This document shows positions 1 through 64,000 of a stretch of 64,000 nucleotides of DNA, in pieces. Position 1 is the first letter of the stretch. Each line of letters starts with the position of its first letter. The notes under the pieces were generated by a model. It saw only the letters and a list, made by a program, of their open reading frames with translations, was not told the origin of the DNA and searched no databases. Source of the stretch: Rhytidiadelphus loreus (Eukaryota > Streptophyta > Bryopsida > Hypnales > Hylocomiaceae); contig OX344765.1 of the NCBI GenBank assembly GCA_947034895.1, positions 23,069,001-23,133,000 of the forward strand, in the 5' to 3' direction. Made by a program: the position numbers and the translations under genes.

Positions 1-480
1 GATATGTAGTTTAGAATTTGTAGTTTTTCAACCGCTCATAGTTAAGTTTAAAATAAGAATAGTGTTAAAACTAGAATTTCAGACCTCGTTTAGGCATAGT
101 AGAATAATTTTTATCAAAAACCTTTGAACTAAATAAAGTTGGAGAATAAATTTAGTTTTCATTTCCAAAAATCCTTTTGAAGTTTAGAGACTCCAATAAA
201 AAGTTATGGGCAAAATTTGGAGAAGGTTTTTGAAAATGTCAAAGAAAATCAACCCCTTTTTAGAACCTTGTCCATAACTTTTTATTGAAGGCTCTAAACA
301 TCAAATGGATTTTTGTACATGAAAACTAGTTTGATTTTTTAACTTTGTTTAGTTCAAAGGTTTTTGAAAAAATTCATTTTACTATGCCTAAATGGGGTTT
401 AAAATTCTAGTTTTAACACAATTCCTACTTTCAACTTAACTATGAGCGGTTGAAAAACTACAAATTCTAAACTACATATC
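1..480. repeat. 480-bp foldback (palindromic) element
   Basis: The first 60 bases are the reverse complement of bases 421-480 with about three mismatches. Pairing continues inward with falling identity (61-120 with 361-420, 121-180 with 301-360, 181-240 with 241-300), so there is almost no loop. The ends read GATATGTAG and CTACATATC. The right end is abrupt at 480; the left end falls on the window edge, so the element may extend further. No coding potential is seen. The structure fits a foldback MITE or a recent inverted duplication whose transcript would form a long hairpin. Confidence 0.9.
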
Positions 481-1281
481 CCACATGGATTGTTCTACCT
501 CCCACCACCCCATATGTACATAAATATATTCTCTTCTCATCATTAAACACCCTAAATTTACTGGCTTTAGAAGCTAGTTGGAAAATGTCAAAGTTTTCTA
601 ATTTTTTTGGCAACTAGCTTTATATTCACTTCATTTGCTTAATGTCATTGAATTTGCTTAATTCACAACACCTGAACCTTGATTATTTAACTACCTATAC
701 TTGAATTTTGAACCATTGATAGTCGTTGGATATCGCAACTTCCGGTGATCAACTATAGGGGAAAAACAAATCATTAAGCGAAGTTAAATGTAATCTTGGG
801 GTCCTTTCAGTTGCTCTGTAACAGCCCTCCGGAACGCTGAGAATTTCTCTAATGGATAACCCAAATTTCCAAAATTGTGAAGATGTATTATAAATACAAC
901 TTATAAGAATAATTTAATGATGACTCTCCAACAATAGTTGTAAAATTTGATTCATAGATCATATCCTTACAATTTGATCAAATAGTACACAAACCAATAT
1001 TTTTTAATAAAATTTGAAGTCAAAAATTGAAAATTCCTTCTAATACCAATTGTAGATTGAATATTTGTGATTTTCACAAGAATTTTTTACCTTGAAGTTT
1101 AAAATGTTAAATTCTAATCATAGTGATCTTTGAAGATTTTTTTTTTTATTTGAGTAATTTTTGAAGAGTCATTTTCCAAACTAAAAAGCCTACTTTCTAA
1201 ATGCCAAACCTACCGCTACCTATTATTCAAATCTAAACCATGCAAATGTTATATAACCAACACATGTATCTTTGGAAAAAA

Positions 1282-1580
1282 TGATGGATGAAAAAAAAAA
1301 AACATTCATGTGCTTGGGATGTATTTGCATTCATCTATTGTTCAAAATTTGAACACCCAATCCTCTAGGGATTAAACATGTTTGACCCTTTTGAACTACG
1401 TATTATTTGTAAGGAAAAGTTTTGAGAATCTATATTGTACACATGTAAGAAAACTAACCCCAAGAATCTACAAGCACTTAGATCATTGGATGGAAAACAC
1501 AAAATCTATGTGTTTCGGACATGTTTGCATTCATCTGTTGTTCAAAATTTGAATGGCAGAAGGGGTCAAGGGATTTCAAT
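1282..1580. repeat. Imperfect direct duplication, offset about 205 bp
   Basis: The block at about 1282-1376 recurs at about 1487-1580. Both copies carry a TTTGCATTCATCT core followed by TTGTTCAAAATTTGAA, and both start with a GGATGxAAA-type stretch. Similarity is patchy outside this core. It is probably an old tandem duplication or two remnants of one repeat. Confidence 0.6.
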
Positions 1581-2269
1581 TATTGCACCTTTTTGCACTC
1601 TATTGAAAATGTAAGTAGGTTACCACATCCCTCTCTAAAAGATAAAAGGAAATATTAATAGGAATATTCCAAATCAAGAATACTAGAAGTCTATAAGATT
1701 CTTTCTTCTCTTCACGCTTTTTTGAAAAAAACAAAAAACAATAGAGTTTTGGCATCTATTTTACAATCATCATATTTTTCACCCAAATTGTATGTGTCCT
1801 TTTTGGCTTTGATTTTTTCCAATGGCAGAAGCATGGTAATTGTACAAAAAAAGAAGCACCAGCAGACAGGTATTGTCTGAGGGTTCTTATTATTAAGTTA
1901 ACACACATGCCATACGAGCTGTTACAAGTGTGTGATAATATTTCTAATTAATTGATACCTCATGTTGGGTTGTAAGCTGTAACCTCAAAATTCAAAGGGA
2001 CTGTCTCAGAGTGACAGGACTGATCTTTGAGTATAAGTGTACTTTAAGTTATCTTCCAGGCAGGCCGATGTAAGTTACAAGTATTGTTTTAATATTTAAT
2101 TAGTGTCACCATATGGATGAATATGGTCACCGTATCCCAATTATAGAACAAATAATATTTTGGTTTGTTTGGGTGCTTCACTTTTGGAAGAATAGAATTC
2201 ATCTCTATTAAGGTGGGTACACCCCAAACCATCACATTTTACTACTGAGCCTAGTTGCTATTATGAAAC

Positions 2270-2440
2270 TGGTCAAATTTTCACATATTTATGTTGGCAA
2301 ATGAAAGGAGGTTCCAACACACCAAAGAACGCCACATTTGGATATTGTATGCAAAAGTTATTAAGGGTCAAAGTTCATTTCTGAAAGCACTCCATCCCAA
2401 TAGGTACATAACTAAAATTCAAAATGTACAAACCTTCTAG
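2270..2440 (+). repeat. Short dispersed repeat, related to 39140-39310
   Basis: A stretch with TTTTCACATATTTATGTTGG, then GCAAATGAAAGGAGGTTCC and a CACACCAAAGAAC segment resembles 39149-39205 in the same orientation. The match weakens downstream. Borders are not defined and no terminal repeat was found. Confidence 0.4.
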
Positions 2441-2538
2441 ATGGCACTTTAACGTCAGGTGCCATTTAATAGCATACTACCTTATTGTACTTAGTGGTCA
2501 AGGTGGACTCCCTATCCAAATTACCCCCCGAAGCACTG

Positions 2539-2855
2539 GTAGGAGGTCCATAAGTGGACCATGATCTAAGGGCTGGAACTGGATTTTAGGAAGGTAAAAC
2601 ACCTTGAAATATTTTTCTATAAATTTTCCTTGAAAGACAAGGAAAATTGACATTTAAACCAAGTTGTTTTGTATTTTTTGAAGCTTCATGGAATTAGTTA
2701 TGAAATTTTGAAGTCAAAACACCATAGGGCTCTAAAAGCAACCACCCCCTGAAATGTACAACATTGGTACATTTTGATAAATTGAAGAAAGTAGAATGTA
2801 CCCCTAAGGCATGTTCCATTCAAAATGCCCAATCCAAGTTTGAGCCTCCTACCTT
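2539..2855 (+). mobile_element. MITE-like element, GGTAGGAGG family, copy 1
   Basis: A 317-bp block begins GGTAGGAGGTCC and ends GAGCCTCCTACCTTA, so the ends are inverted repeats. The interior matches the element at 21541-21858 along its whole length (for example TTTTCCTTGAAAGACAAG, GGAATTAGTTATGAAATTTT and CATAGGGCTC). It has no coding capacity. The left end has lost the TAA seen in copy 2. Size, terminal inverted repeats and lack of genes fit a non-autonomous DNA transposon. Confidence 0.85.
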
Positions 2856-2871
2856 AAACTGTATTTTTTTA

Positions 2872-3860
2872 GCAACGTAGTGATTTGGGGTAGCTCACTA
2901 TGAATTAAGTTTTTTTTTTTTTTTTCTTTGAAATTTTCACACAATATGTGCTTGAGGAGTAACTTTGAAGGTCCAACAATTTTTATAACTTTTGACTACA
3001 TGGTTAAAAAGTTGACAAATATGATTTAACATATTTTTTTTTTCATACCATTCTTTTTGAAAAATAGTATCCCAATAATTTTGTCATGTGTTTTTAGAAA
3101 TATTATGTTTCAGCCCTAAACACAAAGTATACCATAGTTGTCGTCTTACAAACTTGTTAATTAAAACAATGTAATGAATACACTCAATGTCCTAAAGCCT
3201 CAACAACAAACTCGAAGCTGAGTAACTTTGTCTAATTTTTTTAATTTCTTTTTTAAAGTTCAAGGATTCAAATCCTATATTGAAATTGTTATTTAGTACA
3301 ACCAATTTTATTTTTCTTGTGTCCCCACTATTATACATCACAATAAAAAAACTTAAAACACTTTAATTATTCATCAAGTTTATTTGGCATTGATGTTAAT
3401 TGTTGTGGAAGATATTATTTAACTCCTAAAGGACCAAATTGCGTTTTTTGGCAATATAGTGATTTGGAGCAAGTCACTCACTACAAGAATTTTGAGGCAT
3501 GTAGAAGGCTATTAAGTTCTGATTTTTAGCCCCCCCTACAATGCAAATACAGAATAATAAAAATAATAAATATATATTTTTTCAAAAAATATAATTAAAA
3601 AAATGAAAAATATATTTTAAAAATTGTCCATCTGACATGTCGCTAATGTGGCAATGATAGTGCCATGTTGGCTTCCAAATAAAAATATAATTTTTTTTCT
3701 CCTATAATTGCACCGTTGCTTTTCCAAGCTTACAACCTTGTTTAGGCCTAAAAATTTTCCTAATGACGAATGGAATTTTCATTTCTTTAAGGCACAACAA
3801 TGTTTATAACTTTTGAGTACATAGCTAAAAAGTTATTGTACGATATGGGTTTTTTTCTCA
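2872..3860 (+). repeat. Diverged direct repeats in AT-rich DNA
   Basis: Two motifs occur twice in the same order. AGTGATTTGG followed by a CACT-rich stretch is at about 2878 and 3458. A block reading CAACAATxTTTATAACTTTTG, then ACATxGxTAAAAAGTT is at about 2971 and 3795. Spacing differs between pairs, so this is an old, indel-ridden duplication or two remnants of one element. Confidence 0.45.
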
Positions 3861-6480
3861 GTTAGTTCTAGTAGATCTTAAAAAAATGACTTTATTCACA
3901 AACAAAATTTGAAATTGGTTTTCTAGGTTTATATATACATGGAAAGCTTTGAATCATTCCATTTTGATTAATGAGATGAGAATTATGAGGAGTTTTAGTT
4001 TGTGGAGAGTTATAGATCCTCTATTCTAAAATAAACTTTGAAGTCCTTGATTTAACTCAATTTTCAATATTTTGGGAAGAAAATAAAATCATAGGTTGTA
4101 GATTGTTAATCACATCATTACAACCATTGGGATCGGCATTTTTCAATTCCATAACTAAATTCTTAAGAATTTAGTATAATTTCTATTTATTCTCTACTTC
4201 TTTCTACTTACTATTTTTATTCTATATGTTGCAAAATTCCAAATGATCTCAAACATGTAGCCAACTTGCCTTGAAGAAAGAATCCAAAGAAGCACCAACA
4301 ACATGGACATCTTTTCATACAAATGTGACCTTGTGAAATGCAACTACCCTATTTTTTGCAAACCCCCCTAATTTTTGTCAATTCAAACACTAATATCTTG
4401 CAATCTACATGGTGGAAATTTCTGAGATTTTTCCACATCTTTTCAAACTAGCATACTACAAGATTCTATAGTTACACGTGTCCAAAGATGTATTTTTTCC
4501 TAAAGGTTGGTACTTGTAATAGAAATGGTAGTTTAGGAGTGTTTTGGGTGAAAATATAGTTGAGGAACTTTAGGGGTTATTTAGGATGATATAATCTTTA
4601 GTGTGAACCACACCAATTTACTAGATGACTAATTATTCATCCACACTAAATAATCATTTCAATGTAGTGTCAAATGAAGCTATTACCAAAAGATATGAGA
4701 TAATTAACATCAATATCCATTTCTATACTTACATTTGTATTTGTATATATGCGTGTCCAAAACTGTATCTACATTTGTATTAAAATATGACAAAAATTTG
4801 CCTAGGTGGACCCTTCATCCTCATTTTGTTTCTATCTCAAATTATCCTTTGCTTCTTAGTAGCTTGTGGTTAGTTTTGGGAATGGATAGCATTTCAATTA
4901 TTTTAATTGAATCATTGCACTATCTTAATTAAAGAATGTCTTGTGGAATCTATTCTTAGTCAAAATAGTAAATAAAACTACAAAGGTATATTTTGATTAC
5001 TTTATTATGTAAGGGAAGGGATTAGAGGTGAAACGCTAAGATCAAAGTATTCAAATTCAATTTAACTTTTTGTATGAAGGAGTCTTTATCTTCTTTTTTA
5101 TTTGATGAGTCATGTAACTTTGGTGAAATATATCTTGAGCTATGAAATATATTATATATTTTTTTATTAGGAGGATTTTTTTCAATATATTAGATGTTGA
5201 AAAAAGAAAGCAAATTTATCGAAAATGAATTTACCAATTTGTAGTAGATGTTTTTCAAAAAAATTGTATAGACAATTTTGAAGTATCATAACTTCTCAAA
5301 GCATTACATCTTTATAAATTATAAAACTTTACAATGAAGTGATGTTACAAAATAGTCTTGAAGTTTCTTTTTCAAATGATCATTCATGGTATTTTATCTA
5401 TACAACAACTTATGACTTTCCCTAGGTGCGCATCTTTCAATACAATGCTAATTATTAATTATATTCATTATGAAATCATTAGTTTTAAATTTATATAAAT
5501 TTTCTTAAAATTGCCTTGAAATGAACAAAATGTTATTATCCATCATCATATCATGAAGTTAGATAAAAAAAAGTAGGGACACAAAGTAGAGTAGTTTGTT
5601 CAAATTTCAAGTATCCAAATTAAAAATAAAAAGTCCCTTCTTGATGGTAATAATTGATGATTGTAATTTACAATACATACTTTCAATGGTTCTAAAATAT
5701 AGAGTTAGTTCTATGTATGGGTACACCTTTCTAAAGCTTCTTAGATGATACAATCCAATGCCCAATTTTGACTATTTGGGCACTTAGGAAGTAATAAGAA
5801 CAAACTTTAATATAACAAGAAAATGAAAAAACACAAAAGAGAGAAAACAATTACTAACTTCTTTGACTTTTTCTTTGAATGTACCATGTAAATAATTGTT
5901 GATCTTCATCAATCTACTTCACCAATATCATAAAATGTCTCTATCAATCATACTCCACATATACACTAGGAATAATCAATATTCCTCCCCTTTAATGTTG
6001 TAAAGACCATACCATTGATCAATTCACTTATTTATTGCATCCAAACTACCACGTCACTTCCTTTCTGTTTAGTTTGTTAGTGTTCAAACAATCACATCAC
6101 TTCATTTCTTAGTATTCAAAGAGTCACATAAATTCATTTTGCGTTCCAACTATCACATCACTTCTATTCTAGTGATTTGTTTTCCCTCTACTCTCATAAA
6201 AGTGCACTACCATTATTTTAATTGATGATGTCAACGAAAACATTGTAGACAAATTGGACCAATGCTTTTTTAAGCATGATTTTTGCCATTTGGCTACATT
6301 TCAAAAGATGTTTTTTTGTGAAGGAAATTTTCATTTTCTTTGGTCAAAATAGCCAGATTAATGTTGCATTTTAAGACCAATAACCAAATTTTACCTAAGT
6401 ATCATCTAGTTTTGATGTAGATATCACCAATTATCACATGAGTATTGAAGAATTAGTCTCCAAAATGATCCCCCCCACTG

Positions 6481-8594
6481 AAATGGACATTCACTTACTG
6501 AGATGTCCGCCTTTTCCTAATTCCATAAAATCACGCCCATTTGAGCTGGGGAACGCCGAGCGGATTGAGAACTAGATCATACACAGGCAGAGACCCTGAC
6601 GCCCCACCCAACGGCAGCCTTGAAACCCGGTAGAGACCCGGAGGGTACCAGAGCGCCATATGCAGCCCCGAAGAAGAGCCCGACTGCTGAATTCCGAGCT
6701 TCAAGTTGCTTGCTTAGCTTTCTGACTGCGTGTCTGCCTGCCTGCAGCGAGCTATTGCCATGATATCGTGAAGCCCGCATTCAAAGCTTCCCGTACCTCC
6801 CACTAACTTAACTTACTCATGAGCCCTAGCCTCCAGCTGCATGCCTGCATGCCCTTGTCGCAGCAAACCCTGAACAGTCAGAGCAAACTACTGTAGCGTC
6901 AAACCTTCATTCCCTTGGAACTTAACCGTTGGCGTGTGACCAATAGCAGCTAGCTGCAGCATCATCCATTGATGGTACCTCATGAGTATGCTCTCATCAT
7001 TCGCTTCCAGCTTGTTAGGACATGTGATCATTCTCATTTTAATTTCCTGTTCTCTGCTTTGACCGATCGAGGGAGAGAGAGCCTTAAAGAAAATTTTGTT
7101 TTGAAATAGTTTGAATGTACGTTCTGGTGTCGTCACTGGATATACATTGGATGCTCTTGAGAAGAGAATAGAATGGAGGCGTTATTGAATGCGTGTCATT
7201 TGCGGTTTTTTAGGTTTGTGACGGAGTGGTTGGAAATTTGAAGGTTCCAGCTAGGAGGCGGAGCTTGTTGTTAGGGAGAGTAGAAATTTTTACTGGAGAG
7301 GGAGATTGAGGAGGATGCTGAGTTACCATGGAATGCATTACTTGCCGACACATGCGAAGAAGTACGCCTCACGTGTCGTACGAGGGAGTACTTGAGACGA
7401 GCCTCTGTTTTCTCGTGTTGGCCGTGTGGGGAGCTATGGCTAAGACTGATGCAAGTGTTCTTGGTTTCTGAAAGATCACGCTGCATGTGTTACTCTTCTT
7501 TCTAACGGAGTTCATTCAAGAGCGGGCATGTACGCACGTAGGGGAGGTTTCAGGGCATATTTTATTTAGAGACAATCGCTGAGAGTCTCTGTCGGGTGTC
7601 AGATTTCAAGTACTTTGAGGACCAAGTGCTTGCTCAGTTTCTTTGGTGTGAAATGGAGCGATCTACCTCGGACATGTCCGTGGCGCTGCACGCCGACTGT
7701 GTTTCTTGAAGAGTACAAAACATTGACCGGAGTACTGAAGAAACTCAACCGTTACAGTGCTAAACCCCCAAGCTGGCAGCGACTGTCATGAAGGTTCGCT
7801 GGATTTAGTAGTCTTCTTTGCAAAGCGCGACATTCATGCCGTGAGAGACAGGATTATCAGCGAGCTCTCGTATTTTTGAATTCTTGGAACGTTGCCGATC
7901 ACGTGCAAGAAGAATGCAGGTTCATTACTTACGGGAGCTACTGAGGTGCAAGTATATATACATCCAAACACAGGCGAAATTCAACCTGCATTGTTACATC
8001 TTCTAGGCTTGTAAGTTTCGATTGCTTGGGCCCTTTTATGCTGCTTGCTACATTGTCAACCCGGTCAAATTGAGGAGTTGCATTGATAGAGTTGCCATTG
8101 ATTTTATTTCCTCTTGTTAGTTCGGGCGATATCAAAATTATTACTCCGGTAATATCTTTTTCAAAGAATGCAATTTATCACTCCTACTAGTTTCGACGAT
8201 TAGTACTGTCTGATAGCGAGTTTGCAAGTTTTGCTGATTAGATTGCAGTCGATAGGAGAAACGTTGAAATGCAACATCCGAATCCGCGCTCTTGATTAGT
8301 ACCCTGGCGCTTCCTCCGAACTAATCAGGCACTTTGTCCACGTGCACTGTGAGTGAAACCTCATAGCACTAATAGCAATTGTAACTGATAGCACGACTCC
8401 AAGAATTGCGGGAGTCTTTATTAAATCTGCTCAATTTGTTGTAGGTGCAGATACAAGGGAGCTCGTTGGTGGTGTGTATGAAAACAGCGACAGATAATTG
8501 CTGAGGGAGTGCGAGGGGTTCGTGACTCAGCTCACTGGCCGGAAGGAACGGAATATATTGCTGGTCATTCGCTTGCTTTCTATATTGTCCAGTC
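6481..8594 (+). other. GC-richer leader/promoter region of the EMS1-like gene
   Basis: From about 6480 base composition switches sharply from AT-rich to near 50% GC and stays so into the receptor kinase gene. No protein family is recognisable on either strand. Short minus-strand frames overlapping here and in the first exon have no conserved features. The region probably holds promoter, 5' UTR and possibly a 5' UTR intron, but I cannot place a transcription start. Confidence 0.5.
7953..7960 (+). promoter_or_regulatory. Possible TATA box
   Basis: A TATATATA run followed by CATCC lies about 635 bp before the receptor kinase start codon, inside otherwise mixed-composition DNA. If used, it implies a 5' UTR of about 600 bp. 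Evidence is the motif only. Confidence 0.25.
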
Positions 8595-11500
8595 ATGAGT
8601 ATCTTCACCCTTGTTCTGCTTGGGTTGCTGCAAGTAGTAGCCTTGAATAATATTTTCCGTCCTGCTCTGGCCTTGAATTCTGAGGGCACAGCATTGTTGG
8701 CACTTAAGAACGGGCTCAAGTGGCAAGGTGCTGATCCTCTTTCGAATTGGCTTGCCGTGGACAAAGACCCATGTATGTGGACTGGAATTACTTGCAACAA
8801 TGTTTCCCAAGTCATGATGGTCGCTCTTCGCCATGGTCTTCAAGGACCGATTGTTCAGGAGCTTTTCACATTGGTTCAGTTGGAAGTGCTTGACCTCAGC
8901 AGTAATGGACTCTCTGGAGCTCTTCCCCCTCAGATTGGTAACTTGACCAGTCTTCAATACCTGGATTTGAGTGCGAACCAACTATCTGGAGCGATCCCGT
9001 TGGTTTTCTACAACCTTTCCAAGCTACTGAACGTTGATGTTAGCAACAACGCGTTTTCCGGGATGCTTCCCAGAGAGATTGGGCGATTGATTAATGTGCA
9101 GTCACTTGTCCTCAGTTTCAACTCCTTCTCAGGGTCTATGCCCGGAGAGATAGGCAGTCTTGTGAACCTGAAACGGCTGGACCTCAGTTTCAACTCTTTC
9201 AACGGGCCGATTCCTTCTCAGCTGGGTACATTGGTCAACATGGAGGATTTGCGTTTGAATGGCAATGGTCTGTCTGGCAAGCTACCCACACTTCATACAA
9301 TGTCCAGCCTCAGTATTATTGATGCAAGTGGCAACCAATTAACTGGAGATCTCTCTCCCTTGTTGGCCGCCATGAAGAGAGTCAAACGCTTGGACTTGAG
9401 CAACAACTCTCTTTCTGGGGAGATTCCTAACCAGCTGTGGACTTTGACATCCCTGGAGGAGCTGGTACTTGGAAGTAACGATGATTTGATAGGCACCATC
9501 CCTAAAGCGATCTTTAACCTTGTGAACTTGACCACACTGTCCCTCCGAGAATTGCAACTTTCAGGACCTATTCCAGAGGAAATCACTCAATGCACTAAAC
9601 TCGTGAACCTTGATCTTGGTGGTAATCTCTTCACGGGTACTATTCCTGCTTCCATAGGAAACCTGAAGAATCTGGTAACTTTAAATCTTCCAAGTACGCA
9701 TATTAATGGTTCTATCCCTTCTTCTCTTGGCCAGTGCGTCAACCTTCAGGTCAGTATGCTTACCAAGTCCATGATATGGCCATGGGAAACTAACTGGAAG
9801 CTTAAAGAATTTTTTTCTTGTTTGAGACAAATGTAGATGTCATAAAGGTGCACTGTTCTTGAAATCGAAGCTGTGAAATCGAAAGCAACTCAATTTCCTT
9901 GTTCTTTTTCCATCGCAATTATTATTTAACAAGAAACTGAAACAAGGCACAGCAGGAGTCGGTAGCGGTTCCGGCTGCACTGATGTATTTGTTGGTTTAA
10001 GTCATGCCAATTCTCAATAATTTAATCTTCCATTGCAAGAGCTGAAGGAGACCTCGAGTCATTGTCAATCTGGAGAGGTGAAGATTAACACTGCTCATTC
10101 ATGCAGGTACTGAACCTTGCATTCAACACCCTTGTGGGTCCGATTCCTGATGAGCTGGCCACCTTGACAAATTTAGTTTCCATTTCTCTCGACAAAAATG
10201 AGCTGACAGGACCAGTGCCATCATGGATTGGCAAGCTGCAAAATCTTTCGAGTCTTACCCTTTCCGTGAACCAGCTTAGTGGCGTCATTCCACCGGAGAT
10301 AGGGAACTGTTTGAGCCTCAGGACTTTGGGGCTTGAAGATAATCGGATCACCGGATCCATCCCACCTGAGATTTGCAACGCGGTTAATCTTGAAGTTATC
10401 ACTCTCGGGGGCAACATGCTGACGGGCAATATCATTGATACCTTTCGACGTTGTACAAGCCTCACACAGATAGACCTCACTTCCAACCGGTTGTCTGGTC
10501 CGCTTCCTTCGTACCTTGATAATCTTCCTGGATTGGTTATGTTTGCAATAGGGGCGAATCAATTTTCAGGAGCCATACCAGATTCTTTGTGGAGCTCAGG
10601 GACCTTGCTTGAACTGCAACTGGGGAGTAATAATCTTAATGGAGGTTTGTCACCATCTATCGGCAAGAGTTCATTATTGCAATATCTGGTCTTGGACAAT
10701 AACCAGTTTGAAGGCCCTATCCCTGAGGAGATCGGAAATCTGACGAATCTCTCTTTCTTTTCTGCACAAGGCAATAACTTCAGTGGGGCAATCCCGGCTG
10801 GGCTTTGCAACTGTGTGCAATTGACCACCCTGAATCTTGGAAACAATTCCCTCACAGGACGAATCCCCTCCCAGATAGGGGCACTCGTCAACCTAGAGTA
10901 CTTGGGACTTTCTCATAACCTTCTTACAGGGCAAATCCCCATTGAAATTTGCACTGATTTCCAGGTGGTCTCTATTCCTACTTCAAGTTTTCTGCAGCAT
11001 CACGGAAAGTTGGATCTCTCTTGGAACGATCTTAGCGGTCCGATTCCTCCTCAACTTGGTGACTGTGCGGTACTGGTTGACCTCATTCTGGCTGGAAACC
11101 ACTTCACAGGTTCTCTGCCCCGTGAACTCGCCAAGCTTTCAAATTTAACATCATTCGATGCTTCATGTAATAATTTGACTGGCACCATCCCAAATGAATT
11201 TGGCGAGTCACGTAAGCTTCAAGGTCTCAACCTGGCCTACAATCATCTGACGGGGACCATACCCTTGACGTTCGGATACATTAGCAGCCTGGTGAAGCTT
11301 AACCTTACAGGAAATCAATTGACAGGGTCGTTGTCCCCAGGTATTGGAAACCTGACTCAACTTTCTCACTTGGATGTCAGCAACAACCGCCTATTTGGTG
11401 AAGTTCCAAAATCCATGGCTAGTATGGTTTCCATGGTTGATTTGGACTTGGGGGGTAATCGGTTCAATGGAAGCATCAGCGGTGTCTTGTCCGCAAGCGT

Positions 11501-13037
11501 CATGTGGCATCAGTTTCAAGCTCTTAATGTGAGAAACAATCTATTCACCGGTGGTATCCCTTCTTCTGTCGGCAACTTCACTGAACTATCATTTCTGGAT
11601 CTTAGCAATAATCACTTCTCTGGCAGAATTCCTAGTGAATTCGGGAGCCTCAAGAAGCTTGAGCACGTTGACCTTTCGAACAATGACCTGCAAGGTGAAT
11701 TTCCTGCGAGTTTGTGCGACTTCAAGTCTCTTTTGTTCCTCAACATATCCAACAACAGGATTACTGGGCGCATTCCCAACAGTGGAATTTGCAAGAGACT
11801 CAATCCATCCTCAGTCCTTGGGAATGCAAGGCTTTGCGGGGAGGTAGTGAGAAGATGGTGTGCACCTACATCCGAAGGTGCTGGCAGAAATATCAGTAGG
11901 GGAGAGATCATGGGCATTGTAGTTGGATGCACAATTATCGTTCTGAGTTTCGCCTGTTTCATGTTGCGGTGTTGCCGGTCAAGACGACGGCGACGACGTA
12001 ATGGAGTACCAAGGGATGCTGAGAAGGTAAAGTTGAATATGATTTCAGATACTGATACTTGTACGACCATGAGCAAGTTCAAAGAGCCCCTGAGCATCAA
12101 CATTGCGATGTTTGAGAGGCCTTTGATGGCGCGTCTCACGTTGGCTGACATACTACATGCCACTAACAACTTTTGCAAAACGAAGATCATAGGAGATGGC
12201 GGGTTTGGTACCGTATACAAGGCAGTTCTATCTGATGGAAGAGTAGTGGCCATAAAGAAACTGGGAGCTTCTACCACCCAAGGAGACCGAGAGTTCTTGG
12301 CAGAGATGGAAACCTTGGGAAAAGTGAAGCATCAAAACCTGGTTCCTCTCTTAGGATACTGCTCTTTTGCTGAGGAAAAGTTGCTAGTATACGATTACAT
12401 GATGAATGGAAGTCTAGATATCTGGCTACGGAATAGAGCTGACGCACTGGAAGTTTTGGACTGGAGCAAACGCTTTAAGATTGCAATGGGGTCGGCAAGG
12501 GGAATTGCATTCCTGCATCATGGATTCATTCCTCATATTATTCACAGAGACATCAAAGCAAGCAACATATTGCTGGATGAGGATTTTGAGCCCAAGGTTG
12601 CGGATTTCGGACTGGCGAGATTGATCAGTGCTTACGAAACGCATGTGAGCACTGCTATTGCCGGTACCTTCGGATACATCCCCCCAGAATATGGGCACTG
12701 CTGGAGGGCCACAACTCGTGGTGATGTGTACAGTTATGGGGTGATCCTCTTGGAGCTTCTGACAGGCAAGGAGCCAACTGGCAAAGAATTTGATAATATT
12801 CAGGGCGGAAATCTCGTTGGGTGTGTAAGACAGATGATCAAGGAGGGCAATGGTCCCGAGGCTCTAGATCCTGTTTTGGCCAATGGGCCTTCGAAAAATG
12901 CCATGCTATCGGTGCTGCTTATCGCCAACATGTGTACAGCTGAGGATCCCGTTCGAAGACCGACAATGCAGCAGGTGGTACAGATGCTCAAGGATGTTGA
13001 ATCGAGGTCCCAGTTTTCAACCTCGAGCAATTTGTAA
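8595..13037 (+). CDS. EMS1: LRR receptor-like kinase, EMS1/EXS type
   Basis: Exons 8595-9749 and 10107-13037 join in phase 0 (CAG/GTCAGT donor, TTCATGCAG acceptor) to give 1361 residues. Residues 1-27 are a signal peptide, followed by an LRR N-cap with a Cys pair (CMWTGITC), roughly 30-35 plant-type LRRs (LxGxIPxxLGNLxxL) and, near 650-670, the short non-LRR island with a QHHGKLDLSWN junction typical of EMS1. A membrane helix at about 986-1006 precedes an Arg-rich stop-transfer. The kinase is intact: GDGGFG 1081-1086, Lys1102 in VAIKK, HRD Asp1200 in HRDIKASN, DFG 1218-1220 and an HVSTAIAGTFGYIPPEYG activation segment, very close to Arabidopsis EMS1 by memory. In angiosperms EMS1 perceives the TPD1 peptide with SERK co-receptors to specify tapetum; the role here is inferred. 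It is longer than EMS1 (about 1190) by extra LRRs. The start is the first in-frame ATG before the signal peptide. Confidence 0.93.
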
Positions 13038-16000
13038 ATTTTGTGAGGTACGTTTAGATTCAAAGCCGTCAAGGCTAGCTTTTTTCAAGGGTTTGACTGT
13101 TAATCCTTAAGAGAGACAGTGTCCATTGTAAATCTCAATAATATTTGTGAAGACAGTTTCATGATTCCAAGAGTGAGTCCATGCGTGCGCGCAACAAAAG
13201 TACGTTATCCAGCAATATCGATTTTCCCATTGCATGCAGAAGGACTCAATCGTGTTTTGTCAAGACGTCTAGTTACCATGCCTTCGAAATAGTGGAGCCA
13301 TATCTCCTTTTTCTGCCTCTCACTTCGAGGGTTGCTTTGCAGGAACAACAGCTGACTCTCGGTTGCTCGGTGTTTGTGTCATTTGTATGCGGGAGACTCT
13401 GAAGTCAATATTGTAGAAAAATCTGAAATGAACGGACGAGACATCAATATGCCCGACTATGGTAAGTACTTGTGGACACATAGAAGTGCTGTAGATTCTT
13501 TGTGATATACTAATCCACATCATTCATTTTAGCCACTTCCTCTCGATCGTTGACACGATTAGGAGATGATTAGCATTTATTTTGCAAAAACTTCTGTATG
13601 AATTTTGAGGGTATTTTTTCTAACCCGTTAGCCAAGTATGTCCTGTAGACAATGTAGAGGAGGCTATTTGTACTAGTTGCAACTACCACTCTGGAGGGAG
13701 ATCCCCAGGAGTGTACCAACTTTGACAAGTGTATGGTATAACTGGAGAGAATGCGCTGTGATTCTTCTGTTGAGCAAAATACCATCTTTTCTCCAGTACC
13801 TGCGTTAACAACTTTGGGTATGTCAATGCTCTTCCATGTTCAGGTCTGCGCAATGGGAGGCTTGTGCTTCTGTAAGGACGAGGATAATATTTAAGGCTCT
13901 CATGTGCTGCAGAAATGGATTCAAGGTTCACGTGTTCGAAGTTCAGCCATCACGATTAGTATATCTATGTCTGGCAAGTGAATCAGTAATCAATAGTCAG
14001 CTGATTTCGTTGAGGTAACTGCGAATTTGTACATTAATGACTCTTTCTTTTTAGATTGAACACTTGTTTTCCGATCCCTGGTCCAACAAATCGACCTTAA
14101 CCAGAAGTAATTACACTGTTACTGCTTATGTTTTGGTCCTAAACTATCCCAGTTTAATACAATTGGAAACATACTGTATTTAGCCTGGGAGATCATTGGT
14201 TTAGCCCGAGTCTATCACGCTCACTTCGCATTTAATTATGCCGAGGCCTTCGTGCATTTGTTTTGGCGACTCACCACTTTGTAATTCTTGGTTTCTGCTT
14301 CGGAAACAGTAGAATCATTCAAGTATTTATTGATTCTTCTCACCATACCCTTGATTGTATCACAATTTTATGGACCATTTAGGTCACAGGCATGTTTTTC
14401 CGGGAAAGAAAATGTTGTGTGAATCACTTGCAACTTCTTTTTTTCCCCTCATAACTGATGGTCAAATATGACATACTAATCAAAGAGAATGGGATTAGGC
14501 TTTTGTGTTTAAAAAATGACCATTATCCACCATATGAAATGCAATAATTTTATAATAGAATCACTGCATAAAAAAAGCCATTTTGGCCATGATTGGCTTC
14601 ACCAAATATTAAATAACCATTTATCTAGAAACATCTTTCATCAATTATTTCTGCCTCACAATAATTATACCAAGACTTCTAAACATGGTCATGGTTATGT
14701 ATAAAACCTAATAACTTCCACTTGCAATGTAATTTTCAGGATTGGACTTCTCCATGACATTGTGTATATATAAAGAATTAGTTGTATATACAAAGAATTG
14801 GTGCCCCCCACTTGCAAACCAACTTCAAATTTTGATAGATTTTTAACCAATTCTATATTTCTATTTAGTTATAAACGCTTCAAAAAACACTTTTGGGTGT
14901 CATGGACTAACTTGCAAGTATGTCAAAGATAAAAAAAAGTTTGATGAATCACTTTCAACAATAAGAATAAAATAATGATGAATGAACATATTCATCTAAT
15001 CAAAATATACTTGATTGCATGGTTTACGAGCATAGTGATAGGCCAATTGTTTGGAGATTAAGATAGTGACACCTAGAATTGTCACCTTTAGTGTTGAATA
15101 TAATACTTATTTGAATACTATGTGCAAAATCTACATTGATAAATTATCTTAACCCCTAATTTTTTTTCATGATTAGAGGTTCAAACTGGCTTTGAAATAC
15201 TTGTCCTCAAAGCAAAGTTGAAATCTCCATTTATATTTATTTTTCAAGAAATCCAACCATGGGTTCATTTGGTTCATTTTAGAGTGAATATCCCCACCAA
15301 GATCCCCACCAATTGCAAACTCAATGTCTAAACTTCAAAACATAGACCTTTCTAGCCCTTTCCAAAGGTGAAATTAAGTCTTTCAACATTTTTAGAAAAA
15401 AAATTATGTCCTATAACTTATGCATTTTAGTCAATATGTTGAAAAATGGGTTGAGAATATATGTAAAAAGATTTAACCAAAAAATAAATTTACATTCATC
15501 TTTAAAAATATTATAAAGTAGAAGGTAGTATTGAGTGAAAGAAAAAACTAAACCACTAATAACTTTTACAAGAAATTGAGAATTGTTAACCCCAATGGTG
15601 AGACTGCTCTAGTAAACAATAGGTGTCTTTTTTTTTTTCTTTTTTAATTTTCAAAATTGAGTGCAAAGGACATTCTATATGTTTTTTCTACTTTTCATTG
15701 CCTTATAGCTTTTACCTCATTAATTGGAATTGAATAGTTCAAATGTTTTAATTTTAAATAGATATCAATATATACAATCTAAAAAAGATCATTTATCTTT
15801 TTTTAGAATATATGTTTGACATTGAATTGAAAAAGCCCTTCTAACTATTGCAATATTTATCAAGAGGATGTGAAACTTTGTTTCACAAGTAGATTAGAAT
15901 GATTAGCATTCATTCTAAAAATTCAATACCAAAATTGCAAATTATGAAGTCAATAGAGCTTGCCCAAGTTTTCAAAAATTCCAAAGTGGATTCCTTAGTC

Positions 16001-16474
16001 CTTTGGGGGTTAAGTGAACATTTGAACAAAGTTTAGGTAGTTGTCTAAAGTAAATATTTACTTATCACTTATGATTTTATGTGTCAAATTTGGATGTCCA
16101 TATATTTTTTTCTTAATGATAATTTTCGTTTTAATGTTTAATCTTGCAAGGCCTCGTAGCTAAAAAATAGCTTATGAATGATTTTAGACTTGCAAACTAT
16201 GATGGAGAACTATAATTATTGTTCCATCTTCTTTTTGAGAATTTTTCATTGTGTCTATACAACATTGTACTGAAAAATCCCTCTCTTAGTGGCATTATTA
16301 ATTTCTCTACAAATTAAGATGTTTACAACATTGATACATAATTTCTAATTTCTTGCTTTTGATTTCAGCTTTAGGCATCAAAATTTAAATCTCTCTTGAC
16401 TTTGAATTTAGCTAAACTAATTTATCCTATTCACAAGGTTAGGGTGCAAAACAGATCTCACTACAAATTAAATT
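13038..16474. other. 3' flank of the kinase gene, then AT-rich DNA
   Basis: The first 1.1 kb after the kinase stop keeps the kinase gene's composition. It has an AATAAT poly-A-like signal near 13137 and probably holds the 3' UTR plus downstream DNA. From about 14100 the sequence becomes strongly AT-rich. A TTAACCCCTAA motif near 15150 resembles the terminal repeats of elements elsewhere in the window, but no partner end was found. No gene is seen. Confidence 0.6.
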
Positions 16475-17182
16475 CATTTCAATAATACTTCAATCTACCC
16501 TAATTTAAATATATGAATTCCAATCATGTAACTTTGATAACTTAGTGTCACACACACACACACTGATGGAATACACCAACGTCCTAAAATGAAGCTTACC
16601 AATTGCACCCTTTTTCTTTTTTTCAATTTGAAGATTCCAATAGACATTTTGACATAGGATGGTACAAAACTTTCATTTCCCCTACAATGTTCTTCACACA
16701 AAAGATGTTCTTAAGTTTTATTTCAATAATACTTCAATCTACCCTAATTTAAAAATATGAATTCCAATAGTGTAACTTTGATAAATTAGTGTCTCACACA
16801 TACACACACAATAATGGGATATGCCAATGTTCTAAAATGAAGCTTACCAATTGCACCCTTTTTCTTCTTCTTCAATTTGAAGATCCCAATGCATAAGCTA
16901 ACATTTTGACACACAATAATGGGATATGCCAATGTTCTAAAATGAAGCTTACCAATTGCACCCTTTTTCTTCTTCTTCAATTTGAAGATCCCAATGCATA
17001 AGCTAACATTTTGACACACAATAATGGGATATGCCAATGTTCTAAAATGAAGCTTACCAATTGCACCCTTTTTCTTCTTCTTCAATTTGAAGATCCCAAT
17101 GCATAAGCTAACATTTTGACATAGGACGATACAAAACTCTCATTTCTCCTACAATATTCTTCACGCAAAAGATGTTTTCAAG
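16475..17182 (-). repeat. Nested tandem repeat, 245-bp unit with 105-bp inner expansion
   Basis: A unit starting TTTCAATAATACTTCAATC (about 16475) and ending near AAAGATGTTCTTAAG recurs from about 16720 to 17182. The first copy has one inner block containing AAAATGAAGCTTACCAATTG and CTTTTTC. In the second copy that block is present three times with period exactly 105 bp (starting 16811, 16916 and 17021), nearly identical. Both copies carry a short (CA)n tract. Since 105 is a multiple of three, an open frame of repeated 35-residue blocks appears on the minus strand; I take that as a by-product. Confidence 0.92.
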
Positions 17183-17195
17183 TTTATCTTAACCC

Positions 17196-17350
17196 TTAAC
17201 CCCTCAGGGCCGGAGGAGGCAAAAACTGCCTTCTCGGATTTTCAAATGAAATTTTAGGTATGCAAAAGGGACCCGTAGAAAAATCAAAATTCGAAATTGC
17301 GCTTCATAGCACAAAACCACTCTGGAAAGCATGCAGCCTTGAGGGGTTAA
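17196..17350. mobile_element. 155-bp MITE with TTAACCCCTCA ends
   Basis: The block starts TTAACCCCTCAGGG and ends CTTGAGGGGTTAA, an inverted repeat of about 13 bp. The TA at each edge may be a TA target duplication, as in Tc1/mariner-type (Stowaway) MITEs. The interior is GC-richer than its surroundings and non-coding. It inserted directly beside the tandem repeat on its left. Confidence 0.8.
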
Positions 17351-17465
17351 AGATACCAAGGCCAAAAAGTGGCCAATGGTTGACTTGACTAGTCACTATA
17401 AGAAAAACAAAATGCACCTATTGGTCCAATAATCCAAGCTTTTTGGTGACTACCGTGGTCATGGG
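17351..17465 (-). repeat. Dispersed repeat, inverted relative to 48782-48900
   Basis: The sequence around GGCCAAAAAGTGGCCAATGG, CCTATTGGTCCAAxAATCC and TTTTTxGTGACTA matches the reverse complement of about 48782-48900 over roughly 110 bp. No terminal repeats were identified with confidence. It is probably a fragment of a small mobile element next to the MITE on its left. Confidence 0.7.
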
Positions 17466-18622
17466 GGCCGCATCCTTTAAATGTTAAGGAATTATATTTC
17501 ATCCATATGCTACAGAATTCATCCACAATCATGGATGCAAATAACTTGATCATTCCACTTGTGCACTAAAATAAAAGCCCTTTAAATGGGCGAAAATAGT
17601 TCCAAGAAAATGGTTCCAAGAAGTGAAGGACGGCGTTTATTAACGGCCTGAGTGAGTGGGAGCGAGTGTAACCGTCCACAGACAGACACAGACAGACACA
17701 GACGACAGAGCTTCCTCCGCTTCTGCACAAAGAGAGCTTCAGCTGTGATTGGTATTTTCTCTCGATCTTTTCCCTTAAGTTTCAGCTTTGACGTGATTTT
17801 GTACGTGCATCTTGATTCTTCTTCGATTAGAATCAGTGGTTCCAACCCAAATGCGATTTTCATTGAACTAGCTCAAGTTGCTGGAAACTTTTGCTGAATG
17901 CATGCGCTAAAGAATCAAAGATAACACTCACTGTGATTCACATTTCCAGTAGCAATCACTTAGTCTTGGTAGAAGTTTAGCCACATTTGTGAACACTGAT
18001 GATAATTCATGTACCCATGTAGGTAAATTACAAGCTGAACTCGTCGATTTAATTCTATATATCTGCCTGTTCATTGCAGTGCTCTTAAATAGCTTCAATG
18101 TCAATGTAAGGAAAATGCATTGATTTCATTTCAAGTGGTGATTCTGGGGGCATATATACATGTCGTATGCGTTGATAGATAAAGTATTGTTTTCAGTTGA
18201 GTGGAGTGTAGCGAGGCCGCGGCTGGATTTCTTGAAGAAACAAGTAATCGGTCTGTTTGTATAAGCCCTCTTGATTTAACGATATGGACTCATCTTTGAT
18301 GCCAGAGTGCTACTGTAGATTTCAAATATGAATCAAAGTGGATTCAGTTACATGAATGTTCAAATTCTCTTGAGTTCCATGAAAGAATTAAAGCCTCAGT
18401 CCACTTCGAAGGAAGTTTTTCGAACTTATTTGTTGTTGCTGCATTTGAACATGACCTTCCATTTGTGACACTTCAAAGTGACGGCTGCTTCTTTCACTTG
18501 TCAGTGGTGACCAGGGAATTGAATTTGAGAACTTGCAACACAGGCCGAATCCAGTGACAGGAAGCTGCTAACGTAAGATGGGGCGGGGCAAAAGAAAAGT
18601 GGACATTGATGATAATCCGGCA
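17466..18622 (+). other. Upstream region of the phytocyanin gene
   Basis: Composition rises toward genic values from about 17630. A short tandem GACAGACACA repeat at about 17680-17704 sits in a region that looks like a transcribed leader. TATA-like runs occur near 18055 and 18153. An in-frame ATG at 18578 lies 15 codons before the chosen start and would put a basic, hydrophilic extension in front of the signal peptide, so it is disfavoured. Confidence 0.45.
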
Positions 18623-19944
18623 ATGACAATGAGAGCCCTGCTGATACTATTAACAGCAGTGTTGCCAGCAGCCATGGCGACAGAGTACACCGTGGGAAAT
18701 GCAACAGGCTGGGACTTTGCTCCCACCTCTTCTTACTACTCAGATTGGGCTTCTGGACTCAAGTTCAGCCCCGGTGATAAGCTTGGTACGTTCTTCTTCT
18801 TCTACTACTTTTCCCATTTACTTTTTACTTTTTAGTTTGTTTTTTGAAAGAGCCCGTGTATGTTTATAGAGAAAAAAGAACTAGTTTCAAAGAGGGATTG
18901 TACTGGTAATATACTTGAACTAATATTCGTTTGTTTTTTTGTTAAGAATGTCAAAGTCGTAACATGATTAAGGTAAGTGAGCCCATTCCAAACAAAATTA
19001 CATTAGCGGTGTACATTTCAGGACTTGAATGTATGCCACAAAGATGGGGTGTATTTGGTGAACAATATAGCTCATATATGTAATTATAGATTATTGGTCT
19101 CTTGTTAGCCTAATCCCTGAGTGTCCAAGTTCAAGCGTCAATTAGAATATCCACCTTGAAAGAGACTACACCTTGAAAATGAGTACTACTTTTAGAATGT
19201 ATCTCTATAGGCCCAAAATATCATGTATTAGGATATGAACACTTTTCTTTATTAATACATTTTGTTACTTTCTTTGAAGCTTTGTAATTGATCTATTTCA
19301 AATTCTTATAGACTTAGAAGTATTCACTTTGGGCCATTTGGGCAATGGAGGCAATTAATGGTTAAGTGTTTGACAACTACTACTTCTAGTCATTTAGTTC
19401 AATGTGGAAAATGTTTTGACTAACTTATTCTTGTTGTGATACTACATGCCCAGTGTTCAAGTACTTGCCAAGTGCACACAATGTGCAAGAGGTGACGGAG
19501 GTGAACTACGCAGCATGCAACGGCGTGAGTCCAATTGCTGAATATGAAACTGGAAATGACATCATCACGCTTCCAAAGCCGGGCACACACTACTACATTT
19601 GCGGGTTTTTAGGGCATTGTGACCAAGGTGGCATGAAATTGAAGGCCACGATCAATAGCCCAAATGCAACAAATTCATCGTCACCATCTTCATCTCCATC
19701 CCCGGCGAAAACTCCCGAACTACCATCTCCAATGACTAGCATTGTTCCCCAACTTCCAGGTGGAGAGACACATCCCCATTTGCCACATGGGCATGGCCAC
19801 GGGGCCCCTACCCCTACCCCAGCTCCTACCCCAATGTCCACCCCGGGGGGGCATTCCCGTGCAGCCCCTTTTTCTGTGCCCTTTCACTTCATTGGGTTCT
19901 TGCTTATGTCTTGGGGCATTGCCTCCACTTCCCTCTTTTCGTAG
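18623..19944 (+). CDS. Phytocyanin (uclacyanin/early-nodulin-like), GPI-anchored type
   Basis: Exons 18623-18785 and 19454-19944 join within a Val codon to give 217 residues. Residues 1-19 (MTMRALLIL..) are a signal peptide, followed by the plastocyanin-like domain TEYTVGNATGWDF. Copper ligands by family comparison are His63 (SAHNV), Cys104 (YYIC), His109 and probably Met115; the disulfide would be Cys76-Cys110. Between His109 and Met115 the loop HCDQGGM is one residue longer than the usual HCxxGM. After about residue 122 comes a Ser/Pro/Thr-rich arabinogalactan-type stretch with a His-rich patch (HPHLPHGHGHG) and a hydrophobic C-terminus expected to be replaced by a GPI anchor. Such proteins sit on the outer face of the plasma membrane; whether they transfer electrons or act structurally is unsettled. 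The intron is 668 bp. Confidence 0.92.
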
Positions 19945-20620
19945 ATGATGATTTGGTGACTTTATCACAAACTTTTGGGTACTAGACTTTTAGAAGGTGG
20001 TCTTTGTTATTAAACTTGTGATAGCAGACTTATGATTATAATTAGACTTTAGGTTGGAGACTCATGAGGCTTAACCAGCCTTACTTAAGCTTCTTGAAGT
20101 CCATAATTTGGATGATGAACAATGTGATTGGGATTTTGTTTCTTCTAAATCACTTTTCTTTCATCCAAATTCAAACATGAATCTGTAAAATCCTCTTTCT
20201 TTTACAATTGATGCACATTGAAGGTCAATAATATATTTGTACAAAAATAAGTAAAATTCATAAAAGAATTTGGGCATTAAAGAGTTCAGTGGGGTGTTGA
20301 TCGACGACAATCCAGGCCTTGTTTTCCGTCACCTGGAGATGCCAAGGCAAGTAGAAGTACGGATTTCCAGTGAAGTTCACTGTCACTTAGGATACGTAAA
20401 AAAAAGGAAGTGGATCGAAGTGGACTCATGCTTTTCTCAGAAAGCATGAATCTGTACGTACGTTGTGAATATTTGAAGTGATTTGATCGACCCAATGCCG
20501 AAATCCATAGAAAGTATTTCAAGAGCATCATCTGACGGACCCAGTGGCCTGGAGCTAATTCATGAGCTCATTTACAGCCGGTTTCTGATTTTTGATTTGG
20601 AAATTTCATTCCCTGCTTGT
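19945..20620. other. 3' flank of phytocyanin and unassigned DNA
   Basis: This stretch includes the probable 3' UTR (several AATAA-like signals near 20226-20260) and a mixed-composition block at 20280-20600 with no recognisable product on either strand. Confidence 0.5.
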
Positions 20621-21263
20621 CACAAGGAGATTTGTTTGCTTTCCTACGTTATCAATGTAGTAAAATCATGGAAAACACCACTTCTCAAAATGTTAATATG
20701 TGGAGATTTGGAATTGCTATGTAGAATTTCAATCAATTTACTACATAACATAGTAAACAACACATTTTTACTACTTTCTCTCACACATTTGAAAAAAAAT
20801 GTGATTTTACCATGTAGTTTTTCGTTGAGGACATTATCCCATAAGGATTGTCCGTGTTGAGACTCCGGTGGAGTATAAGAGGCAAGCTTCCCATATAATT
20901 GCATCGCAGCTATTGCTTCCATGTTGTATTATGGGGTACATTGTACACTACAATGTGATACAACATACAGTAACGTTTACTTTGTATTGTTATGAAAGGA
21001 ACAAAATGGTGTATTGATATTAATATTTCTCATAAATAATTGGTCCATGAAAGACTACACTCTACTTTCCATGTTTCAGTTTACTACATTTTCATTTCAC
21101 TGCAGTTCCCATTACTACATTTATTGGTTTACTACTTTCACAATGTTGAGATGGTAGTGCTTTTAGTAGTTTGTGTCTTTTGCTACTTCAGTGTTAAATA
21201 GATGGTAAAAGAGGTAGTAAAATGTGGTGTTTTGCTACATAGAAAAGCAAATAATCTCCTTGT
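20621..21263. mobile_element. 643-bp element with CACAAGGAGATT terminal inverted repeats
   Basis: The left end reads CACAAGGAGATTTGTTTGCT and the right end is its reverse complement with a few changes (AGCAAATAATCTCCTTGTG). The inverted similarity continues inward as TAGTAAAA/TTTTACTA and AAAACACCAC/GTGGTGTTTT blocks. The interior is rich in TACTAC/GTAGTA motifs and has no coding capacity. The CACA ends could fit a CACTA- or hAT-related non-autonomous element; I could not identify a clear target duplication. Confidence 0.8.
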
Positions 21264-21540
21264 GTGTGAGAATCACGTACTGCACCTTCCACGAGTAGAA
21301 AATCTCGTCTGGGAAGTAAGCTAGTTAGATTTTTGGGGTTGCGAAGAGCGCCAGGCTCATGGGAGCGAGGTGAAGGAGCTGAATCGGAGAGTGACGGAGG
21401 TGCAGGAGTGCCATCGATCGTGGAGCCAGCACTCTGCCGCCATTGATGCCTGTGGAATGTCGATCGATCCATTTTCAGTCTTGGCCACATCGGCCACTTC
21501 GGTTGTTTTCGATCCTGTTTCTTTCGGTCTGATAGTTCAG
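21264..21540. other. GC-rich island between two elements
   Basis: About 270 bp of noticeably GC-rich DNA separates the TIR element and the MITE. A minus-strand open frame crosses it but runs into both mobile elements and resembles no family I know. It may be a stranded fragment of a gene or promoter. Confidence 0.35.
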
Positions 21541-21858
21541 TAAGGTAGGAGGTCCATAAAGCGACCATCTAAGCGCTGAACCTGAATTTTGGGGAGGTAA
21601 ACATCTTGAAATATTTTTCAGAAAATTTTCCTTGAAAGACAAGAAGAAATGGCATGTGGCACAAGTTGTTTCATATTTTTTGGAGCTCCGTGGAATTAGT
21701 TATGAAATTTTGAAGCTGAAAAGCCATAGGGCTCCAAAAGCGACCACCTCCTAGAATGTACATGGTTTGTACATTTTGGTAATTTGAAAAAAGCAAAATG
21801 TACCTGTGTGTCCTGTTCGGTTCAAAATGCCCAGTCAGAGTTCGAGCCTCCTACCTTA
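21541..21858 (+). mobile_element. MITE-like element, TAAGGTAGGAGG family, copy 2
   Basis: This is the best-preserved copy: 318 bp bounded by TAAGGTAGGAGG and CCTCCTACCTTA, a perfect 12-bp terminal inverted repeat. If the outer TA is a target duplication the element proper begins AAGGTAGGAGG. It is collinear with copy 1 at 2539-2855, with most differences being substitutions. It is non-coding. Confidence 0.9.
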
Positions 21859-21949
21859 GTTTCTTTGCACGTTTGCTTGCAGATGTATTTTGAGGTCGGC
21901 ATCTTCTATGATCACGTGTTTGCCTGATTTTGAATGATTTAGTCTGACT

Positions 21950-22582
21950 TTAACCCCTAAATGCCCGAGGCACCCAAGTCTGGTGTTTGCAAAACTTTGA
22001 AGTTAAAAATATCCCAACCCAAGTTGCTATTTTTTTGTAGTTTTTGTTTTTGGAAAGTTCTTCTTGAAGTCTAGTTTTAGCATCAAAAATCCAATCTTGA
22101 AAATAAATGATAGTGATTTTTCAATTTAAGATTTTGTGCAAGGGTACCCATTGCAATCTTGGCTTCTGGTAGTGTTGAGAGCTCTTGGAAATGAGCCTCA
22201 AATACACTAGATCTTGGAGAAAAAATCACATTCAAAATTCATTAAAAAAAATTATGAAGTAGATATTGGGAACTCAAGCCATAAATTGATGGGGTTATAC
22301 ATGTCAGGCCCTTTTAACCTCATATTTTTTTGGTCACCAACTTTTTAGATTTGACTTGTGAAAAGAGGATTGGAAGACTTCACATCACTTTTGCAATTTT
22401 ACACCCTCATGGTTAAACATTATAATCTTTCATCCATAAGTGTTATTGTTGTGTTTTCTTTTCCTAAGAGATCTCTAACATGTGTAGTTTGAATTTCTAT
22501 GGTTACAATTCCAAATAAATTAATACAACTTATCAAAATGTTGGTATTTTGTTAAAACAGGCCTTGGGCTTTTAGGGATTAA
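21950..22582 (+). mobile_element. 633-bp element with TTAACCCCTAAA ends
   Basis: The left end TTAACCCCTAAATGCCCGAG is matched by a right end whose reverse complement is TTAATCCCTAAAAGCCCAAG. The interior segment of about 22275-22560 recurs inverted at about 55868-56160 (shared GTTATACATGTxAGGCCC, GGTCACCAACTTTTTAGATT and TTAAACATTATAATCTTTC). It has no open frame of note. TA at each edge again suggests a TA target site. Confidence 0.82.
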
Positions 22583-25500
22583 GTAGGGTAAACCTTGTTC
22601 TGGAGGTTTCCAAAAGGTCTAAGAGATCACTTAGATTTTTTTAACAAATTAATGTGTGGCATAATATAGGGAGGTATTAATTCATTGATGGTATTAAAAA
22701 ACTAATTTTTTTTTGAGATAATATTCTGAGTACAAATTAATGTACACTCAATTGTAAGTAAGATACACATATAAATTCAAGAATACCTCACATTTGAATT
22801 TTTTTCTCCAAGATAGTCTTAAAAATATGGATTCTAGGAATTTATTGTAGGAGGAGTCAATTTGTAGGATTTATGACTTGGTTGGATGAAAAATTGTGTA
22901 ACATTTTGATGAAATGAATATTTTCTATTTCTACTCAGCTTTATAGTTTGGTCCTCTATTCTATACTATTGGAGACACTTTGGGTGCTTTAAATGTTGTT
23001 TCCTGCTTCACTTTGGGTGCTTCACTTGCATGCTTTGAATCTTGTTTCTTGTTGTGGCATCACCAACTTCACTTTTTTACTTCCTAAAGGATGGTCTTAA
23101 TGTGGTGTCTATGCATGCCATCACTTTTAAAGTTTAGGGTTTATGGTGAGTTTCTCTTGTTAAATTCACGTGTTCTAATTTAGACTTTACTGCTACTATT
23201 TATAGTCAATGTTTGTACCTAGAATTTGTGGTGTACAAGGTATGTTGTGAGGGCTTTATTTCATAGGGATTTGTAGAAACTTCAAGGTGTATAGGGTGTT
23301 GTTTGCCTTAAGGTGAGGGTTTAGGGTTTGAATTCCGGATTAAGCTTCATGTGTATTGGTCTACAATGAGTGTTTGTGGTGGCACAACTTTCAAATCATC
23401 TACACATTGCCCTTCTCTTAAACATGAATGTTGTCAATTTCTAGTTCATGTGTGTTGTTTACATCTTTGTTCTATTTTGTGGCCCTTCTTTGTTTATTTT
23501 GGTTAAAGATTCAAAGATTCTCATGTGTTGTATGCTTTATAGTAGAAAAAAGGCAACAACATATATTAAGTGCTTCAAATTGTGTTAAGTGAATGTTGTG
23601 TTTGTAGTTCATGCGTTGTGTTTTTGCCCTTATTTTTGCCTTTAATCTTTTTGATTGTCTTTTTCACTTTACTTATTTTTTTCTTATAATAAATTAAGGG
23701 TGTTGAAAATTTTCCCTCCTTTAGAATTCTAATTAATTGTAGGAGGGCATAAAATACCATGAATTAGGAAATTAGGTAATAATAGGGACCATTTAATTGT
23801 TCATGGCCATCAAAATACCCCCCAAAATAAAAACTATGGCTGCATGTGATGTACAAACCTTCACGTATAGAGACCCCCAAGGTCAAAAAGGTGCATAGAG
23901 TTGCTAGGATAAGGATAACCCCTAATTTTCCAAAAATACAAAATCTGAAGCCTAAAATGTGCTTGCTTGGAAAATTAGGGTTTAAATATTGCAACCAAAG
24001 TAGAGGCTCCATTAACCATATAGGCTCATTAGAGGCTTCATTGACCATACATGTGAGCTTTGAATTGTGCTAAATTGTGAAAATACTTGATCTATTAACA
24101 TTTATTTTTTTGCTATTGTTTTATAGCTTAACACTAGATAAATATGCAAAATTTTAGATGGTGTAAGTTTCAAGATTGTTGTAGGGAAAGGTTCAAAGTT
24201 CACTTGTATAGTGTATGGAAACTTTTAATTTCATTATTATAGACCCAGACTAAAAACGTGGTTTTCTAAGGGATGCTATGAGTTGGGAGAATCTTAATTG
24301 TAAGGTAAGACTCTCTTCTTTTTCTTTTCTTCACAGGTTCCTAAGATTTGATCAATTTGTGAGATAGATTCATTCTCTATAATATCACGGGGGTAAACAT
24401 CAATTCCATAAAATTGGGGACATTTTGAGTTGCATTTTGAATTGACATTTACATTAGCTTATTATATTGGTAAATTCGTAGATTAATATGCAAATTGCAT
24501 CTCATCCATAATATTGTACACTAATAAATTCTTAAGCACTTTGATATCCATATTCTAGACGATGAACGGAGGTCTTGCAGACACTATTTAGTTCAACTAA
24601 CTTCTCATTCATCTAATGTAATACTTTAATGCTGAAAAGACAACCTTCTTTAAATAGATTACTAATTTCATGAAATAACTATAAATGATATTTTTGTCCA
24701 AAGATATGAGCAAAATTGTGCCAAATTTTGAAAAAGGATCGAGGCGTTCAAGGTTAAACAAGGATTTTCTTTCCGGCTTTGTGAATCATTTTATTTTCTT
24801 CCTTACTTGAGGAACTGGCATGCCAATTTGACCCCTAAAGGTATAAGAAAATGCAAATAGAAATCAAGAAAAAATAATGTATACAATTAACTCCACCAAT
24901 GTATTCAAAAAAATGTATTGGAAGAAGAATAGGGAATTATTGTGATATGCATTCTCATATTTGGAGAAGACTACAAATTGTGGTACAATACTCAATTGTT
25001 CAAAGTTTGTCATTTTTTAGCTTCAAGATAATGATAAAATCATACATAAGCCATATCCAAACTTTTTCCAGAGATGCCAATGACCTACCTTAAAATCTCA
25101 CTAGTTAGTACACCTTCATTTTAGAAGTGAGTTCAAGATTTAGGGTTTTGTTTGGACAAATGGAAACAAAGACAATCACAATTACACATGGACATTTAAT
25201 TGGAAATTCAACTTGAATTGTAGAGCTTATGAAGTTCTAAAAGAGGATATCATATTTTTCCTGCACATGGCCAAATACTTGAATATGGTCCTTGAAGACC
25301 TTTTAGAAATTGTTCATCAATATCTATATTTTTTCAAGAAAACCCTAAATTAATGTACTTATTGTGCCCCAAATTTTATAATTGACACCTAAGTCCAATA
25401 TGCTACAGAAGCTTGTCCTAAAATTGACATTTTACTACTTTAAGAGGTCAAATTTTGGCTTCATGGTCTCTTAGGGGGTAGGTAATAAGGTCTTGAAGTT

Positions 25501-27350
25501 GGTAATTTGGAGTTGGCCTTGCATGCTAGGGGGCAATTGATGTCACTTGTTTGAATCCTCAAGACTAAACAAAAATATTAGTGTCTCACAAAAAAAAGTT
25601 GGAGTTTCTTCTCTCATAATACGTCAAGGTGTCATCAACATGGAACTTGGGAGATTGTTGGTGTTGGGCTTGTAGTTAATGAATAGATTATAGATGAATT
25701 ACAACTTATGGATGGAGTTAACCCCTAAAAGACAAACGGGTGACCTTGGAAATCATCTCTTTTCATTACTATGTAAATCATTGGCTTAAGAAATAGCAAA
25801 AACACTCATTGTAAGTCAAACTACTATAGAAGACTTCCCCTTTTCACAACAAAATTTTAAAGATGAATAGTTGCACTTTTGTCCTATTGACCTATTGTCT
25901 TTGAAGGATTCCTTGTCATCCATTGGATGCCAAATGTTTGTGTTGATGTTTAAGAGTCAACGTTGGAAAATAAGGTGGCTAAAAAATTGATGAGAAAGAT
26001 GTCAAATTTTCTTTCAAATGTACTCAATTGCTTTACCATTGCTACACATTTAGAGCTTTGCAATCAATTGTAAGGTTGGCAACCATGGTTTGACAATTGA
26101 TATACATGTAGCATGACTGCTACTCTACCAAATCTGACTAGAATCACATGATTAAGACCCTTGGTATGTTCTCCCTTTTTTTTACTAAACTCTTTCTTTA
26201 TGGGTTTTAGGGTTTTGCTTCTAAGCAATTGTTGTTAAAAGTCTAACAAGAGGTTACGATTCTGTATCAATTTGTATAGAATAGGTACTAATTCTAATCT
26301 CTTAAGAGAGTAGTTTCACTCAAGATTGTCTATGTGATCACAAACATACAAACAAACATTATCTAAAAAAAGCCAACCTTTAGAAGAAGATGGATATGAA
26401 CCAAAATTTGATCTCATTGAATCAAAAATATACATTGGTTTTAATTTCTTTTAAATAAATGAAAGTAAAGAAACTAGATAATTTTTTGTAAAACTTCCTA
26501 ATTTTATTCATGCTAATTACAGGGAACAAAAGTAGCTAAACATGAATCCTATAGGAACAATTCAATCCAACTACATTAATAATGAAATTTAGTGGTATGA
26601 TACCTATAGTATTACACTATTACTTATCTCATCAAGTAATTCACCCTAATTTTCATTTAGTTGACAATTAGTGTTTATCTTGGATACTAATTTAGTCAAT
26701 GATGCTAATGCAAGCATGTGAACCTTCATATATATGAGTAAATATCTTACAATCATTGAAGGTGTTTATATCATAAACACCTATAATATAGTTATCTATA
26801 ATATAGTTACACTATAACTTTGAAAGGTTTCTATAATATAGACATCTATCTACCTAAATTTAGTTGACAATTAGTCTTCATGTTGACACTTAATTAGTAT
26901 TGGTAATAGTAGATACGTTAGTATTAAAGTTTGTAATTAGTATTGCAAACACTAAACTTGATTATTGGTGTATCAAGGTTATTATAATACTCTTACATGA
27001 AATTTAAAATCAATAATTAACTAACTATAATACATATTAAATTAGATTGAATTGTATGTAAACCACGGTCAATAGGTACACTAATAATGAAATTTAGTAT
27101 AACCACACTACTCCAATTGATTTGGAAATGCTATAAATTTTTACTTTTTTTACTTTTTGATGAAGATTTTTTTTATCAAGAGCACATATATATATATATA
27201 TATATACTTTTTAAAGAGGGAGATTTCTATAAAAATATTGGTAAAAACATTCATCAAGAGTAAAGCCTATAGCATTTTTAAATCACTTAGTAGCATAATT
27301 AGGCGTGAAACAATTCTACTACGAAGATTACCATACTTAAAAAAGTGTAG
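22583..27350. other. Long AT-rich intergenic stretch
   Basis: No gene can be supported in this 4.8 kb. It contains a repeat copy at 24532-24757, a solitary TTAACCCCTAAAAGAC end-like motif at about 25719, a region of short CTATAATATAG repeats at 26770-26850 and a (TA)n tract at about 27187-27208. All frames are short. Confidence 0.65.
24532..24757 (+). repeat. Dispersed element related to 40737-40975
   Basis: This roughly 225-bp block matches the element at 40737-40975 in the same orientation. Shared stretches include CCATATTCTxGACGATGAAC, CAACTAACTTCTCATTCAT, GAAAAGACAACCTTC and AATTTxGAAAAAGGAT. The terminal TTAACCCC repeats of the other copy are degraded here (CTTAAGC and GGTTAAAC), so this is the older copy. 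Confidence 0.8.
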
Positions 27351-29517
27351 TTTTCACCTTGGAGCCCAAACCCTACTGGACCAAGCCCTAAAACAGGGTT
27401 TTCGGAGTCAGGGTTTAAGGTGTCGTCGTGAGAGAAGGAAGGAAAGAAGAATTCTTCAGAATTTCGATTCTTGAGTCCAGAGCGCGGCGTTACTGAATCC
27501 ATGCCTAGCCAAGAAATTTGTAATTCTGCTCACAATTCGGAATTTCTGGAATGAAAATTTCTCAGTATCTGTGACGTTGTCCAACAAAGTTGTCACATTT
27601 CGGACTGGGCTACTGTTGAGGGACCATAAATTGCGCAAGAGGGCGTCATGGGCTTAAGCATTTGGAGAGAAACAACTGCTATCGGTCTTTGAAGAGGTTA
27701 TGCAAGGAATCCGTACTTGAATCGTTGGATTTGGATGAACCTCTAGGGTTTTAGGGTTTAGGGAGTTTTCTGTGCTTTTGTCTACCGCTGTACTTTGCAA
27801 AAGGAGGAACCAATTGGTGGTCGATGAGGTGGTGATGATTTTGCAATAAGAGCTAGGGTTCATGAGGGATGCTGACACTGCATTTCTCGTGGGCTTGATC
27901 GACGAAACGCGAAGTTTTGCAGTGCGACACTTTGATCAGTGAGTACTAATTGTAAGTGAACACGACAATTGCGCTACTCTCGATTTCACTGTGCATAGTA
28001 TAAACTGGGCCTAAAACTCCATGAATCCATTCCCCTTCTGCGCATGGGTGATGATGCTTCTGTTAGTTCTGTAGGTCGTGGGTAAGGAGTTTTGTGGTAC
28101 CTTCGTGGTTTAGGTTCAATCGGGAGCTGAATCTTTTATGAGTTCGTTCGTGGTGCTGGATCGTGGTGCAACAGGGGTTGCAACTATTCTTGATCTGCTT
28201 CTTGTGGACGCCGGCGATCGTGATTCTTCTTCTTCTTCCGCTTCTTGCAGGTGCGTTTCCCGAGCTTGAATCGTGACGACTGCCCTTTTGTTGCTAAGTG
28301 GTTGCGAGGTTGGGTTGGATTAGAGAGGAGGAAGGGGGACTTGAATTATTAAGGAACTTGTTTGAAAACGTTTTTCAAAGCTTGAGTTTTGCGGTGGTCG
28401 TGTGCCTACTCTTCTATCATTTTGGGTGGCACGAGAATTAGGGTTTATGGAACCGTGTAGTGGTGGGATAGCAATGGAGCCTGTAATGTATAACTGCACT
28501 GGAGCATAGCTGATGCGAAATACTGCTATGCTGCAAGCCAGTATGTTTCAGCCCATGGTTTTGGTGTGATCAACTGCAAGAGGGTTGGCTTTCGATTTGA
28601 AGAATTGATGAATATGGCAGTAGTGTCCGCATCTAAGAACCGGTTTGTTAGTGTATCTTGGTTGATACTGTCTACTTAGAGCGCTTGCACTGAGCCTTAG
28701 CACAGGCTTGTGCTTTTATGGGGACAGGTTGGTGATAATTCCGATGGTTTTGAAGCCTCTTTGAACAGCGGCTATCCAATTTTTCCTGTGAACTTGTTGA
28801 GGGCTATCAAAAGTCATCTCTGTGAATTCTTTGAGGGTGATTTTTGCTGATATCTGGCGTGGTGGAGCTTTTAGGGTTTAGTGCGATCGAGCTGGCATCA
28901 AGGGCTTGGTGGTCTTCGTAGGGCTCCCGAAGGGCTACGTCAAGGTGAATACTCCAGGGAGCCCCCGTGTATGACCATCAATCACTGAGTTTCTTGGGAA
29001 GCAAGACCTACAATTGGTATAAAAAATTGAGTGATCTAGCGGCTCTGGCTGTCCGCAGTTCAGCTGTTATCGCTCAGTCTCTGGATTTTGACATACTTCT
29101 GGGCCTTCGAACTTTCATTACCTGGGGCTGTAGGGCTTACAGTTCTCTCTGGCGTTTACATCAGGCCTTGAGGGTTTCCAAGCGGGTTTTCTGTGTGGCG
29201 TCTCTGGGACTATTTTTCGGGAACAGGAGGTAAGTAGGTTCTTGGTAGGATCCAATTTTGTTAATACTTTTCTTGGGATTCTTAGGTTTTATGTTTCAGC
29301 AGGGTCCTAGACGTCGGATATTGCATCTCAAGAGGGACAGCGATTTTCTGGGTGTTTATATTGCATAGTTCATGGCTTTCAACCTTATCGGAGGCTGGGT
29401 GCAGGCTTTCAGGTACAACGAAGCTCAGCCTTTCATGATTTAGGGTTCTGGGAAGCAAACGCTTTAAAAATCTTTCGTCAATATTCAATGAAACAGAAGA
29501 GAAGGTGAGGAGTGAAC
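27351..29517 (+). other. GC-rich leader upstream of the NEPRO-like gene
   Basis: A sharp shift to about 48% GC at 27350 continues into the gene, so this 2.2 kb is probably promoter plus a long transcribed leader. A strong 5' splice site (AGG/GTAAGTAGG) lies at 29230-29231, with acceptor-like sequence TTTATGTTTCAG near 29300, consistent with a 5' UTR intron. Repeated TTAGGGTTT motifs (about 27744, 28438, 28870 and 29438) are telobox-like. No other protein is recognised; a separate non-coding transcript cannot be excluded. Confidence 0.5.
27744..27763 (-). promoter_or_regulatory. Telobox cluster (AAACCCTAA)
   Basis: Three TAGGG units in a row form two overlapping AAACCCTAA teloboxes on the minus strand. 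In plants this motif is typical of promoters of ribosomal-protein and ribosome-biogenesis genes. It lies about 1.75 kb before the NEPRO-like start codon, near the left edge of the GC-rich leader. Confidence 0.5.
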
Positions 29518-30795
29518 ATGGGGAAGAAATCTGGGAAAGGTGGGCTACCTGCCTTTATCCCGCGTCCACCCACTTGCCTAAAACAATTCGCAGAGGAAAC
29601 CTTCGACAGCAAGAAGGTGGAGGAAGAGGCGAAATCTATTCAGAACCGATTGAGGGGTCTCTTTACCCAAGTCTGGGAAGATAATGCTATTTTTCAAAGA
29701 ATCATGTACAAGAACCAAAACCAACACCGGAGAACGGTTTACTTCCGTCGTTTGCTGCAAGTGCGGCGAGATTTACTTCTACTTGAATCGTTTCCACTCA
29801 AAGAGGTTGTCGAGGCACTACCTCATTGCGTCTCTTTCTCGAAGCAGAAGACTCTCCCCCCGAAAGCTGTCTTAAACAGCCTGGGTCATGACTTGCAATC
29901 CAAGGAACAAATGATTTTAACTGTCCAGCGACGGTTGCTAGGAGCTTCTCGGCTATTACAGATGATGGCAGATCCTATTTTGAATGCGGGCTTGGCGATT
30001 GAGGGACTCTTGAGCCAAGCTTTCTTCATGCCGTTCGCCCTCACCGTACTGGCATTGCTTGCCCGCTTTCGTATGATACTAATCAAAGCTCTTTATGAGG
30101 TGATCGCAGCTTTCAACTTGGTGTCAGCCTCCGTGAAGAAGTTGGAAATTCCATCTGTTCAGACAGATGTTCCTCTCTTCTTAGAATGCAGGTGGGATGG
30201 TGTGAAGCTGGTATTCTTAGAGAAAGCTCCTCCTCCTCCGCCACCTCAAGAGCTTATCCCATTGCCGTCCTCTCTATCAGATGCAGAAAAGCTTCCTGAT
30301 GTCGGTTGGTTCATAGAAGACCGGTCCACCTCGGTTCAGAGCATTGGAGTATTGAAACCTGCCCTTTATGAGCGAGAGGAAAGCTTTATCTTGGAAGGCC
30401 CTCAATTTGAGCTCCTCGGAGAAGAGGACGACGTAGAAGCGGCTGGTGTTCCAATTTCAACACTCGGCGCTGCCATGGAATCAGAGGTCTCCTCAGGTAT
30501 TCAGGAGATAACGCAGAGCTTTAGCGCAGAGATGACTGGTGATCATCGAGAGGCAGTTTCCACACCCTGCTCAAGTAGGGAAGCAGATATCTCTTCGAGT
30601 AAGCATAAGTTGGCGCAGGATTTGAAATCAGATGTGAGAGCTGAATTAGAGAGCTGGAAGGCTGAGTTAGAGAACTGGGGGAGTAATGAAGACAAGTTAG
30701 TGGTCAAAAGCAAGAAGAAACGAGTGGCGTATGTTTCTGTTGAGCTTGGAGAGTCTAAGAAATCCAAAACTCTGAAAACAGGTAATTTTATTTAG
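29518..30795 (+). CDS. NEPRO-like nucleolar protein (DUF4477 family)
   Basis: A single open exon encodes 425 residues from the ATG at 29518. Its first half resembles animal NEPRO: a paired-helix pattern with a QVRRDLLLLESFPL segment (compare KxxxCLKRLKNMNLxG), VQRRLLGASRLLQMM (compare VLMKVLGACKLLLRLL) and a hydrophobic, Arg-containing helix pair at about 165-195. A Pro-run (APPPPPPQ, about 236-242), an acidic middle and a basic C-terminus (KSKKKR, about 398-403) follow. NEPRO is nucleolar and linked to pre-rRNA processing with RNase MRP; that role here is inferred from distant similarity. The frame stops just after an ACAG/GTAATT donor-like site, so a further 3' exon is possible. Telobox motifs upstream fit a ribosome-biogenesis gene. 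Confidence 0.62.
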   Translation: MGKKSGKGGLPAFIPRPPTCLKQFAEETFDSKKVEEEAKSIQNRLRGLFTQVWEDNAIFQRIMYKNQNQHRRTVYFRRLLQVRRDLLLLESFPLKEVVEALPHCVSFSKQKTLPPKAVLNSLGHDLQSKEQMILTVQRRLLGASRLLQMMADPILNAGLAIEGLLSQAFFMPFALTVLALLARFRMILIKALYEVIAAFNLVSASVKKLEIPSVQTDVPLFLECRWDGVKLVFLEKAPPPPPPQELIPLPSSLSDAEKLPDVGWFIEDRSTSVQSIGVLKPALYEREESFILEGPQFELLGEEDDVEAAGVPISTLGAAMESEVSSGIQEITQSFSAEMTGDHREAVSTPCSSREADISSSKHKLAQDLKSDVRAELESWKAELENWGSNEDKLVVKSKKKRVAYVSVELGESKKSKTLKTGNFI

Positions 30796-33700
30796 GAGGA
30801 GCTTCCAGAGCAGAAGCGAGCTATCTTCTGAGCAGGGAAAATGTTCCTGCTCATAACAGTGGTAGCTCTTTCTCTGGCATGTATCCTTAGCATTAGTTGA
30901 GCTGCAAGATTTGCAAGCATTTGGTATGCACATGCCTTCTATTTCACCCAGTTTTTGCTGTGTCGGGTTTAAACTTTTCGTCAAACAAACTTTTGAAGCA
31001 TCTATGTCATGAGCAGGAAGTAGCATCTAATAAATATCTGGGCTTAGCATTGGTACCTTCAAGTGGTGTCTCCAAGTCTGGTGATGCAACTCGCGCTGCT
31101 CAGGCATCTTTGGCTCATCCCGCTTGCATCAAAGAGTGAGCATCTTGCATGTACCGGTGCCAGTAGTTTCAGCTGCTCTATGTTTGGGGTGGATTAGGGC
31201 AATACGTTGGGCTTGTAAGGTAGGAGAATCTAAAACCAACAGTTTTGCATTAGAGAGCATAATTCTTATCACTAGGCTAATCAAATATTCGTTGATTCTT
31301 GTTAGGAGGGAATTTCAATGCACCTATGTTCTATGTGGATACTTCAAAGGTTATGAGGTTTCAAAGTTATGACCAGAAACAAACAGTACATTCTCGTAAC
31401 ATGCACTCATTGTCCAATGTTGGAATGAGGACATTGTTGGAATTGTAATCTCCTATGTTAAAACCTCATGACCTCTTGTTGAATGTAGTCCATTCAAAGC
31501 TTATGTTTGAAAGGTTTTAGTGAACCTTGGTATTTACTAAATTATCTTGAGATTATTGTGTTTGTAGTGCATGTTGAGAAGTCATAGAATTAAAATTGCT
31601 AGTGGTTTGTTTTAACCCCTAAAGGTCCATTGTCCCTTTGGGGGACAAATGGGATTTTGGGCAAGTACCTGTGGGCTGAAATTTTACCCTGATATTTTGA
31701 AACATTTTTTGAAGATAGAAAAGCTAATAAGCTTTGTGGGAATATAATATTTTTTTCAATTGGTGCCTATGAACAAAAGTTATGTCCAAATAAGCTCAAA
31801 ACAAGGGACGAGGGGCAACAAAAAAAAAATTCAAAAATTCAAAATATTTTTTTTGAATTTCTTTTCCCTTATTGATATTCATTAAAGCATTTGCAATGCA
31901 TGATCTAGTATCCCAGACAATATTGAAACTCTACCAAGTGTACACAAATTTCTATTTAAATTTGTGCTTCATTATTGGGGCCTCCAACTGGTTCATTTGC
32001 AAAATGTGAAGGACTTGTGAGTTGGCTTCTTGTAGGAATAGTCATTATTGCCAATACTTTCCAAGCATTGGTATGTGTGCTAATCAATTCAACCTTCCTT
32101 TGTTTCCATGAAAAGTCTTTTTTTAATGTAGATTCTTTTATTTATTTCTTTTTATAATACAAAAAATCAGTTTGACGTATGGATTATTGACTTTGCATTG
32201 GGTCAATTTGTTCAAAGAAAAAACTGGCACTATGTAGGCCACGAGGAATGGCCTACCATTTGTTGTTACAAGACTTATATGCTAAGTACACATTGTAGAT
32301 ACTATAAGTTTGAAATTGATTGTATTTGCTACAATTGAAAGGATGAAATGGATGACCATTGAAGAAAAATTGGTCAATTTTGATGGAAGGAGGAAATCAC
32401 TTGGAGAAGCTCCAAAAATTTTAAAACCTTTAAAATACATATTGTACAATCTACCTCTAATATAAAATGGGTTTAAATTAGTAAAAAAAGATTATGCTCT
32501 AATTTCTTTCTTTTTGATAGATGGAAGTATGGTAAAAACAACTTATTGCAATTAAAACTAGGAATTTGTCCTCATGTCATTGCTTGATTTTAAAATCCCC
32601 CCCTACACACACATAAAAGAGAAATGTGGGAAATGGCAAGAGCAATTGAAACTATATTTTTTTGACAAAGTACAAATTTGTTATGAATTTTTGAAGCGTG
32701 CTACTTGTCATGGTCAAAAGAGTTCCTAGACTACCCCAAAACCAATAAAAATATAGGATTTGATCTTACTCACCTAAGGCAATCACAATATTTCCTAATG
32801 TAGAAGCCTAAAAAAGTAATTTCCTACAATAAATTTATATTGAAAAGTTGGAAGTTCTTAATGAGATCACTAGTCACTCCATTATTGTCATCTAAGACAT
32901 TGATTATGACCCAAAATCCACTTATTGAAACCCTCTATGATGAGGTCATTCCCTAGGTGTCCATTATGGGTCTTTTGACTACAATGGGTTATTTTACCAC
33001 ATAGAATATTTTGAAAGAAAAATTTCAAATTACATAGATAAATTCAACACAAAATATTTATATTACAAAAAGATGACCCTATAACCCTATGACATTTTTA
33101 ATATGTCATATAGTTATAGGTTGGAACTTGTATTAAACAATATTATGTGACTAAAAAATAATCCAACTTGTCAAAGCAAAATGTTAAATTTACCATTTAA
33201 TACATCCTACACCAATGGTGGGCCTTTTGGAGGATCGGAGGGCTTGTATATTTGTGATCATCAAAGTGATTTGATGCAAAAAAATTCTCAGCCAATCTAG
33301 TATTAGTATTAGTATTTATCTTTTATTTTTATATTTGAATTATATGCATGAGTCTTCTATTTCATCCTATTGTAACTTTAACTCTTGTTTTGATCTCTTT
33401 GGTGTGCAAGACAAAATTTCAACAACTTCCACAGAGGAGTGACTAGAACTAGACAAAGTGATACTTTGATATTGTAAAATGTTTTTGTAGTTGATAAACC
33501 AACTTCCACTCAAAATTTTAAAAGGAATCCAATTTTTTTTTTGAGATGGTTCCAAAATTTGGTTACACTAACAATTCTAATGAATATTGCATAATACCCT
33601 TCGTTATGGTCAGATTTGCTAAAAATTTAACCCCCCCCCCGTCCCACTAAAAACCTCCAAATTCTTTTGATGACATTACTAAACTGCATTCATATCTTGT

Positions 33701-33944
33701 TGATAGATTTTATTGAGTTAGAATACATATGAGCCTTATATATTTCTTCATTCTTAGATGATGCGTTTTCTCATGAATTGACGAACCTTCAGGAATTTGA
33801 CAGGACACTATTAAGAAAATTGTGTTTTAGATGATGTTCAATATAACAATCGATGTCTAAGTTGAATTTAACAACCCTTGTTTTTATGTCAACAATGACG
33901 TTCAATGTAACATCTTGATTTGACATCCTGGTTTCTTATAGTGG
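30796..33944. other. 3' flank, then AT-rich DNA
   Basis: Genic composition persists to about 31250 and probably includes 3' UTR. From there the DNA is AT-rich. A TTTTAACCCCTAAAGGTCC motif at about 31611 is like the terminal repeats of elements at 17196 and 21950, but its partner end was not found. No gene is recognised. Confidence 0.55.
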
Positions 33945-36706
33945 GAGAATGCATAAAGGAACATGACAAGATGTTGTATAGAGAGCACATGAAGGAGCAA
34001 GATTGGTTGATTGAAATGCGAGAATTGGAGGAACTCCACGTGCAGAAGATGAACGAGTTCGATCTCCAACTTCGCCTTCTTGAAAAGCATATTTTGGTGG
34101 CAGAAAACAAAAAGCAAGTTTCCATACAAAGCGTCGCTACTTGAGAGCCAAGAAGCCACCTTGAAAGACATGGATGATGAATATAGAAGAAGGTCAGTTC
34201 ATGATGTTTCCTTCTTAAATTAGGTTGAATCTTCTTAATTGATTAGTGCGAGGGTCTTTTTAACACTTACTGTATCTGTTTCTCGTTGAACATTTGTGGC
34301 AGATAATCAAAGAGACCGACAGGACACACGCCCTGAGGTCAAAACTACAGAAGGAAATGAAGAGGGTGAAGGGAATCATGGACGACAGGCAGAAAGCTTA
34401 CGATCTGCATTTTCAGAAAATGTAGAAGGAATTGGAAGGTGTAGAAGCAACAGCAGCCAAGAGAGTTGCAGAAGTGGAAGCAAAATGCTCTACGTTGAAT
34501 CAAAAGTTCAAAGCAAGCATTCAATTTGGGCTTTTACAATTTGGATTTTCATAAATACTTGTGTGTCCAATTTCTAGCATTCTCTATTCCAGGATGATAC
34601 CACTAGATGAGTCTAGATGTGGAATTGATGATTAATGATGAAGAAGTTGAGCAAACGTTGTGAAAGTATTCCAAGGATCTTGTAGACCTAGCGACATCGA
34701 TGGAGACTGTTTTTGTGGAAATTTCCTACGAGAAAACCATTATCCAGAAGTCTCAAGCAATAATAGATCAGGTTACTGCTAGACAAATTCGAAGATCTAT
34801 CTGATTTAAAATTTTCTTTTGGTAATTGAAGTGAAAAAAACAGTCAGTTTCAACACTAGTTGCAACGTTTTAGTTCGTCTAAAGTTGACTTGATTTTCCA
34901 ATTAGAAACGATAGGATTGACTGGTTTCCGGAAGATTAGTATGATTGATATTTGTGGAATTGAATGCCAATGTGCAGAGCTCAAGATAATTTCCGAATTC
35001 AACTATGTCTGGTACAAAAAGATCAAATCTAGGCTTTTTTTACTTTCACCTAAGTTTATAGAAATGGTCTAACAAAAATCCGTTTTCCAGCATTTTGTGG
35101 TTCTACCATCAGGAGTTGCAGCCCTTGTTGACACTTGAATATGAATCTTCTTTAAATTCCATCATGCTAATCACAAGCACAAGCAAATGAAAAATTCAAC
35201 TTTTATTGTACCAGTGTGTCTACTTCTATGTTCTCTACGCGGCAAGCAATTCTGAAGTGCTCTTCTGATACAGTTGAAGAAGGAGAAACAAACCCGTGGC
35301 GGATGAGATTAAAAGGCTTTGCAAACATTGATGTTGGCGACATTGAATGTCAACAGGTAGTTGGTTGTGCTTCATCATTTCAGGTGTGTAGTCCGTGAAT
35401 TAATTTGTGTTTAGTCAATTATTACTCATTGATGTCCGTGCTCATTAGAAATTCTTTTCTTACAGTCAACCGCATGTGTTGTTGCACCAGCCAGGTCGAT
35501 AATCTCCTGGATATGCGAGATGTAAAGATTGTGGAGAAGAAGTTGAAGGCGGCGGTAGCGGCTAATGCGATTACACTGAAAAACTTCAGTTGTTGGGTAC
35601 AGTCCATGAACAAGAGATTGTGAAGAACAATTTCACTGCGAAGTTGACTCAGATCATCGAAGAGAATGAGGTTGGCAAATGGCCAGATCTTACAAAACCA
35701 GTATGTAACGGACAGGCATCGTGAAATCAATCGTGAAGCTTTACCAAAGAAGACTGAAATCAAGCATCAAAGGTAATCCTGATTTCAGTCTTCAAATGAA
35801 AAGTCGTTTTAAGTCGTTATGGAGCTTGTTTCTGGTACTTAATAAAATGGAACTTGATCTTACCAAGCCTCTCCTCTGTCGGAGACAACGAAGTTAGTGC
35901 CATTCCATTTGTGAGTACGAGTCATAAGGGGGCATCTGTTGGGCAAGCAAGTACTTCATAAATTTGTGAAAGTTTTGGACACGGCTAGCTATCTTGCGAA
36001 TTGGACAAGGAGCATGCTTTTGCCGCGTATCGCATGGTGCAGAAATACTTGACTTACTGAATGGATTTTCAGAAGCCAATAGAAATGTGGAGCGCTTGAA
36101 TGCGATACTGAAAGAACTTCAAGTACATATTTCCAAAGCATACTTAACATACTTGAGCACTACCCACCTTTTTCACTGCAATTGCGCCGTGGTTGCTAGT
36201 AACTTCTCACTTTTAATCATTGGTTACGTACCAGTGCTTTGATTCTTGAACTCAAGATTTGCCAAAGGATCCAAGCATCTTGGATGCCTGGATTCTTCCT
36301 TGAATCAACAATCGGGTTCAAATTTGACTGGACATGCTCTAGACATTCTTTAATGTCTGGATCCCCGTCACCGAGTTTAGGAAAAACTAGGCTACCTCTG
36401 TACTCGGCTATGACGAAGTCTGCCAAAACTGCAATGAAGAAGGATGGTAAAGAGGAGAAGCCTCGAGCCAAGTCCAGCATCGCGAGGTTTGGTTCCCTCA
36501 GTCATCCGAACAACCCCCTTGCGTTGCTGGTCACGGAGACGGAGCTGAAGAATAAAGGGAAAGACATCGAGCTGCTGCGAAAAACTCTCCAACGCGTTAG
36601 CCGTCAACCGGGGAAACCTGTTCTGGAGTGCCAGACTGAACATGACGATGCACGAGACGCAGTGCTACTGGCGCTACTCACAACGCCCTGCTTTCCCTCT
36701 CGATAA
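33945..36706 (+). pseudogene. Decayed gene for a coiled-coil protein
   Basis: A string of exon-like blocks on the plus strand encodes charged, helical, Leu-spaced sequence: 33945-34130 (EHDKMLYREHMKEQDWLIE..), 34137-34192 (LLESQEATLKDMDDEY), 34303-34520 (ALRSKLQKEMKRVKGIMDD..), 34640-34770, 35218-35355, 35480-35670, 35695-35772, 36062-36122 and 36410-36706 (KSAKTAMKKDGKEEKPRAK..). Several end at GT and start after AG. In-frame stops at 34423-34425 (within QKM*KELEGVE) and 34661-34663, and frame changes near 34130 and 35590, break the frame. I do not recognise the family. The last block is the best preserved, has higher GC and could be a surviving short frame. Calling this a pseudogene assumes these blocks belong to one ancestral gene. 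Confidence 0.6.
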
Positions 36707-37515
36707 TTTATTAAATTGAGCACATGAACCTTTAACCCCTGCAAGACCCTTAGGTAGTCCAAATTTCCAAAAATGCGAACATGCTTCATGATGTGCAACT
36801 CAGAGTAATCATTTTGTGATGAGTTTGTTTTATCAACAATATTTCTTGAGGTTGTTTAATTAACAATAATTGAACATGGTCTTCCTTTCCCTCTAATTTT
36901 CTTGCATCACACAATACTTTTCAATATTCCTCGGGTGGGTGATTGGCCTCCAGAACTTCCGATGAGCGAATACTCTCACCTGATCAACGATGCGTGAAAC
37001 TCACGAATAGAAACAGTGAACAGAATTCAGATTTGAAACATGCATTTTAATTTTATGCGTGAGAGAAATATGCAAAAGATCGTTTTTGTCTTGATTAAAG
37101 ACAACAGTTGTGCTCTTACAGGTGCCGAATTTCAACTCCCAAACACCGTTTCAGTCTGAGTTAGGGAGTCTGAGACTGACTAGGGAGCCAACATCCCACC
37201 GAGGTTACTGCAAACAGTGATAATACCTCAGGTGAGGAAGGCTGGATTACCACAGGTTCTCAAGCAATTAGATATGCCAGGTAACTGCCAGGTTGTCCCT
37301 TCTCACCTCGTCAATATTTCGGTTGTTTTATCAGTAGTAAACAGTGTAACTCTAAAGCACCAACTGAGTTATTGGTTAGCCATTAGTCCAGAAGCCGACA
37401 TTAGCTAAAAAACTGACAATTCGGCTAAACACGAACTATCTATGTGGCACAATCTGCACAAGGTTTTCGCATACTCTACATGATATGTACCGACAATTTT
37501 TTCCTGGTTTAGACG
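36707..37515. other. Intergenic DNA between coiled-coil relic and PIMT
   Basis: This holds a TTTAACCCCTGCAAGACCC element-end-like motif at about 36731 and otherwise mixed DNA, including the likely 3' UTR of the minus-strand PIMT gene. No other gene is recognised. Confidence 0.5.
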
Positions 37516-39012
37516 CTACAACCGCTTGTCAAGCTGGGACTGGCGGTCCGTCAGAGGAACGTAACGAACAGGGAGGTACTCGCTCTTCTTCAGCTCCCCA
37601 TTGGCGTCTTTATCGATCACCATAAGCTCCTGGAACAAGTCACCTACAGGGATGACCAGTCGCCCTCCCGGTTTCAACTGATCGGTCAGTGCAGGTGGAA
37701 TTGTTGGCGCTGCTGCTCCGACGTGAATAGCGTCATAAGGTGCGTGCTCTGGGAATCCATCTCTGCCGTCTGTAAATTCCAGCACGAACACTTTCAGTCA
37801 TTTATTGGTTTTCATGACCATGGGACAAATTCAGTAGAATAACGATGCTAAGATAGAAGATACTACAACCGCTAGGAACTCGTCTCCAATTCACTGACCC
37901 CTGTTACAAACAGCAACTCATCTCTTTCAAACAACACTTGGTAGGTCTTCAATTAGCAAATTCGGTGCAAGAAATCATGACTTGGATAATAGTATCGATG
38001 GCTAATCAGCTTTGAATGGAAATGGGGTTGTCTACTGCCCATTCAACAGTGGTCTACAACCTCCCACTTTGAATGAAATCATCTGATACATTGAGTGGTA
38101 AAACAATTTGATCTGAAGAGGGTTTGGCTCTTATACCCAAAGTGTTCTCGCCAATGACTCTATTGAGTGATCTCCCAATGATAGCACACTCCTACATGTT
38201 GCTTAAAATGCTTAAAGTTGGACTAAAAAAGTATCCTCTACCTTGATCACGAAATCTGATGCATTAAGGATATAAGAGGCGATGAGCTAACTAACCTCCG
38301 GTATGTAATGACAAGCAGTCGGTATTGAGTAACCGTGCAGCATCGCTCTTCTGTACATTTTCAACAGCTTTAGCTGTGAGCTCAGGAATGTGTTCCACTC
38401 CAATGGAACGGCCCTTGTCTCCAACCATGAGAGCAAAGATTGCTGTCAAGTATCCCGTGCCTGCACTGTCCAGGTTAAAGAGGAAAGGGAGGAAAATGAC
38501 ACCGCCAAGGTCGTTTCACAGCTACCAAGTGTTACGGTTGGATCAGAAACCGCAGCATAATTTGAACTACTGTAATTTGAACAATTACACTCAACCCTCG
38601 CTAATGAAACTGCTGAGCTTTTATCAGCATTCTCATGCATGTGCTGTACACAACATGGTAGATTCTGTCATAAAGAGGGAATGTGCAATTACAGAATGTG
38701 GCAATAGATAGGGTTGAGTGTATTTGCAAATTGGATACCTGCTCCGACGTCAAGGACGTGCATTCCAGGTTGCAGGTGGTCTTTGAGAAGCTCAAGACAA
38801 ATTGCGTGCATATGCGGGGCCGAGATGGTCGCATTGTAGCCTATGGGCAACGGGTGGTCCATGTAAGGAGGCTCCCCTGGTGGAACGAACAAGGCTCGAT
38901 CAATCTGCTCCATGGCATTTGCCGCCTTCTGCGACGTAATCCTCCCATCCTTTTGCAGAGAGCGCACCAGATCCTTATTGCTTGGCATCCGACCACTCGA
39001 CATATGTTGCAT
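37516..39012 (-). CDS. PIMT: Protein-L-isoaspartate O-methyltransferase
   Basis: Three exons on the minus strand (39012-38739, 38460-38296, 37769-37516) join with clean GT-AG borders to encode 230 residues, the normal length of the plant enzyme. It transfers a methyl group from SAM to the alpha-carboxyl of L-isoaspartyl (and D-aspartyl) residues, starting repair of age-damaged proteins. Hallmarks are GYNATISAPHMH (58-69), which shapes the substrate site, SAM motif I VLDVGAGTGYLTA (86-98, split by intron 1 inside Gly92), Glu114 in GVEHIPEL, and DAIHVGAAAP followed by LKPGGRLVIPVG. The C-terminal RYVPLTDRQSQL also fits. The start ATG has an in-frame TGA immediately upstream and gives an N-terminus of family length, so no earlier coding exon is needed. 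No targeting peptide is obvious; a cytosolic form is likely. Confidence 0.95.
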
Positions 39013-40380
39013 TCAATCACATATAACATTCTCATCAGCATGGAGACAATGGAGCCATGCTCAATTGCTTGGAGACAACCTAAAGGTACCCACGCCTGAC
39101 TCTGACACTTGAAGCATTGAACATGATTACTATCACTAGGGGCAGATTTTCAAATATTCTTGTTAGCAAATCAAAGAGGGTTCCGACGCACCAGAGAATG
39201 TATTATGTGCAAAATATCATTGGTTGATGACCTAAAATTGACACGAATTCACATATTGAGGTGGTGTACATTCTCAAAATCAATATGTACTCAACTGAGC
39301 AAGATATGAGACTGTCGCAATTAGGTATGTGTCACAATTAGGCCCCTCTACCTTAGAGAGAGAGAGAGCTTGCTTGAAGAGTTGCAGAAAAATGTGAATA
39401 AATCTTGCGTTGCTGGTGTGGAAAGCTTCGAACGCCAGCAAAGGCTTGCCGCAGTGCTGGTGCCAGGGTCGCAGCAGCAACTAACGATCCTTCCAATCTG
39501 TCAAACGCGGCATCACCTTCTTCACGTTTCTAACTCTCCAACTCTTGTGACAACATGGTGCGAATTTGACGTATTAATTTCTTCACGTCGAACCAGGGAC
39601 TTGGACATTGAAGATCCACAGACTCATACCTCCAGAAATTTCAACAAATTGGAGACGCTCAAATCACGAACGAACACCCGACCAGCGTATTCGAATCCAG
39701 TAAACTCTAAACGAGATTTAAATGAAACAGAATATTCATATCATAGAAATCTCACATAGAAGACGGTCCTCACGAAGAATCTAAACCTAAACTCCCTCGA
39801 CGGGCCGTCAGCACGAAACGAACGAATCAAAGAATGACTGCAAACACAGACGAAAGGTGCGTTATCACATCACCATAAAAAACCCCAACAATCATATTTC
39901 CTACCAGAGTCCTACCCCACGAAATTCAACGTCAGTGGCCACAACAGCTTTAACAAACAAATCAATTCAATTCGATATTCAAATCGAAACATAGCTGCCA
40001 GCCCGGACCTTACTGCAGAGATTACTACTCATACGCCTTGATCCCAATTCTTCATAAAGTGATGACACGATCGCCACTAAAATTGCAGAAACGGAGAAAC
40101 GAAGCAACCCCAAATCCTCTCCGCCAATCCAGGTACCGACACCAATCAAGATCTATACGAAACCATACGCAGGGAAGAATCGAGTGTCAAGAAGTTGAAT
40201 TAACATAAAATCTGACATTTGAATGCGTCGCTCGAGATCCAACAGAATGATTGCTGCTCAAGCAATGACAACCTGATACGAACTCGACGAAATTCAACGA
40301 AATTGGAATGAAATTGAGCGAAAATTTCTACGAAGTTCTTTTTTAGGAAGGCTATTTGGTAGGTTTTCACCCCACATTCA
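39013..40380 (-). other. Upstream region of PIMT
   Basis: A mixed-composition region with no recognised gene; it probably includes the PIMT promoter and 5' UTR. A segment at about 39140-39310 resembles 2270-2440. A (GA)n run lies at 39356-39369. Confidence 0.45.
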
Positions 40381-40638
40381 CTACCTTTTTTGTACCATTC
40401 ACTGGGAAGTGAATGGGACAGGGTTCCCAGTGATTTGAACGAGATTCTCTGCAATCACAGCCCGCAATTAGTGCTCAATTGGTTGCAAGAGAGGAAGAGG
40501 GCCCATGCCTGCGATTGTGAGGTGCGGGGCCCTTGGCATTTGGCGACGCAAGGCAGAGATGAAGATGAAGGATATGGAATACTATACTGTATGCACCCCG
40601 ACCTCATCCGACGACGTCGACTTCGTCCTGCTGCAGGG

Positions 40639-40722
40639 CGACCTAAACCCAAAGGATGGCGACGGAAACCTATAGCACTGCGACGAAAACCTACAGGACA
40701 ACGACGCAAACGACTAGCACCA
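40639..40722. repeat. 21-bp minisatellite, four units
   Basis: Four contiguous 21-bp units, each starting CGAC(C/G)xAAAC, run 40639-40659, 40660-40680, 40681-40701 and 40702-40722. The period is a multiple of three, so each strand shows a 7-residue repeat (plus: RRKPxxx; minus: RRxPxGF-like). The surrounding open frame has no other support, so I treat this as a GC-rich minisatellite, not a gene. Confidence 0.75.
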
Positions 40723-40736
40723 TCCAATACCTTTCT

Positions 40737-40975
40737 TTAACCCGGTGTCCATATTCTGGACGATGAACAGAGGACTTGGAGGCGCTGCCTGTTTACTTAG
40801 TCCAACTAACTTCTCATTCATGCAATGTAACACTTGAATCTTGAAAAGACAACCTTCCTTGATGACCAGTTTCATGAAATTGCAGTAAATGATATTTCTG
40901 TACAAAGATCTAAGAAAAATGTGCCAAATTTCGAAAAAGGATAAAAAGGATCAACTGAAGGCGTTAAGGGGTTAA
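40737..40975 (+). mobile_element. 239-bp MITE with TTAACCC ends
   Basis: The block starts TTAACCCGGTGTCC and ends GCGTTAAGGGGTTAA; the outer eight or so bases are inverted repeats with TA at the edges. The interior matches 24532-24757 in the same orientation. It is non-coding. It lies directly beside the 21-bp minisatellite. Confidence 0.8.
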
Positions 40976-41136
40976 GCTCACGGCACTGCTGCTTGAGAGA
41001 TGCATTCGACTGCTACGTTCGGCGCGGGGCAACCTTTGACTTGGCGAGCAACAGTTCCGCATGGAAATGTCGTAAGCAATTTCCGTACACTCTTTTTTCC
41101 ATGAACAGCTCTTTCTCAGCTGTCATCCCCAAATTT

Positions 41137-41760
41137 ATACAAAGAAGCTTCGGACCCAAATTCTCAATCCAGCTGAATTTTTCTTGACTGCCGGCTTGAA
41201 CCTTTTAGACGTTCATCTTCTCGCTTGCGCTGATCTTAGATCCGCCATTCCAATCAGAGTTAACCAATACGAGCTCTAGCCATTTATATATGATCTCAAA
41301 TGCAAGCAGACTCCCACTGAACTTTCTTCATTGCCTGCTTGAAACCTTAGCAGATCCTCTTCTCGCTTTCTCTGATCTCAGATTTCGCTTGCATTGATCA
41401 ATCGGAGCTAACTAACACGACTGTCATTCATGATCTGAGTGCAGGCATCTAAATTCTGTAGTACTGGAGGGGAGTGAACTAACACGATAGTCATTCATGA
41501 TCTGAACTGTAGGCATCTAGATTCAGTAGTACTGGAGGATAGTTACGAGCAATTTGAGGTATACCCTTTCCCCTATACAAAGAAGCTACCCAAATTCTCA
41601 CTCCACCTGAATTTTTTTGCCTGCCTGCTTTAAACTTTTGCAGATCAGCTTCGCGCTTTGCGCTGAACTGAGATCTACCATCACAATCGGCGCAAGCTAA
41701 CAGGATTGCAATCCATGATCTCCTTTGCAGGCGTCCTAATTCTGTAGTACTGGAAAAGCT
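41137..41760 (+). repeat. Duplicated upstream region of the MES gene
   Basis: The segment beginning TATACAAAGAAGCT at 41137 recurs at 41573, about 436 bp downstream, with the same order of motifs (CCAAATTCTCA, CTGAATTTTT, CTGATCT-like, CATGATCT, TCTGTAGTACTGG). Within the first copy a 67-bp block (AACTAACACGA ... GTAGTACTGGAGG) is itself tandemly doubled at 41410 and 41477. A further middle copy of the CTTCTCGCTT/CTGATCT motif is at about 41360. The last copy ends about 40 bp before the MES start codon, so these are repeated promoter or 5' UTR sequences. Confidence 0.82.
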
Positions 41761-41802
41761 TTAACGATTGTTCCAAGAAGATTTTCAGAAATATCGGTGG
41801 TG

Positions 41803-43376
41803 ATGGCGGCGACGCAGCGCGAGTATGAATTTGTGCTGCTGCACGGGGGTTGTTACGGAGCGTGGGCGTGGTTCCCCGTGGAAGCCGAACTTCGGAAGGC
41901 GGGCTACAAGGTGACGGCCATGGACATGGCGGGCGCGGGTGTGCACCCTGCCGACCCGGACGCCATCGCCACTTTCGACGAGTACCACCAACCTGCGCTA
42001 GAGTTCTTGGAATCCCTGCCAGTGAAGGAGAAGGTACAGAAACCTCCACTCCAATGGAGCACCATCTGACTGAAGCTGAGCCATTTCACAACTTTTGTAT
42101 GTGATTCCCACATAACAGATGTTGGAAGGCGCAGAATTGATTTCAATTGGTTTCCGTTATTAAAATGGAGATGCCCGCACCATGATACTAAGTTCACCGG
42201 TGAACACAGGTTTGCCAAGGTATCATTGGTGGAGAGGAAGAAGGCTGTAAAAATGGAAGCTCTCTTACGAAACCAAAAATTTATACTCTTGAAAAGTCTT
42301 GACGCAAGAATGCAACTGTAGATCATGTCCTAAAACCTTCGCAAGCCCTCGGGTTCTAGAGGTTGTCTAATCCTTATGCTTGTTGGTGGGCTTGTGGGTT
42401 CAATGGAAGCAGGTGGTGCTGGTTGGGCACAGCATGGCAGGGTTCGCCTTGGCGCAACTCATGGAGAGGTTTCCTGATAAAATTAGTTTGGCGGTCTTCG
42501 TAGCAGCAGTGTTGTCTGCAAGTGGAGTTCCCCTGACAGACGACGCCGGTCTTTATCAAATTGTATGTCAGTCTTACGAACCTTGAAACCGACAATACCT
42601 GACCTTTTCAATTGTGTATGAAACTGGTTGCAACTTAGGATGATTTATGATCGCGCCCATTAGCCATCAATTCATGAGTTAACCTAGTAAAACTAATCTG
42701 AACTATTCTGACCTGCAGATGACGGATGATACGGCACCGAGTTCCAAGGTACTTGCGTTTCACTTCAAAAACGGAGTTGAGAACCCCCCCACGTCCTTCT
42801 ACTACCCCGCTTCCGCATTGAAACATATCTTTTTCAATGACTTCGATTCAGAGGTACCACATCTTAACACATTAATCCAATTATGACATTTCCATTGAAT
42901 CGACAGATTTCAGTTTACGTGGCATTGCATTTACAATTGTGCTAAACTGAAATCAATGCCACTCCTGGTTATCAAAGAAAAATGCTTGTGAATCTCATTT
43001 TCACAATCGGAAACTAGCCACATGAATTGAAATGAAATTTACCTTCATGCTCTTGATAACTGACAAATCTAGCTGAATTCAACGTGTGCAGGAAATCGTT
43101 GTGTTGGCGTCAAAGCTGGTGAGGCCCTACCCATACCAAATGCTGGCAACGTCAATAACATACACGAAGGAAAGGTATGGGCAGGTACCGTCAGTGTATA
43201 TCAAGTACTCGAACGATCACACCTTCACGCCTGAAGGCCAAGAGTACCTCTCCAGTCGTTATGGGCCGTTCAAAGAGGTTATTGAGCTTGAGGGTAGCCA
43301 CTTCAACTTTCTGCAACGATCTGGTGAGTTCACCAAGTTGCTCGTGAGCCTTGCTCAGAAACATAGCGTGTATTGA
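41803..43376 (+). CDS. Alpha/beta hydrolase, methylesterase (MES) family
   Basis: Four exons (41803-42033, 42413-42562, 42719-42853, 43092-43376), all joined in phase 0, encode 266 residues, the usual size of plant MES/hydroxynitrile-lyase-type hydrolases. The order is EFVLLHGGCYGAWAW (oxyanion-hole HG), then GAGVHPAD, the nucleophile elbow GHSMAG with Ser84, Asp214 in YSNDHTF, and His242 in LEGSHFNF. In the family the last motif is usually GxDHxxM; here the residue before His is Ser and one residue is missing. Relatives demethylate methyl salicylate, methyl-IAA or methyl jasmonate; the substrate cannot be read from sequence. No signal peptide is seen, so it is probably cytosolic. The start is the ATG of MAATQREYEF. 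Confidence 0.9.
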
Positions 43377-44705
43377 ATCAGAACTCTGCTGCTCCTTAGC
43401 TGTGAAAGCCAATGCGACTGGAGGGAGGCGCGAAGCCCCTTCACATACAAAAGGAAGAACAAATTACAACAACGAGTTGCTGCTCCTTAGCTTGTCAGTT
43501 TTCCTGGAGAAATTGTGACACTGCTGCAGTGATCTCAGCCCCATGGGAACCTTTTCTAGGACATTCTTGATGAGCTTTCGCTCTACAGTATTTGGTTTGT
43601 GATCTGTGAAGCTGCCCCAGAGTAAACTTCGACGTAGAACTCTTTTAGGTGACAGGCTCTGAACTCCTGTCACACGTGTTCAGGACATGACATGTTCAAA
43701 TTGTTCAATCGTGTGTAAACGAGGGGAGAAATTAACCAGATTGTGATACTACCGTAATAAGGATATTTGGGTGTACCGGTACTAACCAGACGCCAAATTC
43801 TAGTTGATTTGAGACGGAAACCCTGACCCCTGACCCAGCTCCCAGTTAAAACCGTTTTCAAACTGCATGACGCTGATTACTTCAAATTGCTAAATATTCT
43901 TTCCAAATACAATTTATTCCAAAATTGGGCTACCTCTCTACTGTTTGAAGACCAGTAACATAGCATGCTTTCTTTTCGAGAAAAGATATGCCTTGATGCA
44001 AAATTATGGGAAACTTAAAAACGAGTTAATGAGAACTTAACGAATGGCTCGCGGTAAGATCCAGCAACGAAATAGAGCCACTGAAGAGGTGCATTGGAAA
44101 AATTTACGTCCTCAGCAAAATACTTCGATTTGATGCTTCTGTTGGCGTTCATAAAACATTTCACAATGCAGAAACTCAGTTATTCTTGCGGAGATTCTGG
44201 GAACATGCGAGACTACTCTCCGCTTGCACATCGACTAGGTTAGTCCAAGTGCAATTCGTTATAAATCCACTATTCACACAGCCCGTAGCAAGTTGACGCT
44301 CTGAGCTCCAGCGTTACCGCACGAGTCCAACTCTCATGGTACGTCAACTTGGGCGGTACCGACAGTCCATTGTACGACATGTACGTCAGTTGACAAACGA
44401 ACCTGAGTAATCTGAAATGAGTAGTTATAAGGGGCTGTAAGATGGATCTGCACAATTGTACGAGTCGAACACACAGATTGACTCATAAAAACCATTGCAC
44501 TATCTCGCAAGTCGAGCAACCACACCACAGATAAGTCATCAAGTGTGATATCATGAATAACGTCACAAAAACATTGCAGGTCATCTGCCAAAGAGACTCC
44601 CTTGCAGAATGTTTGATCTTCATAGGATAACCAGAAAACTGTTATCTAAATATCACATGAGTGACACTTCTATGCGCTTCGCCCTACTCAGCTACAAAAT
44701 TACAG
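43377..44705. other. Intergenic DNA between MES and RPS21
   Basis: Two convergent genes share this 1.3 kb. It should hold both 3' UTRs. The short open frames present on either strand have no family features. Nothing else is recognised. Confidence 0.5.
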
Positions 44706-45685
44706 TTACTGTCCAAGTTCAGCTTTCTTCTTGGCCCACAGCCTGTCAAGAGCGCTGTCAGCATCTCCCTGCATTATAAACGTCCATTCTTCGAATTTAG
44801 TCGGTGGAACTTTAAAAAAGAATACAGTTCCTCTGTAAAACAGTATACACGCAATGTGGCGTCCAAGTAAAAAGATCAAAGCAATAACCCGCAGGAAGTA
44901 ATCCCTGATAATATCAGTACCAGACCCAAGTAAGGAAAAACATGTATGCAATTCACATGCACAGAGACAAGGGTAGATAGTGGAGACAACTGTGTCGAAA
45001 AACAGACCTGAGCTCGGACAAATCCGCACAAGGCAAATGTGGTGAATTGTCCTGTGTAAACGCCATTCTCATCAACGTGACCGACGTTCAACTGAACTGA
45101 GGCAACATCCTTGGATGTAATCAACCTATTGGTTGAAGAACTGAAACGCACAAGTAATTTTAAATCAATGTTTCTCTCCCAAAAGTGAGGCACAAGTCTC
45201 ATAGTGCGCTAGAAGGAAGAATGCATTTGTAAGCAAATATTTGGAACGTGACACAGTGTGATAGTGAGATTACTTCGTTCCTTACGGTTCCGAGAAAGAA
45301 CTGAGGATGTGATATTAGAGAAGGTAACATTACAGACGTCTGCGTGTGCAATCTCCACCTGTACCAAACACAAGTTTCGAGAGGAGAAAAACGAATTTTC
45401 TAAACACAAATTCTGAAGAGAAACATACTAATCTTGAAATCTAGAGATGTCAACGTGGTCTACTATATGCGAAGTACGTTAACATTGTTTCTCACAACCT
45501 CAAATATGCTATAGAGGACGAGAACACAAAGCATTAAAGTCCCAAGGGCGCTCTTGCAAGAAAAGGCTTCGACAAAAGCCCGCTCACGCCAGACAGAACT
45601 TCAAGGGACACGGAAAAGATGAACTCGAAGCGTACCACTTCCTGGGAATGTAAAGATCGACGTTATCTCCTTCCTCGTTCTGCAT
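44706..45685 (-). CDS. RPS21: 40S ribosomal protein S21 (eS21)
   Basis: Three exons on the minus strand (45685-45636, 45140-45008, 44768-44706) give an 81-residue protein, the normal eS21 length. Exon 1 encodes [16 protein letters not shown] and splits the Cys codon; exon 2 encodes [16 protein letters not shown] then [20 protein letters not shown]; exon 3 encodes [17 protein letters not shown]. The match to plant eS21 is essentially full length. It is a component of the small ribosomal subunit in the cytosol. A telobox 106 bp upstream of the start codon fits coordinated ribosomal-protein expression. The short exons are easy to miss in automatic calling. Confidence 0.96.
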
Positions 45686-45790
45686 GGTCGCGTTGGAAGC
45701 GTCCGAGGCTGGTGAAATCGCACAGGAGGCAGGCGCAGGTGATGGAGACGACGACGAGACGGAGAAGGCTCAAAGAGATTGAGCTCAGCG

Positions 45791-45800
45791 TTAGGGTTTT
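45791..45800 (-). promoter_or_regulatory. Telobox upstream of RPS21
   Basis: AAAACCCTAA on the minus strand, 106 bp before the RPS21 ATG. This motif, near the transcription start, is the classic shared element of plant ribosomal-protein promoters and is bound by Myb/TRB-type factors in angiosperms. Confidence 0.7.
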
Positions 45801-45801
45801 C

Positions 45802-46090
45802 TGTTGTAGACCCACAGTCCCCTGCGTTCCCTTCTTACGCGAACTCCATGGTCACCCTTTGGAACTCTTTGGGTATTTTCTCGATATTTGACACTGCTGT
45901 AAGTTAGTTTATGTAATCCAAAAAGTGATGAATACGGTACTTTAAAGTTTCTTTTATGTAACCTACATGTAGATATTGGAAACTTAATTTTCATTGTTTA
46001 CTTCTTTGTTGAATTGAGGCAACCTAATTAGAAGGGCAACAAATCTTTATATGTATAAATGTGTATGAAGCATTAAATATATATATATAT

Positions 46091-46125
<35 letters not shown>

Positions 46126-48781
46126 TTGAATGTCACACTATAAATCTCCTTCCATTATAATCAATATTTAAAAATATGGTTTAGTTACAATTTTTTAAGT
46201 TCAACATGCAATGTAATATTCAATAAAGGATTGTTTTTGGAACTTGAAGTAGAATAAAAAGTCAAGAGAAATACCTTTAGTTTTAACAAGGATTAAAAGT
46301 AAAAATTGTCATTTTGATTGTCAAATGTTAATTTGATGAAAAATAGTTTAAAATTCTAAATTATATAGACAAGTTGTACATAGAAAAGTAGATGAAATTT
46401 TTGAGATGCTTAATTGTAAGAAATAGGGACCACTAATCAACAAGAAAGCAATCCATTAGTGTGTTAATTTGGCAAATTCAAAAATTAACTCTTCTAATTC
46501 CGAAAAGCAACAAAAGTTTGATTAGCAAAGTTATATGGGCATCACAATCCCCTTTGCACTTGATGACTTGGTTGTTGATGTGTCTCGTTCTACCCGTAAA
46601 AACCTTAGTTAACTTAGCAAGATGTGACATAGGTTTTTTGAGGCAATTGAAAAAGAGATATTTGGATGATTTAGTGCATGTAAAGATAAGGTAGCAAAAA
46701 TTTGTATACTCATATTCCACATGGTAGGCTCTAATTAGAAGATTTACATCTATGACTTCACCTACCTACTCTTGTCTCTCATCAACTACTAACTTTCACA
46801 ATTCAAAAATTATCATTATTATTATTTTTTAAATTTCCAAAAGAAAATATTAAAAAAATTTAAAAATCATTATTTTATTTCCCTATACTTGCATCGTGGC
46901 CTAAAATCAAACAGCTTTCTAATGGCCTTCTTCAAGGTTTAGATTTTTTGTAATGAAGTCTTCTTTTAATGTTTCAACAAAGTATTGTAGTTTTATACTC
47001 AATGGTTTATTAGGGCTTTAAAGTTTTGGTGATAGATTTCTGGAGTTTTTTTTCTCTTAGTCTCAACTTTTCTTTCTTTGGGTTTTTTGACTTAAGGTTA
47101 CAGACAATATGATTATGTTGCTTTTGGTTCAAGGTTTCAACAAAGTTTTGTGATTATTGGTAAAATGTTTTACCACGATTTTGTAGGATCTGTTGATAAA
47201 TTTTATTCTTATGCCATTGTCCACTACAATCACATACTAGGAGTTGTCACTTGTAATTTTGATGTTTCAATACAATTGTGTGAAAATTACATTGGTGTTT
47301 CATTACAATTTTGTTGGTAGATTGTCTATGCCACCTCTATGTTAGATTTCATTCTTCATGTTAATTTATCTTTAATAAGCACTTTGATTTTTTTCCCTAA
47401 TTGATTCAATATTTTAGTAGATTTTTGTGTTTTTATAATGAATTGTATAAGTTTTGCTAGCAATCTTTCTTTTCTTTTTTATCACTTCAAATTTATTTTG
47501 TGTATGTGCATCATGTAGAGGCAACAAATTATATAAATATTAATCCCTTGGAGTATTCAAATATGTAATGAAGTATGCAATTCCAAGGAAACTTCTTTTT
47601 TGCATCAATTTTGAATTTACAAAGTGATTTTCTTACGCTCTATTTGCTTCAATGTGCTAATCTTTCCATCCTTTCAAATGCACTTACAAATACATTGTAT
47701 ATACATACACAATTGTAAATCCTCTACCATTTCAATTTGAACATGATGTTGGTTTTAAACTCATAGTTTTATGTTGTATCTTTCTAAGTTTATTATATTT
47801 TTACGAAACTTGTGTTATTTAGATTGGAAGTTTGATTATGAATCTAATCTTTCATAGATTTAAAAATTTGTAGATTTAAAGCTTCATAGATTAAGAGTTT
47901 TATAGTTTCAAAAATTTATAAAAATTCAAATACATCATAGATTTAGATTTAGAATGAATATTCTTCATTGATTTCAAATTCTTCAAATTTGCAAATTTCT
48001 ACATGATTATAAAGATGCCAATACATAATGATACATTTTACAATCTTTTACATTGTCAAAATCCCTCAAAATGTAGATTTCAAGTTTGTTTTAAATTTTT
48101 TTTGAAATTATCATTATTGCACTTGCATTTACAATTTTTTTTCCAAAAGACATTCTACAATGCCATATCATTATCCACATAAAAATTCAAAATAGGATGT
48201 GGCACATATGAGGGCACATACGCAAAAGAAGTAAGACTAACATGACATGAAATAACACATTAGTGCTATATATTGTACAAATTGAGTAGTTTGAATCAAC
48301 ATGACTTTTTAATGTTCATGTGTGTTTCTTTCAATTATGTTTTTGTTTTCACTCCATTTAAATATTATTTTTTGAAACTACAATCACTTCATTTGGTTGG
48401 AAAATTATATTACTTTATTTAGTAGTTCCCCTCTTCCTTCCATAATGCACATATAGAATAAATTGGATGAAATATCTTAATATGCATTAATAGCTAAGGA
48501 TTTCATTAAAGCCAAATGAAAGTAATCCATTGATTCCATTCCTCTCTATGCACTGGAATTGTTTTAGAAGAGTTGAATGGATTTTTTTTTTCAATTTCTC
48601 ATTAATTACCTAAATTATTTTGCAAAAAGCTAAATAAAATAAAATAAAATAGTTTATAAGTCACCCAATGGATAGCCATAATTGACTTGTTGGACTTATT
48701 CAAACCTACAACTTTTATTGATCAATTCCTACTAGTATCCTTAATCCAACCTTAATTCTAGAAGGACGCCAATCTATGACT
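45802..48781. other. AT-rich intergenic stretch
   Basis: No gene is seen in these 3 kb of strongly AT-rich DNA apart from the promoter-proximal 100 bp belonging to RPS21. A tetranucleotide microsatellite lies at about 46076-46126. Frames are short and lack codon structure. Confidence 0.65.
46076..46126. repeat. (AT)n then (TTTA)n microsatellite
   Basis: An AT dinucleotide run of about 14 bases passes directly into about nine TTTA units. A simple-sequence repeat with no evident function. Confidence 0.95.
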
Positions 48782-48900
48782 AAGATAGTCACTAAAAAAT
48801 GATCGGATTTTTGGACCAATAGGCGCATGTTTTTATTTCTATAATGATTTGGGAAGTCATTCATTGACCACTTTTTGACTTCAACGTCTTTATATATGAT
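48782..48900 (+). repeat. Dispersed repeat, inverted relative to 17351-17465
   Basis: Contains GTCACTAAAAAATGATC, TTTTTGGACCAATAGG and TGACCACTTTTTGACTT, which pair in reverse complement with the block at 17351-17465. It sits just to the left of the foldback element at 48973-49411. Confidence 0.7.
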
Positions 48901-48972
48901 TAATTAAGCTTGCACCAAGGTAAGGTCTTTCCAAGGAAAAATGCCATGCCCCGAAGGATAGGTAATCTATTC

Positions 48973-49411
48973 CCTATACGATGTTAGAATTGGCCGACAG
49001 TTTGCAATAAAAAAATCTACATACTCAATTGCCTAGGCATTAAAGTATTGAGTTTAAACCTATGTATTGTTTTGATAACGTTCACATGAAATACAAAACT
49101 ATATTCTATTAATTTATTTTTTTAGAAACAAGGAATTATCACTAAATTGGTCATGATATGGTAGCTTTTGAGCTATTACATTATTGTGAATGACTACAAC
49201 TTGCAATAAATGGGACTCTTCTTGTTGGTCAGAAACTTGGAATTTAATTCTTTTTTGGATTTTTTGTTGCACAATCAGTAAGGAGACAAATTGGTGACTT
49301 TCCAAATATGCCAGCATTTAAGATAATTTTTTTAACATCCAAACAATTGAGTATGTAGATTTTTTTGTATTGTAAGCTATAGGCCAATTTTAACTTCTAA
49401 CATCATTTAGG
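48973..49411. mobile_element. Foldback element, 60-70-bp arms
   Basis: The left arm at 48973-49032 (CCTATACGATGTTAG ... ACATACTCAATTG) and the right arm at 49343-49411 (CAATTGAGTATGTAG ... AACATCATTTAGG) are inverted repeats with about 80% identity. They enclose about 310 bp of non-coding AT-rich DNA. No target duplication was confirmed. Confidence 0.78.
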
Positions 49412-49584
49412 AGTTAACCTAACTTAGTCCAATTATTTTTCAGTACAACTTCGTATTGGTGAGCCCTTTCAAAAAAATAAAGATGTGGAGATATCCATGG
49501 TGTTGCCTTAGTTGTGTCGTGTTAGGCCAACTACAACCCTTGAAAGCTGTATGTTTCAAAAAAGAAAAAGAAAAAGAAAAATGA

Positions 49585-49712
49585 GGATGAAATCCATTCG
49601 TCCTAAAGTACTAGTCACGCAAAAAGACAAATGAAACTCATCCATTCCTGACTATTCGTGAGAGGGTTTTCCCCCAAAGTCGAATGAAATTCATCCGTTC
49701 CCCACTGTTCGA
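49585..49712 (+). repeat. Three imperfect direct repeats, about 50 bp apart
   Basis: Blocks with the pattern GATGAAAxxCATxCxTxC ... TATTCG occur at about 49585, 49630 and 49682. They lie about 360-480 bp before the cyclin L start codon, at the border where composition shifts from AT-rich to genic, and may belong to the promoter. Confidence 0.5.
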
Positions 49713-50066
49713 TCATTAATAAGACTTTACTTTACGAGGTCAAGGTGTCCAGGAAATACACTAAATACAGAAGTAGTGTGGGTGGTAGACGAAGCTTATT
49801 ATTGCCATTCTCCGCGTGCACCTTCCGGTTAGTATCCGGAGATTTGTGCTGCCGCTTCCACGTTGTTCCCGTTTTTGTAGCTCTCTTCAGTCGTGTGTGG
49901 TTGCGCATCTCTTCTCGCTTGCACTCTATCGGGTGTATTTTGATTCCGGCATCACATAACTTAGTTGCGGGGGTTTCGTGGAGAGCGTTTTTCATGGTCT
50001 TGTAGCGGCAGCCAGGGTTTTTGGACGATTTTGGGGCTCCGGATTGGGTCTGCCGCCGTCGCATAA

Positions 50067-53000
50067 ATGATCTATACTGCTCTCGACACCTTTTATGTGA
50101 CGGAGGAGCAGCTTGCGAACTCGCCGTCGCGGAAAGATGGCATTGATGAGAAGACGGAGTCCACCCTGCGTCGGTTTGGCTGTGACCTCGTACAGGAGAG
50201 CGGCATCCTCTTGGGATTGTACGTGCTCGCACTTCTCCTTGCATTGGAATATTTTTTTGAATGAATTTGAAGCATGCTCATGTCCTTATTTTCTTTCTTT
50301 CGGTGCAGCGGCCAGTCTTTAGGGTTTCATCGGGTTTCATCTTTTTAGGGTTTCGTTGATGACGTAGACGCGTTCTGGTTCATGCTAGGAGTGCAGAAGC
50401 ATTTTTTTCTCCTTGTAATCAGCAACAGGTTCTGGAACTGATTTTCGTAATCATTTACATGCAGGCCTCAAGCAGTGATGGCGACGGGCCAGGTTCTATT
50501 TCATCGATTTTATTGCAAAAAGTCCTTCGCACGATTCTTCGTGAAGGTGAGTGGTCCTTTTTTCAGTCAATTTGGGTTCAAAACAGATGATTCGGAGTTT
50601 TTCCTGGAATTTGATGCTCTCGTTTAGGTGTTGCAAAATGGATGAGCTTGAACAATAGTTGTCGTCATTTCAGGTGTTTTGTTTTCTCATGATCGCTGTT
50701 TGACGTGGTTGTATAATTACAATTGCTTACTTAGGTTAGATTGGAGAAGCCGCCAGTAAATATAATATTTGGTTGAATGTGTATATCTGTTCTAGTGGAT
50801 ATGAGTGAGCTATAACACTGAGAGCTTCTGAGTATGGAGTGTAACTGCATATTGAATATTCTTTCGGCCTATCTTACTGGAGTTTGTAATTGCAGAGGGT
50901 GGCAGCCAGTTGTGTATGGCTAGCAGCTAAACTTGAAGAAAGCCCTCGGAAAATTCATGAAGTGTTGCAAGTGTTCAATCGTATGGAGCAGAGACGGGGA
51001 AACCTCCCCCTTGAGTTCTTGGAGATAGCATCACAGGTAATCCTTCAATCCTTTCGTATCCTCACCTTCGCTGCCTCAAACTTAATTTTTGCTACTTTAC
51101 AGGTCGGGCTTGACTTTGTTGGTATTAACGGTGACCTTGAAACTGCAGAAGTTTGAGGAAATGAAGACCGACTTGATTAGGACAGAGCGACACCTTCTGA
51201 AGGAGATGGGATTTATCTGTCACGTAGAGCATCCTCACAAGTTCATCATAAGCTATTTGATGGTGCTTGATGCTCCTTCAGACCTGATGCAAGTGGCGTG
51301 GAGCCTTGCGAATGACAGGTACATGAAAGCTACAGCAATGTTCGCAGCCCTGTGCATGGTTCCTGTCGAATATCTTTAGTGTTTCGTTGCGACACTATGT
51401 AATAATTGCATTTGATGAGTTCGTAACGTTTGTTATGTTTACATTTGTAATAGTTCCTAGTTGATCAGTGGGTTTGAGTTCCAGTTATTGCTCTTGGTCA
51501 TCATTGTCAGGGCTGATAATTTATGTGTTCTGTGTGTTGCAGCATAGGATCATGCTTTGAGACGGTGTCACGAAGCTGTATCACTTGAGTTGTTCATGCA
51601 AGAGCTGATGCACCTTGTTTCGTTTGATGCAGCTTACGCACCACACTCTGCGTGCGCTTCAAGAGCGAAGTTGTTGCTTGTGGAGTTGTTTATGCCGCAG
51701 CTCGGAAGTTTCAAGTACCATTGCCTGACAGGTGGTGGGAAGTGTTTGATGCCAAATGGAGTGACATTGAAGCAGTCTGTAAGGTCCTTGCAGAGTTATA
51801 CACACAACCGAAAGGGCATTATGTTGAAGTCGAAAGGGACAGCAAGTCATTTGTGTTGACCAGCAAAGCGTGGGATATTCCTACTGAAGGACAGGTATGT
51901 TCATCCTCGTCTAACTTTTACTATCTTGTATTTGCCCATAGTCTTGGCTACATTGCAATACTGGTTTCTACCTCAAAGCTATCCTTCTAAGGTGGGCCTA
52001 TGTGTTTCAGGAACGATTGATCAAGACTATGGTGAATGGATCCACTTCTGAGCAGGTACCGACCACAACAAGTTCAGATGCTGCCACACAGAAGGAACCA
52101 GCTTTGAAAACGCCTGTAGATAACTTGAAATCTACAGCAATTAAGGATAGGAGTCATGATATTGACGAAGTCCAAAACTCAAATGCTAATGGTGAGTTGA
52201 GGGATGACCCTGGTGTAGGAAAGGAAAAAACTGTCCATCATAGGGAAGGTGAAGCAGGGGATAAGACTAGGGATAAGGACATGTACAGACAAAGGCCCCA
52301 TGAATCTCGTGGCAGTGGGCGGGGTCACGATGCTGAACGAGAAAGGGCACGAGGTAGGAATCGCGACAGGGATAGGAGAGACAAGGAACGAGAACGTGAA
52401 GATCGAGAAAACGCGAAGGACAGGGACTACCGCCGGAAGGAAAGAGGCAGGGACACAGGTGAATTCCCTAGACCAATTTCGTGACATTTTGAAGAAATGA
52501 GGTCGCAATCCTTCTTTGGATCAAATTGTATTTTGGGTAGAACTGTGGGCCTTTGGTGCGTTCTACAAATGTTTAATTACTTCGTCAATAAGTTTGCTTA
52601 CGACAGATGTAAATACAGTTGTAATTGTAAGCTTTGTCTGTTTTAGCGGTTGCTGTTGCTAATATTCGGAATTCTTCATGTGGGCCTGCTGTCATGCATG
52701 TCAAATCTCACGAGCTTCTATTTTGTTTTTGTCATCAGCGTTCAGTAGTGATTAACGTGTCGGACATTATAATTCGAGTTATAATTCTTGCAACGTTGTT
52801 CAGAAGTTGATATTAGGTTTGTGATATGTGCCTGACAGTTTTTTCTGCCGACCAGCAGCTGTTGAATGGCCTTTGCTATCCGTGCAAGCGCTCCATATGC
52901 ACGCTTTGCAGGCATATTGTAAATGCTGATGTGTTCCATGATGCTTTCAAGGCTACCTGTCTACATAGATATTGTGAGGCCGTTCAACAGCTGTTCTGGT

Positions 53001-53481
53001 AGGGAATATTGATATACTGTTTCTGTGGCTAATATTAATCCTGCCCTGGAAGGTCTGTGCATATATGGGTGATACGTTTACTGCGAAGTACAAACTAATC
53101 TAAAGTTTGTGCATTCTGAGCGTTTATTCTAACCTGCATTTACACTTTCGTACATTTTCAGGTCACGGGGAGAAGATTCGGCATAGCGCAATTTCTCGAG
53201 GTGAGGAGTTGATGCATTTAATGCTGATCAGCCGTACTGCAGTGTGATTTCAGTTTTTGATTCAGAAGATGACGTTCTAATTTGCAAATGGTCAACAGCT
53301 ACTCGAGGACTTTTTTCTTTTCTTTTCCTGGTGGTTTTCACCAACTTACGTAAATTATGTGGTTTTATAGACCATAAATCACACTGAGTTCTTCGTTCTG
53401 TTGACTTTTTCTACAGAGCGGGAGTTTCAACTGGCCAGAGAGAATGATCGGCATCAACACCATCGTCGGCAAAATGTTTGA
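50067..53481 (+). CDS. CYCL1-1: Cyclin L (CYCL1-type) with RS/RE-rich tail
   Basis: Eight exons (50067-50218, 50465-50546, 50896-51036, 51149-51318, 51633-51894, 52011-52458, 53162-53200, 53417-53481) join with consistent phase to give 452 residues. The start MIYTALDTFYVTEEQL and PSRKDGIDE are diagnostic of cyclin L. The tandem cyclin box follows, with QAVMATGQVLFHRFYCKKS, RVAASCVWLAAKLEE, HVEHPHKFIISYL and FKSEVVACGVVYAAARKFQV. From about residue 343 the tail is rich in RD/RE/RS (ERERARGRNRDRDRR), as in cyclin L proteins that bind CDK10/11-type kinases (CDKG in Arabidopsis) and act in pre-mRNA splicing in the nucleus. If the last intron group is not removed after 52458 translation ends at 52484 with a shorter tail. 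Telobox-like TTTAGGGTTT occurs twice in intron 1. Confidence 0.95.
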
Positions 53482-54985
53482 GAAGAATCTCATGGGAACT
53501 ATTCTGTGGATTATGCATTAGTAGAAGAACTTTGTTTCTTCTGTTCAAGTAAGGCGCGGCATGCATGCATGCTGTTTCATAATCATAGCATAGGCTCCTG
53601 TACTGATGGCTAGCGGTTTAAGATTTTCAGCTGTACCTTTGTTTCATCTCCATAAATGTTGCTGTTTTGGACGGACTGATTTTCAGCAGCTTCAATTGGC
53701 AGAAACAGCCTGACACAGAACAAGGAACATGGGGAGAGGAGTTCTTGCTACAAGCTGAATTGGATGGGCTCTGTCGACAATTTTACGGTCGGTTCCTGGA
53801 CTCACGTTCAGTGTTAATGGAGCGCTAGAATGGGTGCTTAGTAGGAATTTGTGGACTCGTAGATATATAGTCAAATTGGAACTGCTTGGAAATGCATTGT
53901 GGTAGGTTTAAAGTAACAAGAAATCATAAAATTATATAGATGCAATAGTAGACTTGGTGAATTTTATCTCTCTTTACTTATAATTGTACTTCACACATAA
54001 ACATGCCGTTGTGTGCTACTTCTATGTAGTTCATGACAGTGACACCGTACAAGCATTTATTGTCTAGAGATCGGCTCTCATTGTATTACTGTATTTTGGA
54101 GGCATTGATACGAATCCACCAGTCTCTAGGACATTTTGGATCTCTGTATTTCGCCATTGCTTTTGTGTACGAGGATGGAGCACTCCATTTACTAATCGGA
54201 TGTGCATGCATGTGCACATACTGTAGCAGCCCCTCATCCCAGCAAGAAGCACCCTGTTTACTCATGGGGGACAGCTCGGCGTGTTTATGTTCTTGACTAG
54301 CTGGGGGTAAGTGCGAGCTAGCGATCAGTTCATGCTGCATTTGACAGCTGCAGCAGGTATTTCAACAGACCTCAAGCACAAGCTCTGGAGAAGGATCTCT
54401 TTTACCCAAAGTTTTCCAGTTGCTAAAGATGGTTTGGGAATATTTTATCAACTCTGAGTGGCATGGAAACTGGTTAACCCTACTTTATCTATTATGTTAT
54501 GGTAGTTCATGTGTTTCTTCTCTGCTCTTCTATTGTCATCTGGTGTTGTGATTACCCAACGTGATTTTAGCTGTAATTTTTCTAATGTTGACTATTTTAT
54601 TGTTTTTTTTACATGTTCTGACTTCATGGGTCAAATCCTTCAAGACACTTTCTAGCTCGTGTTGATGACTCTGTGCTTCAGGGATTCTCTAGTGTGGCAC
54701 ATGGGGATTCGTGGTGGCGACATGCAAGGAAGACTTTGGGCCAGCAGCACAGGGTTCCTTAATCTACAAACAAGTCAATTTGTGTCCGATGTACGTTCTA
54801 TGTTTTGTCCTGCAGGCCTGTTGTTAACCATCGCATAGTGTTGGTCCTGTCAACTAAGGTCTTCAGGCTACAAACAGTTTGCCGTGGGTTTGTTCCGGTG
54901 TCCCAAAATATTACAAAAGCATTCACTCTAGATATACTAAGAATCTTGAGCTTGTAAATTGTTCATTTCAATGAAAAGTTTGTGT
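53482..54985. other. 3' flank of cyclin L and unassigned DNA
   Basis: Genic composition persists for several hundred bases, likely 3' UTR, and there is a further mixed block near 54020-54340 with no recognisable product. No gene is supported. Confidence 0.5.
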
Positions 54986-55300
54986 AAAAGGTAGGAGATT
55001 CATAGAGCAACCATTTAAGAGCTGATTTCAATTTCTGGGAGTGTTCAACTTCCTGAAGTATTTTCCAGTAAAATATTCTTGAGAGAAAAATAGAAACTGA
55101 ATCTATTGCAAGCTGTTTCATGTTTAAAGTCTTCATGTTATGATTGTTGAGGAATTAATTTTGAATTTTGAATTTTGAATCACACAAGTCTCTGAAAATG
55201 TCTCATGTTCAATATTGGTACTTAAAAGAATGCAATATGTGTCTCCATGTGACAGAACACTTTTAGTGCCAAAATTGTTTTGCATACTAATCATGTATAG
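54986..55300 (+). repeat. MITE-like element, GGTAGGAG family, degraded copy 3
   Basis: Begins TAAAAGGTAGGAGATTCATA and follows the order of copies 1 and 2 (ACCATxTAAGxGCTG, TTGAAGTATTTTxCAG-like, CAAGxTGTTTCAT, GAATTAxTTxTGAAxTTTTG) with many changes and indels. The right terminal repeat is no longer recognisable, so the end is approximate. Confidence 0.65.
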
Positions 55301-57782
55301 CTTTTCATAGGTATTTCAATGTGATCATCTTGAGTTCAAGTCACATTGTAATTTCTCCTTGCCATAGTGATCATTGTCTATTTAAGATTGGTTGTGAAAA
55401 ATGGGTGGTGAACTTTAATGGATAGTTTTAGTTGTTCATACCTTATTGAAATTGCCACCTATGCCTAATACTTATGAATGTAATGAAATAGATTTGGTTA
55501 CATAGTTACAATTGTTAAAGTTTGTAATATTATCTAATAAGACAACATGATTAAACGACCTCATATTAATATAAGTTTTTATATGTTGAGGTAGCCTATA
55601 TTTAACACTAGATTCACCTTGAGTGGACATCCTTGAAGTATGAAATGTCTAAAATGTTAGAGGTTCTTTTTTAAAACTTGTGGTTTTGAGTTATAGAATT
55701 GTTCATTTAGGACCATGTTTTTTATGTGTTAGAAAATGAAATGTGTTGCAATTAGGTCCTTCATTAACTACAGAGGTACTTAAAGAAAATGCTAAATAAA
55801 GCATAATAGGAAAAAAAAATAATGGATATTATATGTTTTGAGCTTCTTAGAATTTTTTCTAAAATAAACAAAATGCCAACATTTTGTTAAGTTTTATTAA
55901 TTTTTTTGAATTATGATCGTGCAAATTCAAACTAAATATGTTAGAGATCTTGTAAAAAAAGAAAACACAACAATATCACTTTGGAGTGAAAGATTATAAT
56001 GTTTGACCATGGGGTTTTAAAACTACAAAAGTGATGTGAAGTCTTTCAATCTTTTTTTCACAAGTCAAATCTAAAAAGTTGGTGACCAAAAATATATGAG
56101 GTTAAAGGGCCTAACATGTATAATCCCCATGAATTTATAACTTTTCAAAATCTACTCTATAATTTGGAGTCATTTGGCCACATATATTGTAATATATTGT
56201 AAAATTATAATGTTCTAGTGTTGAAAAGGGATGCTGAAATTTTCCTAGCAACATGTTTGGGGTGAAATTTGATTTCTAAACCTACACAAATGAAAAAACA
56301 TTAAGCTATAAAGTGCTTTAGAACTAGCATGTAAATACATTGTTGAAAAAAAATATCATTCAATTGGTTGATTGTGTCTATAAAATGGCTTTGAAATGTC
56401 AAAAAATAGCCAAGAAAGTTACAAAAAACACACATATAAAGTTGAACCTCCTACTAAAATGCTTTATAGTCATTCAAATGAGATTAGTATGCGCAACTTT
56501 CTCAAAATTATTTTTAGTAGAAATAGACTTGGTATGAAGAAGTAACAAGTTGTTGAAGTTCATTGTAATCCAAAAATGTTTAGATTGACACAAAACTTTT
56601 ACCACAATAACTAGACTTCAAGGGGAACATATTCCAGCAAATTTTATTATAAAAGAACATTATATGAAGGAGATACAAGCCCCCGAAGTTGTACCCATCA
56701 AAATGTAGCTCGGTGAACTCAAATTAAAACTATGAATTTTGAATGGCTTCCCAAAAAATTGTACATCTTGAATTGATTTGAAAATTTTACCACACTAGCT
56801 AGAAAAGAGATAAAATTTTCAATACAAGTTTGATTGAATTTGGAAATTGGATCCAAAAGTTACATCGCTTCAAATTGGACTTTTAGACTATGTGAGGACA
56901 CTTTTGAATCCTTGGGACACTTAGAGGTTAAAGTGTTAATAAAGTACTTTTGTAAAGAGTCTACTATAAATGCCATAAATGCCATAAATGTCATTTTGTG
57001 GACGATGAAATGACAATGACAAAGTATGTGTTCTTTTGAGAATGCTATTGCATAAAAGTTCATATTTAACTTTAAAAAAAAGAAAAAGGAAGGAATCTAT
57101 GTTGCCTACTTTTATTATAGTGCAAAAAGACAACCTTAGGAATAGCCCAACATCATTGATGCACATTCAAAACAATTAGAAGTATGTTACAATGATTAAC
57201 AAGGGTTACTAGGTTCAAAACAACACACTCCTTCCATCCCATAATACTAATCCTTAATTGTAGTAATAGGAGTATTAAAGATTTGGCAATAAATTTTTCA
57301 AGCATGTTGCAATCTAATGTGTTTAAAGTCAATGTGCAATGCATCTTCTCAAATACAATACAAGTAAACATGGTTGTTAATTACAATCAAGGAAAGATAA
57401 AAAAAAAGAAATAGCAAATTGCAATAGATACAAAGTGCCATGCATAAGCATTAGAACAAAATTCGGGTCTCTGGATGGCCGGTACTTTTTGCTTGGAAAT
57501 TAATTTTTTGCTATTTGGAAAAGGGGTAATTACAATTATATAGTCGATTCTAAGCGTTTCCATCAAACCTGTGCACCAATGAGCCCTGTGCGGTACATAT
57601 CCAGTTGTCACCGAAGCACTCAAGCTCATCCTACTTGGCAATGGCCGTGCACCTTCACTTTGTACAAACAGTGGCCCTGTTGGCAACCTAGCACTTGAAG
57701 CAATGAAGACAACACATTTTTTAATATTCTTTGACTATTATTTTACTATAGTCGATGAGTACCATTTGGAAAAAAGTTTTAG
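55301..57782. other. AT-rich DNA left of the transposon relic
   Basis: Mostly AT-rich and without recognisable genes; contains the inverted copy at 55868-56935. A less AT-rich block at about 57560-57700 borders the coiled-coil frame of the transposon relic and may belong to it, but I found no terminal inverted repeat. Confidence 0.5.
55868..56935 (-). repeat. Inverted, enlarged copy of the 21950-22582 element
   Basis: Bases 55868-56160 match 22275-22560 in reverse complement. The right border ends CACTTAGAGGTTAAAG, a degraded version of the TTTAACCCCTAAAT end of the other copy. At about 1.07 kb this copy is longer than the 633-bp one, so it either keeps more of the parent element or carries an insertion. 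No terminal repeat was found on the left side. Confidence 0.65.
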
Positions 57783-58911
57783 GGTAGTCCGAGTTTAGGG
57801 GTTGAGATTTGGAAGCCAGTATTTCCAATTATTGTACTTGTGGTGTACAATCTAGTTGAGGAGCGTGGGAACTTGGGGGAGAATGTCAATGTGGAGATGC
57901 TCATGCGACTCCACATCGTACAGGCCATTAGAATTGACTCCCGCCAAATGAGTTGGCTCATCCATGTTCCCATAGTTGTTGACAAGTAGTAACCTTGTAG
58001 GAATTTAGATGTGGTTTTAGGCTGGGAAAGATCTTGTTCGAAGCGATGGCACTTGAAGATGTTACGAACAAGGGCAACAATACTTCGTATACAGCATCTG
58101 TAGCTCTTCATAGTAGATTTGTGCCTATAGTGAAGAAGGGGGTTCGAATTGATCAACAACTCTCTCGCTCAGAATTTCCATCCTTGAGAGAATCTGGAGC
58201 CACGAATATAGATTTATGGTTGGATGGCAATCTGTACCCAACAGATCCGGTGACTAGGAAGCCACCACAGTTCCAAACATTGAAGAGTTACTTAGAATTT
58301 GTTTGTCACGGTGATTCAGGCCTCTTAGGATACACCAAACACTTGATTAGCACCAGCGATGCAACGAGTGCCTTAAAACAAGCACATGCTGATTGGTTTA
58401 GAAAAACAGTGTGCTTGCAGAATTCAATCGCAATGCTGAAGCGCGACCTGGACGTTGCTAACAACCAAGAGGCGGTGCGTTCACAGGAACTGCTTGCAGA
58501 TAGCCACATAGAGATCAATCTATTGAAGACCAAATGTGACGCGTTGAGGTCTAGATGTGCATGTCTCCAACGAGACTTGGAGAAGAACGAGGAGGCTTAT
58601 AGCAACAACATTCGAACAGCACAACAGCAAGGACGTGAAGCTGCGGATGAAGAGTTGCAGCGAGTACAATATGATCTCAAAGAAGCAAGAAAGTCGGTGT
58701 TGCAGTTTCAGAGGAAAATGGCACGACTAGTGGCACTACTCCACTAGGTGCATCGAAAGGTCTCTCTGAACTAGCAAAGACTGGTGGCGCCGCAAGAGCA
58801 CGCATAGCGAAGATTCGGAGCTTGTTGCAACAGTCTGCCGTTCACTCTATCAACGCGGAAAACAAGGTTTCGAAAGGGAGGAAGCGGCTGTGTGGCGACA
58901 AGGATTTATAA
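57783..58911 (+). pseudogene. Coiled-coil N-terminal part of transposase gene (or separate ORF)
   Basis: A frame open from the TTTTAG acceptor-like site before 57783 encodes SLGVEIWKPVFPIIVLVV and RLHIVQAIRIDSRQMSW, ending at a TAG just after IVVDK. It resumes from 58021 with LGKILFEAMALEDV and continues to 58747. The span from about 58380 is predicted coiled coil (LKRDLDVANNQE, LLKTKCDALRSRCACLQRDL). A further block in another frame (GASKGLSELAKTGGAARARI .. KGRKRLCGDKDL) runs to a TAA at 58909-58911 in the same frame as the transposase core. The breaks at 57986-58020 and 58690-58747 can be frameshift damage, or a tiny 35-nt GT-AG intron for the first. The function of this domain is unknown to me; coiled coils in transposases often multimerise. 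Confidence 0.65.
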
Positions 58912-61480
58912 GACGGGACAGGTCAGGGTTTAGGAGTTTATTTGTCTCAAGGAGAGACATTGGCCTTGGTGTCAAATCCAAGGAGCAGTTTCGCGGCTAC
59001 CAGAATGACCAACTACTATTTCGATAAAATTGGGATGGAGTTGGGAACAGAAGCAATACTAGCAGCATGTGACATGACGGGAGTGTCTCAGAGAGGGTAT
59101 GGCGAAATCTACAAATCAATCAAAGGGCACGTGCAGCTTGTGGATAAGCGATTGAAGCCTACATTTCTACCAAATCCGCACAAGGTATTACTCACTCCAT
59201 TCCAAAAGTCACACCTACATCGTGTTGGAAACATGCTACGGTTTATCTATCTATAGGATATGCATGCGGGTTAGGGAGTTAAGGGTTTGGGTTCTCATGC
59301 ACGGTGCAATATCTTTAGATGGTGCTGCAATTCTGTGCATATTGTTGGTTAGGGTTTAGGGTTGGGTTCTCTGAAACAATGCAATATGTTTATCAGGTCA
59401 CTCTGTTGCGAACAAGAATGAATGGAAAGCTGAAGGATCTTGTGGGTGAATATTACCACATCGACAGCACATTGGAGATTGTGGCGCCAGTTGCAGTGCC
59501 CAATGCCAAAGGAAGGAAGAAGAAGAAAGAGATAACCCGAGTTGTTTTGTCATCAAAGAACTCTTTGTTTGTTGACATTGAAGTTGTACAGAGAACTATG
59601 GTAAAGCTATACGGTTTCACCCCCGAAGGTCAGTACTTCATTATGTTTCCAACTTCTATGAGAGGATGATGGACGTGTTATCTGCTCTTATTCACTGGTC
59701 TACTTCATGTCCTATACTAAAACGTGCAATGCTGGAAACGGGTGCAGAAGTTGGAGACAAGCCGTTGGTTTTCGTGTTGAAGATGGACGAAGCAGAGATT
59801 TTGCATGGGAGGAAGTTCGAAAGGGTTAGTTTGACCCTTATGAATCGTGCTTTGGACACCAGTATACAGAAGACTGATGACAGGTATTTTTCGGTTCAAT
59901 CTGAAACCAAAATATGGCCCATTGCATGCTTTGAGGTTGCGAAGGAGTCAAATGAAGTCCTCCAGTGGGTGTTCCAACAAACGCAATTCCCGGAACTTAT
60001 CAAAGCACAAGATGGGGGCCAGTTGCTATGTGTTGAAGGTGTTGGAAACTTCAAAGTAGAGTGGCATTTGTCTGCAGATATGAAGACAATCAAATGTCTT
60101 TACGGTCTTAAACATGGTGCCAATGCCCTTCATTCCTGCATCTATTGTAACCAACAACAGGCCAAATCAGTGGTGGGAACAGTGGCAAGTGCTACGTCGG
60201 AGGCTAGGAGAAGAAAACATAGATGGCATGGAGGGCTATTCGTTGGTAACGTCCTCCCTAAACCACTCTCCACTGATGGTGAACCGCGTTGGAAACCTAT
60301 TCTGCCGATATCACTTGAAAGGGTACATATTTGCACATTGCATGCCTTAACGAGGATGATGGAGAAGATTCTTCACCTGCACTTCATGTTCATCTGGAAT
60401 ATGGAGAATGAAGCACGTCAAGAAGTTGCCATACAAAATATGGAGAAGACGTTGTCAGCAGCAAGGCTTCACGGTGGCAATGTACGCATAATGAAAGACA
60501 CAACGCTTAGTGGTGTTTCCAACAGTATCCCCATCAAGCCCTCCCTTAGTGGCGTTACTACAACTAAGATGTTTCAACCATCGACTTGGTTAGGGCAAGA
60601 TCGTGTATGGAAGGACGTCTTGCGTTCAGAAAACAACACCTTGGATCAAGGTACACAATATTTGGATAGGGTGGAAATGTGGCAAGCGCTAGAAACAGTA
60701 TTGCCATATTTGGTGGGCCTTTCTTTGGATCAAGAGCAAATCAACACTTTTAAGGGAAAAATTGAGAGTTGGGGGCGCCTTTATGTGAAGTGCTTTGGAG
60801 AAGAACATGTCACTTATTATATGGTAAGTTTAGAGGAACCTGTCGCCAACATCCCTCATATTGCTACCAAAACGACTAACAGCCAATTAGGCTCGGCCAA
60901 TTACCGTGTTCAGGGTGTATTGGATTTGGATGTTGTTTCGATGTGTGAATAATATATTTTTCTGGGGTCTTCGCAGCATAACCTAGTGCGGCATGGTCCT
61001 TGGTATGTGGAAACATACGGGAGCCTAGCTGTTTGGAACAACCAAGGTATGGAGAAATCACATCATGCAGCTAAGTCTGCGAATCAGCACCACACTCAAC
61101 ATGGCGGCACTAAAGATAGAACAAGTGCCATCGTTCAGCAATACCAACATTGGTACAGAAACATACAACACAGGTTTGCAAAGCAAGTACGAGTGCAGGA
61201 CGTATGCAACCAAGGGTCAACAAGTGAAGCTAACATGGTAGCATCGACGCTCAAGAAGAAGATAGCCTATGACACTTCAAATGCGATGGATGCAGCTAGG
61301 AGGTGGAGGGAAGATAGAGTACGAGTCGGCAGAGCTTGGGTGAGAGAAGTTAGACAAGAGGGTGTGGAAGACAGTGTCATTGATGTGGCAAACATTGACA
61401 TTGGGAGAATTGATGGTAGGACGACTGAAGGCAACGATGAGAGATCTGAAGAACAACGACCTAATTTTGAGACTATTTAA
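58912..61480 (+). pseudogene. RNase-H-fold (RAG1/KDZ-like) transposase core, frameshifted
   Basis: Blocks 58912-59184, 59397-60823 and 60977-61480 join at good GT-AG sites (HK/VTLLRTRM; TYYM/HNLVRHGPWY). The core has a possible first acidic residue in FVLKMDEAEIL, a CxxC zinc pair in ALHSCIYCNQ after LYGLKHGAN, a second site in SLERVHICTLHALTRMMEKI, and a third in SLAVWNNQGMEKSHHAAKS. By my alignment these match the order D, CxxC, DxLH, GxE of RAG1 (ESD, CTLCD, IDALHCD, EGNESGN), with Glu replacing the second Asp. A one-base loss near 59631 shifts the frame between GFTPEG and SVLHYVSNFYERMMDV. An Arg/Lys-rich block (KGRKKKKE) precedes the core. I infer a decayed DNA transposase; the family is not one I can name. 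Confidence 0.7.
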
Positions 61481-61939
61481 GGTCATGGCTAGCCTGGTAG
61501 ACGTACTTCAGATCAGCATATAAGTTGAGAAGCTATGTATGAGCAACCTAGAACAAGCTACAGATGTGGCTTTCATAGTAAATTTGAAATATTATTTAAT
61601 TGAAGACCTCACATGTTCCCAACTGTACATGAACAAAAATTGGAACCCAGTCATTAGTAACTACATGTGCATGTTGAAAATGAGTATGAAAGTCAATTTC
61701 TATATGTGAATTACGATATAACTAGTCTATTTGCACACATTTATCCAATTATGCCTATTGCACAGTTCAAGACCTTGTTGAAGGGGTCCTGTTGATGGAA
61801 ATCCCCCCGTCCTCTCCAATTGAAACATTGAATTCGCATGTACGTGCTAGCACAGGGGTGGAGGGGCTCTGAGATGGGGCACTTCGGGAGGTTGAAGCGA
61901 CATCTAGACTGGGGCGGAAGTTGGCAGCATTTGGTGAAT
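61481..61939. other. Spacer between the two convergent transposon genes
   Basis: The 3' ends of the plus-strand transposase and minus-strand RING gene meet here. It contains CCCCCGTCCTCTCCAATT at about 61803-61820, which recurs at about 63686-63703. No gene is recognised. Confidence 0.5.
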
Positions 61940-63609
61940 TCACAGATATAGCAAAACACAGTAGCCCTGGAGATGAGCTCGGCTTCCTAGGTTTAGGGTC
62001 AAGTCCACGTTCTGCAGGTCCGGCAATGACATTGCTGGAAACGTCCCTTCACTACCCGGCAAAGTGCTATTCTCTCCCATCTGCACATCTTTACTGCCAT
62101 TGGGGACTGGTCCTTCCTGAACTGACTTATTGGCTGCAAGACATTTATTGAATGTTTAGGATTTAAAGTAATGAATAGCAAAGGAAATTAACGCCCTGTT
62201 TTTATTCAAATGAACTCACCTAAGTTTGTAGTAGCGTCCTCCTCCAACCTGGTTGTCATGTTGGAAACGTCCTCCTTCATTCGGGTTGTAAGAGGATACC
62301 CAAACTGCGCCATCCAAGCACCACTGAACTCTTCGTCGCAGCGTGGGCAATTGTGTTTATGCTCAGCCATCAACGTGGCAATGCACATTGGGTGAAATTG
62401 ACAACCGCAAGAAGCAATGATCACAGCACGAGCTACAAAACCGTGTTTCGCACAGCCCGCACAAAGCTTGGATTCTGTTCGCCACATGGCAGGGATAGAC
62501 TTGCCTGTTGGGTACACAAATGGAGCCCGTGGACGCAACACCAAAGAGTTCTTCTTAAGGCGCTGTAATTTCTCCTCGGCTTCCTGAACAACCGCATTGG
62601 AGTACTCAACAGTCCTGCGCAACAAACGCAACTGGTCAACTTCAATGGATCGTATTCTTTCTTCTGCCTTTTCTTGTGTATCCGCCATTGTGATCAGTTT
62701 CTCCAACATATCTCGTCCCTCCACCAACTTCAAACTTGACAACGCAGAGCCGGCTTTGCGTTTGAACAAAAATTCCGCTTCCATTTTCATGTACCGCGCA
62801 TGCAATTCTTCTTGTTCTTTCACGCAGGTATGAAGTGCCTCCTTTGAGTCCGCCAATGCCTGCAAGAGGGTATCGAGGCCACTTGATGCTTGGTCACGAA
62901 GCTGGACCAATTCGCGCAACTCTGATTCCGCTCTTGCTACTGTTGAAGAAACTTTGAGGGTCTTTTTCTTGGAGATTTTGTTGCCACCGGTAGTAGATGT
63001 GTAACTGTTGACAATGGCGCACAAGGTGGCAAGTTGCTCTCTGATTGCCACAAGACCCAATCTATGGCGATTGTGCTTCCTCTGATCCATTCGAGTGTTG
63101 CGCCTCTTGATTGCCTTTGCCACCCAGTCAATCTCAACTTTGTGCACAAACGTAGCAAAGCAAGCATGTAAGAACCTCAAAGAAAATGCATTGTTGCACG
63201 ACTGCCCTCCATAAACGAGCCTATGCTGTTCACAGAACTGTGCTTTCTGGTCGTTGTCAACATACAAGTTAATTGGAAAGCGATATGGATCTGCCCGTGT
63301 CTTCCAGTTTAGCAAGATCTCATCGTCCGTAACTACTATCATCTGCAAGACCTGGTCCACTTGAACGCCGCGGGGGCATAGGCCAACAACAACGGTGAAG
63401 AAACGTGCGTCGTATACACCATCACGACCTGCTAGAACTGGGGCAACAGAGAGTAGCTGCTGCTTGAGTTCTTCAGGAATTCCATCCAACGGAATTGGCT
63501 CCTCGAATTCATCAAAAGCGCAACCTTGTCCGCCCAAACTAACCGGGCTAAATAGAGGTACCTCGACCAAATCGGCTGGGCAGTCTCCAGTACTCTCGGA
63601 GGACGTTCC
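61940..63609 (-). CDS. Coiled-coil protein with C4HC3 RING-like finger
   Basis: The main exon is open from 63609 down to 62220. A donor at ACTTAG/GTGAGT joins it in frame to a second exon, 62133-61940, adding about 64 residues (NKSVQEGPVPNGSKD..). The total is about 530 residues; no ATG opens the frame, so the first exon is missing or lies further right. Counted from 63570, a globular part (about 1-165) is followed by a charged coiled coil (about 180-335) and a zinc finger with Cys370, Cys373, Cys388, Cys390, His393, Cys396, Cys408 and Cys411. The spacing is that of a RING-H2, but the usual first His is Cys390, giving C4HC3 order. RING fingers act mostly as ubiquitin E3 ligases; the target is unknown. 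The frame is long and undamaged, unlike the neighbouring transposase, and the genes are convergent. Confidence 0.7.
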
Positions 63610-64000
63610 TCAATCCTGCAAGTTCTTCCTGTTGGCAGCGCAAGAACGAGCGGGGTATCTCCCCATGTTGTGGATTCGCAACAAACCCCCGTCCTCTCCA
63701 ATTTTGCAGCAAGTGGTAAGCCCAAACTAGAAGAAGAAGTCCGAGCAATGGAGCGAGAATGGTTTGCACAAGTTGCCTCAGATTGAGTTTCTTGCACAAA
63801 GGTATGGTGATCATGAAGTTGAGGCCAACAATGAATGAATCACATGGGCCGCCTCAAATCACATTTACTGGCATCACATCATTTTTAGTCTTGAACTGAG
63901 GATTCATTTATCTCAGGCCCAATTTCTCTCATGCTAGCAACGTGTCATTGTAATCATCAGTTTCAAATCAACACAGTGCCCTTAACAACATCAATACAGT
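63610..64000. other. Right flank, possible 5' part of the RING gene
   Basis: The minus-strand RING frame meets a TGA at 63610-63612. A plus-strand frame open from 63556 to a TGA at 63784 encodes TPVLSNFAASGKPKLEEE and VRAMEREWFAQVASD, which looks protein-like, but the strand is ambiguous here. After 63790 composition falls and nothing is recognised. Confidence 0.35.

Follow-up and report, generated by a model that had tools for sequence, protein, structure and literature searches.

A probable decayed transposon copy in Rhytidiadelphus loreus: a RAG1/Transib-like transposase gene facing a coiled-coil/RING gene

Introduction

RAG1 is the enzyme that shuffles antibody genes in humans, and its partner RAG2, like the RAG2L protein of the RAGL transposons (ProtoRAG/TransibSU), combines kelch and PHD domains. 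A convergent layout has been described for RAG1L and RAG2L, the PHD finger of invertebrate RAG2L having the spacing Cx4-7Cx14-16Cx2-4Cx4Hx2Cx11-18Cx2C (Martin 2020, PMC7204232). In canonical Transib transposases the core is given as the sole identifiable domain, and Chapaev, a Transib-superfamily transposon, has a RING finger in two subgroups, the RING of RAG1 and of Chapaev being discussed in the same source (Kapitonov and Koonin 2015, PMC4411706). In plants, 39 proteins have been reported as potentially Transib-like, and a pelagophyte alga as the host of a RAGL transposon (Tao 2022, PMC9435367). In the CMCT clade (to which CACTA, Chapaev, Transib and RAG1 belong), as defined by Kojima 2025 (PMC12730594), C(2)C and H(3-4)H are common to the members, and the same source lists in this clade Lanisha, similar to EnSpm, with reference to Maumus, McDaniel and Carey 2020, Repbase Reports.

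The present analysis concerns a window, i.e. the whole stretch of 64,000 nucleotides from Rhytidiadelphus loreus, in which a transposase gene faces a RING gene much as RAG1 faces RAG2. Common to this locus and to the RAG1-RAG2 and RAGL systems are an RNase H core with D, D and CxxC, a long helical zinc domain, H-x4-H and E, and, as seen at this one locus, a second gene in convergent orientation whose product ends in a zinc finger; the partner in the window, unlike RAG2 and RAG2L, is composed of a coiled coil and a RING. With respect to canonical Transib (PMC4411706), the window transposase adds a coiled-coil N-terminal part and the facing gene, whereas in Chapaev (same source) the transposase itself carries Chapa and RING as fusions, the RING of the window being encoded by a separate convergent gene. 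The plant Transib-like proteins of PMC9435367 are set against the window family by description. In the open-access literature searched no report was found of a plant RING gene facing a RAG1-like transposase, and one may exist elsewhere. The enzyme class is already known, and what may be new is at most its combination, in a plant, with a RING gene that faces it.

The reading that we favour, and consider fairly probable, is that the locus holds a plant DNA transposon in decay, its transposase belonging with RAG1 and Transib within the CMCT clade, and that the convergent gene most likely moves together with it.

Layout of the locus and state of the two genes

The two genes converge, the first spanning 58046-61480 (plus strand) and the second 61940-63666 (minus strand), with the following features:

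58046..58747, plus strand: N-terminal exon of the transposase gene (ATG 58046; conserved head NIDLWLDGNLYP...CHGDSGLLGY, then a coiled-coil-like stretch)
58735..58911, plus strand: decayed continuation in another frame, ending at an in-frame TAA (58909-58911)
58912..59184, plus strand: exon, pre-core domain (P0017, 40% over 111 aa)
59397..59628, plus strand: exon, pre-core domain (P0017, 48% over 90 aa)
59748..60823, plus strand: exon with the RNase H core (AF2 model; RAG1/Transib fold matches)
59786-59788, plus strand: D1, in the core exon
60077-60079, plus strand: D2, in the core exon
60137-60148, plus strand: CxxC, in the core exon
60323-60343, plus strand: VHICTLH, in the core exon
60977..61480, plus strand: last exon, with H-x4-H and the proposed catalytic Glu
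60977-60994, plus strand: H-x4-H, in the last exon
61052-61054, plus strand: proposed catalytic Glu (GMEKSHH), in the last exon
61481..61939, no strand: gap between the convergent stops, 459 bp
61940..62133, minus strand: final exon, as predicted, of the coiled-coil/RING gene, its stop ending at 61940
62134-62219, minus strand: inferred intron (GGTGAGT in the window and GE residues at the corresponding position of the two homologs, as expected from a shared donor)
62220..63666, minus strand: main exon of the coiled-coil/RING gene (ATG 63666; in-frame TGA 63610-63612)
62338..62463, minus strand: C4HC3 RING-like finger, C-x2-C-x14-C-x-C-x2-H-x2-C-x11-C-x2-C

The exon structure and homologs beyond chance confirm the plus-strand transposase-like gene and the convergent minus-strand coiled-coil/RING gene of a preliminary description of this DNA, and the distance of about 460 bp that it gave between their ends is reproduced as 459 bp between the stops, a figure that requires the minus gene to be spliced at GGTGAGT, where the homologs were compared as proteins only. 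Exons 58912-59184, 59397-59628, 59748-60823 and 60977-61480 join into a single open frame (694 codons and a stop), and the introns between them (212, 119 and 153 bp) are all GT-AG. The transposase core has 63 homolog clusters (E down to 7e-203) and the last exon 44, as obtained by a search seeded with short exact words and, therefore, biased toward conserved stretches. Within intron 1, one stretch at 59269-59392 is found in two copies, 77% similar, one of which bears a plant-telomere-like TTAGGGTTTAGGG motif.

Upstream of the four exons, the frame of the N-terminal exon ends at the stop 58745-58747, and homology resumes in another frame from about 58735. The homolog P0058 matches either side of this frame change, with 48% identity over 54 aa at 58184-58345 and 21% at 58738-59124, and the latter alignment and that of P0017 (58858-59187, 40%) both span the TAA at 58909-58911. 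The frame change near 58735 may possibly be an unrecognised intron instead. In the minus gene, the in-frame TGA at 63610-63612 stands where P0065 has Arg, on a side-by-side reading of the translations; the right edge previously placed at 63609 is due to this codon, the gene itself starting further out, at ATG 63666. Both genes look broken and the copy decayed. The inactivating changes in both genes, along with the size and divergence of the family, make it highly improbable that we are dealing with a domesticated host gene whose mobility was lost, a proposal with which the failure to find termini would agree.

Fold and placement of the transposase

The preliminary description had put forward a D/CxxC/[DE]xxH/GxE signature for the core, along with structure prediction and a profile search against RAG1, Transib and KDZ as ways to examine it. 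The AF2 model of the core has an RNase H fold and, together with the fold matches and the residue conservation, points to a DDE/D triad, the catalytic E of which was located by sequence alignment, not from the model. Among the solved structures listed by the fold search the closest fold is that of RAG1/Transib. D1 is conserved in 47/47 of the homologs reaching it, D2 in 62/62, the CxxC cysteines in 62/62 and 60/62, each of the core histidines (VHICTLH) in 63/63, those of H-x4-H in 15/15 and 22/22, and the proposed catalytic E in all 44 last-exon homologs. Of the signature, D, CxxC and E are thus conserved, while the supposed [DE]xxH is C-T-L-H within V-H-I-C-T-L-H.

When the family profile was aligned with mouse RAG1 (hhalign), the block EEHVTYYM-HNLVRHGPWYVETYGSLAVWNNQGME was matched, unprompted, to RAG1 929-962, in 34 ungapped columns of which the last is E962 (the residue number being fixed via the E962Q chain). 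The score of the full profile was reached by 0/100 residue shuffles, at an hhalign probability of just 25%; the H4H-E block alone, trimmed post hoc, gives E 4.4e-5 and a probability of 69%, with 0/100 shuffles. The D1-CxxC and helical segments do no better against RAG1 than shuffles, 14/100 and 22/100 of which reach the respective scores. PDB-wide profile searches with the core or the last exon did not find RAG1, the window transposase being too dissimilar from it in sequence for detection in this way; the pairwise profile comparison matches RAG1 in the H4H-E block alone. The structure comparison, the conserved catalytic and zinc residues and the H4H...E block support the original assignment to an RNase H fold of RAG1/Transib type.

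Whether the transposase is, instead, a divergent CACTA/EnSpm or Plavaka-type enzyme has to be weighed here. C(2)C and H(3-4)H, present in the window family between the second D and E, are common to the CMCT families, CACTA/EnSpm included (PMC12730594). Furthermore, no CACTA or KDZ structure is among the fold-search matches listed, so that the structural comparison is one without CACTA, and the RAG1 profile comparison had no CACTA control, shuffling being unable to separate RAG1 from CACTA. On the other hand, a second, RAG1-type H-x4-H is found 20 residues ahead of the catalytic E, as in RAG1, W stands six residues ahead of E in both RAG1 and the window family, and 21 core and 31 last-exon members gave no match at E <= 1 to a Pfam transposase family, CACTA/EnSpm and KDZ included. 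Pfam-A holds models of both. We regard the CACTA or Plavaka assignment as unlikely, and placement on the RAG1/Transib side of the clade as preferable.

A separate matter is the name. Lanisha was reportedly proposed as a cut-and-paste superfamily by Maumus, McDaniel and Carey in 2020, and two of these authors are researchers on the moss Ceratodon purpureus, which, with the plant-like genes of the window (an LRR receptor kinase and a plastocyanin-like protein), would suit an identity of the two families. PMC12730594 assigns Lanisha to the CMCT clade, gives it C(2)C and H(3-4)H and calls it similar to EnSpm; its likeness to the window family is one of description. The chances that the family is Lanisha seem to us evenly balanced, and its earlier designation as unnamed is doubtful. 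Such an identity is compatible with the explanation favoured here and would leave as new only the RAG1 likeness and the RING partner.

The convergent coiled-coil/RING gene

The minus-strand protein consists of a conserved N-terminal part, long predicted helices and the C-terminal RING-like finger, which is conserved in 3/3 sequences (the window protein and two homologs). In the PDB, a profile of the three finds the RING of RBBP6 (E 7e-4), whereas Pfam RING models match the window protein only below their cut-offs; the RING identity initially suggested is, on this basis, supported. The model of the protein is helical and without strands (mean pLDDT 49.5; residues 1-219 below 50), and a fold search with it returned helical proteins, the best at E 0.021, to which no meaning is attached in view of the low mean pLDDT.

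No Pfam kelch match was obtained in the window protein (E <= 1) or in P0065 and P0066 (E <= 0.01), and the finger spacing found, Cx2Cx14Cx1Cx2Hx2Cx11Cx2C, does not fit that of the invertebrate RAG2L PHD as given in PMC7204232. The protein is, therefore, RAG2-like in position only.

The pairing of the two genes as one mobile unit is, as in the preliminary description, inferred. The RING gene might be a host or otherwise unrelated gene adjoining a single-gene transposon: the RING protein has two homolog clusters (E 1.7e-179 and 2.7e-126) as compared with the 63 of the transposase core, and no linked pair was seen elsewhere, the contigs of the RING homologs being 2.7-2.8 kb and too short to reveal one. 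However, homologs are few for a host RING gene, the gene carries a nonsense codon, and its convergent layout with the transposase is close, so that we hold an unrelated neighbour possible but somewhat improbable.

An exact 18-bp direct repeat, CCCCCGTCCTCTCCAATT, flanks the minus gene, with one copy (63686-63703) upstream of its ATG and the other (61804-61821) past its predicted stop; a search of the window that allowed as many as 4 mismatches gave no third copy. It could be a putative binding or recombination site.

Ends, surroundings and origin

A search for terminal inverted repeats by local alignment of the DNA around the element in the window gave nothing exceeding shuffles, and the right end of the element probably lies outside the window. 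At 57000-64000 there are 29 direct, 20 of them listed, and 14 inverted repeat pairs, with many short imperfect families, which are taken as chance except for the 18-bp repeat. To the left of the element, an AT-rich inverted repeat of about 300 bp and 86% identity (55867-56165 / 22249-22553) is possibly an interspersed repeat. Local overlapping repeats occur at 16473-17185, including 213 bp at 100% identity with an offset of 105 bp. The LRR receptor kinase sequence (8526-13034) is divided between two extended open stretches, one at 8526-9833 and the other at 10089-13034.

A viral origin was considered and rejected, the core, RING and last-exon profiles being without relatives in IMG/VR, as was a prokaryotic one, the core and last-exon profiles having none in a collection of prokaryote genomes. 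Foldseek against viral structures gave no match under E 0.001.

Proposed mechanism and significance

By analogy with the RAG1/Transib family, an intact transposase would dimerise and bind the element ends, and D1, D2 and the final E would nick and hairpin the DNA, the excised element being then joined to a new site by the same enzyme. CxxC and H-x4-H may together coordinate zinc, by which the active-site lobe would be held to the helical domain. The facing gene is most likely mobile together with the transposase, and its product would be a coiled-coil RING protein in an accessory role, probably that of a ubiquitin ligase or of a scaffold, whose target may be the transposase or host silencing factors.

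A more far-reaching conjecture, which we consider doubtful, is that the element corresponds, outside animals, to the RAG1L-RAG2L transposon, a RAG1-like transposase being served by a convergent gene of its own for the RING that is fused in vertebrate RAG1 and some Chapaevs, the paired-gene design having arisen in plants independently of, or before, the kelch-PHD RAG2. If the pair is indeed one mobile unit, plants would have a parallel to the transposon from which adaptive immunity arose, and whether facing zinc-finger accessory genes recur in RAG1-type transposons would become testable.
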